From the NCBI GenBank assembly GCA_016218705.1, contig JACRDC010000058.1, positions 62,001 to 126,000 of the forward strand: a DNA stretch of 64,000 bases. Direction: 5' to 3'. Each line of letters begins with the position of its first letter. Position 1 is the first letter of the stretch. The position numbers were made by a program, and so were the translations under genes. Origin of the DNA: Desulfarculus sp. GTDB taxonomy: Bacteria; Desulfobacterota; Desulfarculia; Desulfarculales; Desulfarculaceae. Positions 1-64,000 of the stretch are shown here, one piece after another. The notes under the pieces were generated by a model. That model did not search any database and was not told where the DNA came from. It saw only the letters and a program-made list of their open reading frames with translations.

Positions 1-240
1 TGGCCCTGCCTGGCCCTGGCCGGCGAGGCCACCCCCAAGGAGGCGGGCCCCATGACGAGCATGCGCATGAGCCTGGAGCAGCGGGTGGGTGGCGAGGTGT
101 TTCAGCGGGCCGGCCTGCACAAGCTCAGCCCCGAGGAGCAGTGGGCGCTGGCCGACTGGATTCGCGACTACACCCGCGAGATCACCGCCTATGTTGAGCG
201 GGAGGTCCGCCGCGAGGCCGGCCAGAAGCCCCAGCCCTGA
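1..240 (+). CDS. 3' end of a small protein, not recognised (may begin upstream of the window)
   Basis: The frame is open from the first base to a TGA at 238-240. If translation begins at the ATG at 52 the product is 62 residues. The codons before that ATG read like the end of a secretion signal (CLALAGEA), so the true start may lie upstream and the protein may be exported. The body is hydrophilic and helical, with the short motif AGLHKLSPEEQWALADWI followed by a charged tail. That motif looks like the helix-turn sequence at the end of many small uncharacterised bacterial proteins, but I cannot assign a function. The next gene lies on the opposite strand and converges on this one, 37 bases away. 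Confidence 0.45.
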   Translation, partial: WPCLALAGEATPKEAGPMTSMRMSLEQRVGGEVFQRAGLHKLSPEEQWALADWIRDYTREITAYVEREVRREAGQKPQP

Positions 241-277
241 ACGCCTAGAGTATCAGCCCCACCCACCAGCCAGCCGC

Positions 278-973
278 CTATTTGGCCGGCGCGGCCGGCG
301 CTGCGGGCTGGTCCATCTCCTTGAGTTGGCGCTGGGCCGGCTCGAAGTCGGGCTGCAACTTGAGGGCGCGCTCGAACTCCTGGCGGGCCTGGGGCTTGAG
401 GCCCAGTGCCAGCAGTATCTTGCCCAGCTCGGTGTGGTACAGGGCAAAGCGCAGCTCCCCCTGGAACAGATGGTTGAACTCCTGGAAGGAGCGGTCGTAC
501 TGCCCTTGCAGGGCCAAGACCCGGGCCAGATCGAAGCGTGCGTCCTCCAGGTCCGACCGCTGGGCCAGGGCCTTGCTCAACAGCTCGTGGGCCTGCTTGA
601 GCTTATCGCGGTCAAAGGAATAGAGCTTGCCCAGCATGGCCATGGCCTGCACGTGACCGGGGTCCAGCTCCAGGCAGCGGCTGAAGGCGGGCACCGCCTT
701 CTGGGGCTCGTGGGCCAAAAAGTGGGCCATGCCCAACCAGAAGTGGGCCGAGGCCTGGCGAGGCTGGGCCTCGGCGCAGGCCGCGAAGAGCTTGGCCGCC
801 TGCTTGAAGTCCCGCTGATTCAGGGCCTGCTGCCCGCTGGCCAGGCAGTCCTGGGCCGGGGCTGGCTCTTTCTTGTCGCAGCCAAACAAGGAGACAGCCA
901 TTACCAGGGCCAGCAGGAACGTAAGGGCCGCCGCCGCCCGCACTAGCCCTCTCATGCCCGACTTATGTGCCAT
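278..973 (-). CDS. TPR-repeat lipoprotein
   Basis: A 231-residue protein. Its N-terminus has basic residues, a hydrophobic stretch (about 8-31) and a lipobox ending SLFGC, so Cys32 would be lipidated and the protein anchored to the inner or outer membrane facing the periplasm. The rest is tetratricopeptide repeats with regularly spaced helix pairs, for example the AKLFAACAEAQPRQASAHFWLG and AVPAFSRC regions. The final 25 residues are Pro/Ala-rich. TPR proteins of this kind usually act as scaffolds; no enzymatic motif is visible. An alternative ATG at 955 would shorten the protein by 6 residues and keep the lipobox. The neighbour on the same strand, the zinc peptidase, lies upstream with an 81-base gap, so the two may be co-transcribed. 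Confidence 0.8.
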   Translation of the reverse strand: MAHKSGMRGLVRAAAALTFLLALVMAVSLFGCDKKEPAPAQDCLASGQQALNQRDFKQAAKLFAACAEAQPRQASAHFWLGMAHFLAHEPQKAVPAFSRCLELDPGHVQAMAMLGKLYSFDRDKLKQAHELLSKALAQRSDLEDARFDLARVLALQGQYDRSFQEFNHLFQGELRFALYHTELGKILLALGLKPQARQEFERALKLQPDFEPAQRQLKEMDQPAAPAAPAK

Positions 974-1054
974 CCTACCCCCCTGCGGTCCCGCCCAAAA
1001 AGTTGAAGGAGGGGCAAGCCCCTCCCTGGCGTACCGACCTGAATGCCCCGGCCC

Positions 1055-1894
1055 CTAGTAGTGGCCCAGGTAGTAGTTGATGTAGCCTGAATACAGGGTG
1101 TTGACGTCGGCACCGCTGGCGGTGCCGGTCATGCCGGTTTCCTTGCCAAAGGCCTTGCGGAAGGCGGTGTCGTAGTCATTGCCCGAGGCCAGGTAGCGCA
1201 GGGCGTCCTGGATGGCCCCCCAGCCGCCGCTGTCGGCCAGATATTTCCCGATGGTCTTGAGTTGCACCAAGTCCAGGCTGCTGGCCGCCCCCTGCATGTA
1301 GTTGCTGCCGGAGGTCAGCCAACTGACGCGCTTGCTGCCGTTGCTGCTGTAGCTGTTGACCATGGAGCCCAACTGGGCCTTGCTGTACTGGGGGCCGTGG
1401 GGATAAGCCACGTCGCCGATGTAATAGGAAAGTGACTCACTTACCCAGGTGTAGGCCGCCGCCCCGCTGGAGCCCCAGGCGTAGCGGTTCTGCAATTTGG
1501 TCTCGTGAAAGAAGAGCACGTGGCCGGTCTCGTGGGCAACGGTGCTGCCGTAATCGCGCAGGTAGGAGTCCTTGGTGGAGTCGCCGTACAACAGGTTTAT
1601 ATGGATGGCGTTCTCGCCGGGATAGGTGTAGCCGGCGGTGCCGCTCTTGGGGTCGCTGTAGAAGTAGACGTCTATCTTGCCGTAGCCGCCATTGTCGTAG
1701 CCCAGCACGTCGCGGGGGGTTGTGAAGGCGGCGTTGAGATAGGGGGTGATGGCCTCGGCCACGCCCTGCCAGGAGCCATAATGGATATTGAAGTAGTCGG
1801 TGGTCTTGACCGGGTCGGCCGCCAGGGCGGCCTTGATGGACAACACCAAGAAAACACTAAGCAATAACGCTATGAGCCGAAGTCGGCGTTTCAT
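1055..1894 (-). CDS. secreted gluzincin-like zinc metallopeptidase
   Basis: A 279-residue protein with a clear Sec signal peptide (basic start, hydrophobic core, cleavage near AALA-AD at about residues 23-26). The catalytic signature HETGH lies at 121-125. A glutamate in WVSES (Glu153), 28 residues after the second His, is well placed as the third zinc ligand, as in gluzincin peptidases. The flanking Tyr/Gly/Ser-rich sequence suggests a compact extracellular or periplasmic domain. The ATG at 1894 is preferred over an in-frame TTG one codon earlier. The upstream region (1895-1970) is unusually A+T-rich for this genome. I do not recognise the family beyond the HExxH plus E arrangement, and the substrate is unknown. 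Confidence 0.72.
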   Translation of the reverse strand: MKRRLRLIALLLSVFLVLSIKAALAADPVKTTDYFNIHYGSWQGVAEAITPYLNAAFTTPRDVLGYDNGGYGKIDVYFYSDPKSGTAGYTYPGENAIHINLLYGDSTKDSYLRDYGSTVAHETGHVLFFHETKLQNRYAWGSSGAAAYTWVSESLSYYIGDVAYPHGPQYSKAQLGSMVNSYSSNGSKRVSWLTSGSNYMQGAASSLDLVQLKTIGKYLADSGGWGAIQDALRYLASGNDYDTAFRKAFGKETGMTGTASGADVNTLYSGYINYYLGHY

Positions 1895-1963
1895 CAAGAA
1901 CCTGCTCCCTTGGGCGTTTACACCCCAATCGGGATTCAGCTTAGCATGCTTTAATTTTATTTT

Positions 1964-4900
1964 CTACCTAATTAGCTGCTGGGGCGCCGGTGCCGGCGTG
2001 GCCGGCGGCGCCCCGGCCAGCGGTTCCAGGCGGGCGGCCAGGGGGTACAGGGCCGGGGTGAGTACCAGGGCAAACAGGGCCGAGGTGATGAGCCCGGCGG
2101 CCAGGGTCAGCGCCAGGGGACCCCAGGTGGAGGAGCCGGTACCCCGGTCCAGCAGGAGCGGCAGGCTGGCGGCGGTGGTGCTGAGCGTGGTCATCAGGAC
2201 CGGCCGCAGGCGGCGCAAGGCCCCCTGGCGGGCGGCTTGGGCCGCCTCCAGCCCGCCGGCGCGCAGGCGGGCCATGGCGTCAATCATCACGATGCCCACG
2301 TTGACCACCAGGCCGCACAGGATGATGACCCCCAAATACACCGGCATGTCCACGGGCAAATCCAGCAGACGCAGGGCCGCCACCACCCCCGCCCCGGCCA
2401 GGGGCGCGGCGCAGAGCACCACCACCGGCGCGGTCAGGGACTCGGTGGCCGCCACCATGATGAGATAGGCCAGGAGCAGGGCCAGGGCCGCGCCCAGGAG
2501 CATCTCCTGGCGGGTGGTCTCGATGCGCTCCACCTCCTCGCCCAAGAGCCAGGCAAAGCCTGGCGGCGGTGGCGGGTCGGCCAGAAGCTTCCGCACCTGG
2601 CGGGCGGCGGCCAGGGTGTCGCCCTGGTCCAGGGCCAGGGTCAGGCGGATTACCCGGCGCAGGTCTTCGCGCAACAGCTCGCTGGGCTGGGGCCTGAGTT
2701 GGGGCTCGGCCAACTCGGAGAGCGGCACCAGGCGGCCCCCCGGGGCGGGGATGAAGACCGCGCCCAGGCTGGCCTGGTGCAAAGGCCCGCCCTGGCCCCA
2801 GACCCGCACCTCGATCTCGCGGTCCTGGCCGGGGATGCGCACCGCCACCGGACCGGAGAGATGGGCGCGCACCTCCTGGGCCACCTCCTCGGCGCTGAGC
2901 CCGTAGAGCCCCAACAGGCGGTGGTTGAGCCTGAGTTCCAGCTCCGGCGCCGGGCTGCCCATGCGCACCACCACGTCGCGGATCATGGGAAGCTCCTTGA
3001 GGCGCGTGCCCACCAGGGGGTACTGCTCCATCAGCCCCTCCAGGCTGGGGCCGAAGAGGTTCACGGCCAGGGTGGCGTGCCGGCCGCCCTCGTGCAGGGG
3101 CAACACGTGGTATTGCGCCTGGTCCTGGTTCTTGAAGAGTTCCTGGGCCTGGGTCAGGGCCTGGGAGGCCTCCTCGGCGCTGTCGCCGGCCAGGGTGGCC
3201 GTGACCCGGCCCTGGCTGCCCCACACCCGGCTGTGCGCCCGCTTCACCCCGGGCACGGCCATGACCTTCTCCTCGGCCTGGCGCACCAGGGGGTCGGTGA
3301 CTTCCTTGGCGGTGCCCGGCGGCAGCACCACCAGCACCGTGAAGCCCTGGGAGGCCAGGCCGCTGCCCTTCTGGAAGTTGAGCCCCGGGGCCAGGGCCGC
3401 CGCCGCGATAAGCACCAACAGCGCCGCCAGCACCAGGCGGCCGGGGCGCCGCAGGCAAAAGTCCAAGGCCCGCACATAGGCCACCGGCGCCCGGAAGGCT
3501 TGACGCGCCCGGCGCCAGCCCTGGCCGGTGTAGAGCATCAAGAGCGGCACCAGCACCAGGGCCGCCAAGAGCGAGGTCATCAGGCTCAAGCTCAGGCCCC
3601 AGAAGAAGCCGCCGTAGCTCTGGCGCACCCGGGTGGAGACCAGCACCAGGGGCAAAAAGCCGGCCACCGTGGTCAGGGTGGCGAAGGCGATGGGCCGGGC
3701 CACCTCGGCCACGCCCTCCAGGAGCCCGGCCAGGCGCTCCTGCCCGGCCTGCCAGCGGGCGTGCACCGCCTCGATGACCACCACGGCGTTGTCCAGCAAT
3801 ATGCCCATGGCCAGCGCCAGGCCGGCCAGGGAGATGATGTCCAACTCCAGGCCGGCCAGGCGCACCAAGAGCAAGGCCACGGCCAGGGAGAAAGGCAGGG
3901 CCGCGCAGGCCGCGCAGGTGGAGGCCAGGTCGCGCAAGAAGAAATACAAGACCCCGGCGGCGGCCAGGGCGGCGATGAGCGCCATCCAGGCCAGGCGCTC
4001 CAGGGCCTGGCTCAAGAGCTGGGCCTGGCTGTAGACCACCTCCACGCGGGCGTCGGCTCCCGGCGGCGGGGTCTGGGCCAGCACCTGCTCCACCTGGCCC
4101 CACAGCCGGCCCAGGTTGGCGCCCGAGGCCTGGTAAAGGGCCAGGGTGACCACCTGCCGGCCGCCCAGGCGGGTGATCTCCTCGGCCGGGCGGTGGCTGG
4201 CGCGCACCAGGGCCACCTGCCCCACGGTCAAGAGCCCGGCGCTCCCGTGCTCGCCGATGGGCAGCGCCGCCACCTCGGGGGCGGTCTTGACCCCGCCGGC
4301 CACCTTGAGGGGCACCCGGAAGAGGCCGTGGGTCAGCACGCCCGAGGGCAAATCCAGGCTGCCCTGCTTGATGGCCAGGGCCACCTGGCGCACGCTCAAA
4401 CCCAGGGCCTTGAGGCGCTGGGGGTCGCACTCAACCTGTATCTCGGGCTCGGGCGCGCCGCTGATCTGCACCTCGGCCAGGCCCTCCACCCGGCGCAGCC
4501 GGGGCGCCAGCACTTGGCGCGCCCAGTCGCCGGCCTGGTCGAGGCTCAGGGAGCCGGTGACCCCCAGCACCGCCGCCGGCTGCTCGGAGGGGCTGTACTG
4601 GCTAATGACCGGCGGCCGGGTGTCAAAAGGCAGGCTGGGCTTCTGCCGGCGCAGGCGGCCGCGCAGGTCCTGGGCCGCCGCCGAGACGTCGGCCTCGGGG
4701 TTCAGCTCCAGCGTCACCTCCGAGCGCCCCTGGCGGGAGCGGGAATAGATCTTGCGCGTGCCCACCACGGCGCGCAGGTCATCCTCCAGGGGGCGGGTGA
4801 TGAGCGTCTCCACCTCCTGGGGGCCGGCGTCGGGCAGGCTGGTGGTCACGGTCAGCGCCGGATAGCGGGTGGAGGGCAGCAGGTTGAGGTTCAAGCCCGC

Positions 4901-4990
4901 CGCGGCCACCAGCCCCAGCACGGCCAGGCCCAGGCAGGCCGCCAGGCTGCCCAGGGGCCGGCTCAGCACCAGGGCGGTCAGCCGGTTCAC
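1964..4990 (-). CDS. RND efflux pump permease, second subunit
   Basis: A 1008-residue inner-membrane RND transporter of the AcrB/MdtB-C superfamily, of usual length. It has one N-terminal membrane helix (about 9-31), a large periplasmic porter domain, a helix bundle (about 330-540), a second single helix, a second porter domain and a C-terminal bundle. It should work with the adaptor and TolC encoded upstream as a proton-driven exporter; the substrate cannot be read from sequence. In TM4 the motif is LLDNAVVV (Asp at about 400), so the Asp-Asp pair of AcrB is Asp-Asn here. The matching C-terminal bundle reads LVVNVGIVMID and lacks the lysine of AcrB. The start is a GTG that overlaps the stop of the preceding RND gene (GTGA), indicating translational coupling. 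It is the last gene of the efflux operon. Confidence 0.9.
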   Translation of the reverse strand: MNRLTALVLSRPLGSLAACLGLAVLGLVAAAGLNLNLLPSTRYPALTVTTSLPDAGPQEVETLITRPLEDDLRAVVGTRKIYSRSRQGRSEVTLELNPEADVSAAAQDLRGRLRRQKPSLPFDTRPPVISQYSPSEQPAAVLGVTGSLSLDQAGDWARQVLAPRLRRVEGLAEVQISGAPEPEIQVECDPQRLKALGLSVRQVALAIKQGSLDLPSGVLTHGLFRVPLKVAGGVKTAPEVAALPIGEHGSAGLLTVGQVALVRASHRPAEEITRLGGRQVVTLALYQASGANLGRLWGQVEQVLAQTPPPGADARVEVVYSQAQLLSQALERLAWMALIAALAAAGVLYFFLRDLASTCAACAALPFSLAVALLLVRLAGLELDIISLAGLALAMGILLDNAVVVIEAVHARWQAGQERLAGLLEGVAEVARPIAFATLTTVAGFLPLVLVSTRVRQSYGGFFWGLSLSLMTSLLAALVLVPLLMLYTGQGWRRARQAFRAPVAYVRALDFCLRRPGRLVLAALLVLIAAAALAPGLNFQKGSGLASQGFTVLVVLPPGTAKEVTDPLVRQAEEKVMAVPGVKRAHSRVWGSQGRVTATLAGDSAEEASQALTQAQELFKNQDQAQYHVLPLHEGGRHATLAVNLFGPSLEGLMEQYPLVGTRLKELPMIRDVVVRMGSPAPELELRLNHRLLGLYGLSAEEVAQEVRAHLSGPVAVRIPGQDREIEVRVWGQGGPLHQASLGAVFIPAPGGRLVPLSELAEPQLRPQPSELLREDLRRVIRLTLALDQGDTLAAARQVRKLLADPPPPPGFAWLLGEEVERIETTRQEMLLGAALALLLAYLIMVAATESLTAPVVVLCAAPLAGAGVVAALRLLDLPVDMPVYLGVIILCGLVVNVGIVMIDAMARLRAGGLEAAQAARQGALRRLRPVLMTTLSTTAASLPLLLDRGTGSSTWGPLALTLAAGLITSALFALVLTPALYPLAARLEPLAGAPPATPAPAPQQLIR

Positions 4991-7900
4991 CGCGCCGCCC
5001 CCCGGCCCAGGAACAGGCGGTACAGGGCCGGCACCAGGAGCAGGGTGGCGGCGATGGAGACGAAGAGCCCAGTCACCACGGTCAGCGCCAGGGGCTGGGC
5101 CAGGTCGGCCCCGGCCCCCAGGCCCAAGGCCAGGGGCAAGGCCCCCAGCACCGTGGTCAGGGTGGTCATGACGATGGGCCGGCGGCGCACCTGGGCGGCT
5201 TGCAGCAGGGCCTGGGCCGGCGCCATGCCGGCCCGCCGCAGTTGGTTGGTGTAGTCCACCAGCAGGATGGAGGTGTTAACGGCCATGCCGATGAGCACCA
5301 CCGAGCCCAACAGCACCAGGGCCGAAAGCGGCAGGCCGGTGAGGTTAAGCGCCAGGGCCGGCCCCAGGGCCAGGGGGGGCAGGGCCAAGAGGATTACCAG
5401 GGGCCAGCGCAGGGACTCGAACTGCACCACCAGTATGACGTAGATGAGCATCAAGGACAGGCCCAGGGCGGCGCCCAGGGAGCTCAAGGACTCGCTCAAG
5501 GCCAGGCCCTGGCTGCCGGGGCGCAGCTCGTAGCCGGCGGGCAGCTCCACCTGGCCGGCGGCGGCCAGCGCGCTCTCCTGGCCTTGGCTGAAGGCCTGGC
5601 CGGTCACCTGGCCGCGGATCAATACCGTGCGCCGCCGCTCCTGGCGCAGTATCTCCTGGGGACCCTGGCCGGGGTGCAGGTTGGCCACCTGCCTGAGGCG
5701 CAGGGTCTGGCCCCCCTGGCCCAGCAGGGGCAGCTCGCCCAGGGCCGCCGGCTCCTGGCGGTCGCCGGGTTGCAGGCGCACCCGGATGTCAGTCTCGCGG
5801 TCGCCCTGCAAGAGCTTGCCCGCCACCTCGCCCTGCACCGCCCGCCGCAGCTCCTGGGCCACCTGGGTGACGTTGACGCCCTGGGCGGCGGCGGCCTCGC
5901 GGTCCACCCTGACCTGCAACTGACCGCTCTTGGCCGCGCCGTCGGCCACCAGCCCGGCCAGGCCCCCCACGTCCTTGAGCCGGGCCAGCACCTTGGCCGA
6001 AAGCTCCACCAGGGTGTCCAGGTCGTCGCCCATGAGCCGCAGCAGTTGAGGCGGCGATAGGGCCTCGCGGCCAGGCTCGGTGAGGTTGCCGGCGGGCAGC
6101 ACCTCGGCCTCGAAGCCGCCCAGGGCCGTGAGCCCCTGGCGCAGGCTGGTGCGCAGGCCCTCGGCCCCCCGGCCCAGGCCCTGGCCAGGCTTGAGGTGCA
6201 CGGTTAGCATGGCCTCGTGGGGCCGCCCGGGGTCCAGGCCCAGATCACCGCCCTGGCCGCCGCTGTCATGGGGGTCCACGCCGGCCCGGGTGACCAGGGA
6301 GGCCACCTCGGGCCGGGCGCGCAGGAATTCCTCGGCCCGGTCCACGGCCCCGGTCAGGAGCGGCAGGCCGCTCTCCGGGGGCAGGCGCAGTTGCACCAGC
6401 AGCCGCCCACCGCCCACCTCGGGCAAGAGCGCCGCGCCCCTTACCCATAGGCCGCCCAGGCCCAGGACCAGGGCCAACAGCCCCAGGCCGGCGGCAGTGA
6501 GCGGGTGGGCCAGGCTCCATTGCAGGGCGCGGCGGTAGTGGGCGGCCTGGGCGGGCGGGCGGGCCGCGGCCACCTGGCCCCGCCCCAGCCAGACCAAGAG
6601 CGCCGGCAACAAGAGCAGGGCGGTGGCCAGGGAAAAGAGCAGCGAGGCCACCAGGGTGAAGGCGAAGTCCTGAAACAGGCGCTGAGCCAGGCCGGTAAGG
6701 AACAACACCGGCACCAGCACCGACACCGTGGTCAGGGTGGCGGTGATAAGCCCGCCGCGCACCTCGCCCAGGGCGCTGGCCGCCGCCGCCAGGGGCTCGC
6801 CCGCCCGGGCCTGGTGGCGCTCAAAGGCCTCCAGCACCACGATGGAGGCGTCCACCAGCGTACCCACCCCCAGGGCCAGGCCGCCGATGGACATCAGGTT
6901 GAGCCCCACCCCGGCCAGGTACATGGCCCCCAGGGTGGCCAGGAGAGACACCGGCACCGAGAGCATCACCAACAGCGCGGCCCGCATCCGGCGCAGGAAC
7001 CAGGCCAGCACCAAAAAGGCCAAAAGTCCGCCCCACAACACGGCGTCGCGCAGTTGGGCCAGGGAGTCCTCCACGAAGGGGGCCTGGTCGTCCACCACCT
7101 GGAGGCCCCAGCCCGTGGGCAAGCCGGCGGCCATGGGGGCCAGGCGCTCGCGCACCCGGCGCGAGACCTCAACGGCGTTGGCCCCGGGCTCCTTCTGCAC
7201 CGACAGGAGCACCGCCGGCAGGCCGTCCACCCGGCAGAAGCCGGTCTGGTCCTTGTGGCCGGCCCGTACCCGGGCCACCTCGGCCAGGCTCACCAACGCC
7301 CCGCCCTGGCCCTTGCCCACCGGCACCTGGGGGATGTCCTGGGGCGAGGCGAAGCGCCCCAGGGTGCGCACCGGCAGCTCCAGGTTGCCCAGGCGCAGCT
7401 CCCCGGCCGGCGAGTTGAGATTGGCCTTCTTGATGCGCTCCACCAGGGTGCCCAGGTCCAGGTTCTGGGCCACCAGGCGGGCCAGGTCGGCCTCCACCTG
7501 CACCTCGGGCACCAGGCCGCCGTTCAGTCGCACGGCGGCCACGCCCTCCAGGGTCTCCAGGCGGTTCTTGAGCACGTCCTGGGCCTGGGCGCGCAGGGCC
7601 GTTCCCGCCGCCGGCCCGGTCAGGCCCAGGGTGATGACCGGCGCCTCGGAGGGGTCGTAGTGCAGCACCAGGGGCGGCTGGGCCTCCCGGGGCAGTTGGT
7701 CGGCCACCGAATCCAGCTTCTCGCGCACCTCGGCGGCGCTGTGGCCCAGGTCGCGGCCCCACTGGAAGATGAGCGTCATCTGCGACAGGCCTTCGGCCGA
7801 GACCGACTCCAGGCGCCGCACCCCGGCCACGGTGCCCAAGACGCCCTCCAGGCGGCGGGTGACCAGGGTCTCCACCTCCTGGGGCGGGGCGTGCTCAAAG

Positions 7901-8046
7901 ACCGTGACCACGGTCAGGCGGGGATAGGGCAGGCGGGGCAACAACTCCACCGGCAGGCGGCTAAGGCAAAAAAGGCCCCCCAGGGCCAGGGCCGCGAAGA
8001 CGGCCAAAATCCCCAGGGGGCGCGAGAGGTAGGCCGGCGGTTTCAA
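4987..8046 (-). CDS. RND efflux pump permease, first subunit
   Basis: A second RND permease, 1019 residues from the proposed start, clearly diverged from the one downstream of it. The pair therefore looks like a heteromeric pump of the MdtB/MdtC kind. The frame stays open for 68 codons upstream, but those overlap the adaptor gene and read as low-complexity Gly/Pro/Arg. I therefore place the start at a TTG (8046-8044) that overlaps the adaptor stop as TTGA, giving the usual RND N-terminus just before LSRPLGILAVFAALALG. TM4 has LVDASIVVLEAF (Asp at about 399), so the second Asp of the AcrB proton relay is Ala. The C-terminal bundle reads GMAVNTSILLVDY. The TTG start is inferred from the overlap and from homology with family N-termini. 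Confidence 0.88.
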   Translation of the reverse strand: MKPPAYLSRPLGILAVFAALALGGLFCLSRLPVELLPRLPYPRLTVVTVFEHAPPQEVETLVTRRLEGVLGTVAGVRRLESVSAEGLSQMTLIFQWGRDLGHSAAEVREKLDSVADQLPREAQPPLVLHYDPSEAPVITLGLTGPAAGTALRAQAQDVLKNRLETLEGVAAVRLNGGLVPEVQVEADLARLVAQNLDLGTLVERIKKANLNSPAGELRLGNLELPVRTLGRFASPQDIPQVPVGKGQGGALVSLAEVARVRAGHKDQTGFCRVDGLPAVLLSVQKEPGANAVEVSRRVRERLAPMAAGLPTGWGLQVVDDQAPFVEDSLAQLRDAVLWGGLLAFLVLAWFLRRMRAALLVMLSVPVSLLATLGAMYLAGVGLNLMSIGGLALGVGTLVDASIVVLEAFERHQARAGEPLAAAASALGEVRGGLITATLTTVSVLVPVLFLTGLAQRLFQDFAFTLVASLLFSLATALLLLPALLVWLGRGQVAAARPPAQAAHYRRALQWSLAHPLTAAGLGLLALVLGLGGLWVRGAALLPEVGGGRLLVQLRLPPESGLPLLTGAVDRAEEFLRARPEVASLVTRAGVDPHDSGGQGGDLGLDPGRPHEAMLTVHLKPGQGLGRGAEGLRTSLRQGLTALGGFEAEVLPAGNLTEPGREALSPPQLLRLMGDDLDTLVELSAKVLARLKDVGGLAGLVADGAAKSGQLQVRVDREAAAAQGVNVTQVAQELRRAVQGEVAGKLLQGDRETDIRVRLQPGDRQEPAALGELPLLGQGGQTLRLRQVANLHPGQGPQEILRQERRRTVLIRGQVTGQAFSQGQESALAAAGQVELPAGYELRPGSQGLALSESLSSLGAALGLSLMLIYVILVVQFESLRWPLVILLALPPLALGPALALNLTGLPLSALVLLGSVVLIGMAVNTSILLVDYTNQLRRAGMAPAQALLQAAQVRRRPIVMTTLTTVLGALPLALGLGAGADLAQPLALTVVTGLFVSIAATLLLVPALYRLFLGRGAAR

Positions 8047-9119
8047 GGCCTTCTGTCCGCCGGCGGCTCGCCCTCGGCCGGAGTGGGCACCAGCACCAGT
8101 TCGCCGCCGGCCACCCCCTCCAGCACCTGCACCCGCCCCGGCTCCCGCCGGCCCAGGCGCACCTTGCGGGGGGTGGCCTTGCGGTCCTGGATCACGGTCA
8201 CCTCGGCCTGGTCGCCCTGCTCCTGGGTCAGCGCCTGGGGAGGAAGCCACAGGCTGGCGGCCTGGCCGGCGGCCAACAGCGAGGCCCGCACGAACATGCC
8301 CGGCTTCAAGGCCAGGTCGGGGTTGTCCACGGCCACCTTGACCACGAAGGTGCGGTTTTTTTCGTCCACCTCCACGCCCACGGCGTGCACCTTGCCGCCA
8401 AAGCGCCGCCCTGGCAGGGCGTCGGCCACGAGCGTCACCTCCTGGCCGGCCCGCACCTGGGTATAGAGGCGCTCGCCCAGTTCCACCTCGGCCAGCACCT
8501 GGCGGCAGTCGCCCAGCTTGAGCACCTTGCGGTTGCTGTTGGGGCTCGTCACCTCGCCGGGTTCGGACAGGCGCTTGAGCACCACGCCAGCCACCGGGGC
8601 CCTGAGCACCATGTTCTTCTCGCGCCCCTGCATGGCCGCCACCTCGGCCTGGCTGGCCCGCTGCTTGGCCAAGGCCTTGTCCAGCTCGAAGCCCACCTCG
8701 CGCACCTCGGCGGCCGTGGCGGCGCGGCCCTGGAAGAGCTTCTCCTTCTCCTCCTTCTTGGCCTTGAGGCGCTCCACCTCGGCGGCGGCGGCCAGGGCCT
8801 CGGCCTGGCGGGCCTGCAACTCGGCGGCTTGGACCTTGTCGTCCAGGCGGGCCAGCACTTGGCCCTTTTGCACCAGCTCGCCCTCCTCCACAAGCACCTG
8901 GCTGATCAGGCCGATGACCTCGAAGGAAAGCTCCAGGCTCTGGCGGCAGCGGGCGCTGCCCAGGCCGCTAAGGCCGCCGCCGGCCTCCTCGGCCACCCGC
9001 ACCACCTTCACCGGCACGCGGCCCGGCTCGGAGAGGGGCGGCGGGGCCGGCGCGGCCTGGGCCAGGCAGGGGCACCAAAGGGCGGCTGTCAGGGTCAGGC
9101 AAACCAGCGCTCTGTTCAT
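8043..9119 (-). CDS. periplasmic adaptor (membrane fusion protein, HlyD/AcrA family) of the RND pump
   Basis: A 358-residue protein with a signal sequence (MNRALVCLTLTAALWC) and possibly a lipidated or processed Cys. It then shows the standard adaptor order: half a lipoyl domain, an alpha-helical hairpin rich in Ala/Glu/Lys with heptad character (about 85-165), the other lipoyl half (VLRAPVAGVVLKRL), a beta-barrel domain and a membrane-proximal domain. It would bridge the RND permeases to TolC across the periplasm. The ATG at 9119 overlaps the TolC stop as ATGA, which fixes this start over an earlier in-frame one. The stop overlaps the next RND gene. The operon order TolC, adaptor, RND, RND is clear. 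Confidence 0.9.
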   Translation of the reverse strand: MNRALVCLTLTAALWCPCLAQAAPAPPPLSEPGRVPVKVVRVAEEAGGGLSGLGSARCRQSLELSFEVIGLISQVLVEEGELVQKGQVLARLDDKVQAAELQARQAEALAAAAEVERLKAKKEEKEKLFQGRAATAAEVREVGFELDKALAKQRASQAEVAAMQGREKNMVLRAPVAGVVLKRLSEPGEVTSPNSNRKVLKLGDCRQVLAEVELGERLYTQVRAGQEVTLVADALPGRRFGGKVHAVGVEVDEKNRTFVVKVAVDNPDLALKPGMFVRASLLAAGQAASLWLPPQALTQEQGDQAEVTVIQDRKATPRKVRLGRREPGRVQVLEGVAGGELVLVPTPAEGEPPADRRP

Positions 9120-10534
9120 TTGACATCCTCGCAGGCCAAGGCCTGGCCGGAGAGCAGGCACAACAGGGCCAGGGCCCGGTGGCGCTCGTGGCCGGCCTGG
9201 ATCATCTTGGCCCTGGCCTCGGCCAGGTCCATCTCCCGTTCCAGCACCTCGGCCGGGGTGGCGGTGCCGGCCTCGCGCTTGGCCCGGGCCACGGCCACCC
9301 GCTCGCCACCCAGCTCCACCTGCTTGCCGGCCAGATCATAGAGGTCATCGTGGCGCTTGAGTTCCTCCCAGAGGCTTAAAACCTGGGTTTGCAGCTTGGC
9401 GCGGGTGTCGCGCACGTCGTCGTGGGCTTTTTTACGCAGGTAGCGGGCCTCGGCCAGGCTGACCGCCGAGGAGCTGCCGTCCAAAAAGGATAGCTTCAGC
9501 CCCTTGCGGTGCAGCTCCTGGTCCTTGAAGTAGAAGGAGGTTTCGTTCTGCTTCTGGTGCTCATAGTCGTAGTAGGTCTTGGCCGAGGCGTCGCCGAAGC
9601 TGATGTCGCACTGCAACATCACCCCCGAGTACTTGTCCGGGCCGGGGAAATCCTCGCCCTCCATGCCATAGCGCCCCACCAGGCTGAGGCGGGGCATGGA
9701 CAGGGTCTCGGCCACCGACAGGCCCAGGCTCTGGTATAGCTCCTCGGACTGGGCCTGCAACAGGGAGGCGTTTTTCTTGAGCGCCTGGCCCAGCAGGCCC
9801 TCGGCCGACTCCGGCGGGGCGTATTGCGGCGCCTGGGGCTTGAGTTCCAGGGCCTGCTCGCGCTCCAGGCCCAGAAGCTCCTTGAGGCGCATCGCCGCCG
9901 CCCGGGCCTGGCTCTGGTTGTCGGCCACCTTGTAGGAGACCTCCAGGAGCCGGGCTTCGGCGTGCAACAGGTCCTCCAGGCGCTGGTAGCCCTCCCTGAC
10001 CCCCTGGCGGGCGCCTTGCACCAGCTCGGCCGCCTTGGCCGAGAGGTCCTGGCCCAGGGTGGCCACCTGCCGGGCCGACAGGAGCTTGTAGTAGACCGGC
10101 ACCACCTCCAGGGCCACCTCCAGGCGTGACTTGGCCTCGGTCAGCCCCACCTTGGTAAGGCCCTGCTTGGCCTGGTCGTGGCGGGCCGTGAGCTGGCCAC
10201 CGGTGTACAGGGTCTGGGTGAGCTTGAGGTCGCTGCTGTAGGTTTCGCGGTCATCCACGGGCCGGCCGAAGTAGTCCACCTTGGGCTGATTGGCCAGGTC
10301 CAGGTCCAGGCGGGGGAAGAAACGGCGCTGGGCCGCGGCCAGCTTTTCCTTTTCCCAGGCCTCCATGCTCTGGGTCTGACCCACCTGGCTGTTGGCGCGC
10401 TGGGCCAGGTCAATGCAGGCCAACAGCCCCAGGGGTTCGGGTCCGCCGCCGGCCAGGGCCAAGCCAGGCGAGCCGGCCAGGCAGACCGCCGTCAGCCACC
10501 ATCCCATGAACAATGCGCACAACCGCCTTGGCAT
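9116..10534 (-). CDS. TolC-family outer membrane efflux protein
   Basis: A 472-residue outer-membrane channel protein with a Sec signal (MPRRLCALFMGWW, cleavage after LALA near residue 28). The mature part has the two long helical halves typical of TolC-family factors, with amphipathic beta segments such as DLKLTQTLYTGGQL in the first half. It forms the exit duct for the RND pump encoded downstream and is the first gene of a four-gene operon in which each junction overlaps by 4 bases. The region upstream (10535-10667) separates it from a divergent gene; I see no strong promoter for it there, only weak candidates near TAAGTATTAC. Confidence 0.9.
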   Translation of the reverse strand: MPRRLCALFMGWWLTAVCLAGSPGLALAGGGPEPLGLLACIDLAQRANSQVGQTQSMEAWEKEKLAAAQRRFFPRLDLDLANQPKVDYFGRPVDDRETYSSDLKLTQTLYTGGQLTARHDQAKQGLTKVGLTEAKSRLEVALEVVPVYYKLLSARQVATLGQDLSAKAAELVQGARQGVREGYQRLEDLLHAEARLLEVSYKVADNQSQARAAAMRLKELLGLEREQALELKPQAPQYAPPESAEGLLGQALKKNASLLQAQSEELYQSLGLSVAETLSMPRLSLVGRYGMEGEDFPGPDKYSGVMLQCDISFGDASAKTYYDYEHQKQNETSFYFKDQELHRKGLKLSFLDGSSSAVSLAEARYLRKKAHDDVRDTRAKLQTQVLSLWEELKRHDDLYDLAGKQVELGGERVAVARAKREAGTATPAEVLEREMDLAEARAKMIQAGHERHRALALLCLLSGQALACEDVK

Positions 10535-10667
10535 GCCTTGAGCCCCGAGCCCATGGAGTAATACTTAAGTAGCCGAAAGACGTTACCCTAACCAACCTGC
10601 CCCAGGCCGGCGGCGCTGTCAAGGGCGCTCCCCAAGGCCAGGCCCCACGCCGCTGGCGCGAGTTTGA

Positions 10668-10696
10668 TTGCCTCATGGTACCGCCTTGCGTATAAT
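10668..10696 (+). promoter_or_regulatory. sigma-70-type promoter of the YkgJ-like gene
   Basis: TTGCCT (10668-10673) and a perfect TATAAT (10691-10696) are separated by 17 bases. Transcription would start near 10703. That rules out the in-frame ATG at 10668 and supports the ATG at 10731. Confidence 0.7.
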
Positions 10697-10730
10697 ACGC
10701 AGGCATTTTTATTTTTGGATATTTTATCGC

Positions 10731-11399
10731 ATGGTTGGAGCAAAGATACCCCACGGCGGCCCCTCGCTGCCCAACGCCTGCCTGGCCCTGTTGGCCAGCC
10801 TGGGCCGGGAACGCGCCCTGGGCGGGGCCATCACGCGGGAGCGCGCCCAGCCCCTGGCGGCCCTGGTCTGGCCCCGGCCCCAGGAGGCCGATGAGGCCGT
10901 GGCCGCCCTGTGCGACCCCTATCTGGCGCTGACCATGCTCTGGCTCACCTTGGGCATGGGGTTCAGGGGCAACCCCCACCACCCCCGTCCGCGCCGGGAG
11001 GAGCAAGACCGCCTGGCCCGCGACCTGCTGGCCTTCCTGGGCCTGCATCTGCGCATCCGCGCCGACCTGCCGGCCCTGGTGGACTGGCCCGCCCAGGGTC
11101 TGGCCCACCAGGAACTCAAGGGCGACGGCGGCTGGTGCGACCTGTGCGGCCGTTGCTGCTGCCACGCCGGCACCGTGCCCACCCCGCCGCCGGGGGTGGA
11201 CTACCCGGCCTACTGGTATCACGCCCTGGCCGGCGACACCCTGCTGCCCCAGCCCTTCTGCCCCTTCCTGTTCCAGTCCCAGGGCCTGCCCCTGTTCTTC
11301 TGCGGCCTGCACCCCATCAAACCCCTGGCCTGCCGCGGCTTCGGCCGCCAGAACTGCCGCCAGGGCCGGCCCCAGCGCGGCTACGGCCCGAGGCCCTGA
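10731..11399 (+). CDS. YkgJ-like protein with Cys-cluster (CxxCGxCC) metal-binding domain
   Basis: A 222-residue cytoplasmic protein. Its C-terminal half has the cysteine pattern of the YkgJ/UPF0153 family (putative zinc or iron-sulfur binding): CDLCGRCCC (Cys136, 139, 142, 143, 144), Cys177 in FCPFL, Cys191 in FFCGLHPIKPLACRGF, Cys201 and Cys209. The N-terminal 130 residues are helical and not recognised; they are longer than in the minimal family members. No signal peptide is present. The start at 10731 follows the promoter at 10668-10696; no convincing Shine-Dalgarno sequence precedes it. The gene diverges from the efflux operon. Its biochemical role is unknown, and the family is usually described only as metal-binding. 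Confidence 0.7.
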   Translation: MVGAKIPHGGPSLPNACLALLASLGRERALGGAITRERAQPLAALVWPRPQEADEAVAALCDPYLALTMLWLTLGMGFRGNPHHPRPRREEQDRLARDLLAFLGLHLRIRADLPALVDWPAQGLAHQELKGDGGWCDLCGRCCCHAGTVPTPPPGVDYPAYWYHALAGDTLLPQPFCPFLFQSQGLPLFFCGLHPIKPLACRGFGRQNCRQGRPQRGYGPRP

Positions 11400-11499
11400 C
11401 CGCCCCGGCCAAACGGGGCAGCTCTGCAACCATAACCAACGGGATCAACTAAAATATGTCGAATCATCCCTCTTTCGGGCGTCTTTTGGCAGCAAGCCG

Positions 11500-11529
11500 T
11501 TGCGCGCTGGGGCCTGTCGTGCATATAAT
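11500..11529 (+). promoter_or_regulatory. promoter immediately abutting the start codon of the SPOR lipoprotein gene
   Basis: TTGCGC (11500-11505) and TATAAT (11524-11529) have an 18-base spacer. The last base of the -10 box is only 7 bases before the ATG at 11537, so transcription would begin at or next to the start codon. Confidence 0.6.
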
Positions 11530-11536
11530 CACCCCC

Positions 11537-12934
11537 ATGCGGCGCACCCTCCATATCGCCATCTTGTGCCTGCTCCTGGCCTTGGGCGCGGCCCTGCAGG
11601 GCTGCGGCGGCAAGGAGCCGGCCCCCGAATCGCCGGTCATGGTCCGGGACTGCCTGTGGGTGCTGTGGATCAAGGACCCGGCGCAGGCCCAGGACGCCGC
11701 CGTGCAGATCGCCAAGGGCCGCAACCTGACCCTGGTGGCCCGGGAATACGTCCGCCAGGGGCCGGAAAAGGCCACCCTGGACACCGGCTGCCCCACCCTC
11801 TCCGAGCTGCCCATGGGCGTGGTGGACGCGGCCCGTGCCCTGGCCCTGGGCCAGGTCAGCCCCGGCATCGCGCTACGCGGCGGCACCGCCTTTGTCATGC
11901 GCGGCAGCGACCGCCACCGCCTGGCGGCCCAGGCCCATTACGCCAAAAAGCAATACAAGGAGGCCCAGGAGGCCGCCTTGCAGGACTTGGCGCTCAACCC
12001 CTCCAGCGCCGCCTCCTGGCTCCTATTGGGCCAGAGCCGCGCGGCGGCCGGCGACCTGGCCGGGGCACACAAGGCCTTTGACACGGGCCTGTTGATAGAC
12101 CCCCGCGACCCTGAGCTGCAAAAGGCCAAGCGTCTGCCCGGCCAGGCCCCCGCCCCCTTGGCGCCGGCCATGCCGCCCGCGCCCACGGCGGCGGTGCCGC
12201 CCGCCCCGGCCGAGCCGGCCGCGCCTGGCGCCGGCCCAGCCGCCACGGCCCCGGCCATGACCGTGGGCGCGCCGCCGGAGATACCCAACGAGGACGTGCT
12301 GGAGGCCCGCCAACTGCTGGACAGCGCCAAGCACGCCAACAAGGACGGGCGCGATCCGGTCAAGGCCGAGCAACTGCTGCTCAGGGCCACCAAGCTGGAC
12401 CCCAAGCTGGCGCCGGCCTGGCTCCTCTTGGCCCAGTTGCAGGAGGCCAAGGGCCAGTACGCCGAGGCCACCATCAGCTATCACCAGGCCGCCAGCCAGG
12501 ACCCCGCCCTGGAGGAAGCCAACACCGGCCTGCGCCGCAGCTTCCTGGCCCTGGACAAGGAACGGGTGGCCCGCCTGGGCTCCAGCGAACCCAGCCGGCC
12601 GCCCATCCCCCGGGACACCCTGCCCGACGCCCCCAAGCGGGTCATTCCCCGGGGCACCCTGCCCGACGCCCCCGCCCAAACGGGCAAGTGGGACCATTTC
12701 TTCCAGGTGGCCTCGGTAAAAAGCCAGAGCGAGGCCCAGCAGGAGGCCCGCAACTGGACCCGCCGGGGCTTCCACACCAAGGTCTGGGCCTGGCAGGGAC
12801 CGGACGGCGGCACCTGGCAGCGGGTGCTGGTGGGTCCCTACACCACCCGCGAACAGGCCCGCGCGGCGGCTCAAAAGCTCAAGGACCAGGGCAGCCTAAG
12901 TTTCTTCTCGCTGGTGGAATTTCCCCGCCACTAG
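11537..12934 (+). CDS. lipoprotein with parvulin-like segment, TPR repeats and C-terminal SPOR domain
   Basis: A 465-residue envelope protein. Residues 1-23 form a lipoprotein signal with lipobox LQGC (Cys23). Residues about 40-130 resemble a PpiC/parvulin rotamase fold (the segment ELPMGVVDAARALALGQVSPG matches the usual loop-helix), but I cannot confirm active-site residues. TPR-like helix pairs follow, interrupted by a Pro/Ala linker (about 195-250) and resuming at about 255-335. A proline-rich tail precedes a SPOR domain (about 388-463; motifs FFQVASVKSQSEAQQEA and RVLVGPYTTREQARAAA), the module that binds glycan-denuded peptidoglycan at division sites. The upstream in-frame ATG at 11456 would bury the lipobox behind 27 residues and lies before the promoter. 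The protein probably scaffolds or folds proteins at septal peptidoglycan. Confidence 0.8.
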   Translation: MRRTLHIAILCLLLALGAALQGCGGKEPAPESPVMVRDCLWVLWIKDPAQAQDAAVQIAKGRNLTLVAREYVRQGPEKATLDTGCPTLSELPMGVVDAARALALGQVSPGIALRGGTAFVMRGSDRHRLAAQAHYAKKQYKEAQEAALQDLALNPSSAASWLLLGQSRAAAGDLAGAHKAFDTGLLIDPRDPELQKAKRLPGQAPAPLAPAMPPAPTAAVPPAPAEPAAPGAGPAATAPAMTVGAPPEIPNEDVLEARQLLDSAKHANKDGRDPVKAEQLLLRATKLDPKLAPAWLLLAQLQEAKGQYAEATISYHQAASQDPALEEANTGLRRSFLALDKERVARLGSSEPSRPPIPRDTLPDAPKRVIPRGTLPDAPAQTGKWDHFFQVASVKSQSEAQQEARNWTRRGFHTKVWAWQGPDGGTWQRVLVGPYTTREQARAAAQKLKDQGSLSFFSLVEFPRH

Positions 12935-12969
12935 GCCGGCGCCGGCCTGGGCCGCCGCAAGCGCTCTCG

Positions 12970-13010
12970 AAGGTTGGGTTACGCGATGCGAAACCCAACC
13001 TTTTCATTTC
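12970..13010 (+). terminator. intergenic palindrome acting as a terminator
   Basis: An 11-base perfect stem (12970-12980 with 12992-13002) encloses a smaller CGC/GCG stem and is followed by TTCATTT. It lies 35 bases past the SPOR lipoprotein gene. The sequence resembles a palindrome class seen between genes in many GC-rich genomes (from memory). Confidence 0.65.
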
Positions 13011-13121
13011 CCTTGGCCAGACCGTGACGAAGAAGATGTTGCCAGGGGGCGGCAAATCAGGCTACCTGTATAGGCAAGCAGCGGCGCCGCACGCCCGAGA
13101 CGTCAACCCTGGAGCATTCCC

Positions 13122-15137
13122 ATGGACCAGTATCCCCTGTTGTTGTCGCCCCTGACCATCAACCAGATGACCCTGCGCAACCGCATCGTCATGCCGGCCA
13201 TCCATCTCAACTACACCCCCGGCGGCAAGGTCAGCGACCAGTTGGTGGCCTTCTACGCCGAGCGCGCCCAGGGCGGGGCCGGCCTGTTGATCGTGGGCGG
13301 CTGTGTCATCAACGACATGTCCGGCGGCCCGGTCTTCGTCTCCATCAAGGACGACCGCGACATCGAGGGGCTCTCGCGCCTGGCCGAGGCTGCCCACGAT
13401 CATGGCGCGGCCATCGGCGTGCAGCTCTACATGGCCGGGGCCTATGCCCACCGCGCCCTAATCGGCCAGCAGCCCATCAGTTCCTCGCCCCACCTCTCAG
13501 GCTTCACCAAGGACGAGGCCCGGGCCATGACCCTGGAGGAGATCAGCCAGGTGCAGGATGACTTCGCCCGCGCGGCCCTGCGCGCCAAGAAGGCCGGCCT
13601 GGACATGGTGGAGATCCTGGGCTCGGCTGGCTACCTCATCTGCCAGTTCCTCTCGCCCAAGATCAACAAGCGCGAGGACAAGTACGGCGGCCCCCTGGAG
13701 AACCGCATGCGCTTCGGCCTGGAGACGGTGGCCAAGGTGCGTTCGGCGGTGGGGCCGGAGTTCTGCGTGGGCATCCGCATCGCCGGCAATGACTTCATCC
13801 CCGGCAGCCACACCAACAGCGAGGCCGCCCAGTTCGCCAAGGCCTGCGTGGAGGCGGGGGTGGACATGATAAACGTCACCGGCGGCTGGCACGAGACCCT
13901 GGTGCCCCAGATCACCTCCGAGTTGCCGGCGGCGGGTTTCAGCTACCTGGCGCGCGGGGTCAAGCGCGGCGTGGGCCAGGCCACGCCGGTGGCGGCCAGC
14001 AACCGCATCCACGGCCCCGGCCTGGCCGAGGACCTCCTGGCCCGGGGCGACGCCGACCTGGTGTGCATGTGCCGGCCCCTGTTGGCCGACCCCGAGCTGC
14101 CCAAGAAGACCGCCGCCGGCCGGCCCGACCTGATCCGCCGCTGCGTGGCCTGCAACCAGGGCTGCTTCGACGCCATACCCCAGATGCAGCCGGTGGGCTG
14201 CATGGTCAATCCCCGGGCCGGCCGCGAGGCTTTAGTGCCCGCGAAAGCGCCGGCGGCCTCCCCTGCCCAGACGGTGGTGGTGGTGGGCGGCGGCCCGGCC
14301 GGCTGCCAGGCGGCCATCACCGCCGCCCAGCGCGGCCACAAGGTGGTCCTGCTGGAGTCCGCCGGCCAACTGGGCGGCCAGGTGGCCTGGTACCCCCAGG
14401 CGGTGGAGAAGCCCGACTTCGCCTCCATCCCGGCCTGGCAGGGGGCCACCCTCAAGGAGCTGGGCGTGGAGGTGCGTCTCAACACCCTGGCCGGCGCCGA
14501 ATCCGTGGCCGCGCTGAACCCGGCCAAGGTGATCCTGGCCAGCGGCGCGGTCCCGGCCTTGCCACCCATCCCCGGCGTGGACCTGCCCCTGGTCAAGACC
14601 GCCTGGCAGGTACTCAAGGGCCAAGCCCGGCCCCAGGGCCGGGTGGTGGTCATCGGTGGCGGGGCCGTGGGCCTGGAGACGGCCCTGCACGTGGCCCGCC
14701 GGGGGGCGCTCACCCCGGAGCAGGCCTACTACCTCACGCTCTTTAGGGCCGAGGCGCCCGAGGTCCTGGACCGGCTCATCGCCCAGGGCAGCCACCAGGT
14801 CACGGTGCTGGAGATGCTGCCCAAGCTGGGGCAGGGCATCGGCCGCTCCACCCGCTGGATCGTCTTCGGCAAGATCAAGCGCTTTGGGGTCAAGGCCCAC
14901 ACCAAGGTGCAGGTGCGGGCCATCGAGGAAGGCGGCGTGCGTGCCCTGGTGGACGGGGCGGAGCAGTTCTTCCCGGCCGAGACGGTGATCATGGCCGCTG
15001 GCATGCGCCCAGTGGACCAGCTTAAGGCCGATCTGGCGGCCCGGGGACTCAAGGTGAGCGTGGTGGGCGACGCCGCCGGGGCGGGCTCGGTGCTCAAGTC
15101 CATCGCCCAGGGCTTCCAGGCCGGCCTGGAGGTATAG
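13122..15137 (+). CDS. NADH:flavin oxidoreductase / 2,4-dienoyl-CoA reductase family enzyme
   Basis: A 671-residue flavoenzyme of the Old Yellow Enzyme plus Rossmann architecture. Residues 1 to about 335 form the FMN-binding TIM barrel (LRNRIVMPAIHLNY near the start; FCVGIRI and HGPGLAEDLLARGDADLV later). A [4Fe-4S] site follows with the family spacing: Cys341, Cys344, Cys348 and Cys360 (C-x2-C-x3-C-x11-C). An FAD Rossmann motif VVVVGGGPAG lies at 385-394 and a second dinucleotide motif VVVIGGGAVG at about 508-517. The family reduces enoyl-type double bonds, passing electrons from NAD(P)H through FAD and the cluster to FMN. Members include dienoyl-CoA reductase, trimethylamine dehydrogenase and bile-acid enzymes, so the substrate is uncertain. 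A GGAG ribosome site precedes the ATG. The neighbours do not narrow the pathway. Confidence 0.88.
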   Translation: MDQYPLLLSPLTINQMTLRNRIVMPAIHLNYTPGGKVSDQLVAFYAERAQGGAGLLIVGGCVINDMSGGPVFVSIKDDRDIEGLSRLAEAAHDHGAAIGVQLYMAGAYAHRALIGQQPISSSPHLSGFTKDEARAMTLEEISQVQDDFARAALRAKKAGLDMVEILGSAGYLICQFLSPKINKREDKYGGPLENRMRFGLETVAKVRSAVGPEFCVGIRIAGNDFIPGSHTNSEAAQFAKACVEAGVDMINVTGGWHETLVPQITSELPAAGFSYLARGVKRGVGQATPVAASNRIHGPGLAEDLLARGDADLVCMCRPLLADPELPKKTAAGRPDLIRRCVACNQGCFDAIPQMQPVGCMVNPRAGREALVPAKAPAASPAQTVVVVGGGPAGCQAAITAAQRGHKVVLLESAGQLGGQVAWYPQAVEKPDFASIPAWQGATLKELGVEVRLNTLAGAESVAALNPAKVILASGAVPALPPIPGVDLPLVKTAWQVLKGQARPQGRVVVIGGGAVGLETALHVARRGALTPEQAYYLTLFRAEAPEVLDRLIAQGSHQVTVLEMLPKLGQGIGRSTRWIVFGKIKRFGVKAHTKVQVRAIEEGGVRALVDGAEQFFPAETVIMAAGMRPVDQLKADLAARGLKVSVVGDAAGAGSVLKSIAQGFQAGLEV

Positions 15138-15201
15138 AGTAGCGGCAGCCAGCCGGGCGGGACCGCCCCGCCCGCCCGGCGCACCATCGAGGAGGCAGGC
15201 C

Positions 15202-16116
15202 ATGGAGGTCTTCGTCACCGGCGGCAGCGGTTTCGTGGGCAGAAGTCTGAGCCAGGGCCTCTTGCGGCAAGGGCACGGGGTCACGGTGCTCTCGCGTTCG
15301 GCTGGGGCCGCCGCCCGCCTGCCCCCGGGAGTGAAGACCTGCCTGGGCGACCCCACCAGCCCCGGCCCCTGGCAGGAGGAGGCGGCCCGCTGCCAGGGTT
15401 TCGTCAACCTGGCCGGGGCTTCCATCTTCGAGCGCTGGACGCCCGAGTACAAGCGCCTGATCCTGGAGAGCCGCCTGCAGAGCACCAGCAACCTGGTGCT
15501 GGCCATGGGCCGGCGGCAGGACAGCCAGCCGGCGGTGCTCCTCTCGGCCTCGGCGGTGGGCTACTACGGCTTCCACGGCGACGAGGAGCTGGACGAGAAC
15601 GCCCCGGCGGGCAACGACTTCCTGGCCCAGGTCTGCCGGCGGTGGGAAGCCGAGGCCGCGCGGGCCCAGGACCTGGGCGCCCGGGTGGTGCGCACGCGCT
15701 TCGGCATCGTGCTGGGAGACAAGGGCGGGGCCCTGGGCAAGATGCTGCCCATCTTCCGCCTGGGCCTGGGCGGGGTGCTGGGCAGCGGCAAACAGTGGTT
15801 CAGTTGGATACACCAGCAGGACCTGGTCTCGGCCTTGTTGTGGTGCCTCGAAAGGCCCGAGGCATCCGGCGCCATCAACTGCACGGCCCCCCGGCCCGTG
15901 ACCAACCGCGACATGGCCAAGGCCCTGGGCCGCGTCCTGCGCCGGCCCTCCTTCTGGCCGGTGCCTGGTTTCGCCGTGGAGCTGGCCCTGGGCGAGTTCG
16001 GCTCGGTGCTCACCCAGGGTCAGAGGGTGCTGCCACGGCGGCTCCTGGCCATGGGCTTCGGCTTTACCTTCCCCACGGTGGAGCAGGCCCTGGCCGACCT
16101 GCTGGCCGCGGCCTAG
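15202..16116 (+). CDS. TIGR01777-family NAD(P)-dependent epimerase (YfcH-like)
   Basis: A 304-residue short-chain dehydrogenase/reductase. The nucleotide-binding motif VTGGSGFVGRSL lies at the N-terminus, followed by NLAGASIFERWT, a signature of this family, and the SASAVGYYG segment holding the catalytic Tyr. A C-terminal region with SWIHQQDLVSALLW is also typical. YfcH-like proteins are widespread but their substrate is not established. A strong GGAGG site lies 8 bases before the ATG. A GC-rich hairpin (15153-15179) separates it from the flavoenzyme gene, and a perfect 17-base palindrome follows it. Confidence 0.88.
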   Translation: MEVFVTGGSGFVGRSLSQGLLRQGHGVTVLSRSAGAAARLPPGVKTCLGDPTSPGPWQEEAARCQGFVNLAGASIFERWTPEYKRLILESRLQSTSNLVLAMGRRQDSQPAVLLSASAVGYYGFHGDEELDENAPAGNDFLAQVCRRWEAEAARAQDLGARVVRTRFGIVLGDKGGALGKMLPIFRLGLGGVLGSGKQWFSWIHQQDLVSALLWCLERPEASGAINCTAPRPVTNRDMAKALGRVLRRPSFWPVPGFAVELALGEFGSVLTQGQRVLPRRLLAMGFGFTFPTVEQALADLLAAA

Positions 16117-16118
16117 CG

Positions 16119-16154
16119 CCCGGCCGCCCACCCGGGGCCGGGTGGGCGGCCGGG
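16119..16154. repeat. perfect 17-base inverted repeat between genes
   Basis: Bases 16119-16135 are exactly complementary to 16138-16154 around a 2-base centre. No T-run follows on either strand, so this is a strong hairpin but not a textbook intrinsic terminator. Confidence 0.85.
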
Positions 16155-16180
16155 GGTAACTAGCCGAATATGCACCACCC

Positions 16181-16209
16181 TTGACGAAGGCCCCTTAAGC
16201 AGGTATGAA
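16181..16209 (+). promoter_or_regulatory. promoter of the nucleotide-sugar dehydrogenase operon
   Basis: TTGACG (16181-16186), a 17-base spacer and TATGAA (16204-16209) give transcription near 16216 and a leader of about 70 bases. Confidence 0.6.
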
Positions 16210-16286
16210 GTGTGGACCCGAGTTGGCCAAACCCAGCCGCCCCTTTCGCGGGGTGGCCAGTATCCGCCCCCCAGGAGTAGCAGGTA

Positions 16287-17939
16287 GTGAGCAACCAAGA
16301 CCGCCAATATTCCATCAGCCCCGAGGGGGAGGCCTTCCCCCTGCCCGACCAGGAGGACTACCGCCGCGAGAACCAGCGCCTGGCCGAGTTGGCCGCCGCC
16401 GCCCGGGCCAAGGGGCAGCAGGTGGTGGTGGTCATGGGCGTGGGCTTCGTGGGCGCGGTGATGGCCGCCGTGGTGGCCGACAGCGTGGACGCCAGCGGCA
16501 AGCCCGGCAAGTTCGTCATCGGCATGCAGCGCCCCAGCCCCCGTAGCTACTGGAAAATCCCCCTGCTCAACCGCGGGCTGGCCCCGGTCAAGGCCGAGGA
16601 CCCCGAGGTGGACGCGGCCATCGCCCGCTGCGTGAACGACAAGAAGACGCTCACCGCCAGTTTCTCCTACGAGGCCCTTGCCCACGCCGACGTGGTGGTG
16701 GTGGACGTGCAGTGCGACTACTCCAAGGCCGCCCTGGCCGACGTGACCCAGGGCACCGTGGAGATGGCCGCCCTGGAGAGTAGCTTGCAGGTCATCGCCG
16801 AGAAGATACCTCCGGCCTGCCTGGTGCTCATCGAGACCACGGTGCCGCCGGGCACCACCGAGTACGTGGCCTGGCCCATCATGAAGAAGGCCTTCAAGGC
16901 CCGGGGGCTTGACTCCGAGCCGCTCTTGGCCCACAGCTTCGAGCGGGTCATGCCCGGCAAGGACTACGTCAAAAGCATCCGCGACTTCTGGCGGGTCTGC
17001 TCGGGTGTCAACCAGGAGAGCCGCGGCCTGGTGGAGCGCTTTTTGAGCGAGGTGCTCAACGTCAAGGAGTTCCCGCTGACCGTGCTGGACCGGCCCATCG
17101 AGAGCGAGACCTGCAAGATCGTGGAGAACAGCTTTAGGGCCACCATCCTGGCCTTCATGGACGAGTGGAGCGTCTTCGCCGAGCGCAACGGGGTGGACAT
17201 CGTCAAGGTGATAAAGGCCATCAAGGCCCGGCCCACCCACAACAACCTGATGTTCCCCGGCCCGGGCATCGGCGGCTACTGCCTGCCCAAGGACGGCGGC
17301 CTGGGGGTGTGGGCCTACCACCACCTCATGGGCTTTCAGGGTTCCCTGTTCAAACTGACGCCCATGGCCATAGACATCAACGACAGCCGCGCCTTGCACG
17401 CGGCCGAGCTGGTACGCGACTCCCTGCGCAACATGGGGCGCATCGTGGCCGCCAGCGAGGTGGTGGTGCTGGGCGCGGCCTACCGCGAGGACGTGGGCGA
17501 CACCCGCTACGCCGGTAGCGAGCTGGTGGTGCGCAAGCTGGCCGAGATGGGCGCGGCGGTCAAGGTGCACGACCCCTACGTGCTGCGCTGGTGGGAGATG
17601 GAGAAGCAGGACACCTACCCCGCGCCCGGGCACAGCCGCTCGCGCTTCTTCCGCAACCAGGACGACCTGATGAACCTGAGGGTCTCCCAGGACCTGGCGG
17701 GCAGCCTCAAGGGCGCCGACGCGGTGGTGCTGGCCGTGCGCCATGGCCAGTACATGGACCTGGACCCCGACTGGGTGGTGGCCCAGTGCGGCGGCCCGGT
17801 GGCGGTGGTGGACTGCTTCGCCATCCTGGACGACGCGCGCATCCGCCGCTACTTCGAGCTGGGCTGCGAGGTCAAGGGCATGGGCCGTGGCCACGTCAAG
17901 CGCATCAAGGACGAGGTGCGCGCCGCCCAGCAGGCCTAG
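16287..17939 (+). CDS. UDP-glucose/GDP-mannose dehydrogenase family protein
   Basis: A 550-residue cytoplasmic enzyme. The Rossmann motif is VVVVMGVGFVGAVMAAV (about 48-64), the central domain contains the ETTVPPGTTEYV segment, and the active-site region PGPGIGGYCLPKD carries the catalytic Cys332. The family oxidises nucleotide-sugar alcohols to uronic acids using two NAD. The protein is about 100 residues longer than typical UDP-glucose dehydrogenases, with an insert after the nucleotide-binding motif, so the precise sugar is uncertain. The start is GTG with AGGAG 9 bases upstream. The ROK kinase gene follows within about 50 bases and is probably co-transcribed; together they suggest activated sugar supply for a surface polysaccharide. 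Confidence 0.88.
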   Translation: MSNQDRQYSISPEGEAFPLPDQEDYRRENQRLAELAAAARAKGQQVVVVMGVGFVGAVMAAVVADSVDASGKPGKFVIGMQRPSPRSYWKIPLLNRGLAPVKAEDPEVDAAIARCVNDKKTLTASFSYEALAHADVVVVDVQCDYSKAALADVTQGTVEMAALESSLQVIAEKIPPACLVLIETTVPPGTTEYVAWPIMKKAFKARGLDSEPLLAHSFERVMPGKDYVKSIRDFWRVCSGVNQESRGLVERFLSEVLNVKEFPLTVLDRPIESETCKIVENSFRATILAFMDEWSVFAERNGVDIVKVIKAIKARPTHNNLMFPGPGIGGYCLPKDGGLGVWAYHHLMGFQGSLFKLTPMAIDINDSRALHAAELVRDSLRNMGRIVAASEVVVLGAAYREDVGDTRYAGSELVVRKLAEMGAAVKVHDPYVLRWWEMEKQDTYPAPGHSRSRFFRNQDDLMNLRVSQDLAGSLKGADAVVLAVRHGQYMDLDPDWVVAQCGGPVAVVDCFAILDDARIRRYFELGCEVKGMGRGHVKRIKDEVRAAQQA

Positions 17940-17992
17940 GGCGCGGGAGGCCGCCGGGATGGAACATCATCGGCGCCGGTAGCCACAAGGCC

Positions 17993-18928
17993 GTGGTGGC
18001 CCTGGACCTGGGCGGCACCAATGTTCGCCTGGCCCTGGTGCGGGAAGGCCACCTGCTGCACGAGGCGCGCCTGGCCACCCAGGCCCAGGACGGCCCCGCC
18101 GCCCTGCTTGGGCGCCTGGCCGCGGCGGTGCATGAGATGGCCGCGCGAGCCCGGGCCGAGGGCTCGCCGCCCGCCGGCCTGGGGGTGGCCAGCCCGGGGG
18201 TGATTGACCGGGCCACGGGCGTGGTGCGCGTCTCGCCCAACCTGCCGGGCTGGCGCGACGTGCCCCTGGCCGCCGAGCTCAGCCGGGCCACCGGCCTGGC
18301 CGTGGCCCTGGAGAACGACGCCAACCTCTACGCACTGGGCGAGTACCTTTACGGCGCCGGCCAGGGCGGGCGCGACCTGGCCTGCCTGACCCTGGGCACT
18401 GGCGTGGGCGGCGGCCTGATTTTGGAGGGCCGCCTGGTGACGGGCGCCCTGGGCTCGGGCGGCGAGATCGGCCATACCCTGGTGGAGCCCGGTGGCCGCG
18501 CCTGCGGCTGCGGGGCCTTGGGCTGCCTGGAGGCCTACGCCTCGGCCACGGGGCTAGTGGGCATGCTGGCCGAGGCCCTGGCCCAGGGCCGGCCCAGCGC
18601 CTGCCAGCCGGACGGCGATGCCGAGAGCCTGGCCCGGGCCGCCCGGGTCGGCGACGCCCTGGCCGGCGAGCTTTTTGGGCGGGCCGGGAAGGCCCTGGGC
18701 CGGGCCATCGCCAACCTGGTGGCTTTCACCGGCCTGGACCTGGTGGTCATCGGCGGGGGGGTGGCCCCGGCCTGGCCCCTGATGGAACAGGCCTGCCGCC
18801 GGGAGATGGCCGCGCGGCTACGCATCGTTGACCCCGGGGCCGTGGGCATCGTCCCGGCCCAGAGGGGTGACGAAGCCCCGCTGCTGGGCGCGGCGGCCTT
18901 TGCCAGGCAAGGCCTGGCCTTGGATTAG
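17993..18928 (+). CDS. ROK-family sugar kinase (glucokinase-like); start uncertain
   Basis: The protein has the ATP-binding motif LDLGGTNVRLALV at its N-terminus, the catalytic-type LENDANLYALGEY, and the ROK zinc site GGEIGHTLVEPGG then CGCGALGC (Cys171, 173 and 178 counted from GTG 17993). ROK kinases phosphorylate glucose or related hexoses or N-acetylhexosamines. The start is problematic. A well-placed GGGAGG/ATG pair exists at 17945-17961, but that frame stops after seven codons (TAG 17980-17982); removing one base there would join it to the kinase frame. Otherwise translation must begin at GTG 17993 or 17996 with poor ribosome binding and a very short N-terminus (311 residues from 17993). 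The gene follows the nucleotide-sugar dehydrogenase. Confidence 0.82.
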   Translation: MVALDLGGTNVRLALVREGHLLHEARLATQAQDGPAALLGRLAAAVHEMAARARAEGSPPAGLGVASPGVIDRATGVVRVSPNLPGWRDVPLAAELSRATGLAVALENDANLYALGEYLYGAGQGGRDLACLTLGTGVGGGLILEGRLVTGALGSGGEIGHTLVEPGGRACGCGALGCLEAYASATGLVGMLAEALAQGRPSACQPDGDAESLARAARVGDALAGELFGRAGKALGRAIANLVAFTGLDLVVIGGGVAPAWPLMEQACRREMAARLRIVDPGAVGIVPAQRGDEAPLLGAAAFARQGLALD

Positions 18929-18974
18929 AACACACTACCCGGCGCGTTGCCGGCGGCTCTTACAGGAAGACAGC

Positions 18975-19724
18975 ATGGCCAAGGTGGACCGCAAGAAGCT
19001 CTTGAAGCAGCCCGACGAGTTCCTCACCTTCTCCGGCCGCGCCATACGCTGGGGCAAGCAGAACCTCAAGATGCTGACCATCGGGGGCTCGGCCCTGGTC
19101 CTGGCCATCGCCGTCACCCTGGGCATCCAGACCTATCTTAACTACCGCGCCAGCCAGGCCGGCAAGGCCCTGGCCGAGGTCTACGACGATTTCGTGGCCA
19201 TCATGATCGGCCAGGCCGACGCCGCCCAGGCCGAGTCCGTGGCCACGGGCCTGGGCCAGGTGGTGGAACGCTTTGGGGCCACCGAGGCCGGCATGCAGGC
19301 CCGTCTGGCCCTGGGCGAGCTTTGGCTGCGCCAGGGCCAGCCCGAAAAGGCCGAAAAGGCCCTTTTGAGCCTGAGCGAGGAGCCCTACCTGCCGGCCCCC
19401 CTGGCGCCCCTGGCCCTGGCCGCCCTGGGGCGCAGCCTGGAGCAGCGCCAAAAGCTCTCCGAGGCCGCCGAGGCCTACGCAAACGCCGCCAAGGCCGCCG
19501 GCCCCAGCCAGGCCGCCCTCTTTCGCCTGGACCGGGCGCGGGTGCTGGAGGCCGGTGGCGACAAGGCCCAGGCCGAGGCCCTGTACCGCGAGCTCTTGCG
19601 AGGAGCCAAGGACCCCTTGCTGAGCCAGACCGCCCGCCAGCGCCTGGTGGCCCTGGGCCTGGAGCCCGGTCCCGAGACGCCCCCGGCGGCGCCAGAGCCC
19701 GCGCCCCAGCCGGCCGCCAAGTAG
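18975..19724 (+). CDS. membrane-anchored TPR protein (YfgM/TPR_21-like)
   Basis: A 249-residue protein with a charged cytoplasmic N-terminus, one membrane helix (about 38-57, SALVLAIAVTLGIQTYL) and a TPR-type helical domain in the periplasm (about 65-225), ending in a Pro/Ala tail. The arrangement matches YfgM-like proteins, which in E. coli associate with the SecYEG translocon and periplasmic chaperones; function here is by analogy only. AGGAAGA lies 4 bases before the ATG. It follows the ROK kinase gene by 46 bases and converges on the reductase gene. Confidence 0.75.
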   Translation: MAKVDRKKLLKQPDEFLTFSGRAIRWGKQNLKMLTIGGSALVLAIAVTLGIQTYLNYRASQAGKALAEVYDDFVAIMIGQADAAQAESVATGLGQVVERFGATEAGMQARLALGELWLRQGQPEKAEKALLSLSEEPYLPAPLAPLALAALGRSLEQRQKLSEAAEAYANAAKAAGPSQAALFRLDRARVLEAGGDKAQAEALYRELLRGAKDPLLSQTARQRLVALGLEPGPETPPAAPEPAPQPAAK

Positions 19725-19734
19725 GCCGCCGGCC

Positions 19735-21105
19735 CTAGCCGCGCCGGAGCATGTGCGCCAACCTCTCGGCGGCGTAGTTGGTGATCTCGGCCAGGCAGGG
19801 GTGGATGTAGGGCACCTCGGCCAGGTCCTGGGCGGTGCCGCCCAGCTTCATGGCCACGGCGAGGTCGTGAATCATCAGCGAGGCCTCGGGCGCCACCAGT
19901 TCGGCGCCCAGGATGCGCCCGCTCATGCGCTCGGCGCGCAGGGCCAAAAAGCCCCGCAGCTCCTGGGGGTAGGTGCGGGCCACGCCCAGGCCGGCCAGGT
20001 CCATCTCCACCTCCAGGAACTCCACCCCGGCCTGGCGGGCCTGGGCGGCACTCAGCCCCACCCGCGCCACCTGGGGGTCGGTGAAGACCGCCCGGGGCAG
20101 CACCCGGTCGTCAATGGCCCGGGGCTCCGGGTGGGTGGCGTTGTAACCGGCGATCTGGCCTTGCAACACCGCCAGGTTGACCACCAGGGCCTGGCCGGTG
20201 ACGTCGCCGGCGGCGTAGATGTGCCCCACGCTGGTGCGCATGAAGCGGTCCACCTTGGGCGCGCCGTTCTCCACGGCCACCCCCGCCGCCTCCAGGCCAA
20301 GGCCCTGGATGTTGGGCCGCCGGCCCAGGGCCAAGAGCACCGCCTGGGCCTGCGCCGACTGCGCGGCGCCATCCTGCTTGAAGCGCACCGTCTTGCCCTC
20401 AGGCCCCGCCTCCACGGCAACCAGCTCCGTGCTGGTGAAGACCCGCGCGCCGTCGGCCTCCAGGGCCTCCTGTATCACCTGCCCCACCCGGGGGGTCTCC
20501 TGGCTCAACAGGCGCTCGCCGCGCTGCACCAGGGTGGTGGCCACGCCCATGCGCGCGGCGTACTGGGCCAGCTCGCAGGCGATGGCCCCTCCCCCCAGCA
20601 CCACCAGGGAGCCGGGCAGCTCGGGCAGGTCCATGAACTCCTCGGCCACCAGGCAGCCGGCCCCCTCGATGCCCGGCAGGGGCGGCCAGACCTCGCGGCT
20701 GCCAGTGGCGATGATAATGCTGCCGGCGCTCAAGCGCCGGCCCTCCACCTGCACGGTGTGGGGGTCCACCAAGACCGCCTGGCCCCGATACAGCGTTAGG
20801 CCCTGGGCCTCTTTCTCGGCCACGGCCCGCTGGCGCCCGCCGGCCAGGTGCTCCACCACGGCGCGCTTCAAGGCCAGCAGGCGGGGGTAGGCCCTGGCTC
20901 CCGGCACGCCCATCTCCTTGAACAGGGCCGCCCCGTGCAACAGCGTCTTGCTGGGCATGCAGCCGGCCAGGATGCACAGGCCTCCCAGGCGCCCAGCCTC
21001 CACCATGCCCACGCGGGCGCCGCTCTTCAGGGCCGTGGTGGCCGCCGTGAAGCCGCCGCTGCCGCCACCGCCGATCACCAGCACGTCCAGGTCATGGCCG
21101 CTCAT
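19735..21105 (-). CDS. FAD-dependent pyridine nucleotide-disulfide oxidoreductase (dihydrolipoyl dehydrogenase / mercuric reductase-like)
   Basis: A 456-residue flavoprotein, the normal length for the family. FAD binds at VLVIGGGGSGG (8-18). The redox disulfide is C-x4-C (Cys44 and Cys49 in GGLCILAGC). The NAD(P) motif is VVLGGGAIACELAQ, the second FAD motif IYAAGDVTG, and the C-terminal dimerisation domain carries the His-x-x-x-x-Glu base in HPCLAE. Group members include lipoamide dehydrogenase and mercuric reductase; there is no HMA domain and no C-terminal Cys pair, so mercury is unlikely. No 2-oxoacid dehydrogenase genes are nearby. Its start codon overlaps the stop of the upstream CNNM/CBS gene by 4 bases (ATGA), an unexpected partnership. 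Confidence 0.87.
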   Translation of the reverse strand: MSGHDLDVLVIGGGGSGGFTAATTALKSGARVGMVEAGRLGGLCILAGCMPSKTLLHGAALFKEMGVPGARAYPRLLALKRAVVEHLAGGRQRAVAEKEAQGLTLYRGQAVLVDPHTVQVEGRRLSAGSIIIATGSREVWPPLPGIEGAGCLVAEEFMDLPELPGSLVVLGGGAIACELAQYAARMGVATTLVQRGERLLSQETPRVGQVIQEALEADGARVFTSTELVAVEAGPEGKTVRFKQDGAAQSAQAQAVLLALGRRPNIQGLGLEAAGVAVENGAPKVDRFMRTSVGHIYAAGDVTGQALVVNLAVLQGQIAGYNATHPEPRAIDDRVLPRAVFTDPQVARVGLSAAQARQAGVEFLEVEMDLAGLGVARTYPQELRGFLALRAERMSGRILGAELVAPEASLMIHDLAVAMKLGGTAQDLAEVPYIHPCLAEITNYAAERLAHMLRRG

Positions 21106-22148
21106 GGCTGGCCCCCCTCGCTATTTTTCAATACCTCCTGGCCACGCCGCCGGGCATAAGCCTGCAGGTCCTCCACCTGGTCCTTCTCGTCCACGATCTC
21201 CGAGCCCACCAGGCTTTCCAGCACGTCCTCCAGGGTGACCAGGCCCATCAGTCCGCCATACTCGTCCACCACCAGACACAGGTGCTCGCGGCGGCGCAGG
21301 AAGGAGTTCATGAGGTCCAGGGCGTTGGCCGAGGGCGGCACGAAGCGCACCTTCTTGGCCAGGCTTTTGAGCTTGGCCCCCGGCGCGGGGTCCTTGAGGG
21401 CCAGGACCTCGGCCTTGAGCACGTAGCCCACCACGTCCTCCACGCCGAGCAGATACACCGGCACCCGCGAGTAGGCCCAGGCGCGGGCCTCTTCCTGGGC
21501 CTGGGCCAGGGACTGGTTGCCGTCGGCGGCGAACATCACGGTGCGCGGGGTCATGATGTCGCTGGCCCGCACCTCCTCCAGCAGGATGATGTTCTGGATC
21601 AGGTCGTGCTCCAGCTTGCTTATCTGCCCGCCCCGGGCGCCCAGGCGGGCGGCGGCCAGTATCTCGTCCTCGCTGATGCGCGGCGTGCCGGCGCGGCCGC
21701 GCACCACCAGGCTGGTTACGGCCTGGCTGAGCCAGATGAGGGGGCGCAGCAGGGCCACCATGGTTTGCAAAGGCCCCAGGGCCCAGGGCCAGAGGGTGCG
21801 CCAGTGGGCCGCGCCCAGGGTCTTGGGCAGGATGTCGCCCACGAACAGGGTGGCCAGGGTGAAAGCCGCCGAGACGAAGATCAGGGAGGCCGGCCCCCAC
21901 AGCTCGCCCGCCGCCCAGCCGGCCAGGGCCGCCCCGCCGATATCGGCCATGGTGTCCACGATGACCAGGGCCGATAGGGGCTGCTCCACCTTGGCCTTGA
22001 GCTTCTTCATGGCCAGGGCCTGGCGGGAGCCGCGGTTGGCCGCCGCCTCCAGGGTGATGATGCGCGTGGAGTAGAGCACCGACTCCAACAGCGAGCAGAA
22101 AAAGGATATGCCCACCGAGAGCACGGCGGCGATAAGCACTGTGACCAT
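21102..22148 (-). CDS. CNNM/DUF21 membrane protein with paired CBS domains
   Basis: A 348-residue protein. The N-terminal DUF21 membrane domain (about 1-150) contains the helix with LLESVLYSTR and the segment FVGDILPKTLG, hallmark motifs of CorC/CNNM-type transporters. A CBS pair follows (about 190-310; MTPRTVMFAADGNQSL and VVDEYGGLMGLVTLEDVLESLVG). The large C-terminal CorC domain of full-length homologues is missing, so this is the short form. The family is linked to Mg2+/Co2+ efflux and the CBS pair usually binds adenine nucleotides. It is translationally coupled to the downstream disulfide oxidoreductase gene. Confidence 0.86.
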   Translation of the reverse strand: MVTVLIAAVLSVGISFFCSLLESVLYSTRIITLEAAANRGSRQALAMKKLKAKVEQPLSALVIVDTMADIGGAALAGWAAGELWGPASLIFVSAAFTLATLFVGDILPKTLGAAHWRTLWPWALGPLQTMVALLRPLIWLSQAVTSLVVRGRAGTPRISEDEILAAARLGARGGQISKLEHDLIQNIILLEEVRASDIMTPRTVMFAADGNQSLAQAQEEARAWAYSRVPVYLLGVEDVVGYVLKAEVLALKDPAPGAKLKSLAKKVRFVPPSANALDLMNSFLRRREHLCLVVDEYGGLMGLVTLEDVLESLVGSEIVDEKDQVEDLQAYARRRGQEVLKNSEGGQP

Positions 22149-22324
22149 GGACCTCGCGCCTCCAGACTGGGCCAGCGGCGCCCCCTCTCGCCGCGCCGGG
22201 CAAGCCTCTGGGGGCGCCGATGATTATTGAGGATACCACGAGCAACGCCGGCAAGACAGCCGGCCCGAGGGGAGGCCGTCCCGCCGGACCTGGGTGTGTG
22301 TCGGAGTGTTACCTCGACGGGTTC

Positions 22325-23131
22325 CTAGCGGACCCCCAGGCCCTTGAAGAAAGTGTAGCAGAAGGTGCCTCCGGCCTGGGCCGTGCGGTGCAGATCGGCG
22401 ATGCCCCGCTCCCAGGTGGCCTGGTCAATCAGCCCCTGCTCCAGGGAGGCCTGGCGCACGCCCTCCACCATGGCGATGATGGTGCGGCGGATGAAGCCCT
22501 CCACCTGGGCCGGACGGCTTTGGTCCACGTAGACCATGCGCGGCGAGACTTGCACATCGTCAAAGCCCGCCTCCTCCAGCAGGGGATACACCCGCCGGCC
22601 GATGAGCGAGTCGCCGCCCAGTCGGGCCTGGCTCTCGATGAGGCATTGCCAGGCCTGGCGGGCGGCCGGGGTCTCGGGGTGGAAGTAGCAGGAGCCGTGG
22701 TCGCCTTCCACCACGCAGATGGTCCCGCCGGGCCTGAGCACGCGCCTCAAGGCCTTCAGCGCCCCCAGGGGATCGGCCAGGTGCTCCAGCACGAAGCAGA
22801 CGAAGACGTGGTCAAAGCTGGCCTCGGCAAAGGGCAGGTTGAAGAGGTCGGCCCGCAGGAAGCGCACGTTGGCGTGCCCGGCCTCGGCGATGGCTGCCCG
22901 GGCCTGGGCCAGCGAGGCCTCGGAGATGTCCACCGAGGTTATGGCCGCCCCGGGGCTGTGCTGGGCCAGGATAAGACTCTGGCAGCCGGTGCCGCAGCCG
23001 GCCTCCAGCACCCGCGCGCCGGGCGGGTAGGCGGTGTCGTGATGAAGCAGCTCAGCCAAGGTGCCGGCCTGATCGGCCAGGCGCTGGGCCTCGCGTGGCG
23101 AATAGCCGTGGACGTATCCTAAGGCTTGCAT
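22325..23131 (-). CDS. class I SAM-dependent methyltransferase
   Basis: A 268-residue protein with the methyltransferase motif I VLEAGCGTGCQSLILA (about 40-55), the acidic ribose-binding residue in TSVDIS, motif II in FDHVFVCFVLEHLADP and motif III LRPGGTICVVEGD. The C-terminal 110 residues (YFHPETPAARQAWQ and the Arg/Tyr-rich part) form a cap that would choose the substrate. Such cap-bearing enzymes methylate quinones, small molecules or antibiotics; nothing in the neighbourhood settles it. The hyp genes lie upstream on the same strand but are separated by the structured repeat. Confidence 0.83.
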   Translation of the reverse strand: MQALGYVHGYSPREAQRLADQAGTLAELLHHDTAYPPGARVLEAGCGTGCQSLILAQHSPGAAITSVDISEASLAQARAAIAEAGHANVRFLRADLFNLPFAEASFDHVFVCFVLEHLADPLGALKALRRVLRPGGTICVVEGDHGSCYFHPETPAARQAWQCLIESQARLGGDSLIGRRVYPLLEEAGFDDVQVSPRMVYVDQSRPAQVEGFIRRTIIAMVEGVRQASLEQGLIDQATWERGIADLHRTAQAGGTFCYTFFKGLGVR

Positions 23132-23257
23132 GAATCTCCCCCTCGTTGGTCAGCCTGGCCAGGGCCGCGTTGGGGGAAAAATAAGCATCGGCCAGGGCCG
23201 GCGCAAGCGAGGCTTAAACAATTGCCCGGCCAGCGTTGAAGCTGCCTGGTGTCTACT

Positions 23258-23408
23258 ATGCGGGCCATGGATTTCACCCCAAGCAAACTGCGTTTGCTTG
23301 GGGACCCCGAAGATAGCCCGCCGGGCGCGTTAGCGCCCGGGAGGCCGGGCAAAACCGCGCTTTTGCCCGGCCGATAGGCGCTCAAAGCCAAGGATGGCCT
23401 TGAGCGCC
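23258..23408 (-). repeat. multi-hairpin intergenic repeat, copy A
   Basis: On the minus strand, beginning 8 bases after the hypE stop, there are four successive hairpins. Stem 1 is GGCGCTCAA/TTGAGCGCC. Stem 2 is GGCCGGGCAAAA/TTTTGCCCGGCC. Stem 3 is CCGGGCGC/GCGCCCGG. Stem 4 is CCCCAAGCAAAC/GTTTGCTTGGGG. The 88-base core (23316-23403) matches copy B (34575-34662) at 81 positions by eye, with changes in stem 1 that preserve pairing. A motif TCCATGGCCCGCAT follows stem 4. Confidence 0.8.
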
Positions 23409-23415
23409 GTATCTA

Positions 23416-24426
23416 TCAGCAGATTCTGGGCAAGGGCTCGCCGCTGAGCATGTCCAGGATGCGTCCGCCGCCCACGCGGGTGTGCATCCACACCCGGCCC
23501 GCCGGGGCCTCCTTGACCTGGCCGATGATGGCCGCGTTGCCGCCCAGGGGGTGGGCGCGCAGGGCCGTTAGCGCCGCCTGGGCCTGCCCGCCCTGCACGA
23601 TGCAGATCAGCTTGCCCTCGTTGGCCAGGTAGAAGGGGTCCAGGCCCAGGAGCTCGCACACGCCCTGCACCACCGGGTCCACGGGGATGGCGCCTTCTTG
23701 CAGCTCGATGGCCACCCGGCTGGTGGCGGCGATCTCGTTCAAGGTGGTGGCCAGGCCGCCCCGGGTGGGGTCGCGCAAGACATGCACGCCATCGCAGGCG
23801 GCCAGCAGGTCGGCCACCAGGCCGTTCAGGGACGCCGAGTCGCTCTTGAGCGGTGCGTCCAGGTTGAGGCCCTCGCGCTGGGCCAGGATGGTCACGCCGT
23901 GGTCGCCCATGCTGCCCGACACCAGGACCGCGTCACCGGGCCGGGCCAGATGGGCGCCCAGGTCCAGGCCCTCGGGGATGACGCCGATGCCGCAGGTGTT
24001 GATGAATATCTTGTCGGCCTGGCCGCGCCCCACCACCTTGGTGTCGCCGGCCACGATGACCACCCCGGCCTCCGTGGCCGCCCGGGCCATGGACTCCACG
24101 ATGGTGGTCAGGAGGGCGATGGACAGGCCCTCCTCCAGCACGAAGCCCACGGTGAGCCACAGGGGTTTTGCGCCGCGCATGCACACGTCGTTGACCGTGC
24201 CGTGCACGGCCAGGGAGCCGATGTTGCCGCCGGGGAAGACCACGGGGTCCACCACAAAGGTGTCGGTGCTGATGGACAGACGCCCGGGCGGGGGGGTGAG
24301 CACCGCGGCGTCGTCCAGGGGGTCCAGCAGCGGGTTGCTGAAGCGGCCGGCAAAGATGCGCCCCACCAGTTCGTGGCTGGCGCGGCCGCCGGCGCCGTGG
24401 TCCAAGAGGATGGTATCCGAGGCCAT
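23416..24426 (-). CDS. hypE: hydrogenase maturation protein HypE
   Basis: A 336-residue PurM-like protein. HypE takes the carbamoyl group from HypF onto its C-terminal cysteine and dehydrates it with ATP to a thiocyanate, the source of the CN ligands of the [NiFe] active site. The N-terminal LLDHGAGGRASHELV, the Asp-rich nucleotide site DDAAVLTPP and NDVCMRGAKPLWL are characteristic. The protein ends in PRIC, the essential C-terminal Cys336. It is the last gene of the cluster, 14 bases after hypD. Confidence 0.95.
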   Translation of the reverse strand: MASDTILLDHGAGGRASHELVGRIFAGRFSNPLLDPLDDAAVLTPPPGRLSISTDTFVVDPVVFPGGNIGSLAVHGTVNDVCMRGAKPLWLTVGFVLEEGLSIALLTTIVESMARAATEAGVVIVAGDTKVVGRGQADKIFINTCGIGVIPEGLDLGAHLARPGDAVLVSGSMGDHGVTILAQREGLNLDAPLKSDSASLNGLVADLLAACDGVHVLRDPTRGGLATTLNEIAATSRVAIELQEGAIPVDPVVQGVCELLGLDPFYLANEGKLICIVQGGQAQAALTALRAHPLGGNAAIIGQVKEAPAGRVWMHTRVGGGRILDMLSGEPLPRIC

Positions 24427-24440
24427 GCTTGTGGCTCCTT

Positions 24441-25523
24441 CTAGCGCCGGTAGCGGTACCAGGCCGCGCAGGTGCCCTCCATGCTGACCATGCAGGGACC
24501 CAGCGGGTTCTCGGGGTTGCAGACCTTGTCAAACAGCCGGCACTGATTGGGGCGCACCAAGCCGCGCAGCACGTCGCCGCACTGGCAGCCCGGGTGGTCG
24601 CTGGCCGGCGGCACCTCCAGGTCGAAGCGCCGGCGGGCGTCAAACTGGGCAAAGGCCGGCGCCAGGTCCAGGCCGCTCTTTGGTATCCAGCCCAGGCCCC
24701 GCCAGGGGGCGTCCACGGTGCTGAAGACCTGGTTCATGAGCGCCACGGCCTGGGGGTTGCCCGCCGCCGAGACGCCCCGGGCGTATTGAATCTCCACCTC
24801 GGCCCGGCCCTGCTCCACCTGCCTGACCAGCATCAGGATGGTGGCCAGCACGTCGGCGGGCTCGAAGCCCGACACCACGCAGGCCAGGCCGTACTGCTTG
24901 GCCACGGCCGCATAGACCCCGGTGCCGATGACCGTGGTGACGTGGCCTGGGCAGATGAAGCCGTTCAGCCCCAGTTGGGGGCCGGTGAGCAAGGCGGCCA
25001 GGGCCGGGGGCAGGAGCTTGTGGGCCGCCAGCACGCTGAAGTTGGTCAAGCCTGTGCGCTGGGCCATGAGCACGGCGGCGGCCACCGTGGGGGCCGTGGT
25101 CTCGAAGCCGATGCCCAGAAAAACCACCTGGGCCTGGGGATGGGCCTTGGCCAGGTCCAGGGCATCCAGGGCCGAGTACACCACCTTGACCTGGGCGCCC
25201 TTGGCCCGCTCGCGGGCCAGGGAGGAGTGGCTGCCCGGCACCCGCACCAGGTCGCCGAAGGTGGCCACCATCACCCCCGGGGTCTGGGCCAGCTTCACGG
25301 CGCGGTCTATCTCCTCGGTGGCGGTGACGCAGACCGGGCAGCCCGGCCCGCTGACCAGCTCCACGGTGGCGGGCAGCATGCTCGTCAGGCCATGGCGGGC
25401 GATGGCCATGGTGTGGGTGCCGCACAGCTCCATGAAGCGCACCGGCCTGGTGCTGGCCTCGGCGATGGCCCGGGCCAGCTTGCCGGCCAACTCGGGGTCG
25501 CGGTACTCGTCCACGTGTTTCAC
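24441..25523 (-). CDS. hypD: hydrogenase maturation protein HypD
   Basis: A 360-residue iron-sulfur protein that, with HypC, holds the Fe(CN)2CO precursor of the [NiFe] site. Visible motifs are FMELCGTHTMAIARHG, GPGCPVCV, FLGIGFETTAPT and a C-terminal Cys-rich segment (CQCGDVLRG, NQCRLFDKVC, PLGPCM, GTCAAWYRY) that binds the [4Fe-4S] cluster. The frame is open further upstream, but that part is low-complexity overlap with hypF. The GTG at 25523 overlaps the hypF stop as GTGA and gives the normal HypD length. HypC, its usual partner, is not encoded between hypF and hypD. Confidence 0.94.
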   Translation of the reverse strand: MKHVDEYRDPELAGKLARAIAEASTRPVRFMELCGTHTMAIARHGLTSMLPATVELVSGPGCPVCVTATEEIDRAVKLAQTPGVMVATFGDLVRVPGSHSSLARERAKGAQVKVVYSALDALDLAKAHPQAQVVFLGIGFETTAPTVAAAVLMAQRTGLTNFSVLAAHKLLPPALAALLTGPQLGLNGFICPGHVTTVIGTGVYAAVAKQYGLACVVSGFEPADVLATILMLVRQVEQGRAEVEIQYARGVSAAGNPQAVALMNQVFSTVDAPWRGLGWIPKSGLDLAPAFAQFDARRRFDLEVPPASDHPGCQCGDVLRGLVRPNQCRLFDKVCNPENPLGPCMVSMEGTCAAWYRYRR

Positions 25524-27904
25524 GGCTTCGTCTCCTGTGGGTCGGGTCCCAATATCGTGCGCTGGCCCTGAATCAGCCCCAGTTCGCGGGCCTGGGCCGC
25601 GGCCAGGGCCTGGCCCAGGCTCAGGCCCCCGTCGCCGGCGGGCAAGAGCGCCGGGGTGAAGACCTGAAGGCCCCGGGCCGTCAGCAGGGGCGGCAGGCGC
25701 TCCAGCAAATAGGCGTTGTGCAGGCAACCGCCACCCAGGCAGACCCGCTCCAGGCCCGTGCGTTCAGCCGCGGCCCGTGCCCAGGCGGCCAGGCCCTGGG
25801 TCAGCCCCTGGTGGAAGCGCGCCGATACCACCCCCGGCGTGGCCCCGGCCAGGAGGTCGGCCACCAAGGCCTGAAGGGCTGGCTGCCAATCCAACACCAA
25901 CAGCCCCCTCTCGTCAAGCACGCCGAAGGGGTAGGCCCCCTGCTCGCCGGGGTCCAGGGCCTGTTCCAGCTCGATGGCCGCCTGCCCCTCGTAGGCCACC
26001 TGGGTGCGCAGGCCGCTTAAGGCCGCCACGCCGTCGAAGAGCCGGCCCAGGCTGGAGGTGGCGGGGGAGTTGATACCCTGGCCAACCATGCGCGCCAGCA
26101 GGGGCAAGTGCTGGCCGTGGCTTTTAATGAGCCCCAGGTCCAGGCCGGCGGCGGACTCGCCCAAGACCTGGAGCAACAGCGCCAGACCCACCCGCCAAGG
26201 CTCCTTGACGGCGCGATCGCCGCCGGGCAGGTACAGGTGGCGCAGGTGTCCCAGACGGCGGTAGGTGTGGGCCTGCGCGGCCAAGAGCTCGCCGCCCCAG
26301 ACCGTGCGGTCAGGTCCATAGCCGGTGCCGTCCAGGCTTAAGCCCAGCACCTCGCCGCTCAGGCCGTGCTCGGCCATCACCGCCACGGCGTGGGCGTGGT
26401 GGTGCTGCACCATGACCACTGGCAGGCCTTGCTCAAGTGCCCAGCGGGTGGAGAGATAGTCGGGGTGCAGGTCGCAGGCCAGCAGGGTGGGCTGGGCCTC
26501 CAGGATCCTCGCCAAATGCCCGGCGGTCAGCTCGAAGAAACCCAGGGTTTCCAGGTTCTCCAGGTCGCCCACGTGCTGGCTGACAAAGGCCTGGCGCCCG
26601 CGCAACAGGCACAGGGTGTTCTTGAGCAGGGCGCCCACGGCCAGCACCGGCGGCGCGTCCTCGGCCACCAGGCCCGGGGCCAGGGTCAGCGGCGCCGGGG
26701 CATAGCCCCGCGAGCGGCGTATCTGCCTTAAGGCCCCGCCCAGGGAGCGCACCACCGAGTCGTCGGAGCGCAGGTATATGTCGCGGTCGTGCAGCAGAAA
26801 GAGATCGGCGATGGCCCCGCACGGGGCCTGCCCGCCGATGCGGCACAGGGCCTCGGCGTTGTCCAGGCAGATGGGCTCGTCGCTTACATTGCCCGAGGTC
26901 ATCACCAGGGCCGTGAAGCCCTGGTCCATGAGCAGATGGTGCAAGGGCGTATACGGCAGCATCAGGCCCAGAAGGCGATTGCGCGGGTTGAGCGAGGGCG
27001 CCAGGCCGGTGCCTTCCCGCATGGGCGCCAGCACGATGGGCCGCTGCCGGCTCGATAGCGCCTCCTGGGCGAGGGCGTCCAGGTGGGCCAGTGCCCGGGC
27101 GGCATCCAGACCGGCCACCATCAGGGCCAGGGGCTTTTCCTCGCGAAGCTTGCGGCCGCGCAGACGCGCCACCGCTTCTTCATTGAAGGGGTCCACGGCC
27201 AGGTGGAAGCCGCCCAGCCCCTTGATAGCCACGATGAGCCCCTGGCGCAGGGCCGAGGCCGCCTCGGCGATGGGGTCGGCAACCGCCATCTCCCGCCCCG
27301 CCGCGCCGGCCAGCCACAGGCGTGGGCCGCAGGCCGGGCAGGCGTTGGGCTGGGCGTGGAAGCGCCGGTTGGCCGGGTCGTCGTACTCGGCCTGGCAGGC
27401 CGGGCACATGACGAAGGGGGCCATGGTGGTCAGGGGCCGGTCGTAGGGGATGTCCTTGATGATGGTGTAGCGGGGGCCGCAGTGGGTGCAGTTGATGAAG
27501 GCATAGCCGTGGCGCCGGTCGGCCGGGTCGCGCATCTCGGCCAGACAGGCGGAGCACACGGCGCTGTCGGGGCTGATGAGGGTGCGCCGGGTGCCGGCCT
27601 GGGAGGCCAGGATGACGAAGCCGCTCTGCCCCGCCAAGGGCTCCAGGGGCTGGCGGCCCACCTCCTGGATCAGGGCCAGGGGCGGGGCCTCGGCCTCCAG
27701 GCGGTGGAAGAACTCCTCGATGGCCGGCGCCGGTCCCTGCACCGCCAGTTCCACGCCAGCCGCGGTGTTGGTCACCCAGCCGCTGAGGCCTAAATCCCGG
27801 GCCAGGTTGTGGACAAAGGGCCGGAAGCCCACCCCCTGCACCACGCCGCTTACCCGGGCCTGCTCCCTGATCTGCTCTGGCGGCGCGGCCATGGGCGGGG
27901 CCAT
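25520..27904 (-). CDS. hypF: carbamoyltransferase HypF
   Basis: A 794-residue protein with the full HypF domain order. An acylphosphatase-like domain comes first (about 12-100; VSGVVQGVGFRPFVHNLA). Two zinc fingers follow (about 110-190; CSACLAEM, CTHCGPRYT, CPACQAEY and CPACGPRL). Next is a YrdC-like domain (about 205-390) and a C-terminal Kae1-like domain carrying HHHAHAVAVMAEH. HypF converts carbamoyl phosphate to carbamoyl-AMP and passes the carbamoyl to HypE for cyanide-ligand synthesis. It lies 8 bases after hypB and overlaps hypD by 4 bases. An alternative Met at codon 5 is possible. Confidence 0.95.
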   Translation of the reverse strand: MAPPMAAPPEQIREQARVSGVVQGVGFRPFVHNLARDLGLSGWVTNTAAGVELAVQGPAPAIEEFFHRLEAEAPPLALIQEVGRQPLEPLAGQSGFVILASQAGTRRTLISPDSAVCSACLAEMRDPADRRHGYAFINCTHCGPRYTIIKDIPYDRPLTTMAPFVMCPACQAEYDDPANRRFHAQPNACPACGPRLWLAGAAGREMAVADPIAEAASALRQGLIVAIKGLGGFHLAVDPFNEEAVARLRGRKLREEKPLALMVAGLDAARALAHLDALAQEALSSRQRPIVLAPMREGTGLAPSLNPRNRLLGLMLPYTPLHHLLMDQGFTALVMTSGNVSDEPICLDNAEALCRIGGQAPCGAIADLFLLHDRDIYLRSDDSVVRSLGGALRQIRRSRGYAPAPLTLAPGLVAEDAPPVLAVGALLKNTLCLLRGRQAFVSQHVGDLENLETLGFFELTAGHLARILEAQPTLLACDLHPDYLSTRWALEQGLPVVMVQHHHAHAVAVMAEHGLSGEVLGLSLDGTGYGPDRTVWGGELLAAQAHTYRRLGHLRHLYLPGGDRAVKEPWRVGLALLLQVLGESAAGLDLGLIKSHGQHLPLLARMVGQGINSPATSSLGRLFDGVAALSGLRTQVAYEGQAAIELEQALDPGEQGAYPFGVLDERGLLVLDWQPALQALVADLLAGATPGVVSARFHQGLTQGLAAWARAAAERTGLERVCLGGGCLHNAYLLERLPPLLTARGLQVFTPALLPAGDGGLSLGQALAAAQARELGLIQGQRTILGPDPQETKP

Positions 27905-27912
27905 CAGGCCCG

Positions 27913-28563
27913 TTAGGCCTTGACCCAGGCCTCCAGCCAGTCGGCCCAGGCGTCCACGCCCTGGCCGGTGCGGCAGGAGAGGTCAAAGGCCACCTGCTGG
28001 GGGTTGAGCTGGCGGCAGGTGGCGTGGATGCGCTCGATGTCGCAGTCAATGTAGGGCAAAAGGTCAATCTTGTTGACCAGAAGCACCCCGGCCTCGCGGA
28101 AGAGTACTGGGTACTTGCTGGGCTTGTCGTCGCCCTCGGTCACCGAGAGCACCGCCACCTTGAGGTCCTCGCCCAGGTCGAATTCCACCGGGCAGACCAG
28201 GTTGCCCACGTTCTCCACGATCAACAGGTCCAGGTCCTGGAGGTCAAAGGCCCCCAGCACCCGGGCGATCATGCCCCCGTCCAGGTGGCAGGCCCCCCGG
28301 GTCTCGATCTGCACCGCCTTGACCCCCACGGCGGCCACCCGCTGGGCGTCCTCGGTGGTCTGCACGTCGCCCTCCACCACGGCCACGCGCAGGCGGTCCT
28401 TTAGCCGGGTGAGCGTCTGCTCCAGCAGGGTGGTCTTGCCGGCCCCGGGGCTGCTGATGATGTTGATGACCTTGACCCCGGCCTGCTTGAAGCGCTGGCG
28501 GTTGGCCTGGGCCAGGCGGTCATTGGCCTCCAGGATGGGACGGCTTACCTCTAGCTCGGCCAT
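27913..28563 (-). CDS. hypB: hydrogenase nickel incorporation GTPase HypB
   Basis: A 216-residue SIMIBI GTPase with P-loop SPGAGKTT (38-45), VEGDVQTTEDA, the metal-binding region ETRGACHLDGGM, LIVENVGNLVCP and the guanine motif NKID. HypB delivers nickel with HypA to the hydrogenase large subunit. The N-terminal CXXCGC nickel motif and His-rich stretch of some HypB proteins are absent, so only the GTPase-domain site is present. The gene follows hypA by 44 bases. Confidence 0.95.
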   Translation of the reverse strand: MAELEVSRPILEANDRLAQANRQRFKQAGVKVINIISSPGAGKTTLLEQTLTRLKDRLRVAVVEGDVQTTEDAQRVAAVGVKAVQIETRGACHLDGGMIARVLGAFDLQDLDLLIVENVGNLVCPVEFDLGEDLKVAVLSVTEGDDKPSKYPVLFREAGVLLVNKIDLLPYIDCDIERIHATCRQLNPQQVAFDLSCRTGQGVDAWADWLEAWVKA

Positions 28564-28607
28564 GGCGCTCCTCGCGGGGGGGTATGATGGGCGGCAGGTA
28601 CCAGGTT

Positions 28608-28961
28608 TTAGGCCTCGGCCTCATCAGTTTCGATGTAGTCTATCAATAGCTCCTGGCCCTGTGTCACCTTCACGTTGGCCGACTGGCACTGGGGGCAGGC
28701 GAAGACCGCCTCGCTCATGTCCAGCTCGGCCCCGCAGTCCTGGCAGAGGCCGGCCAGGGGTACGGGGGTCAGCTTCAACTCCGCCTCGGCGGCCACGGTG
28801 CCCTCCTTGATGAGGTCGAAGCAGAAGCTCAAGGAGTCGGGCACCACGTTGGTGAAAGCCCCCACGCGCACCCCCACCCGGCGCACCTTGGTCACGCCGT
28901 GGCGATTGGCCTCCTCCACCACGATGTCCAGGAGCGATTGGGCGATGGAAAGCTCGTGCAC
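28608..28961 (-). CDS. hypA: nickel metallochaperone HypA
   Basis: A 117-residue protein if begun at the GTG at 28961. This start is decided by the family: HypA binds nickel through the N-terminal Met-His-Glu, and here GTG is followed by CAC GAG (His2, Glu3). The open frame extends 17 codons further upstream, but that would destroy the nickel site. The zinc ribbon is CQDC (Cys73, Cys76) and CPQC (Cys89, Cys92). It hands nickel to HypB. It is the first gene of the hyp cluster and diverges from the penicillin-binding protein gene. Confidence 0.94.
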   Translation of the reverse strand: MHELSIAQSLLDIVVEEANRHGVTKVRRVGVRVGAFTNVVPDSLSFCFDLIKEGTVAAEAELKLTPVPLAGLCQDCGAELDMSEAVFACPQCQSANVKVTQGQELLIDYIETDEAEA

Positions 28962-29002
28962 GCTGTCATCCCGGAGGGTTAGGGGATCAGGCCAGAATTG
29001 CA

Positions 29003-29031
29003 AACTTAACACGGCGCATGAGTACGGTCAA
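29003..29031 (-). promoter_or_regulatory. candidate promoter of the hyp cluster
   Basis: On the minus strand TTGACC (29031-29026) is followed after 17 bases by TAAGTT (29008-29003). The -35 is good and the -10 weak. Transcription would start near 28996, about 35 bases before hypA. Confidence 0.35.
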
Positions 29032-29050
29032 GGAATAGGGCAGGCTCGCC

Positions 29051-29080
29051 TTGGCAGCCGCCGCCGGCCTCTGGTACAAT
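29051..29080 (+). promoter_or_regulatory. promoter of the class A penicillin-binding protein gene
   Basis: TTGGCA (29051-29056), an 18-base spacer and TACAAT (29075-29080) predict transcription from about 29087, which supports the TTG start at 29108 with GGAG at 29096-29099. Confidence 0.6.
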
Positions 29081-29107
29081 CGCCTACAACGATTCGGAGT
29101 GACGCCC

Positions 29108-31534
29108 TTGCCTCCTAAGCCTCGAAAACCACAAGCCAAAGACCAGCAGGCCCCCCCAGGCCCCCAGGCCCCCAAGCCGCGCCGCCGCTGGCTGGGCCGG
29201 ATATTGCTGTGGCTCTTGCTCCTGGTTTTCTTCCTGGGCGTGTTGGGCGTGGGCGTGGGCGTGGGGGCCTGGTTCTGGATAAGCCAGGACCTGCCGCGTA
29301 TCGAGCGCCTGGCCGACTACCGCCCGCCGGCGGTGACCCAGGTGCTGGCCCATGACGGCCAGCTCATGGCCGAGTTCTACCGTGAGCGGCGCTACGTGGT
29401 GCCGGTGCAGGACGTCTCGCGCCTGGTGGTGACGGCCTTTGTCTCGGCCGAGGACGGCGACTTCTTCCGCCACCCGGGCATAGACCTGTGGGGCATTACC
29501 CGGGCGGCCTGGGCCAACCTCAAGGCCCGCAAGGTGGTCCAGGGCGGCAGCACCATCACCCAGCAGGTGGCCAAGACGCTCCTGCTGACGCCCCAGCGCA
29601 CCTTCGGCCGCAAGATCAAGGAGATGATCCTGGCCTGGCGCATCGAGCGCTATCTCAACAAGGAAGAGATACTCTACCTCTACCTCAACCAGATATACCT
29701 GGGCAACGGCGCCTACGGGGTGGAGGCGGCGGCCCAGACCTACTTCGGCAAGCACGCCCGCGACCTGGACGTGGCCGAGGCGGCGCTGTTGGCCGGCCTG
29801 GTGCAGGCCCCCAGCCGCTACAGCCCCTTAAGGCACCCCCGCCGGGCGCGCGCCCGCCAGGTCTACGTCATCGAGCGCATGGTGGCCGACCACCATATCA
29901 CCCCGGCCCAGGCCGAGGAGGCCCTGAACGCCCAACTTAACATCCGCCTGCACCGGCCCGACACGGTGCCCGCCGCCTACTACGAGGAGACGGTGCGCCA
30001 GTGGCTGGAGGAGAAGTTCGGGGCCAACACCCTCTACGAGGGCGGTCTGACCGTGCAGACCGCCTGCGACCCCGGCCTGACCAAGGCCGCCATCAAGGCC
30101 CTAGAGCAGGGCCTGACCGAGCTGACCAACCGCCACGGCTTCCAGGGGCCGGTGGCCAAGGCCTCGCCCAGCGAGCTGCAAGCGGCCAGCGAGCGCCCGG
30201 TGAGCCTGAGCGGCCTGGAGCCGGAGCAGGTGGTCACCGGCCTGGTGACCCAGGTCCACAAGCAGCAGCAGACCCTCACTCTGCGCATGGGCTCCGAGCG
30301 CGGCCAGCTCACCCTGGCCGACCTGAGGCGCTGGCAATCGTCCCTCAAGGACGTGGAGAAGATGCTCACGCCCGGCGACATCGTGCGCGTGCGCGCGGTC
30401 AAGTTCCAGGACAAGACCAAGACCTGGGACCTGGCCTTGGTGCAGGAGCCGGTGGCCCAGGCGGCCGTCGTGGCCCTGGAGGCGGGCAGCGGCCGCTGCC
30501 GGGTGCTGATCGGCGGCCGCAGCTTCAGCCAGAGCCAGTACAACCGCGCCATCCAGGCCCACCGCCAGCCGGGCAGCGCCTTCAAGCCCTTCATCTACGC
30601 CGCCGCCCTGGACCGCCCCCAACACCCCTACACCCCGGCCAGCATCCTCATTGACTCGCCGGTGGTCTACGAGGACCCCAGCCAGCCCGACGGCCTCTGG
30701 AGGCCCAAGAACTACGAGGCCGACTTCAAGGGACTCACCACCTTCCGCGAGTCCCTGGAGCACTCCCGCAACATCCCCACGGTCAAGCTGCTGGCCGACC
30801 TGGGGGTGGACTACGCCATCCGCTACGCCCGCCAGTTGGGCATAAGCAGCGAGTTGCCCGGTACCCTATCCCTGGCCCTGGGCTCTGGCGGGGTGACCCT
30901 TCTGGAGATGACCCGGGCCTATTCGGTCTTTGCCAACCAGGGCCGCCTGGTGGACCCGGTGTTGGTGGAGAAGGTCTTTGACCGCGACGGCAAGACCATC
31001 TACCAGGCCAACCCCGACAACAGCCGCGAGGTCATCTCGCCCCAGACCGCCTTTGTCATGACCAGCCTGCTCAAGGGCGTGGTGGAAAACGGCACCGGAC
31101 GCAGCCTCAGGCTGCCCGGCCGCTCCCTGGCCGGCAAGACCGGCACCACCAACGACCTGCGCGACGCCTGGTTCATCGGCTACGCCCCCAGCATGGTCTG
31201 CGGGGTGTGGGTGGGCCGCGACGAGAATGAGTCCCTGGGCTCCCGGGAGACCGGCGCCCGGGCCGCCGGCCCCATCTGGAAGGAATTCATGAAGGAGGCC
31301 CTGGCCGGCCTGCCGCCCATTGACTTCCCGGTGCCCCAGGGCGTGGTCTTCGCCCGGGTGCACAAGGAGTCGGGGCAGGCCCTGCCCACCGACGGCGGGG
31401 GCGGCTACTTCGAGGCCTTCAAGGCCGGCAGCGAGCCCGGAGTGGCGCCCCCCACCCCTCTGCCCCACAGCCGGGCCAGCGAGGCCGAGGACTTCCTGCA
31501 GAGCGAGACCTTCGCCACCCAGGACCAGGAATAG
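29108..31534 (+). CDS. bifunctional penicillin-binding protein 1A (transglycosylase/transpeptidase)
   Basis: An 808-residue class A PBP. A short basic, Pro-rich cytoplasmic tail precedes one membrane helix (about 30-55). The GT51 glycosyltransferase domain has the catalytic Glu115 in SAEDGDFFRHPG, plus GGSTITQQVAKTLLL and KEMILAWRIER. An OB-like insert (about 360-450) separates it from the transpeptidase. The acyl-site SxxK is in GSAFKPF (Ser490), SRN in EHSRNIP, and KTGT begins at Lys677. The protein polymerises Lipid II and cross-links peptidoglycan on the outer face of the inner membrane. The start is TTG at 29108 with GGAG 8 bases upstream; earlier in-frame starts precede the likely transcription start. 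The gene is probably mrcA/ponA-type. Confidence 0.93.
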   Translation: MPPKPRKPQAKDQQAPPGPQAPKPRRRWLGRILLWLLLLVFFLGVLGVGVGVGAWFWISQDLPRIERLADYRPPAVTQVLAHDGQLMAEFYRERRYVVPVQDVSRLVVTAFVSAEDGDFFRHPGIDLWGITRAAWANLKARKVVQGGSTITQQVAKTLLLTPQRTFGRKIKEMILAWRIERYLNKEEILYLYLNQIYLGNGAYGVEAAAQTYFGKHARDLDVAEAALLAGLVQAPSRYSPLRHPRRARARQVYVIERMVADHHITPAQAEEALNAQLNIRLHRPDTVPAAYYEETVRQWLEEKFGANTLYEGGLTVQTACDPGLTKAAIKALEQGLTELTNRHGFQGPVAKASPSELQAASERPVSLSGLEPEQVVTGLVTQVHKQQQTLTLRMGSERGQLTLADLRRWQSSLKDVEKMLTPGDIVRVRAVKFQDKTKTWDLALVQEPVAQAAVVALEAGSGRCRVLIGGRSFSQSQYNRAIQAHRQPGSAFKPFIYAAALDRPQHPYTPASILIDSPVVYEDPSQPDGLWRPKNYEADFKGLTTFRESLEHSRNIPTVKLLADLGVDYAIRYARQLGISSELPGTLSLALGSGGVTLLEMTRAYSVFANQGRLVDPVLVEKVFDRDGKTIYQANPDNSREVISPQTAFVMTSLLKGVVENGTGRSLRLPGRSLAGKTGTTNDLRDAWFIGYAPSMVCGVWVGRDENESLGSRETGARAAGPIWKEFMKEALAGLPPIDFPVPQGVVFARVHKESGQALPTDGGGGYFEAFKAGSEPGVAPPTPLPHSRASEAEDFLQSETFATQDQE

Positions 31535-31613
31535 CGGCGTGCCCACCGCTGGGCGTATACGGGCCGGGGCCGGTGCCCGGCCAGGCGCATACGGGGGGTG
31601 GCAGCAAAAAAAG

Positions 31614-31700
31614 ACGGGCGGGGATAAACCCCGCCCCTACATCCAGAAAAGCCGTTGGTTACAACTTCTTAATGTAGGGGCGGGGTTTACCCCCGCCCGT
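31614..31700. repeat. inverted pair of a 29-base internally palindromic repeat
   Basis: The left arm (31614-31642) and right arm (31672-31700) are reverse complements with one mismatch in 29. Each arm is itself near-palindromic (CGGGCGGGG...CCCCGCCCG). The 29-base spacer shows no coding. It sits between the convergent PBP and CBS genes, with T/A runs outside each arm, so it may act as a bidirectional terminator. Related single copies occur near 37.6, 37.7 and 51.1 kb. Confidence 0.85.
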
Positions 31701-31747
31701 GTATTTACTCGCGGATCAGGACACCCAGCGGCGGATTTGCCCGGCCT

Positions 31748-32416
31748 TTAGATATCCGACAGCTCGTCGTGGGTGACGTAGAGCACCGTGAATTCGTGTT
31801 CCAACTCCTGCTGCAGGGCCTTCATCTTGTCCACGGGCATGTCGGCCACCCGCAGGAAGACCTTGCGGGTGCCCTCCTCGCACATGTCGTAGGAGGTGAG
31901 GATGCTCACCAGGCGGCCGCCGTGCTTCCTTATGACGTCGGCCACTTCCTTGATGGAGCCCGGCCGGTCGGCCAGGGAGAAGGCGAACTGGGTGCCGCCC
32001 CGGTAGATGCCGGTGATGGAGGTGAGCACCCGGAAGACGTCGCCCTGGCTCAGCACGCCCACCAGCTTGCCGTTGTCCACCACGGGTAGCCCCGTGACCT
32101 TGTGCTCCAGCATGATGACCGCCGCCTTTTCCACCGTGGCCTCGGGGGGGATGGTGATGACCCGGCGGCTCATGATGTCCTTGACCTTCAACTCGCTGAG
32201 CAGGTAGTAAAGCTCGTGCACGTCAAGGGTGGTGGCCTTGCTGGGGCTGGCCTCCTTGAGGTCGCGGTCGGTGACAATGCCCGCCACGGAGCCGTCGTCC
32301 TTGATGACCGGCAGGCGGCGAACGTTGTTCTCCTTCATGATCTGGGAGGCCTTCATCACCGAGGTGTCCGGAGTGACCGTAATGGGGTCGGTGGTCATCC
32401 AATCCTTGACCAGCAT
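31748..32416 (-). CDS. CBS-domain pair with C-terminal ACT domain (AcuB-like)
   Basis: A 222-residue cytoplasmic protein. Two CBS domains lie at about 1-60 (VKDWMTTDPITVTPDTSV, GIVTDRDLKE) and 75-135 (VKDIMSRRVITIPPEATV, GVLSQGDVFRVL). An ACT domain follows (about 145-215; FAFSLADRPGSIKEVADVIRKHGG). CBS pairs sense adenine nucleotides and ACT domains small ligands such as amino acids. AcuB-like proteins of this build were named in acetoin metabolism, but their role in anaerobes is unclear. The ATG at 32416 has AGGAG 6 bases upstream and is preferred over a TTG two codons earlier. The gene diverges from the helicase gene. Confidence 0.82.
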   Translation of the reverse strand: MLVKDWMTTDPITVTPDTSVMKASQIMKENNVRRLPVIKDDGSVAGIVTDRDLKEASPSKATTLDVHELYYLLSELKVKDIMSRRVITIPPEATVEKAAVIMLEHKVTGLPVVDNGKLVGVLSQGDVFRVLTSITGIYRGGTQFAFSLADRPGSIKEVADVIRKHGGRLVSILTSYDMCEEGTRKVFLRVADMPVDKMKALQQELEHEFTVLYVTHDELSDI

Positions 32417-32522
32417 GGGCAACTCCTCTTGGCTTGGGGGGCTGATATATTGTAGTGGACACGCTCAAGCGGACGCCGCCGGCTTTTCCGGCGGTAGGCC
32501 AAGGGCAAGAGGCTGGGCGCGC

Positions 32523-32552
32523 TTGAGAAGCTTTTGTATTTTAAGATACAAT
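32523..32552 (+). promoter_or_regulatory. promoter of the DinG-like helicase gene
   Basis: TTGAGA (32523-32528), an 18-base spacer and TACAAT (32547-32552) both match the consensus at five of six positions. Transcription would start near 32559, excluding an earlier in-frame start at 32534. Confidence 0.65.
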
Positions 32553-32605
32553 TCCCACCTGGTGAGTTGTCAAGTAGATTCAGCGGGGGCCGGTGGGCGA
32601 AACCA

Positions 32606-34561
32606 ATGAACGGCGGCGACAAATCAAGGGCGGACCCGGAGCGCCTGGCCTTGTGGCTGGGGCCAGAAAGCCCCTTGGCCCGGGAGCTTAAGGGATTCGC
32701 CCCCCGCCCAGGGCAGTTGGACATGGCTTTAGCCGTGGCCCGCGCCCTGGCCCAGGAGACTCCCTTGTTGGTGGAGGCCGGCACGGGCACCGGCAAGACC
32801 CTGGCCTACCTGTTGCCGGCGCTCATGAGCGGCCTCAAGCTGGTGGTGAGCACGGGCACCCGCACCCTGCAGGACCAGATAAGCAGCAAGGAGCTGCCCC
32901 TGCTGAAACGCAGCCTGGCGCCCCAGTTGCGTTGGGCGGTGCTCAAGGGCCGCGCCAACTACCTGTGCCGCCGGCGCTTCGACGCCCTGGCCCGCCAGCC
33001 CGACCTAGCCCTGCCCGGCGTGGCCGGCGCCCTGGCCATCCTGCGGCCCTGGAGCCGCGCCACCCAGGGCGGCGACCTGGACGAGGTGCGCGGCCAGGGT
33101 CTGAGCCAGGCGCTCATCGGCGAGATCACCAGCAACGGCGAGCAGTGCCTGGGCGGCCGCTGCCCCCAGCGCGAGGATTGCTTTTTGCTGGAAGCCCGCC
33201 GCCGGGCCGCCGAGGCCGACCTGGTGGTGGTGAACCATCACCTGTTCCTGGCCGACCTGGCCTTGAAGGCCGCCGGCCATGGCGAGGCCCTGCCCCGCTA
33301 CCAGGGCGTGGTCTTTGATGAGGCCCACCAGGTACCCGAGGTGGCCACCCAGGTCTTCGGGGTAAGCGTCAGCTCCCAGCGTCTGGCGGTGCTGCTGAAA
33401 GACGTGGGGCGCGAGGTCCCCAGGGCCGCCCTGCTGCCACCCCTGAGCGCCTGCCAGGCGGCGGGGGAGCGCCTGTTCGCCAGCCTGGGCCGCCTGGCCG
33501 GCCCCCAGGGCGGCAGCCTGGGCCTTACCCCGGCTTTCCTGAAGCAGTTGGCCGCGCCGGGCCAAGCCCTGCGCCAGGCACTGGAAGGCCTGGCCGAGGC
33601 CCTGGGCAAGAGCGAGGAGGAGGAAGTCCTGGCGGGACGCGCCCAGACCCTGGCCCTGGACCTGGCCAGCGTGGCCCTGCCGGTGCCCGGCCAGAGCGTG
33701 GCCTGGGCCCAGACCCGGGGCCGCGGGGCCTCCCTAAACCTCTCGCCGGTGGAGGTGGGCCCCCACCTGGAGCACGCCTTGTACCAGCACCTGGGCCGCC
33801 TGGTCTTCACCAGCGCCACCCTGGCCCCCCTGGGCGATCTGGAGCCCCTGCGCCAACGCCTGGGCCTGCCCGCCGAGACGGCCAAGCTGGTCAAGGCCTC
33901 GCCCTTTGACCTGGCCAGCCAGGCCCTGCTCTACGTGCCCCGCCAGATGCCCCCACCCCAGGCCCCGGGCTTTGCCCAGGCCGTGGCCCGGCAACTGGAG
34001 GACATCCTAAGCCTCAGCCAGGGGCGGGCCTTCGTGCTCTTCACCACCCATCGCAACCTGGAACTGGTCAGCGGCCTCTTGAACGGCCGCCTGCCCTATA
34101 CCTGCCTGGTGCAGGGCCAGGCGCCGCGCATGGAGTTGCTGAAGCGCTTCGTGGAGCAAAGCCCCTGCGTGCTCTTCGCCACGGCCAGCTTCTGGCAGGG
34201 GGTGGACGTGCCCGGCCCGGCCCTGTCGGCGGTGATCGTGGACAAGCTGCCCTTTGCCCCGCCCGACGACCCCTTGCTGGCCGCCCGCGTGCAGCGCCTG
34301 GAGCAGGAGGGGCAGAGCGGTTTCCACGGCCTGATGCTGCCCGAGGCCATCTTGAGCCTCAAGCAGGGCCTGGGCCGGCTGTTGCGCACGCCCACCGACC
34401 GGGGGCTGTTGGCCGTCTTGGACGTGCGCCTGACCAGCCAGGGCTATGGCCGCCGCTTCCTCAAGGCCCTGGCCCCGGTGCCCCTGACCCACGACTTGGA
34501 CCAGGTGCGCCGCTTCTTCGCCGCCGAGGAGAAAGAGCACCCCGGCCGGACCGCCGCCTGA
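32606..34561 (+). CDS. ATP-dependent DNA helicase, DinG/YoaA family
   Basis: A 651-residue superfamily 2, XPD-like helicase. Walker A is EAGTGTGKT (Lys64) and the DEAH box is VVFDEAHQVPE. Between them lie the cysteines of a probable [4Fe-4S] domain (YLCRRRF, then EQCLGGRCPQREDCF). The C-terminal half contains LVFTSATLAP, the region FVLFTTHRNLELVSG and motif VI LKQGLGRLLRTPTDRGL. The family unwinds DNA 5' to 3' and resolves R-loops or damaged forks. There is no fused exonuclease domain. The start is the ATG at 32606, 47 bases after the predicted transcription start. Confidence 0.9.
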   Translation: MNGGDKSRADPERLALWLGPESPLARELKGFAPRPGQLDMALAVARALAQETPLLVEAGTGTGKTLAYLLPALMSGLKLVVSTGTRTLQDQISSKELPLLKRSLAPQLRWAVLKGRANYLCRRRFDALARQPDLALPGVAGALAILRPWSRATQGGDLDEVRGQGLSQALIGEITSNGEQCLGGRCPQREDCFLLEARRRAAEADLVVVNHHLFLADLALKAAGHGEALPRYQGVVFDEAHQVPEVATQVFGVSVSSQRLAVLLKDVGREVPRAALLPPLSACQAAGERLFASLGRLAGPQGGSLGLTPAFLKQLAAPGQALRQALEGLAEALGKSEEEEVLAGRAQTLALDLASVALPVPGQSVAWAQTRGRGASLNLSPVEVGPHLEHALYQHLGRLVFTSATLAPLGDLEPLRQRLGLPAETAKLVKASPFDLASQALLYVPRQMPPPQAPGFAQAVARQLEDILSLSQGRAFVLFTTHRNLELVSGLLNGRLPYTCLVQGQAPRMELLKRFVEQSPCVLFATASFWQGVDVPGPALSAVIVDKLPFAPPDDPLLAARVQRLEQEGQSGFHGLMLPEAILSLKQGLGRLLRTPTDRGLLAVLDVRLTSQGYGRRFLKALAPVPLTHDLDQVRRFFAAEEKEHPGRTAA

Positions 34562-34570
34562 TACCAATAT

Positions 34571-34729
34571 GCAATCAAGGCCATCCATGGCTTTGATTGC
34601 TGATCGGCCGGGCAAAAGCGTGGTTTTGCCCGGCCTCCCGGGCGCTTACGCGCCCGGCGGGCCGTCCATGGCCCGCATGCCAAGTTGCGATCAAACTATT
34701 CGTTTGATCGCAAGTTGGTATGAAGCCGC
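34571..34729 (+). repeat. multi-hairpin intergenic repeat, copy B
   Basis: This begins about 10 bases after the helicase stop. Stem 1 GCAATCAA/TTGATTGC encloses the same loop region as copy A. Stems 2 and 3 are nearly identical to copy A. A TCCATGGCCCGCAT motif comes next. Stem 4 is a longer hairpin (TTGCGATCAAAC/GTTTGATCGCAA) flanked by CCAA and TTGG. Stem 1 differs from copy A on both arms so as to keep pairing. It lies between convergent genes. Confidence 0.8.
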
Positions 34730-34786
34730 GTCCCGTCAATCGTGCAAGCCAAGTTGCTTTAGGTAAGACTAGGCCCCGCCAGACGC

Positions 34787-36091
34787 CTAGCCCCGGGCGG
34801 GCAGGGGGTTCAGATCAAAGGGCTGGTGGGCCTGGCGCAGGCTGGTCTGGGAGCCGTCGCCCAGGTCGTCCAGGCCGCTGATCTCGCGGCGGGCGGTGGT
34901 GTTGCCCGCCGTGCGGTAGTAGAGGTAGAGCCGGCCGTCCTGGATGGACAGCTCCGGCCCGTCGTAGCCAAAGCCCTGCTGGGGGTTCTCCACCAGGGGA
35001 CCGCCGGCCAGCTTCTGCCAGCCGCCGTCGGGCCGGGTGGAGCGGGCCAGGTTGGTGCCCCACTGGGCCTGGCCGAAGTCAGGGTTGGCCGTGCAGACCT
35101 CGTAGGCCATGTAGTAGTAGGGACCCACCTTGACCACGTTGCTGCGGGCGCCCACGGTGCCCGACTCCAGGCCCTGGCTGTCCACGTCCAGAAGGGCGCC
35201 CTTTTGCACAGTCAGGTTCTGGAGGTCGGCCCCCCGGGCGTAGCCCATGCGCACCCGGCCGTCCTTGGCCAGGGTGTGGAAGTAGACGTTCCACACCCCG
35301 TTCTCCTTGAACATGGTGGGGGTGCCCACGTCCACGGCGCTGATGTCGCCGGCCTGGCCGGGCTTGATGACCGGCCCTTGCTTCTCCCAGTTGCGGCCGT
35401 CGTCGCTGGTGGCCAGGCACACGGTGTTCAGGTCTTCCTGGTCGGCGGTGGCCTCGTAGAGCATGTACCACTTGCCGGTGTCGCTGTCATACTGCACGGC
35501 CGGGAAGCTGGCCTCGCGGGCGTCAATGCCCTGGCCGCCCTTGGTGAGCACCTTGCCCTGGTAGTTCCAGTTGGTCCCGTCGCTACTGGTGGCCAGGCCC
35601 ACGTCGTTAAGCGAGCCCTGCGAATGGTCTATGAAGTAGGCGTAATAGGTGCCGTCCTTCTCGATGATGTGCGGGAAGTGGAACTGGAAGATGCCGCCGC
35701 CCACGGTCTGGGCCGGCGACAGGCTCACCTCCTGATTGAAGTAGCCGCCGCCATAGGTGCTGATGGCCTCTGGCAGGCCGCTGGCCTCGATCACGTCCTC
35801 CTGGCCGGCCTCAGGGCGATAGGCCCCGGGCCAGTCCAGGGCCTTGAACTGGCCGCTGTGCTCCGGGGCCATGGCCACCGGCGCGCTGAAGGGGCTCACC
35901 AATGACCGGGACGGCAGGGGATTGTACTGGCCGCTGGAGGCCGCCTGGGCCTGGATGCCCGCGCTGCTGTTGGCCCCCAGGGCGGCGCTGAGATAGGACG
36001 CGAAGCCGCCGCCGCCAGCCTTGACACTGCTGGAGGAGGAGGTGGTCTGGGCCGGGGCCTGGGCCAATATGCCGTAAACCGATTGGGTCAT
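34787..36091 (-). CDS. five-bladed beta-propeller protein of the glycoside hydrolase 43/32 fold type
   Basis: A 434-residue protein. Residues 1-75 are low-complexity Ser/Ala/Gly/Gln without a Sec signal or lipobox. From about 80 there are five related blades with the pattern DGxYYxYF...LATSSDGxNW, for example HIIEKDGTYYAYFIDHS, YDSDTGKWYMLYEAT, KENGVWNVYFHTLA, VVKVGPYYYMAYEV and QDGRLYLYYRTAG. This is the fold of GH43/GH32/GH130-type enzymes that act on plant or microbial glycans. Acidic residues are present in several blades, but I cannot assign the catalytic set. A strong sigma-54-type promoter lies just upstream. The N-terminus resembles that of proteins exported by flagellar or type I systems more than Sec substrates (inference). 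The gene is monocistronic and converges on the helicase gene. Confidence 0.7.
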   Translation of the reverse strand: MTQSVYGILAQAPAQTTSSSSSVKAGGGGFASYLSAALGANSSAGIQAQAASSGQYNPLPSRSLVSPFSAPVAMAPEHSGQFKALDWPGAYRPEAGQEDVIEASGLPEAISTYGGGYFNQEVSLSPAQTVGGGIFQFHFPHIIEKDGTYYAYFIDHSQGSLNDVGLATSSDGTNWNYQGKVLTKGGQGIDAREASFPAVQYDSDTGKWYMLYEATADQEDLNTVCLATSDDGRNWEKQGPVIKPGQAGDISAVDVGTPTMFKENGVWNVYFHTLAKDGRVRMGYARGADLQNLTVQKGALLDVDSQGLESGTVGARSNVVKVGPYYYMAYEVCTANPDFGQAQWGTNLARSTRPDGGWQKLAGGPLVENPQQGFGYDGPELSIQDGRLYLYYRTAGNTTARREISGLDDLGDGSQTSLRQAHQPFDLNPLPARG

Positions 36092-36126
36092 CTGCCTTCC
36101 ATGGCTACCTGTCCGGCCATTGTTTT

Positions 36127-36142
36127 TGCAAAAAAACTGCCA
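36127..36142 (-). promoter_or_regulatory. sigma-54 (RpoN)-type promoter of the beta-propeller gene
   Basis: On the minus strand the sequence is TGGCAGTTTTTTTGCA. It has GG and GC exactly 10 bases apart, TGGCA at -24 and TTGCA at -12. Transcription would start near 36117, 26 bases before the ATG, with GGAAGG near the start codon. Confidence 0.65.
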
Positions 36143-36354
36143 AACGTCCGCCTGGCGGGCACGCGCTGCCTTTTACCTTGGATTAAGCCATGTTATCCCC
36201 GGGGCTTCCCCAAGGCCGCTCTGGCGCGGGCTAGGAAATAAATGCCTCTTGGGGAGCTGGCGGACCTCCAACGGGAGCCGCCAGCGCTGGCAGACGCCAC
36301 AGCGCCACACGACCCGTATATGCCGGTCCGGGCTCCGGGCCGGGCCGATTGTTT

Positions 36355-36383
36355 TTGAAGCCCCGTGGGGCTGATGGTAGTAT
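36355..36383 (+). promoter_or_regulatory. candidate promoter of the DUF4214-methyltransferase gene
   Basis: TTGAAG (36355-36360), a 17-base spacer and TAGTAT (36378-36383) place transcription near 36390, 40 bases before the ATG. Confidence 0.5.
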
Positions 36384-36430
36384 GTGCCCCAACCATGGCC
36401 TGCCCCCCTGTCAAGAACCTTGGAAGGCGC

Positions 36431-37528
36431 ATGCTCAAAGACCTCGCCAAAAGGGCCTTGGGCCTGGGTAGCAAGCCCTCGCGGCTCTTCACCGACTTCG
36501 CCAGCGACCAGGAATTCGTGGAGGCCCTCTACCGTGTCATCCTCAACCGTAAGTCCGACCCCAGCGGCCTGGCCCACCATGTCGAGCGCCTGGGTAAGGG
36601 CGAGGTGGCCCGCCACGAACTCCTGCGCGACTTCATCCGTTCAGAGGAGTGCCGCCACAACTGCGCGGTCAAGTACGAGCCCCACGAGGTGCTCCTGGAC
36701 TACCAGCCCGTGCTGGACCCCGCGCCCTTCGCCCCCCACGTGCGGGACAAGCCCCTGGAGGGCGCCCAGCTCTGCGAGCTGGTCAACCCCCGCAAGTGGC
36801 TGGACCAGGGCTGGTACGACACCCTCAAGGACATGCAGGCCCTGAGCCTGCGCCTGGACGACATCCACCGCAAGCACTACGAGTACGTGCAGACAGCCTA
36901 TGGCCTGCGCCTGTTGGGCGCGCTGCACCCCGGGGCCTCGGTGCTGGGGGTGGGCGCCGGCCACGAGCGCATCCTGTATTGGCTGGCCAACAACGCCGCC
37001 CGCGTGGTGGGCACCGACCTCTACGAGGGCAACTGGGCCTCGGACAACGCCCAGGAGGGCGACCCGGACGTCATAGAGAACCCGGCCAAGTACGCGCCCT
37101 TCCCCTACCGCCAGGAGGCGCTCAGCTTCCAGCGCATGGACGGCCGCAAGTTGGAGTTCGACGGCCACTCCTTTGACGTGGTCTACTCGCTCTCCTCCAT
37201 CGAGCACTTTGGCGGGCACGAAGGCTCGGCCCAATCCATGGCCGAGATCGGCCGCGTCTTGAAGAAGGGCGGGGTGGCGGCCATCGCCACGGAGTTGATC
37301 CTCAACGACGCCAGCGATGACGAGTTCTTCAGCCTGGCCGACCTGGTGAAGTACGTGGTGGCGCCCTCGGGGCTCAAGCTGGTGCAGATGCCCGTGCTGG
37401 AGCTGCCCCGGGCCGTGCTGGAGCGGCCGCTGAACCTGCCCCAGGAGCGTTACTACCGCCCCCACCTGGTGCTGAGCGAGCGGGGGCTGGTGTATACCAG
37501 CGTGATGCTGTTCTTGGTGAAAGAGTGA
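36431..37528 (+). CDS. DUF4214 domain fused to a SAM-dependent methyltransferase
   Basis: A 365-residue protein. Residues about 22-72 match the DUF4214 pattern (FVEALYRVILNRKSDPSGL, then RHELLRDFIRSEEC). This short helical domain is found in exported enzymes and in glycan-modifying proteins. From about 175 comes a class I methyltransferase-like fold: LHPGASVLGVGAGHERIL as motif I (with GVGAG in place of the usual GCGxG), VVGTDLYEG as the acidic loop, VVYSLSSIEHFGG and LKKGGVAAIATELI. In between lie DIHRKHYEYVQTAYGL and neighbouring helices. The combination suggests modification of a surface glycan or its carrier, but the target is unknown. The ATG at 36431 has GGAAGG just upstream. Confidence 0.75.
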   Translation: MLKDLAKRALGLGSKPSRLFTDFASDQEFVEALYRVILNRKSDPSGLAHHVERLGKGEVARHELLRDFIRSEECRHNCAVKYEPHEVLLDYQPVLDPAPFAPHVRDKPLEGAQLCELVNPRKWLDQGWYDTLKDMQALSLRLDDIHRKHYEYVQTAYGLRLLGALHPGASVLGVGAGHERILYWLANNAARVVGTDLYEGNWASDNAQEGDPDVIENPAKYAPFPYRQEALSFQRMDGRKLEFDGHSFDVVYSLSSIEHFGGHEGSAQSMAEIGRVLKKGGVAAIATELILNDASDDEFFSLADLVKYVVAPSGLKLVQMPVLELPRAVLERPLNLPQERYYRPHLVLSERGLVYTSVMLFLVKE

Positions 37529-37611
37529 GGGGGAGGGATAAAGCCGGGGGGAGGAAGAATCTAGGGAATGAAAAAAGGCCTGGCCTGACACGCTAGGTTG
37601 TATTGGTTTTC

Positions 37612-37642
37612 GTAGGGGCGGGGGTCGAGTGCCTCGACTCCC
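37612..37642 (+). repeat. partial copy of the GTAGGGGCGGGG repeat with its own hairpin
   Basis: The first 12 bases match the repeat seen at 31672-31700. The rest is replaced by a different palindrome (GGGGTCGAG tgc CTCGACTCC). Confidence 0.55.
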
Positions 37643-37708
37643 AATGCGGGTCGGGAGAGGCTTTACAGTAGCCAACCCCGTTTGCTCCCGTAGCGGCCCT
37701 GCTGGGCA

Positions 37709-37737
37709 TACAAGGGGCGGGGTTTATCCCCGCCCGT
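37709..37737 (+). repeat. copy of the 29-base palindromic repeat
   Basis: The last 24 bases, GGGGCGGGGTTTATCCCC plus GCCCGT, are identical to the reverse complement of the left arm at 31614-31642. A T-rich stretch (TTTTATCC) follows. Confidence 0.75.
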
Positions 37738-37924
37738 GCATTTTATCCTCGGGTGGTCTGGACAACAACTGGCCGCCGTCCGGGTGCCGAAGGCACGAAG
37801 GGTGTCTTGCCTGGCCTGCCGTGAGATCAATGGGTAATCTTCAACCCGCCCTTTTCCAATAGCGCATCGCCCCAACCCGCCCTGGAAGCAGGCCTTGCCT
37901 CGGGTCTCCCACAAGAGAGATTGG

Positions 37925-37972
37925 GTGGATTGCCGCGTCGCATCCCTCCCGGGATGCTCCTCGCAATGACAC
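37925..37972 (-). repeat. GTCATTGCGAGG-type intergenic palindrome
   Basis: Read on the minus strand this begins GTCATTGCGAGGAGC and ends GACGCGGCAATC, with an inner GCATCCC/GGGATGC hairpin. From memory this is a repeat class widespread in bacterial genomes; its function is unknown. Confidence 0.7.
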
Positions 37973-38053
37973 TTATTTCCCAGTAGTTGCCAAAGGCTAG
38001 CTTTCATCCCGGCGTGGAGGCGCCCAGCCCCTCCCCCGGCCTTGCCCACCCCC

Positions 38054-38200
38054 CTAGTACGGTATGTTCCACTCCATCTCGTGCCTTCTGCCCTCGAAGT
38101 CCTGGTAGTCGGCCTTTTGCTGATCGGTGTAGGTGACGCAGCCGGCCAGGAACATGCCTAGGCCCAGCAGGATCAGCAGCAAGGCGCCCATGGTCTTCAT
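38054..38200 (-). CDS. 48-residue lipoprotein
   Basis: A very short envelope protein. Residues 1-21 form a lipoprotein signal (MKTMGALLLILLGLGMFLAGC) with Cys21 as lipidation site. The mature 28 residues are polar and end EMEWNIPY. GAGG lies 6 bases before the ATG. The frame is open much further upstream, but that part overlaps the Yip1 gene out of phase. The size recalls small lipoproteins such as entericidins, but the sequence is not one I recognise. It follows the zinc-ribbon/Yip1 gene by 50 bases and is probably co-transcribed. Confidence 0.7.
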   Translation of the reverse strand: MKTMGALLLILLGLGMFLAGCVTYTDQQKADYQDFEGRRHEMEWNIPY

Positions 38201-38250
38201 CTTGGTCCTCCAGGCCGTTGGCATTGTGTAGTCTTCATCTTGGGGGCGGC

Positions 38251-39066
38251 CTATAACCCCAGCCCTCCGGCCTTGCCCAATTCCCCCACCAGGGCCATGA
38301 GCGCCGTCAGGCCCAGCAGGGTCACGGCCAGCAGGGCCAACAGCAGCACCAGCAGGGCCGGCAGCAGGATGGCCATGAAGGCCCGGCCCTTGCCGATGCC
38401 GTGGGCCGCGGCCAATCCGGCGGTGAGGATCACCAGGTTCCAAACTATCACCGCCGCCGTGCCCACGGCGGGCAAGAGCGCCAGCACGCCGGCGGCCTCG
38501 CCATAGGCGTTGACCCGGAAGGTGGCCTTGAAGCCGTTCTTGGCCCCGCCCAGGATGAAGAGCATGGCGTGCAGCACCCCGGCCTTGATGAACAGCCCGG
38601 CCAGGGTAATCAGCGGCGCCAGGAACAAGAGCCACAAGGCCCCCCGCGAGGAGAGCGTGGATTCGCCCAGCACCAGGCCCCACAGCAGGGTCAGCGCGCT
38701 GGAAAGGGTGCCCAGCACCAGGCCGTAGCCCAGGGGCCAGCTAAGCCCAGGCCGGCCCGGTCCGGCCAGGGTTTTGCCGGGGTGGCCCATCACCTGCCAG
38801 GTGCTGCGCCACAGGCGTTTGAGCAGGCCTTCATCGCCCTCCCAGGCCGGCCCCTGCTCGGCGGTGGGGGGCGGAGGTGGCGGCTCGGGCCGGCCCAGCA
38901 GCGAGGCCAGGCCATCGCCACCGGGCAGGGGCGGCGGCGGGGGGCCAAGGGCCGGGCGATCCTGTTCCTGGCCGCAGACCGGGCAGAGCACGGTATTGGG
39001 CAGGCCGCCCGGGGCCGCCGTGGCCGGGTCCACCTCGGCCCCGCAATAGGGACAGAAGCCGGCCAT
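38251..39066 (-). CDS. zinc-ribbon plus Yip1-domain membrane protein
   Basis: A 271-residue protein. The N-terminal zinc ribbon has CPYC (Cys5, Cys8) and CPVC (Cys28, Cys31). A Pro-rich linker (about 38-75) leads to a membrane domain with about five hydrophobic helices. The pattern WQVMGHPGKTLAGPGRPGLSWPLGYGLVLG and the Phe-Arg-Val-x-Ala-Tyr element near 180 are typical of bacterial Yip1-domain proteins. The role of Yip1 proteins in bacteria is not established. The start codon overlaps the stop of the upstream Cys-rich mini-protein (TGATG), so the two are translationally coupled. Much of the longer open frame upstream is an artefact of the opposite-strand repeat gene. Confidence 0.78.
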   Translation of the reverse strand: MAGFCPYCGAEVDPATAAPGGLPNTVLCPVCGQEQDRPALGPPPPPLPGGDGLASLLGRPEPPPPPPTAEQGPAWEGDEGLLKRLWRSTWQVMGHPGKTLAGPGRPGLSWPLGYGLVLGTLSSALTLLWGLVLGESTLSSRGALWLLFLAPLITLAGLFIKAGVLHAMLFILGGAKNGFKATFRVNAYGEAAGVLALLPAVGTAAVIVWNLVILTAGLAAAHGIGKGRAFMAILLPALLVLLLALLAVTLLGLTALMALVGELGKAGGLGL

Positions 39067-39341
39067 CAGCGGCGGTCCTTCTTGGCCTCGGACTTGAGCC
39101 GCGACCAGCGGTTCAAAAAGCCGGCCACCCCGCCCAGCACGGCGCTGTCGCGGCTGGCCCGGTCCTCGGCCAGGGTGCGCTGGCCCTGGCCCGAGGCGGC
39201 GGTGCGCAGGCACTCCACGCGCTCGCCGCAGTTCCAGCACTGCTCCTGCACCTCGCGCATGCCCTGCCTGCTGCGGGGGAAGACCTTCTCCAGGACGCCG
39301 AAGCACTCCGGGCGCGGAGTTTCGCTTTCTTGCTCGTTCAA
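39066..39341 (-). CDS. 91-residue Cys-rich protein coupled to the Yip1 gene
   Basis: A small cytoplasmic protein beginning at TTG (39341) with a perfect GGAGG 6 bases upstream; this start is preferred to earlier in-frame ones that lack a ribosome site. Four cysteines, Cys13 in PECFG, then Cys35, Cys38 and Cys44 in QCWNCGERVEC, are arranged as a likely zinc or iron-sulfur site. The C-terminus is basic (RLKSEAKKDRR). The stop codon shares one base with the next start (TGATG). I recall short proteins with this PECFG...C-x2-C-x5-C layout in deltaproteobacteria but know no function. Confidence 0.62.
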   Translation of the reverse strand: MNEQESETPRPECFGVLEKVFPRSRQGMREVQEQCWNCGERVECLRTAASGQGQRTLAEDRASRDSAVLGGVAGFLNRWSRLKSEAKKDRR

Positions 39342-39600
39342 GGACGGCCTCCAGGCGGCGGCGGGGTGGTATGGCTCGGCCGCTGGGTGCAGCATAATGG
39401 CTGGGCCGGGGCGGGTCAAGGCCGCTGGTGAATCCAGCCGCCAGACGCCTGTGACTGGTGGTGACATTTCCTTGAAACAACCCTCGACTTAAGTCATACT
39501 GAAAATAGGTCATTGCTTGGCTGAATTGTCTTTCTTTCTGGCTATAGGTTGCGTCAAAAGGTTTTTCTGGCGCATGACCCACTGCCCAAAGGAGCGAGAC

Positions 39601-41007
39601 ATGGCTGCCCGCATGATCGTGGCCCTTTTGGCGGCGTCGGCCTGGCTGCTGGGCGCTACCTTGGCCCAGGCGGCGGAGCAGAAAAAGACCCCACCCAAGA
39701 CCACCAGCGGCAAACCCTGGGGCGGCACGCCGCCGCCCAATCCGGCCCAGCACAAATCCGGCCAGCCCTACGCCAGGCCCAAGGGCAACGTCAGCACCAG
39801 CAACCAGGTTTTGGATTATAAGGGCGGCAAGACCAGCCGGCCGGCCAGCACCCCCGCCAAGCCGGCCATTACCTCCAAGCCCACCAGCGGCGCCAAGCCC
39901 GCCGCCAGCAAGCCCGTGCCCAGCACCATCAGGACCTCCACCGGCAGCGGTTGGGGATCCTCCACCGCCAAGCCAGGTGGCCAGCCGGCCAAGAGCGGTT
40001 TCAGCCCCAAGGCTGCCGAGGCGGCCAGGAAGATCGGCGCCAAGAGCAGCACCAGCTCCCAGGCAGCCCCCAAGGCCGGCGATGCGGCCAAGAAACTCGG
40101 AGCCAAGGAACTGGGCGGCCAGAAGAGCGGCGGGGCCAAGTTCGGCGAGGCGGCCAAGAAGTTCGGGTCCAAGGAGATGGGCGGCCACCAGGGCTCCCCT
40201 TCCCACGGCGCCAGGGGCGCCAGCGGCTCCAGCGGCCAGACCCACCGCGCCACGTCCGGACCCTCCAGCACCCACCAGAGCACCTCTGGCCAGCAGGGCC
40301 AAAAGCCCGCCAGCGGCCATGGCGGCGCCGCCACCTGGGGCGGCGCCACCACCCACAAGGACGCCACCCCCCAGCGTGGACTGGGCGGGGCGGCCCACAA
40401 GGCGACGACCACCTCACCGGGCAGCCAGGGCGCGGGGACCAAGGGCTTCTCGGACGCCGCCAGGAAGGTCGGCGCCAAGGCCGGCGCGGGGACGCCCTCC
40501 CAACCGTCCCGCGAATCGGGCGTCACCAAGGCGGTCTTGGACAAGCGGGAGGCTGATCTGGAGCAAAAGATCAGGGAGAAGAAGCACCAGGTGGACGCCG
40601 ACGAGCAGAACATCAAGGACGCCCAAAAACAAAAGAAGGATGTGAATCAAAATTACAGGGAGAACGTGCAGGGCATCATCAGCGGCCGGGGCGAGCAGAT
40701 GTCGGGCCAGGAGGCCGACGATAAGACCTACAAGTTCAAGGGCCAAGACCGCGGCGCCGCCCCAATGAAGGCCGTGGGCACCGAGATGTGGCAGAGCCAG
40801 CAGGAGCGCGACGCCAATATCAAGGGCATCAATGAGTTCGAGCAGAGGATGAAGGACAAGCGCGACGCCGACAAGGCCGACCTGGAGCGCTACCAGCGCG
40901 ACCTGGAGAAGCTGCGCAAGCAGCGCACGCCCCCGGTCCAGGCCAGCCCGCCGCCCAGTACACCACCGCGGCCCCAGCAGCCCGCGCCACCCAAGCCCTA
41001 TATTTGA
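39601..41007 (+). CDS. secreted low-complexity protein with KxGAK repeats and coiled-coil C-terminus
   Basis: A 468-residue protein with a Sec signal (cleavage after LAQA at 24). Residues 25-300 are rich in Ser, Thr, Gly, Ala, Lys and Pro and contain four copies of an 11-residue element of the form xxEAAKKxGAK: AAEAARKIGAK (138), AGDAAKKLGAK (159), FGEAAKKFGSK (181) and FSDAARKVGAK (283). Residues about 305-350 and 395-445 are highly charged with heptad spacing (KADLERYQRDLEKLRKQ), so coiled coils are likely. The tail is Pro-rich. The composition suggests an extended surface or matrix protein. AAAGGAG lies 7 bases before the ATG. A good terminator follows. I do not recognise a family. Confidence 0.68.
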   Translation: MAARMIVALLAASAWLLGATLAQAAEQKKTPPKTTSGKPWGGTPPPNPAQHKSGQPYARPKGNVSTSNQVLDYKGGKTSRPASTPAKPAITSKPTSGAKPAASKPVPSTIRTSTGSGWGSSTAKPGGQPAKSGFSPKAAEAARKIGAKSSTSSQAAPKAGDAAKKLGAKELGGQKSGGAKFGEAAKKFGSKEMGGHQGSPSHGARGASGSSGQTHRATSGPSSTHQSTSGQQGQKPASGHGGAATWGGATTHKDATPQRGLGGAAHKATTTSPGSQGAGTKGFSDAARKVGAKAGAGTPSQPSRESGVTKAVLDKREADLEQKIREKKHQVDADEQNIKDAQKQKKDVNQNYRENVQGIISGRGEQMSGQEADDKTYKFKGQDRGAAPMKAVGTEMWQSQQERDANIKGINEFEQRMKDKRDADKADLERYQRDLEKLRKQRTPPVQASPPPSTPPRPQQPAPPKPYI

Positions 41008-41010
41008 CCG

Positions 41011-41060
41011 CCGCGATCCCCCGCCCAGCGCCTCCGGCCAACCCGGGGGCGCGGCTTTTT
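41011..41060 (+). terminator. intrinsic terminator of the secreted repeat-protein gene
   Basis: CCGC (41011-41014) and CCCCCG (41018-41023) pair with CGGGGG (41044-41049) and GCGG (41051-41054), followed by C and TTTTT (41056-41060). Confidence 0.7.
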
Positions 41061-41080
41061 AGGCGCTCGGGGGCGGCCGG

Positions 41081-41677
41081 CTACTCCTCCCCGCTCTCGC
41101 CGTTGAAGACCTTGTAGGCCGCCAGCACCTGCTGGGCCACGGCCACCAGCTTCTGGTTGCTGTTGCGGCTGTGCTTCTGCAAGTGGCGCATGGCCTCGGC
41201 CTCGCTGTAGCCCTTGGCGGCCATGAGCACCCGCTTGGCCTTCTCGATGTAGTGGCGCTCCCCCATCTCGCGCCGCAACTGCTCGCGCTGGGCGGTCAGG
41301 TCCAGCAGGCGCTGGTGGGTGGCGCTGGCCACCTCCAGGGCCGCGGCCACCTCCACCGGCAGCTCGGGGTCGGCCACCAGGGCCAGGGCGCTGGTGGCGC
41401 GCAGGGTCTGGCGCACCAGGTCATCCACCTGGCCGCAGGCCACCACCACCCCCACCTCCTCTTGGGCCAGCACCCCGGCCAGGGCGTGTATTTCCTCCTG
41501 CCCATGGCTGTGCAGGTCCCAGAGCACGATCAGGGGCGCGCCGGGGCGCAGGGACTGTTGGATGGCCTCGAAACAATGCCAGCCCTGGGTTCCATACTCC
41601 TGGTTCAGGGCGGTCTCCAGCATGGCGCGAAAGGGTGAGTCCGGCTTTTGGATGAGCACGACAATGGGACTGGGCAT
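41081..41677 (-). CDS. ANTAR-domain protein with degenerate receiver-like domain
   Basis: A 198-residue regulator. Residues 1-110 resemble a receiver fold (IVVLIQKP, LIVLWDLHS with an Asp at 54), but the full phosphoacceptor set is not evident. A short coiled segment (about 112-132) joins it to an ANTAR domain (about 132-192; GERHYIEKAKRVLMAAKGYSEAEAMRHLQKHS). ANTAR proteins bind paired RNA hairpins to prevent transcription termination. The ATG at 41677 has AGGAGGT 5 bases upstream and is preferred over an earlier in-frame start. The gene diverges from the lytic transglycosylase gene; the 238-base region between them contains a long imperfect hairpin. Confidence 0.85.
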   Translation of the reverse strand: MPSPIVVLIQKPDSPFRAMLETALNQEYGTQGWHCFEAIQQSLRPGAPLIVLWDLHSHGQEEIHALAGVLAQEEVGVVVACGQVDDLVRQTLRATSALALVADPELPVEVAAALEVASATHQRLLDLTAQREQLRREMGERHYIEKAKRVLMAAKGYSEAEAMRHLQKHSRNSNQKLVAVAQQVLAAYKVFNGESGEE

Positions 41678-41798
41678 GGGGCACCTCCTGTTGGCGGAGG
41701 TGCCATGGCAATAAGCAATCCAGGAGAGACCATGCCACATTTAGCCATGTATTCATGCTGTTAACCTCATGGACCCGGGGACGGCCCCCTGTTTTTTC

Positions 41799-41850
41799 GG
41801 TAAGCCGGCCCAGGTGCTGCCGAAGCCATCGGCAGGACTCGGGCCTTGCC
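41799..41850. repeat. long imperfect hairpin in the ANTAR / transglycosylase intergenic region
   Basis: GGTAA (41799-41803), GGCCC (41807-41811) and CTGCCGA (41817-41823) pair with TCGGCAG (41829-41835), GGGCC (41841-41845) and TTGCC (41846-41850). There is a 3-base bulge and a partly paired 5x5 internal loop. No T-run follows on either strand. Confidence 0.6.
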
Positions 41851-41915
41851 CTGGCGGAGCTTGGCCCGCGGATTGCATCTATCCCAGGTTGAACGCGCCC
41901 CCACGGGAGGAGTCC

Positions 41916-42692
41916 ATGAAAACCGCCCCTCTGCCCCTTACCGCCAAGGCCTTGGGCCTGACCCCCTCGCCCCAGGGGGCCGTGGCTCCCAGCCAGTTGG
42001 ACTTCGGCCCCCTGGTGACCAGGGCCATGCAGTCCTCCAGCGGGTCGCTGCTGGCGCAACTAGCCAAGATAGCTATGCTTCAGAGTGGCGCCCGCCTGGG
42101 CGACCGCGCCCCGGCCAGCACCGCCTCGGCCCTGGTGGGCTCCCTGGCGGCTGGCGGCGCCGGCCTGCCGGCCCTGCCGGCCAGCCCGCCGGCGGTCAGC
42201 CAGGCCCTGGCCTCGGCCCCCGCCGGCCAAGCCCCGCTGACCCCCGCGCCGCCGGTCCAGCCGGAAAAAACCTCCCCGCCGGCCGCCTCCCGGCGCCAGG
42301 ACCTTGACGGCCTCATCAACTCCGCCGCCGGCCGCCACGGGGTGGACCCCTCCCTGGTGCGGGCGGTCATAACCGCCGAAAGCGACTTCAACCCCAAGGT
42401 CGTCTCCTCGGCCGGGGCCATGGGCCTGATGCAGCTCATGCCCGGCACCGCCCAGGACCTGGGGGTGAAGAACCCCTTTGACCCGGCCCAGAACATAGAC
42501 GGCGGCACCCGCTACCTGTCCCAGATGCTGCGCCGCTTCGAGGGCGACGAGAAAAAGGCCCTGGCCGCCTACAACTGGGGGCCAAGCAACGTGGAGCGTG
42601 GCGGCCGGCTGCCCGAGGAGACGCGCAACTACCTGCAAAAGGTGGCGCGCTACAAGAAGCAATACGCCGGCGGCTACAACACCGTGGCCTAG
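41916..42692 (+). CDS. lytic transglycosylase (SLT domain) with disordered N-terminus
   Basis: A 258-residue protein. Residues 1-125 are Pro/Ala/Ser-rich without a Sec signal. The SLT domain (about 130-250) carries the catalytic Glu155 in [11 protein letters not shown], then [29 protein letters not shown] and [12 protein letters not shown]. It cleaves glycan strands to 1,6-anhydro ends. The missing signal peptide and low-complexity N-terminus resemble flagellar or type III-linked transglycosylases that are exported by the apparatus itself (inference). GGGAGGAG precedes the ATG at 41916. A short palindrome and a PilZ gene follow. Confidence 0.86.
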
Positions 42693-42695
42693 GCG

Positions 42696-42743
42696 GGGCA
42701 TGGACGGCCCGCCAAGAGGAGAAAGCCATGGATGGCTTTCTCC
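42696..42743 (-). repeat. truncated copy C of the multi-hairpin repeat
   Basis: Read on the minus strand it starts with stem GGAGAAAGCCAT/ATGGCTTTCTCC (42743-42732 with 42729-42718), sharing the GCCATCCATGGC centre of copy B. It continues directly into GGCGGGCCGTCCATGCCCCGCC. The two middle hairpins of copies A and B are missing. The outer stem is again different but fully paired. Confidence 0.65.
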
Positions 42744-42870
42744 GGCACACACCTAGGATCGCCATCGCCTCCCTACCACCGGCCCCCCCGTGGGGCTCGG
42801 CGGGGCGTGCATTCAGCCCGCGTAGCCTTTATCATAAGGACATGGACCCCCCCGCCTTGAGGAGGCGCCC

Positions 42871-43572
42871 TTGTCTTCCCAACCATGGACCAGCGACCGG
42901 CTCAAGAACATTTTCACCCCTGGCCGGGACCTCAAGTTGCTCCTGGAAGGGCGCCGCGCCTGGCAACGGCAGGCCGTGCGCCACGCCGTGGTGCTGGCCG
43001 CCGAGAGCGACGAGATGACCCTGAGCCTGCCCGAGCCTCCCCTGCCTCCGCCGCTGTTGGGCCAGGCCTTGGAGATCACGGTGCTGGACGGTCAAGCCCC
43101 GGGACCGGCGCGGCGCTTCGCCTTTGCCTCCAGCATCCTGGACGAGCTGCCCGCCTTTCCCACCCCCCAGGGGGCGCGGCCGGCGGTGGTGGTGATGTTT
43201 CCCCGGCCCCAGGACATGTACTCCACCAGCCTGCGCAAGGCGCGGCGCTACGCGGTGCCGCCCCAGTCGCCCTTGCAACTCTGGCTGGAGGGCCAGCGCC
43301 TGAACCTGCTGGACATCTCCCAGAAGGGCCTGCGCTTCGGCAACGGCGAAACCCTGGCCGGCTTGCGCCCCGGCGACGAGATGAAGCTGAAATTGGTGAT
43401 TCACGACGAGCCCCAAAAGGTGAACGGCCGGGTGGCGGCCGTCAATCCGGGACCCCGGGGCCGAGAGATATCCTTGGAATTGGGCATCCTGCCCCTGGAC
43501 GCCTGGACCTCCCTGGTGGAGGTTCTCAATGAGCTGGAACAGGGCGCGGCGAGTCAAGGGAACAAGACATGA
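42871..43572 (+). CDS. PilZ-domain protein (YcgR-like c-di-GMP effector)
   Basis: A 233-residue cytoplasmic protein. The N-terminal part (about 1-115) is a YcgR_N-like beta domain. The C-terminal PilZ domain shows the c-di-GMP signature RKARRYAV (122-129) and DISQKGLRFGN (148-158). YcgR-like proteins bind the flagellar motor or other machines in response to c-di-GMP. The start is TTG at 42871 with GGAGG 6 bases upstream. Its stop overlaps the next ATG (ATGA), coupling it to the 102-residue protein. Together with the neighbouring transglycosylase this suggests an envelope or motility role. Confidence 0.83.
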   Translation: MSSQPWTSDRLKNIFTPGRDLKLLLEGRRAWQRQAVRHAVVLAAESDEMTLSLPEPPLPPPLLGQALEITVLDGQAPGPARRFAFASSILDELPAFPTPQGARPAVVVMFPRPQDMYSTSLRKARRYAVPPQSPLQLWLEGQRLNLLDISQKGLRFGNGETLAGLRPGDEMKLKLVIHDEPQKVNGRVAAVNPGPRGREISLELGILPLDAWTSLVEVLNELEQGAASQGNKT

Positions 43573-43877
43573 GCACAGCGGACAAGGACCAGGACTTCGT
43601 GTGGGTGATCGTGGAAATCCAGGGCCAGGAGGAGAACTTCCTGGGCCTCAACGACACTGAGAGCGGCGAAACCTTCATCCCCGTGACCGCCGAGCGCGAG
43701 CATGGCCTGATGCTCCTGGGGCGCCTGCCCGGGGCCGTGCAAGGGGCCACCCGCCAGGTGGAGTCCATCCACCAGCGGCGCATACTGGAGGCGGCCGGCG
43801 CCGAGGGCTTCGCGGTCTACCTGGTGGACGAGCAGGGCCGCTTTCTCAAGCGCCTGGACCCGGTCAAGGCCAACTAG
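43569..43877 (+). CDS. 102-residue hypothetical protein coupled to the PilZ gene
   Basis: A small cytoplasmic alpha/beta protein (FVWVIVEIQGQEENFLGLND at the start; RLPGAVQGATRQVESIHQRR in the middle; FAVYLVDEQGRFLKRL at the end). There are no membrane segments or metal motifs. The strand pattern resembles small SseB-like or regulatory domains, but I do not recognise it. The ATG overlaps the PilZ stop by 4 bases, so stoichiometric production with the c-di-GMP effector is likely. The 3' end overlaps the convergent murJ gene by 4 bases. Confidence 0.7.
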   Translation: MSTADKDQDFVWVIVEIQGQEENFLGLNDTESGETFIPVTAEREHGLMLLGRLPGAVQGATRQVESIHQRRILEAAGAEGFAVYLVDEQGRFLKRLDPVKAN

Positions 43878-45451
43878 CCCCGCCGGCGGCGCAGCATCTG
43901 CCAGAACTCGCCCAGCTCCTTGAGCCTGAGCAGATAGGCCATCAGCAGGAATACGCCAGCGCCCACGGCCATGCCCGCCAGGGGGGGCAGGCCCCGCCCC
44001 AGGTAGCCCTGGGGATCGCCCCAGTCTGGCATATAGGCCACCAGCCACACCGCCAGGCCCATCACCGCCGAGGCCAGGCCGATGCGCAGGCTGCTCACGA
44101 GCATCTCCCGGCCACCCAGGGGTCCCAGGCGATGGCGCAGGCGCCACAAGAGCACCAGGAAGTTCACCGCCCCCGAGACCGTGGTGGCCAAGGCCAGGCC
44201 CACGTGGGCCAACGGCCCCATGAGGGCCAGGCTCACCCCCAGGTTGACCAGCAGGCAGAAGGCCGCCACCTTGACCGGTGTGGCCGTGTCCTTGAGGGCG
44301 TAGAAGGCCGGCAGCACCGAGCGCACGGCGGCGAAGGCCCACAGCCCCAGGCCGTAGCCCACCACCGCCCCGGCGGTGGCCGAGGCGCTTTCGGGGCCGA
44401 ACTGGCCCCGGGCGAAGAGCAAAAGCACCAGGGGCTTGGCCAGCACGATCAGCCCCACCATGGCCGGCAGCACGATGAACATGGTCAGCCTGAGGCCATA
44501 GGACATGGTCTGCTTGAGCGCCTGGTGGTCGCCCTGGGTGGCCTGGCGCGACAGGCTGGGCAGGATGGCCGTGGAGACGGCGATGGCGAAGATGCCCAGG
44601 GGGAACTCGATGAGCCGGTCGGCGTAGTAGAGGAAGCTGACGCTGCCCTTGGGCAGGTAGGAGGCCAGGATGGTGTTCATGGCCACGGTCACCTGGTACA
44701 CCGCCGCCCCGAAGATGGCCGGCCCCATGAGCCGCGCGATGCGGCGCAGGTGGGGGTTCTTCAGGTCCCAGGCCGGCCGCAGCAAGAAGCCCTTGGCCCG
44801 CAGATAGGGCAGGTGCAGGAGCAACTGGGCCGCGCCGCCCAGGAGCACGCCCACGGCCAGGCTCAACACCGGCGGGTCCAGGCGGCGGGCCAGGAGCATG
44901 GGGCAGGCGATGAAGAACAGGTTGAGCAGCACCGGCGAGAAGGCCGGGGCGAAGAAATGGTCCTGGGAGTTGAGCACCCCGGCGGCCAGGGCGGCCAGGC
45001 TGATGAAGAAAATATAGGGAAAGCACCAGCGGGTGAGGCTCACGGTCAGCGCAAATAGCTGGCCGTCGGCGGAAAAACCCGGGGCCATGACCCGCACCAC
45101 CTGGTCCGCGAAGGTCATGCCCAGGCCGCAGACCACCAACAGGGTCAGGGCCAGGAGCCCATAGGTGGAGCGGGCCAGGAGCTTGGCCTCCTCCTGGCCC
45201 TGTTTGGCCAGCACCTCGGTGAAGACGGGGATGAAGGCGATGGTGAGCGTGCCCTCGGCAAAGAGCCTTCTCAGCAGGTTGGGGATGCGGAAGGCCACGA
45301 AAAAGGCGTCGGCCGCCGGGCCGGCCCCAAAGAAATAGGCGATGACCAAGTCGCGCAGAAAGCCGCCCACCCGGCTCAAAAGAGTGGCCAGGCCCACCAC
45401 GCCGGCGGCCTTGGCCACCTTGCGTTGCTCGCTGGAGGTAGACTGGGACAT
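43874..45451 (-). CDS. murJ: Lipid II flippase MurJ
   Basis: A 525-residue polytopic membrane protein of the MOP superfamily with about 14 helices. The N-terminal motif LATLLSRVGGFLRDLVIAYFFG and AFRIPNLLRRLFAEGTL with the following AFIPVFTEVL are classic MurJ, including the conserved arginines (RIPNLLRR) of the central cavity. MurJ flips undecaprenyl-linked Lipid II across the inner membrane, feeding penicillin-binding proteins such as the one encoded at 29 kb. The gene is divergent from rpsT, a common deltaproteobacterial arrangement. Confidence 0.94.
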   Translation of the reverse strand: MSQSTSSEQRKVAKAAGVVGLATLLSRVGGFLRDLVIAYFFGAGPAADAFFVAFRIPNLLRRLFAEGTLTIAFIPVFTEVLAKQGQEEAKLLARSTYGLLALTLLVVCGLGMTFADQVVRVMAPGFSADGQLFALTVSLTRWCFPYIFFISLAALAAGVLNSQDHFFAPAFSPVLLNLFFIACPMLLARRLDPPVLSLAVGVLLGGAAQLLLHLPYLRAKGFLLRPAWDLKNPHLRRIARLMGPAIFGAAVYQVTVAMNTILASYLPKGSVSFLYYADRLIEFPLGIFAIAVSTAILPSLSRQATQGDHQALKQTMSYGLRLTMFIVLPAMVGLIVLAKPLVLLLFARGQFGPESASATAGAVVGYGLGLWAFAAVRSVLPAFYALKDTATPVKVAAFCLLVNLGVSLALMGPLAHVGLALATTVSGAVNFLVLLWRLRHRLGPLGGREMLVSSLRIGLASAVMGLAVWLVAYMPDWGDPQGYLGRGLPPLAGMAVGAGVFLLMAYLLRLKELGEFWQMLRRRRG

Positions 45452-45482
45452 CCCTTGTGCTAAAATCCTTGGCGCAAGCCCC

Positions 45483-45511
45483 TTGACAGAGGGGCAAAAG
45501 CCGGATAAAAG
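45483..45511 (+). promoter_or_regulatory. promoter of rpsT
   Basis: A perfect TTGACA (45483-45488), a 17-base spacer and TAAAAG (45506-45511) put transcription near 45518 and give a leader of about 68 bases. Confidence 0.65.
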
Positions 45512-45529
45512 TTGGGTTCTCGATCCGCA

Positions 45530-45550
45530 CGGCCCGCAGGGGCCGCTTTT
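45530..45550 (+). terminator. leader hairpin with T-run upstream of rpsT (possible attenuator)
   Basis: CGGCCC (45530-45535) pairs with GGGCCG (45540-45545) around a GCAG loop, followed by C and TTTT (45547-45550). It lies inside the predicted rpsT leader. Confidence 0.4.
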
Positions 45551-45585
45551 GCCTTGACTAGAGACAACTTGGGAGGATGACCAAG

Positions 45586-45852
45586 GTGGCCAACCACGCT
45601 TCCGCCATCAAGAGGGCCAAACAGAGTGAAAAGGCCCGCATGCGCAACAAGGCCACGCGTACCCGCGTGCGCAATGCCGTGAAAAGCGTCCGCCAGGCCC
45701 TGGAGGGCAAGGACGCTGGCGCGGCCCAGACCGCCCTGCGCCAGGCCGCCAGTGTCATAGACAAGGCCGCCGGCGAAGGCGTGATCCACGACAACGCCGC
45801 CTCGCGCTACATCTCCCGCCTGTCCCGTCAGGTTCAAGCCCTCACCGCCTAG
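45586..45852 (+). CDS. rpsT: 30S ribosomal protein S20
   Basis: An 88-residue basic protein of normal length, with ANHASAIKRAKQSEKARMRN at the start matching the S20 N-terminus. S20 is a primary binder of 16S rRNA in the small subunit. The GTG at 45586 has GGGAGG 9 bases upstream. An in-frame ATG at 45577 abuts the ribosome site and would add three residues foreign to the family. The 3' end overlaps the convergent holA gene by 11 bases. Confidence 0.95.
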   Translation: MANHASAIKRAKQSEKARMRNKATRTRVRNAVKSVRQALEGKDAGAAQTALRQAASVIDKAAGEGVIHDNAASRYISRLSRQVQALTA

Positions 45853-46927
45853 CCAGGCCGTCACGCCCCCGCCGCCCCGAGCCAGGGCCGGCGGGGACGT
45901 GCGCAGCACCCGCGCACAGGTCCATTATCAGGCGCTCCATGATGACCCGGTCGGCGCCGGGCGAGGACTTGAGCGCCAAATCGGCCTCAAGGATGCGCGC
46001 CAGGCGGCCCGCCAGGCCGGCGGCGCTCTCTTTTTGCGCCCGCGCCAGGATGGTGCCCGCCGCCTGGGGGGGCAGGCGCAGGGCGCTCTGGGCCTGGGCG
46101 GGCCCCCCGCCCTGGTCCAGCACCTTGCGGGCCTCCAGAAGCTGCCGAAACAGCCTGGTCACCATGGCCAGCACCTTCACCGCCGGCTCGCCCAGGGAAG
46201 TGAGCTGATCGTGGCTGGTCAGGGCGCGGTGCAGGAGGCCGGCGGCCAGGGCGTCGGTGAAGTCGAAGATGGAGTAGAGCCGCCCCCGGCCGGTGACCGC
46301 CGCCACGTCCTGGGCGCTTATCCGCGCCCGTCCGCCCACGTAGAGCGAGAGCTTCTCGATCTCGGAGTCCAAGGCCCCCAGGCCCAGGCCCATCAGCTCG
46401 GCCAGGCGCTCGGCCGCCTCCCTGTCCAGGGTCTTGCCCCGCGCCGCCGCCCGCTGGTTAAGCCACGGTGGCAGGTCCCGGGGCCACATCTTCTTGAAGA
46501 CGTGTACCTTGCCGGCCTTGGCCAGGGCCTTGGCCAGGCGGGTGCGGCTGTCCAGCTTGGCGCCGGCCAGCACCAGGCAGGTGCTGGGCGCCGGGTCCTC
46601 CACATAGGGCAAGAGGGCGTTAAGCTGCTCGGCCTTGTAGGCCTCCATTTCTTGCAGGATCACCAGGCGGCGGCTGCCCAGGAAAGGCAGGGTGCGGGCG
46701 CCTTCCAGCACCCGCGAGGGCGGCGTGTCCTGGGCGTGCAGGCGCTCCACGTTGAGGCTGGGGTTCTGACTGAAGGCCGGCGAGGCCAGGAAGTCCTCCA
46801 GGGCCTGGGCCACCAGGAAGTCCTCCTCGCCGAATAGGCCATAGAGAGGCCCCGGCTGGCCGCCGGACACCTCGGGCCAGGGGCTGGCCCCCGCCCCGCC
46901 GCCCACGGCCGCGCCCTTGACCGCCAT
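45842..46927 (-). CDS. holA: DNA polymerase III delta subunit HolA
   Basis: A 361-residue clamp-loader subunit. The N-terminal AAA-like domain has LYGLFGEEDFLVAQALEDF, and the conserved TLPFLGSRRLVIL segment is present. Helical domains typical of HolA follow (GALDSEIEKLSLYVG, YSIFDFTDALAAG). The delta subunit opens the beta clamp. The extra 25 residues at the N-terminus and a Gly/Arg-rich C-terminal tail (GPGSGRRGRDG) extend the family consensus. It lies downstream of lptE with a 17-base gap, the usual order after leuS. Confidence 0.9.
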   Translation of the reverse strand: MAVKGAAVGGGAGASPWPEVSGGQPGPLYGLFGEEDFLVAQALEDFLASPAFSQNPSLNVERLHAQDTPPSRVLEGARTLPFLGSRRLVILQEMEAYKAEQLNALLPYVEDPAPSTCLVLAGAKLDSRTRLAKALAKAGKVHVFKKMWPRDLPPWLNQRAAARGKTLDREAAERLAELMGLGLGALDSEIEKLSLYVGGRARISAQDVAAVTGRGRLYSIFDFTDALAAGLLHRALTSHDQLTSLGEPAVKVLAMVTRLFRQLLEARKVLDQGGGPAQAQSALRLPPQAAGTILARAQKESAAGLAGRLARILEADLALKSSPGADRVIMERLIMDLCAGAAHVPAGPGSGRRGRDGLARR

Positions 46928-46944
46928 GGTTTAGACCGCCGGGT

Positions 46945-47463
46945 CTAGAAGTTTTCGAACACGCTGTCGTGCAGGGACTGCGCCAGTTCCTTGGCCAACT
47001 CGCTGATGGCCACCTGCTTGAACTGCTCGCTGGCCTGGATGGTGCCCACGATGTTGAAGGTGCGGTTCTTGGACAGATCGCGGTTCTCCCACAGGATGTC
47101 GCCGTTGTTGCGGCGCACCAGTTGGGCGGCCACGAAGATGGTGATGCGGCGCTGCAGGCTGGTGGAGCCCCTGGTCAGCGAGATGTCCTCGGTTTCCACC
47201 TTCTTGATGGTGCCCCTGAGGACCACGTCGGACTGGCCCTCGGAAACCACCCGGAGCATCTGGCTGCGGGTGAACTGGAAGATGGTCTCGTCGGTGAAGA
47301 CGCGCTCGATGCGCAGCTCGCCGGTCTGGTTGTCGAAGACCGGGATGGCCACGGTGCGCACGTCCGAGGGCAGGTTGTTCTGCTTGCCGCGGAAATTGTA
47401 GCCGCAGGCCGCCAGCGCCAAGGCCGCCGCCATCAAGACCATCATCAAGGATAGCTTGCGCAC
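46945..47463 (-). CDS. lptE: LPS-assembly lipoprotein LptE
   Basis: A 172-residue outer-membrane lipoprotein with lipobox LAAC followed by GYNFRG, the conserved LptE start, then VRTVAIPVFDNQTGE and the later DILWENRDLS region. LptE plugs the LptD barrel that inserts lipopolysaccharide. Two in-frame GTG codons compete. GTG 47463 has GGGGAGG 7 bases upstream and is preferred; GTG 47469 would add two residues but sits only one base from the ribosome site. The presence of LptE supports a Gram-negative outer membrane. Confidence 0.9.
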   Translation of the reverse strand: MRKLSLMMVLMAAALALAACGYNFRGKQNNLPSDVRTVAIPVFDNQTGELRIERVFTDETIFQFTRSQMLRVVSEGQSDVVLRGTIKKVETEDISLTRGSTSLQRRITIFVAAQLVRRNNGDILWENRDLSKNRTFNIVGTIQASEQFKQVAISELAKELAQSLHDSVFENF

Positions 47464-47574
47464 TTTCACGCCTCCCCTGCCTTGCCGATATGGTTGAGGC
47501 CGCGCCCGCCAAGTCGCGGGCAGATCATAGTTAACATGGGGGCGGCCGGTCTGTCCACGCCCGCCGGCCAGGCC

Positions 47575-48273
47575 CTAGCCCTCCAGGCGCAGCGCCAAGT
47601 GCCACCCCCGGTTGGGGAACTCGATGGGGTGACGGCACTGGAGCTTGAAGCCGTGGCCGCCCATGAGCTCCAGCAACTGGTCCACGGTGGTCCATTGCAG
47701 GCACTCGTAAAAACCCGCCGAGCCCTTCTCCTCGGTGCCCCAGCCCACCTCCAGCACCAAAAGCCCGCCCGGTTTGAGCACCCTGGTGATCTCTCCCAGC
47801 AGCCTGGGCAAATCAAAGGCGTGGTCAAAGGAGTTGGAGAACACGATGTCCGCCGAGCGGTCGGGAAACTGGATGGCGTGGAAGTCCCCGGGTAGCACGT
47901 AGCGGTTGCCTTGCCCCGGGTTGAGGTCAATGCCCACCGCGAAGCAGCCCTTGTCCATGAAGGCCTTGACCTCGCTGCCCTGGCGGGCGCCCAGGCACAG
48001 GGCCGTGCCCTTCCGCACCACGCCAAACCCGTTGAGCCGCTCCAGCAGCACGCGCCGGTACTTCTGGTCGTAGTCCTCGATCTCCCGGGGGCAAATGTTT
48101 TTCAGCTTGAACTTGGCCGCCTGGTGCTCAACGTAGTCGTCGTAGTTGTCGTAGTGCCGCTTGAGCAGGAGGTCGTCGCCGGCGGCCACCCAGCGCTTGC
48201 CGATGCGCTTCTTGAGGTAGTGCTGGCGTATCTTGTCGGGGATGGCCTTGAGGTCGCGCAACACCTTGGACAT
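47575..48273 (-). CDS. SAM-dependent methyltransferase (class I)
   Basis: A 232-residue protein. The N-terminal 80 residues are basic and helical (KVLRDLKAIPDKIRQHYLKKR, RHYDNYDDYVEHQAAKF). The fold then shows ALCLGARQGSEVKAF as motif I with GARQG, VGIDLNPG as the acidic loop, DIVFSNSFDHAFD and LKPGGLLVLEVGWG. The unusual motif I and the SNSFDH element resemble methyltransferases of glycan and lipid pathways rather than tRNA enzymes. The ATG at 48273 is chosen over a TTG at 48306 that overlaps leuS. It lies between leuS and lptE, both conserved housekeeping genes. Confidence 0.78.
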   Translation of the reverse strand: MSKVLRDLKAIPDKIRQHYLKKRIGKRWVAAGDDLLLKRHYDNYDDYVEHQAAKFKLKNICPREIEDYDQKYRRVLLERLNGFGVVRKGTALCLGARQGSEVKAFMDKGCFAVGIDLNPGQGNRYVLPGDFHAIQFPDRSADIVFSNSFDHAFDLPRLLGEITRVLKPGGLLVLEVGWGTEEKGSAGFYECLQWTTVDQLLELMGGHGFKLQCRHPIEFPNRGWHLALRLEG

Positions 48274-48295
48274 GGCCGGCCCTATGCCATCACGG

Positions 48296-50803
<2,508 letters not shown>

Positions 50804-50886
50804 GATCGCCGATACTTATCCTGTAGGCCCCCACGGAGGCTCGCGGTGAACACCCATCCCCGGACCCTTGAGGCCCAAGTGCACCG

Positions 50887-50915
50887 TTTGTATCACAGGG
50901 TCAGCTACTTGTAAA
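50887..50915 (-). promoter_or_regulatory. promoter of leuS
   Basis: On the minus strand TTTACA (50915-50910) and TACAAA (50892-50887) are separated by 17 bases. Transcription would start near 50880, 77 bases before the ATG. Confidence 0.55.
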
Positions 50916-51111
50916 CCACGGGGTGCCCCCCGCGGGGCAGATATGGGCCGGTTGAGTGCCCTCGGTTGGGCAGGGACGGGTCGGTTGAGGCCCTCGCCTT
51001 GGCTGGCGCCGGCGGCCCCCGTTGGGGGAGGCCACCACGAAAAGAAGGAGCGAACGGAGGCTACCCCCGCCCCTTGCTAAACTAAGACCTTGCCGCAATT
51101 GGCTTTTCTTG

Positions 51112-51140
51112 ATGTGGGGGCGGGGGTTGTCCTCGCCCGG
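51112..51140 (+). repeat. diverged copy of the 29-base palindromic repeat
   Basis: It matches the 31.6-kb left-arm sequence (reverse complement) at 24 of 29 positions by eye. It is also preceded by the same GGCTTTTCTNGATGT flank, showing that the shared unit is longer than the palindrome. Confidence 0.65.
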
Positions 51141-51231
51141 CTTTTGTATTTTGATGAAATTATCTAGCCCTGACAGCGCGGGCAGGTGGAGGCCATGGCG
51201 CCGTCCTTTCTGGCCTGGGGGAGGCTGTCCC

Positions 51232-52293
51232 CTAGACGCTCACGTACTGGCCCAGCCAGGCCCGCTGGCGCGCGGCGGCGCGGTGGAAGGCGGCCCAGCG
51301 CGTCTGCGCGAAGCCGGGCGGGGCCTGGTAGTCGTGGTTGAGGCCCTGGTCCTGCAACAGGTTATCCACCACGTCCTGGCGTAGCGGCTCGCCCAGGGCC
51401 TCGACCTCCCACTGCTCTTTGTCGTAGGCCGGCAGGCCGCCGCTGGCCGGGAAGAGTCCGGCGAAGGTATCGCACCACTTTTGGCAGCGCTCCCGGCGGC
51501 CCTCCTGGGAGTTGGCCAGGCATTGCCTGATGCCGGTTTCGATGTCCCGCCAGGGGGTGACGCCGGCGGGCTGGTCCTTGGGGCGGGCCAGGAGCCAGCC
51601 GTACAGGAAGCGGCAGGCATTGTAATACTCTTGCTGGTTGGCCAGGTGCAGCACCCGGCCCGGCCCGCCGCCATCGGCGAAGACCGCCCGCCACTCCAAA
51701 AAGGGATAGTCGGGGAAGAAGCCGGCCTGGAAGTGGACCACCGGCAGGGGTATCAGGGTGTTGGCCTGGGCGATCAGGCGCCGCCGGGCGTCCTCCATGG
51801 CCTTGCCCAGGCCGCCGCCGCCAGCCAGGGGCACTAGCTTCTTGACGTCGTTCTCGCGGTGCCAGCGCCCGGAGAAGCCCTGGTGGGACCAGGTGTCGGC
51901 CACAGTGTGCAGGGCCACCCCCAGGCGGCAGAGATGGTAAAGGCGCTCGTCCCAGCCCTCGGCGGCCACCTCCTCCAGCAGCTTATCGGCCAAAAAGCCC
52001 CGGGGCTGGGTGAGGAAGACGTCATCGTCGGATTCCACCGGCCCCGGCGGCAAAAAGTGAAAAGGCAGGTAGACCTTGCGCCATACCTCCCGGCGCCGCG
52101 AATGTATGTAGGCGCCGGGGCTGTTGGCCGTGGCCAGGGGCGAAAAGGGCTGGCCATTGACCAGGATGTCGCGGCCGTCCTGGGCGTCGTCCACGTATTG
52201 GGCGGCATAGCCGATGACCTGGGCGTCCTGCTCGTTGAAGCCTGCCGCCCGGGCCAGCACCGCCGTGGCGCCGTAGTGCATGTCAACTTGCAT
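51232..52293 (-). CDS. DUF6765 protein (zinc-dependent phospholipase C-like fold)
   Basis: A 353-residue cytoplasmic protein without signal peptide. The N-terminal VDMHYGATAVLARAAGF, the AQYVDDAQDG segment and LHTVADTWSHQGF (His129, Asp133, His137) fit DUF6765, a family I relate to the HxxxD/HxxxH zinc site of phospholipase C/P1 nuclease-like helical proteins. Substrate and role are unknown. The ATG at 52293 has GGTGG upstream. The earlier in-frame start would add a Gly/Pro/Arg-rich extension. It stands alone between the leuS and secA regions. Confidence 0.7.
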   Translation of the reverse strand: MQVDMHYGATAVLARAAGFNEQDAQVIGYAAQYVDDAQDGRDILVNGQPFSPLATANSPGAYIHSRRREVWRKVYLPFHFLPPGPVESDDDVFLTQPRGFLADKLLEEVAAEGWDERLYHLCRLGVALHTVADTWSHQGFSGRWHRENDVKKLVPLAGGGGLGKAMEDARRRLIAQANTLIPLPVVHFQAGFFPDYPFLEWRAVFADGGGPGRVLHLANQQEYYNACRFLYGWLLARPKDQPAGVTPWRDIETGIRQCLANSQEGRRERCQKWCDTFAGLFPASGGLPAYDKEQWEVEALGEPLRQDVVDNLLQDQGLNHDYQAPPGFAQTRWAAFHRAAARQRAWLGQYVSV

Positions 52294-52707
52294 GTGCTTG
52301 CTTCCACCTTTCCGGCGGCCACCCGGCGGCGGCCTGCCTCCACCCCAAAACAGCACGGCGCTTGTATGGCTCTTATGCGCTTTTCAGATCAGACGCATAG
52401 TTTTTCGGCATATTTCCTCTGGGTACAACCCTTACCGTTTCGGCGGCCCAAGAAAACCTAAGCGGTTTCTTTTTGTGTCCCACTCAGCCGCCCGGCCATA
52501 CGGGCTTTGCGAATGCGGGTGCCGGCGCGGGGCGGACTCTCCGCCTTGGCGTGGGCAGGGGCCGCAGGGACCCCGAATCCCTTCCCGGGTGGATCATAGC
52601 AGCCCCCTGCCGGTGCCCTAAGAATGGCCGGGCTAAGAGCGGGACACGGGGCTTGGGCGGCCAAAAATCAAAACCCGCCAGCCAGAGGATGCCCGGATCA
52701 AGAGCCA

Positions 52708-52745
52708 ACAACCAAATACTATATGATGGTTGTCGAAATAGTATT
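52708..52745. repeat. two interleaved inverted repeats (pseudoknot-like layout)
   Basis: ACAACCA (52708-52714) pairs with TGGTTGT (52727-52733). AATACTAT, lying in that loop (52715-52722), pairs with the downstream ATAGTATT (52738-52745). Confidence 0.7.
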
Positions 52746-52761
52746 AGCTCCAGGCCCGCGC

Positions 52762-52799
52762 CCTAAAAATATCAACACCCGCCAAGGGCGGCGGGCGTT
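52762..52799 (-). terminator. minus-strand intrinsic terminator
   Basis: On the minus strand AACGCCCGCC (52799-52790) pairs with GGCGGGTGTT (52783-52774) around a 6-base loop, followed by GATATTTTTA. It may back up the secA terminator or end a small RNA. Confidence 0.6.
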
Positions 52800-52931
52800 C
52801 AGGACCCGAGACGGGCGCCACGCGGCCGGGGCAGGCCTGGGCTTGGCTTAGTATTCTCTAGGGGAAAGGCCCGAGTCAATAGCCCGCTTCCACGCATGCA
52901 TAACCGATGGTCAGGGCCGCCTGCCGGCGCC

Positions 52932-52971
52932 AAACAAAACCCCCGCGCCCGGGATGGCTCGAGCGCGGGGG
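52932..52971 (-). terminator. secA terminator
   Basis: On the minus strand CCCCCGCGC (52971-52963) pairs with GCGCGGGGG (52948-52940), followed by TTTTGTTT. Confidence 0.75.
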
Positions 52972-52996
52972 TGGGGCGGTGCTCTGAGGGGTTGGG

Positions 52997-55516
<2,520 letters not shown>

Positions 55517-55574
55517 GGGTGGCTATTTTCTCCCAGGCAGCCGCGAGGGCGCCAATGCTAGGTGGCACAAGGAT

Positions 55575-55580
55575 ATTATA
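55575..55580 (-). promoter_or_regulatory. -10 box of a secA promoter
   Basis: A perfect TATAAT on the minus strand (55580-55575). No good -35 at the usual distance. Transcription would begin near 55568. Confidence 0.4.
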
Positions 55581-55665
55581 TGGCCCCGCGATCGGCAATC
55601 CCATGGGCGCACTTTTGGCAGGAAGGCCTGGGCGGGGCGGGATGCTCCCCAGGCAATGCCCTCGC

Positions 55666-55702
55666 AAAAAAACAACTCCCGGCGCGATGGGGGCGCCGGG
55701 AG
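55666..55702 (-). terminator. terminator of the M23 peptidase gene
   Basis: On the minus strand a 10-base stem CTCCCGGCGC/GCGCCGGGAG with a 7-base loop is followed by TTGTTTTTTT. Confidence 0.8.
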
Positions 55703-55723
55703 GGCGGGCGGCTCAGGGGTCCG

Positions 55724-56632
55724 CTAGTGGATGATGTAGTAGCGGGGGTTGGCGGGCACGCCGGCCACCAATATCTCGTAGTGCAGATGGGAGCCGGTGG
55801 AGCGGCCGCTGGAGCCCACCTGGGCGACGACCTGCCCCCGCTTGACCTTCTGGCCCACCTTGACCTTGAAGGCGTGCAGATGGCCGTAGCGGGTGACCAG
55901 GCCGTGGCCATGGTTGATGACCAGCATGCGGCCGTAGGCGCCCTCGAAGTCGGCGAAGGTGACGATGCCGTCGGCCGGGGCCACGATGGGGGTGCCGGCC
56001 CGGGTGGAAATGTCCAGGCCGGAGTGGAAGTGGCGCTTGCCGGTCCAGGGCGAGGTGCGGAAGCCGAAGCCGCTGGTCACCCAGCCGCGCACCGGCCATA
56101 GGGAGGGCGTGGAGGCCAGGATGGAGCGCCGCTCGTTGAGGAACTTGGCCAGCTCCTCCTGCAGGGCCTGCTCGGCCTCGGTCTCCACGGCCAGTTGGGC
56201 CATGTCCCTCTGCAAGGTGTTGATCTGGCGCTCGCCCCGGGTGCTGGACAGACGCACGCCCGGACCGGAGACGGCGCCCTCGGGGCCACCCACGCCGGCC
56301 AGGGGCTCGGGCTGGCCTTTTTTATCCAGGTTGGCCAGGGAGCGCAGGCGCTGGTTGAAGGCCTTGAGCTTGGTCACCTGCTCCTTGAGGCTGGCCAGGC
56401 CCCGGGCAAAGGTGTTGATCTGGGCCTCCTGGCGCTGGTTCTGGGTTTGCATGGCCTGAAGGTTGGGCAGATTGCTCTGGATGGAGCGGTATTGATAGAA
56501 CCAGTAGCCGCTCAAGGCCAGGCAGCCGATGACCGTGACCAGGAGCACCGGCAGGACCACGCCATGCAGTGAAAAACGCTTTACGCTGTGCGTACCCTCG
56601 GGGATGACCAGAATGGTAAACTTTTTCAACAC
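55724..56632 (-). CDS. M23 (LytM-type) peptidoglycan endopeptidase, membrane-anchored
   Basis: A 302-residue protein. A cytoplasmic tail and one membrane helix (about 24-46) lead to a coiled-coil region (about 55-170) and an M23 domain (about 180-295). The zinc ligands are His203 and Asp207 in HFHSGLDIS and His284 in HLHYE, with His282 and His251 as further active-site residues, so an active endopeptidase is likely. Such proteins cut peptide cross-links and often serve in cell-shape or division control. The start is GTG (56632) with GGGGAG about 12 bases upstream. It is followed by a strong terminator and then secA. Confidence 0.9.
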   Translation of the reverse strand: MLKKFTILVIPEGTHSVKRFSLHGVVLPVLLVTVIGCLALSGYWFYQYRSIQSNLPNLQAMQTQNQRQEAQINTFARGLASLKEQVTKLKAFNQRLRSLANLDKKGQPEPLAGVGGPEGAVSGPGVRLSSTRGERQINTLQRDMAQLAVETEAEQALQEELAKFLNERRSILASTPSLWPVRGWVTSGFGFRTSPWTGKRHFHSGLDISTRAGTPIVAPADGIVTFADFEGAYGRMLVINHGHGLVTRYGHLHAFKVKVGQKVKRGQVVAQVGSSGRSTGSHLHYEILVAGVPANPRYYIIH

Positions 56633-56800
56633 GATAGATCGTTTCTCCCCCAGAGCCGATCTTAACGGCAGTCCTATTGGGCTGGCGTATTATTTTAGCT
56701 TTAGCGACCAATAACATGGCTGGCCAGGGGCAGTCAACCCTAAAAACCGGCGGTCATGGATAGGGTTGTGCGTACAATTGTGCAAGGCCGGCCCAGGGCC

Positions 56801-58135
56801 TTAGCCGCTGATGGACAGCCCCCGCACCAACAGCGAGGGCGCGCCCACCCGGCCGAAGAAGCGCAGGTCCGAGCCCAGGGCCTGGATGGCCCCGAATAAC
56901 TCCAGCACCTGGCCGGCCATGGCGATGCCCTTCACGGCCCGCGTCACCAGGCCGCCCTCCACCAGGTGGCCGGCGGCGCCAAAGGAGAACTGGCCGCTCA
57001 CGGGGTCGGCGGTGTGGCCGCCCAGCACCTCGCTGATGATGAGCCCCCGCCCCATCTGGCGGGCCAAGTCCTGGGGCGCATGGGGGCCGGGCTCCAGGTA
57101 CAGGTTGCTGAAGCCCACCCCCGGCGGCGCCTTGAGGGAGGCGCGCACCGCGTTGCCGGTGCTGGCCGCGCCGAAGCGGGCGCCCCACAGGCGGTCGAAG
57201 ACGAAGCCTTGGAGCACGCCGCCGGTGATGAGCGCCTTGCGGGCCTGGGGCGTGCCCTCGTCGTCAAAGGCCGCCGAGCCCAGGCCGCGAGGATAAAGGC
57301 CGTCGTCCAGCACGCTCACCAGGGGCGAGCAAACCTGCTCACCCAGGCGCCGGGCCAAGAGCGAGCGCCCCTTGACCACATTGTCGCCCAAGAGCGAGCT
57401 GGCCAAAAGCTCCAGGAAATCGGCGGCCACCTGGTTGTGCAGGATCACGTCGTAGCGTCCGTCGGGCACTGGCCCGGCGCCCAGCAGGGCCACGGCCTTT
57501 TCACCGGCGGCTCGGCCCACGGCCGGCGCGTCCAGATCGCCCAGGAAACGGCGGCTGTCGCTTTCCCAGGCCTCCTCCTGCTGGCCCTCCTGGCTGGCCA
57601 TGGCGTTGGCCATGGCCGCCACCCGGGTGGAGCGCTGGCCAAGCTCCAAACCCAGGGAATTGCGCAAAAGCACCTGGGTGCTGTCCTCGCCGTACTCCGC
57701 CGGGTGCACGTGGGTGACCCGGGGGTCCACGCTCCGGGCCGCCGCCGCCACCTGGCGGGCGCGCTCCACCTTGGCCTCCAGGGGCTCGTTCGCCAGGCTG
57801 GCGTCGAAGACCTCGGGCTCGTGTGGCAGGGCCGCCGGCGGGGTCAGGCTCAAGGCCTCCTCGGGATCGGAGGCATCGGAGGAGGCCAGGGCCTCGGTGA
57901 CGGCCCGCTTCAAGCCATCCGGTCCTCCGCCCAGCACGAAGCTGAAGCCCAGGCGCCTCCCGCGCAGGATGCGCAGGGCCAGGCCCTGGCTGTGGGCCTG
58001 GCTGAACTTGTCCACCTCTTGGCCGCGCACCCCTATGCTCAGGCTCTGGCTGCTGACCGCCAGGGCCTCCCACTCATCCACCCCGGCCCGGGCCAGCAGG
58101 GATTGGGCCTGGTCCAATTGCTCGCGCGGGTCCAT
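56801..58135 (-). CDS. pmbA: metallopeptidase-family protein PmbA/TldE
   Basis: A 444-residue protein of the TldD/PmbA family. Segments such as RVTHVHPAEYGEDSTQVLLRNS, YDVILHNQVAADFLELLASSLLGDNVVKG, LVSVLDDGLYPRGLGSAAFDDEGTP and the glycine-rich GVGFSNLYLEPG region are family signatures. PmbA (TldE) partners TldD in a protease that matures microcins and removes CcdA; it lacks the metal-binding HExxxH of TldD, consistent with this sequence. tldD is not in the window. The argA gene ends 4 bases upstream. Confidence 0.9.
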   Translation of the reverse strand: MDPREQLDQAQSLLARAGVDEWEALAVSSQSLSIGVRGQEVDKFSQAHSQGLALRILRGRRLGFSFVLGGGPDGLKRAVTEALASSDASDPEEALSLTPPAALPHEPEVFDASLANEPLEAKVERARQVAAAARSVDPRVTHVHPAEYGEDSTQVLLRNSLGLELGQRSTRVAAMANAMASQEGQQEEAWESDSRRFLGDLDAPAVGRAAGEKAVALLGAGPVPDGRYDVILHNQVAADFLELLASSLLGDNVVKGRSLLARRLGEQVCSPLVSVLDDGLYPRGLGSAAFDDEGTPQARKALITGGVLQGFVFDRLWGARFGAASTGNAVRASLKAPPGVGFSNLYLEPGPHAPQDLARQMGRGLIISEVLGGHTADPVSGQFSFGAAGHLVEGGLVTRAVKGIAMAGQVLELFGAIQALGSDLRFFGRVGAPSLLVRGLSISG

Positions 58136-58139
58136 GGCT

Positions 58140-58592
58140 CTACAGCTCCAGAAGCATGGCGGTTTCGTCGCAGTCGGGGAACTTGACGCATTTGACGCAG
58201 TCGGCCCATATCTTGTTGGGCAGCATCTGCTTGCCCACCTCCCGGAAGCCCAGGCGGGCGAAGAACTCGGGCCTATAGGTCAGGGCGAAGACCTTGTTGA
58301 AGCCCAGCGTCACCGCCTCGGACAGGCAGGCCTCGGTGAGCTTGATGCCCCAACCCTGGCCGCGGAACTCGGGCAGCACCGCCAGGCTTCTGATCTCGCA
58401 CAGGTCTTCCCAGCACAGGTGCAGGGCGCAGACCCCCACCAGGGTGCCCTGGTCGTCCTCGGCCACCACGAAGTCGCGCAGAGACTCGTATATCTCGGTG
58501 AGGGGCCGGGCCAAAAGCAGGCCCTCGCCGCCGTACTTGGCCAACAGGCCGTGGATGAAGCGCACGTCTTGTTGGCGGGCACGGCGGATCAT
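58140..58592 (-). CDS. argA: short N-acetylglutamate synthase-type GNAT acetyltransferase
   Basis: A 150-residue GNAT enzyme. The N-terminal MIRRARQQDVRFIHGLL, CALHLCWEDLCEIRSLAVLPEFRGQG (acetyl-CoA binding) and ALTYRPEFFARLGF are followed by the diagnostic NKIWADCVKCVKFPDCDETAM tail with three cysteines. From family knowledge this short form acts as N-acetylglutamate synthase, the first step of arginine synthesis, in deltaproteobacteria that lack the long ArgA. A strong AGGAGG lies just before the ATG at 58592. It sits between pmbA and the SPOR gene. Confidence 0.85.
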   Translation of the reverse strand: MIRRARQQDVRFIHGLLAKYGGEGLLLARPLTEIYESLRDFVVAEDDQGTLVGVCALHLCWEDLCEIRSLAVLPEFRGQGWGIKLTEACLSEAVTLGFNKVFALTYRPEFFARLGFREVGKQMLPNKIWADCVKCVKFPDCDETAMLLEL

Positions 58593-58752
58593 GGCTCCTC
58601 CTTGGGGGGATGGGGGGTGAGGGTATTGTAGCGCCCCATGGCCTGGGGGTCCATGCCCGGTTGTAGCGCAAGTATGTTGGCCTTCGCCGGCCCCGCCTGG
58701 CCTGGCAGGCCCGCGGGGCCTTGGCCGTGGCATCGCCGCGAGGCTGGCGTTA

Positions 58753-59508
58753 TCAGTCTTCTCGGGTCACGTAGGCGGCCAGGGTCAGTTGCAGCCGGAT
58801 GCGTCCCGCCGCGCCCTGGGCCACGTCCAGGTCGTAGAAGGGTCCCACGCGCACCCGGTAGCGCACGCCCACGCCCTCCAGGCGCACGGGCACCATGTAG
58901 GCCGGGTGGCCGCCGCCGCGCAGTTGGGCCAGCAGCTCGCGGGCCTGGTCCTCATCCTTGAAGGAGGCCACCTGCACCGTGAAGCGTCCCTGGCGCGGCT
59001 GCCCCCCTGGGGCGGCCTGGGCCGGCGGCGTTGCCGGCTTGGGCGGCGGCGCGGCCACGGGAGGCTTTACCGCCGCGGGAGCCGGGGCCGGCGGCTTGGC
59101 CGGGGGGGTGGCCGGCGGCGCGCCAGAGGGGGCGAAGGGGCGTATCTCGCCGTATACCGGCGGTTTGGCCGGGGGCTCGGGTGGCTTGGCTGGGGGCTCG
59201 GGTGGCTTGGCCGGGGGATCGGCGGGCTTGACCGCCACCTGGGCCGGCGGCGGGGCCTCGCCCTTCTCCAGGTTGGTGTAGAAGGAGAGCTGGGGCGGCG
59301 ATGGTGGCGGGGCTTGCTTGTCGGCCGGGGCCTCGGCGACCTCGGGAGAGGGCTGGCCCAGGCCGGGCAGGAAGCTGGCCCATTGGCGCAGGCCGGCCAC
59401 CTGCTCGGGCGTGGCCAGGGAGCCCTGGCCCACCCACAGGCCCAACACGAAGCCCCAGGCCATGAGGAACAGGCACAACAGCCCCCAGACCAGGTGCCCC
59501 AGCCGCAT
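58753..59508 (-). CDS. SPOR-domain inner-membrane protein
   Basis: A 251-residue protein with an N-terminal membrane anchor (about 4-27, LVWGLLCLFLMAWGFVLGLW), a long Pro/Ala/Lys-rich periplasmic linker containing a tandem PPEPPAKPPEPPAKPP repeat, and a C-terminal SPOR domain (about 175-248; FTVQVASFKDEDQARELLAQL, RVRVGPFYDLDVAQ). The layout is that of FtsN/DamX-type division proteins that bind denuded glycan at the septum. AAGGAG lies 9 bases before the ATG at 59508. The argS stop is 36 bases upstream, indicating co-transcription. Confidence 0.85.
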   Translation of the reverse strand: MRLGHLVWGLLCLFLMAWGFVLGLWVGQGSLATPEQVAGLRQWASFLPGLGQPSPEVAEAPADKQAPPPSPPQLSFYTNLEKGEAPPPAQVAVKPADPPAKPPEPPAKPPEPPAKPPVYGEIRPFAPSGAPPATPPAKPPAPAPAAVKPPVAAPPPKPATPPAQAAPGGQPRQGRFTVQVASFKDEDQARELLAQLRGGGHPAYMVPVRLEGVGVRYRVRVGPFYDLDVAQGAAGRIRLQLTLAAYVTRED

Positions 59509-59543
59509 GGGCCGGCGCTCCTTGGGGGCCTGCCAGGCCACTA

Positions 59544-61211
59544 CTACATGGCCTCCGGGGCCGAGACGCCCAAGAGCGCCAGGCCGCCCTTTAGCACGGC
59601 GCCCACGGCCATGGCCAGCACCAGGCGGGCCGCCGTGAGCGGCGGGTCCTCGAAGAGGATGTGATGGGCGTTGTAGTAGGAATGGAAGGCTCCGGCCAGC
59701 TCGTGCAGGTAATAGGTCACGCAGTGGGGCTCCAGGTTCACCGCCGCGCCCAGGACCATCTCGGGATAGTCGCCCAAGAGCCGGGCCAGGGCCACCTCCT
59801 CGGCCAGGGCCAGGGGGGCCAAGTCGGCGGCCTGGGGGTCGGGCAGGGGCACGCGTGCCTCGGCGGCCTTCTTGAGCACGCTTCTCACCCTGGTGTGGGC
59901 GTACTGCACGTAGAAGACCGGGTTGTCCATGGACTTCTGCTTGGCCACCTCCAGGTCGAAGTCCAACTGGGCCTCGGAGCGCCGGGTGAGGAAGATGAAG
60001 CGGGCGCTGTCGGCGCCCACCTCGTCCACCACTTCCTTGAGGGTGACGAACTCGCCGGCCCGGGTGGACATGGCCACTGGCACGCCGCCCCTGAGCAGGT
60101 TGACCATCTGCACCAGCACCACGGACAGATCGTCGGGCGCATGGTCCAGGCCGGCCATGGCCGCCTTGAGCCGGGGAACGTAGCCATGGTGGTCGGCGCC
60201 CCACACGTCCACCAGCAGGCCGTAGCCGCGCCGGAACTTGTCCAGGTGGTAGGCGATGTCGCTGGCGAAATAGGTCAGCTCGCCGTTGCCGCGCTTGACC
60301 ACGCGGTCCTTTTCGTCGCCATAGGCCGTGGCCCTGAACCACAGGGCGCCCTCGGCCTCGTAAAGCAGGCCGCGCTCCCTCAGCTCATCGAAGGCGGCCC
60401 GCACGGCGCCCTTGTCCACCAGGGAGCGCTCGCTGTACCAGGTGTCTATGCCCACGCCAAAGGCGCTCAGGTCGTCACGGATGCCGTCCAGTATCTTGCC
60501 GCCGGCCCAGGCCGAGGCCATTTCCACCGCCTGCTCCGGGGGCATGTCCAGCACGCCGGTGTGCTGGGGCAGGTCCAGGAATTCTCTCGCCAGGCCGCGC
60601 ATGTACTCGCCACGGTAGTGGTTGTCGGGGAACTCCTCGCCCGAGCCCTTGATCTGCCGCGCCCGCACCAATAGCGAGCGGCCCAGGGTGGCCATCTGGT
60701 TGCCGGCGTCGTTGATGTAGTACTCGCTGTGGGCATCGTAGCCCACGAACCTGAGCAGGCGGGCCAGCACGTCGCCCAGGGCGGCGCCCCGGCCGTGGCC
60801 CACGTGCAAGGGGCCGGTGGGGTTGGCCGAGACGAACTCCACCAGGGCCTTGCGTCCGGCGCCCAGGGTGGCGCGGCCATAGTCCGGGCCTTGCGCCAGG
60901 ATCAGGGGCAGCACCGCCAGCCAGGCCGCGGGCTGGATATGAAAATTGATGAACCCCGGACCGGCGATCTCGGCCCGGTGCAGGATGCCGCCGGCGTCGC
61001 CCAGTTGCTCAACTATGACCTGGGCCACGGCCCGGGGATTCATGCGGCAAGGTTTGGCCAGTTGCAGGGCCAGGTTGGTGGCCAGCTCGCCGTGCTCGGG
61101 CTGGCGGGGGCGCTCCAGGGTGATGGCCGGCGCGGCCACCTGGGGCAGGGCGCCCTGGCCCATGGCCCTGTCCAGGGCCACGGCCAGATGTTTAGTCAGC
61201 TTGTCTTTCAT
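59544..61211 (-). CDS. argS: arginyl-tRNA synthetase
   Basis: A 555-residue class Ia synthetase. The N-terminal additional domain of ArgRS is followed by the HIGH motif in VSANPTGPLHVGHGRGAALGD. KMSKS is absent, as in many ArgRS. Other signatures are YYINDAGNQM, WGADHHGYVPRLKAA and the C-terminal VQYAHTRVRSVLKKA. It charges tRNA-Arg. The gene starts an operon-like run (argS, SPOR gene, argA, pmbA). Confidence 0.96.
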   Translation of the reverse strand: MKDKLTKHLAVALDRAMGQGALPQVAAPAITLERPRQPEHGELATNLALQLAKPCRMNPRAVAQVIVEQLGDAGGILHRAEIAGPGFINFHIQPAAWLAVLPLILAQGPDYGRATLGAGRKALVEFVSANPTGPLHVGHGRGAALGDVLARLLRFVGYDAHSEYYINDAGNQMATLGRSLLVRARQIKGSGEEFPDNHYRGEYMRGLAREFLDLPQHTGVLDMPPEQAVEMASAWAGGKILDGIRDDLSAFGVGIDTWYSERSLVDKGAVRAAFDELRERGLLYEAEGALWFRATAYGDEKDRVVKRGNGELTYFASDIAYHLDKFRRGYGLLVDVWGADHHGYVPRLKAAMAGLDHAPDDLSVVLVQMVNLLRGGVPVAMSTRAGEFVTLKEVVDEVGADSARFIFLTRRSEAQLDFDLEVAKQKSMDNPVFYVQYAHTRVRSVLKKAAEARVPLPDPQAADLAPLALAEEVALARLLGDYPEMVLGAAVNLEPHCVTYYLHELAGAFHSYYNAHHILFEDPPLTAARLVLAMAVGAVLKGGLALLGVSAPEAM

Positions 61212-61220
61212 GCGGTGTTG

Positions 61221-61385
61221 TTATTTCTGGGCGGGCAGGGCGGCGTCGCGGGTGAAGTCCGGGCACTTGGCCGCGCCCCCCTGCTGGAAGGAGAATTTTT
61301 TCTTGCAGTCCACCCGCCAGGCGCAGACCGAGCACAGGGTGGGCTTTTCCGAGGGCACCGGGTTCTTGGGGTCCGGGGTTTCCAT
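61221..61385 (-). CDS. 54-residue Cys-rich protein upstream of argS
   Basis: A small soluble protein with four cysteines, Cys18 and Cys21 (CSVC), Cys27 and Cys41 (AKCPDF), likely to bind zinc or a cluster. GAGGGGAG precedes the ATG at 61385. It lies 9 bases before argS. Similar short proteins with TLCSVCAWR near argS occur, from memory, in deltaproteobacteria, but no function is known to me. Confidence 0.6.
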   Translation of the reverse strand: METPDPKNPVPSEKPTLCSVCAWRVDCKKKFSFQQGGAAKCPDFTRDAALPAQK

Positions 61386-61474
61386 GCGTATGCTCCCCTC
61401 TGGACGCCGCCCGCCAGACACGGCGGGGGTGGGCGCCAGCAAGCTCTAAAAATTACAACGCCCTGGCCGTGGGG

Positions 61475-62617
61475 TCAAGCCAAGGTCCGGCGGCGGTTGG
61501 CGGCCCCCAGGCCGCAGGTTATCTCGTAGGAGATGGTGCCGGCCCAGTCGCCCAGTTGATCGGCGCTGATCTGGCCGCCGGCCTGGCGGCCCAGGAGCAT
61601 CACCTCCTGGCCCATGACCGGCAGGGCCGGCAGGTGCCCCAGGTCCACCATGGTCAGGTTCATGCAGACCCGGCCGCGCACCGGCGCCAAATGGCCACTC
61701 ACCAGCACGTTGGCCCGGTTGGAGAGCGCCCGGGGGTAGCCGTCGCTGTAGCCCACGGGCAGCACGCCCAGCCAGGTGTCTTGCTCGGCCCGCCAGGTGG
61801 CCCCATAGGAGACCAGGCTGCCGGCTGGGGCCGGGCGCACGGCCAACAGGCGGGTGCTGAAGCTCATCACCGGCCGCAGGTCGGCCAGGCCGGCGCAGGC
61901 CGGGTCGGGCAGGCAGCCGTAAAGGCCTATGCCCAGGCGCGCGAAGGCCGGCGGCCCGGGGCTGGCCGGCGGCGGCACCATGACCCCGCCGCTGCCCGAG
62001 AGGCTGGAGTCGGCCAGCGGCCAACCGGCCTGGCGGGCGGCGGCCAAGAGACCGGCGAAGCGCCCGGCCTGCTCCACGGCCTGGCCAGAGGCTGGGTCGC
62101 CGGCGGTGGCCAGATGGCTGGCCAGGCCGGTGAGCCGGATGCCGTCCAGGGCCTTGAGTTGCTCCAGGAACTCCAGGGCCTGGCCGTGGGGCACCCCCAG
62201 GCGGCTCATGCCGGTGTCCACCTTGAGCTGGCAGCTTACCGGACGGCCCAGGGCCTGGCCGGCGGCGTGCAGGGCGCGGAAGGCCTCCAGGTCGGCGCAG
62301 ATTGGGGTCAGGTCCAACAGGGCCGCCTGGCGGGCCTGGGGCGGGCGCACGCCCAAGAGCAGCCAGATGGGGCCGGCCACCCCGGCGTGGCGCAGGGCCG
62401 CCCCCTCGGCGGCCACGGCCACGGCCAGGGCCTCGGCCCCCGCCGCCTTCAGCCGCCGGGCCACGGGCAACAGCCCATGTCCGTAGGCGTCGGCCTTGAC
62501 CACTCCGGCCACCCGGCAGCCGGCTGGCAGCAGGCCGCGCAGCACCGCCAGGTTGTGCTCCAGGGCCTTCAGGTCAATAAAAAGGCGGTTGTCGGGGTTG
62601 GAAGTAGCGCGCGCCAT
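61475..62617 (-). CDS. alr: alanine racemase
   Basis: A 380-residue fold-type III PLP enzyme. The PLP lysine is in VVKADAYGHG, the substrate-contacting motif KVDTGMSRLG follows, then HLATA. The catalytic Tyr lies in the SYGATW region, with LPVGYSDGYPR and CMNLTMVDLG. It makes D-alanine for peptidoglycan. The ATG at 62617 is chosen because upstream in-frame codons add an unlikely Cys/Trp/Arg-rich extension. It diverges from the tRNA gene. Confidence 0.93.
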   Translation of the reverse strand: MARATSNPDNRLFIDLKALEHNLAVLRGLLPAGCRVAGVVKADAYGHGLLPVARRLKAAGAEALAVAVAAEGAALRHAGVAGPIWLLLGVRPPQARQAALLDLTPICADLEAFRALHAAGQALGRPVSCQLKVDTGMSRLGVPHGQALEFLEQLKALDGIRLTGLASHLATAGDPASGQAVEQAGRFAGLLAAARQAGWPLADSSLSGSGGVMVPPPASPGPPAFARLGIGLYGCLPDPACAGLADLRPVMSFSTRLLAVRPAPAGSLVSYGATWRAEQDTWLGVLPVGYSDGYPRALSNRANVLVSGHLAPVRGRVCMNLTMVDLGHLPALPVMGQEVMLLGRQAGGQISADQLGDWAGTISYEITCGLGAANRRRTLA

Positions 62618-62757
62618 GGGCTGCCCCTCGCGGACCGGACGCCCTTTTTGCCGCCATTGGCCGAAAGGGCGCGCCGTCACGGGATTTCTATACCACGCCC
62701 CCCGGCCAAGGCAACAACATTGGGCGTTGGCCCCGGCCACGCCGCCAGACAGCGCGC

Positions 62758-62785
62758 TTTACATCCGCGCGGGCGGCGCTAGAAT
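62758..62785 (+). promoter_or_regulatory. promoter of the tRNA-Arg gene
   Basis: TTTACA (62758-62763), a 16-base spacer and TAGAAT (62780-62785), each matching consensus at five of six positions, place the start within a few bases of the tRNA. Confidence 0.65.
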
Positions 62786-62793
62786 AGCCACGG

Positions 62794-62870
62794 GCGCCTG
62801 TAGCTCAGTTGGATAGAGCAACGGCCTTCTAAGCCGTAGGTCGCGGGTTCGAGTCCCTCCAGGCGCGCCA
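62794..62870 (+). tRNA. tRNA-Arg, anticodon UCU
   Basis: A 77-base cloverleaf with encoded CCA. The acceptor stem is GCGCCTG/CAGGCGC, the D arm GCTC/GAGC, and the anticodon stem ACGGC/GCCGT with loop CTTCTAA (anticodon TCT). The T arm has the TTCGAGT loop and one C-U mismatch in its stem (GCGGG/CCCTC). It reads AGA codons, rare in this GC-rich genome. Confidence 0.96.
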
Positions 62871-62995
62871 ATGATTACAATGACTTGTCCTCGGCTGTGC
62901 CCATTGTTTTGACCTCGTCTTGTTGAATATCGGCCATGGCCAAGTTAAGGTATTCGCATTCGATGTAGTCTTACGCCGGTCTGGGGAGCGGGCCA

Positions 62996-64000
62996 TTGGC
63001 TGACCATCACCACAAGTTGGCCTTGCTGGGCAACTTCACGTTGGATTTCCTGGCCCGGGAACTGGGCCGCCAACTGGAAGGCCGCGGCTATCTGGCCCAG
63101 ATGCATCTGGGCGGCTACAACCAGTATCACCAGGAGATTCTTGACCCCCAGTCCGCTCTGTATGCCATGGCGCCCGGCCTGGTGCTGCTTTTGTTGGACC
63201 CGCACCCCTTCCTGGGGCCAGCCAGGGAGGCCATCCTGGCTGGAGATGACCCCGCCCAGGTAGGCAGCCGCCTGGCCGCCGAGACCCTGGCCCTGGCGGC
63301 CATGGCCCAACAGCGCCTGCCCCGGGCCACCCTGCTGCTCAGTACCTTTTTCCTGCCGCCCCAGGAGACCCTGCCCGGGCTGGAGTTCAACACGCCTCAC
63401 GGCTTGGCCCCCCTGGTGGCCGCCTATAACGCGGCCCTGGCCGCCCAGGCCCAGGCCGACCCCCGCCTGCGCCTGCTGGACATGGAGGGCCTCTTGCGCT
63501 GGCAAGGCGCGGCCAGCCTGTTTGACGAGCGCCTTTGGATCATAGGCCGCATACGCTTCTCCCGGGCCGGCGACCAGGCCCTGGCCCGCTGGCTCGCGGC
63601 CAGCATCTATCCCCTGTGGGGCGGCACCCGCAAGGTATTGGTGCTGGACCTGGACAACACCCTCTGGGGCGGGGTGCTGGGCGAGGAAGGCCCCCTGGGG
63701 GTCAAGCTGGGCGAGGAGGAGATGGGCCTGGCCTACAAGGAGTTCCAGCAGGGGCTGGCGCACCTGTGCCGTTCCGGGGTGATCCTGGCCGTCAACTCCA
63801 AGAACAACCCCCAGGACGTGGAGGAGATCTTCAGGCAAAATCACCAGATGGCTTTGAAGTCCGACCACTTTGCCGTGAAGATGATCAACTGGAGCGACAA
63901 GGCCGCCAATATGCGCGAGATCGCCCGCCGCCTCAATCTCGGCCTGGACAGCCTGGTCTTCCTGGACGACAACCCCGCCGAGCGGGCACTGATCCGCCAG
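62996..64000 (+). CDS. FkbH-like HAD-family protein (runs past the end of the window)
   Basis: The first 335 codons of a gene that continues beyond 64000. The frame opens after a TAG at 62966-62968. The TTG at 62996 is preceded by GGGAG 8 bases upstream and is taken as start. The N-terminal part has LALLGNFTLDFLARELG, typical of the SGNH-like domain of FkbH proteins. The HAD motif VLDLDNTLWGG (Asp218 and Asp220) and the later LVFLDDNPAER confirm the family. FkbH-type proteins load glyceryl units onto carrier proteins or act in surface-glycan synthesis, so this may begin a polyketide-like or capsule cluster. Confidence 0.85.
   Translation, partial: MADHHHKLALLGNFTLDFLARELGRQLEGRGYLAQMHLGGYNQYHQEILDPQSALYAMAPGLVLLLLDPHPFLGPAREAILAGDDPAQVGSRLAAETLALAAMAQQRLPRATLLLSTFFLPPQETLPGLEFNTPHGLAPLVAAYNAALAAQAQADPRLRLLDMEGLLRWQGAASLFDERLWIIGRIRFSRAGDQALARWLAASIYPLWGGTRKVLVLDLDNTLWGGVLGEEGPLGVKLGEEEMGLAYKEFQQGLAHLCRSGVILAVNSKNNPQDVEEIFRQNHQMALKSDHFAVKMINWSDKAANMREIARRLNLGLDSLVFLDDNPAERALIRQ

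Follow-up and report, generated by a model that had tools for sequence, protein, structure and literature searches.

Hairpin-rich MITE copies in Desulfarculus and their shared ends with IS630-like elements

Hairpin elements of the window

The stretch of DNA analyzed here, referred to as the window, comprises 64,000 nucleotides of a Desulfarculus sp. contig (JACRDC010000058.1, positions 62,001 to 126,000). It contains two hairpin-rich elements of about 150 bases, copy A behind a hypE-like (AIRS/AIRS_C) gene and copy B behind a helicase gene, each in the sense of the preceding gene. Their 88-base cores are identical at 81 of 88 positions, and in hairpin 1 the arms of the two copies have been altered together, as reported in a preliminary description of this DNA. 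Both fold well beyond shuffled sequences, with z values of -12.1 for copy B and -10.6 for copy A.

Copy B is an intact 159-bp miniature element (MITE) of the short form. The positions given in the preliminary description hold, but the limits of the element had to be refined: its exact span is 34562-34720 on the plus strand, with TGA duplicated on either side, at 34559-34561 and 34721-34723. The left duplication is at the same time the stop codon of the helicase gene (32606-34561). The ends follow the family consensus TACCAANNTGCNATCAAA, the left terminal inverted repeat (TACCAATATGCAATCAAG) occupying 34562-34579 and the right one 34703-34720 on the minus strand. Between these limits lie five hairpins on the plus strand: hairpin 1 (34571-34600) and hairpin 3 (34639-34656), both defined by folding and covariation; hairpin 2 (34606-34635, GGCCGGGCAAAA..TTTTGCCCGGCC), defined by folding and pattern search; hairpin 4 (34657-34676, GGGCC..GGCCC); and hairpin 5 (34678-34720), the right terminal hairpin, which itself consists of paired inverted TIR-like arms.

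Copy A (minus strand, 23258-23415, the far limit of ~23258 being approximate) is a decayed copy of the long form, in which the loop of hairpin 4 holds an additional hairpin. It has a degenerate left end, lacks the right terminal hairpin, and starts directly after the TGA stop codon of the hypE-like gene (23416-23418, minus strand). Hairpin 1, a GGCGCTCAA..TTGAGCGCC variant, is found at 23377-23408, hairpin 2 at 23343-23372, hairpin 3 at 23322-23339 and the extra nested hairpin at 23277-23303, all on the minus strand. The fourth hairpins of the two copies had been regarded as counterparts, but they are not homologous. That of copy A (CCCCAAGCAAAC...GTTTGCTTGGGG) nests in the loop of a GGGC...GCCC hairpin, while that of copy B is the right terminal hairpin, and full-length long copies have both. 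Since copy A is a long form that lacks the right terminal hairpin, the two are different modules.

A free-standing pair of hairpins related to hairpins 4 and 1 starts right behind a TAG stop codon at 42693-42743 (plus strand). It carries neither terminal inverted repeats nor a target duplication, and is probably what had been called copy C. Palindromic repeats of another family (GGGGCGGGGTTTAYCCCCGCCC), which has no relation to the MITE, lie in the window at 31608-31706, 37713-37744 and 51116-51146; similar sequence also flanks several of the MITE copies (e.g., L014, L008 and L084 ~1547-1640).

Repeat family and insertion sites

The source genome (G000) is a 4.2-Mb draft in 126 contigs. Searching it with copy B gave 40 scored copies of 76-98% identity from 231 first-look candidates, and copy A as query gave another set of copies, at 81-93% identity. 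The hairpin-2 pattern occurs at no fewer than 107 places, compared with 0 for a reversed control, and the end pattern at 110+112 places, so the repeat extends far beyond the copies known at the outset. Contigs of this genome often end within MITE copies (e.g., C109, C63, C105, C46, C49, C41 and C60). The repeat therefore fragments the assembly, and the copy number is a lower bound. Relatives of the family are present in four other genomes of the same genus, with strong matches in G001, G002 and G003 and one weak match in G005; none was found outside the genus among the other genomes searched.

When examined with their flanks, the copies share TACCAATATGCAATCAAAG at one end and TACCAAGTTGCGATCAAAC at the opposite end. 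Full elements start with TACCAANNTGCNATCAAA and finish in its inverted repeat, giving terminal inverted repeats (TIRs) of ~18 bp. The size classes are 43/48, 78, 121, 158-162, 198-204, 239 and 324 bp, the main ones being ~159 and ~200 bp, and no transposase gene is present in any of these 43-324-bp copies. Hairpins nested in or added between other hairpins are seen at L110:5222-5419 and L094:11250-11573. Because the 324-bp element keeps equal TCA flanks, modules seem to be added within the mobile unit.

Single-hairpin forms of 43/48 bp (L078:9219-9261, L093:17874-17916, L080:1768-1815, L091:1254-1301 and L104:5531-5578) differ from the larger elements in that their TNA flanks are mismatched in 5 of 6 cases. 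Crossing-over between the palindromic ends of opposite copies, with deletion of the intervening DNA, would explain such flanks. One short-form copy near a contig end (L077:10850-10986) seems to be interrupted by what looks, on visual inspection, like an IS3-type insertion. The MITE insertions of L100, L023, L027, L028 and L110 share a longer repeat (AGCCCGGCCATTCTTAGGGCACCGGCAGGGGGC...) around them, which itself recurs in the genome.

The target duplications were assessed in the 58 elements that measure 70 bp or more and are bordered by TNA at both ends. The TNA is identical on the two sides in 54 of them, compared with 27% by chance (p about 1e-26), and the middle base of the identical triplets is A in 19, T in 14, C in 11 and G in 10. 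CTNAG flanks are favored, with 20/57 compared to 5% of background sites. In the sister species G003, empty sites with a single target are found for three intact copies (GACCAAGGAG, CTGTAACCC and AACTAGGGC), and the site of copy A is empty in G003, G001 and G004. Together with the copy number and the inverted-repeat ends, the duplications and empty sites bear out the earlier suggestion of a mobile palindromic element.

Genes were predicted with a simple codon-model caller. Although coding sequence accounts for 84% of the TNA sites, not one of the 64 mapped insertions disrupts a gene. Thirteen of the 64 sit precisely at a TAA or TGA stop codon, which is preserved by the duplication; this is roughly the share that random insertion into non-coding DNA would give. 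Targeting of stop codons is not claimed on this basis: 13/58 compares with ~14% expected from the site preference (p=0.057), so that stop codons are tolerated without being clearly targeted. Convergent gene contexts are enriched (19/46 vs 20% expected, p=0.001); insertions in divergent contexts are fewer than expected (4/46, p=0.02). In tandem contexts, 11 copies lie along the direction of transcription and 12 against it, i.e., there is no preference of orientation. That copies lie just after a gene thus follows from the fact that only insertions outside coding sequence are tolerated.

Matching ends on IS630-like elements

The exact end pattern TNATACCAANNTGCNATCAAAW is present in at least 116 stretches of GTDB species genomes, where a rough uniform-base estimate gives ~15 for random sequence. 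Among the matches listed, the hosts include cyanobacteria, Acidobacteria, Bacteroidetes, Desulfovibrio and others, and a second end lies within 330 bp in 56; 47 of these 56 MITE-sized pairs have equal TNA flanks. One match from another phylum, L158, is a 1137-bp insertion sequence with the same ends, TCA/TCA flanks and two ORFs. The second ORF matches the model NF033545 (transpos_IS630) with 124 bits, for a cut-off of 100, and PF13358 with 78.8 bits, also above its cut-off. In two Desulfovibrio contigs (L163 and L219), homologous transposase sequence stops 16 bp from the same TIR. The class of the source organism also contains complete elements of ~1.1-1.4 kb whose ends (TTCYAANTTGC) are related and whose TNA flanks are mostly equal. 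The MITEs, like the majority of the complete IS630-like elements examined, duplicate 3-bp TNA and not TA. Nothing in common was seen between the hairpin core and the IS630-like insertion sequences beyond the ends. Among the papers searched, none was found to describe this end sequence.

Searches of the source genome found no intact transposase gene of the IS630-like (PF13358), PF01609, PF13340 or PF13359 type, and no autonomous element was seen among the examined stretches that have TIR matches but no MITE interior. An IS630-like fragment in G002 (L265) was considered as a partner and rejected, having no TIR. The same-family match L271 is cut by the contig and shows no TIR, and the IS5-like loci of G002 have no TACCAA end. 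The transposase partner is therefore inferred from other genomes; the autonomous partner may have been lost or lie inside an assembly gap. The same ends and TNA duplications recur in many phyla, IS630-like elements included, which makes an IS630-like transposase acting in trans the best candidate for the mover.

Competing explanations and known systems

The preliminary description had taken the conserved structure to point to a selected RNA as one of two possibilities. In this rival explanation, the repeats would be a 3'-UTR or small RNA selected for a host function, with stem changes that compensate one another. The strong folding and the location behind genes speak for such an RNA, and the covariation between lineages is real: in a set of 20 short copies, taken from four species, changes on both sides are seen at 13 of 58 base pairs (34 cells), values that none of 500 shuffles reach, and slid partners give 0-3 pairs. 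However, substitutions private to single copies are not depleted in stems, where 43 of 56 are found with 73% of the columns being stem (p=0.65), and 27 of 43 in a second count with 75% stem columns. One-sided stem changes mostly break the pair (38/58). It follows that pairing is kept in the spreading lineages and not in the resident copies, and the random private mutations together with the unbiased orientation reveal no selected RNA function after insertion. The insertions are moreover lineage-specific, and no Rfam covariance model matched the repeats, only a tRNA being matched in the window. A selected host RNA is accordingly very unlikely. Compensatory double changes do exceed expectation in a loose count (6 vs 0.16 expected), but the excess shrinks in a strict singleton test of private doubles (2 vs 0.13, p=0.006; long form, 1 vs 0.10, p=0.09), so that copying from arm to arm is only suggested. 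The small excess of private doubles could reflect template switching, which has been described for RNA hairpins (PMC8794818).

Two other kinds of mobility were considered. Some IS5-family elements also use 3-bp TNA targets, which the TNA duplication in CTNAG found here resembles. IS5-like genes are present in G002, and the inverted repeats of L096 are flanked by CTAA/CTTA-like sequence. The ends of L096 are AGAACTTATCCG rather than TACCAA, though, PF01609, PF13340 and PF13359 were not found in the source genome, and the matching ends elsewhere belong to IS630-like genes, which renders mobilization by an IS5-group transposase improbable. The high copy number and the extragenic palindromes would also fit REP/BIME-like repeats mobilized by a RAYT (Y1 tyrosine transposase), but the terminal inverted repeats, the identical 3-bp target duplications and the empty sites are features of DDE-type transposition, and the ends match IS630-like elements; of the explanations considered, we find this one the hardest to credit.

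The mobility of the copies and the match of their ends to an unusual IS630-like group point to a mobile parasite and not to a conserved RNA. We consider it highly probable that the copies are a non-autonomous DNA transposon, most likely moved in trans by an IS630-like (DDE) transposase and drifting after insertion. The MITE consists of modular hairpins between ~18-bp terminal inverted repeats; in the proposed mechanism, the transposase would recognize the TACCAANNTGCNATCAAA ends and insert the element at TNA, preferably CTNAG, duplicating three bases. The insertions that survive are those that break no gene, being intergenic, especially between convergent genes, or placed exactly at a TAA or TGA stop that the duplication restores. 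Resident copies then drift with no visible selection on structure, and the stem pairing between lineages may persist because transposition requires it or because one arm serves as template for the other when the DNA is replicated.

The repeats adjoining gene ends are explained by TNA insertion, which can strike a stop codon harmlessly. Two points are of wider interest, namely that TNA is duplicated and that covariation and selection on resident copies are decoupled. Covariation among repeat copies alone is no proof of a functional RNA, as is seen here from stems that covary across lineages while single copies drift unconstrained. An IS630-like group with an atypical 3-bp duplication and related MITEs in many phyla would widen the target choice described for the superfamily. 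More tentatively, and with the odds somewhat against it, an undescribed IS630-like group that crosses phyla and duplicates TNA instead of TA may have given rise to MITEs in cyanobacteria, Acidobacteria, Bacteroidetes and Deltaproteobacteria. The MITE of this genus would then have grown by gaining hairpin modules, and the pairing of their stems would be upheld by the copying of one arm onto the other at replication, not by any use of the RNA by the host.

The repeats have the characters of a MITE: a length below ~400 bp with no transposase gene, TIRs, a target duplication and many dispersed copies. Ends shared with an autonomous element are provided by L158 in another phylum, the source genome having yielded none. 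We thus describe a new MITE family that is of an ordinary kind and belongs to an atypical IS630-like group. It resembles the IS630 family (NF033545; PF13358) in that its ends are also those of an L158-type element, the transposase of which matches the IS630 models. The usual description of IS630 elements includes a 2-bp TA duplication, for which reason the TNA duplication is atypical and the group is called a variant; the window elements, in addition, carry no transposase. REP/BIME repeats with RAYT are likewise extragenic palindromes of high copy number, but the window family differs from them in its terminal inverted repeats, target duplications and empty sites. As in hairpins maintained by template switching (PMC8794818), compensatory stem doubles possibly arise from single templated events; that process is described for RNA genes, whereas here it is suggested for a mobile DNA family.

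The closest counterparts by description are Chunjie of Geobacter uraniireducens and the QMITEs of Coxiella, which show comparable size variation and decay (review PMC10969869). They too are small non-coding elements with inverted-repeat ends and target duplications, present in tens to >100 mostly intergenic copies that include size variants and decayed forms. Compared with these descriptions, the window family differs in its string of GC-rich hairpin modules, which number up to five or more and in part nest in the loops of others, and in having a 3-bp TNA duplication and the ends of an IS630-like group.
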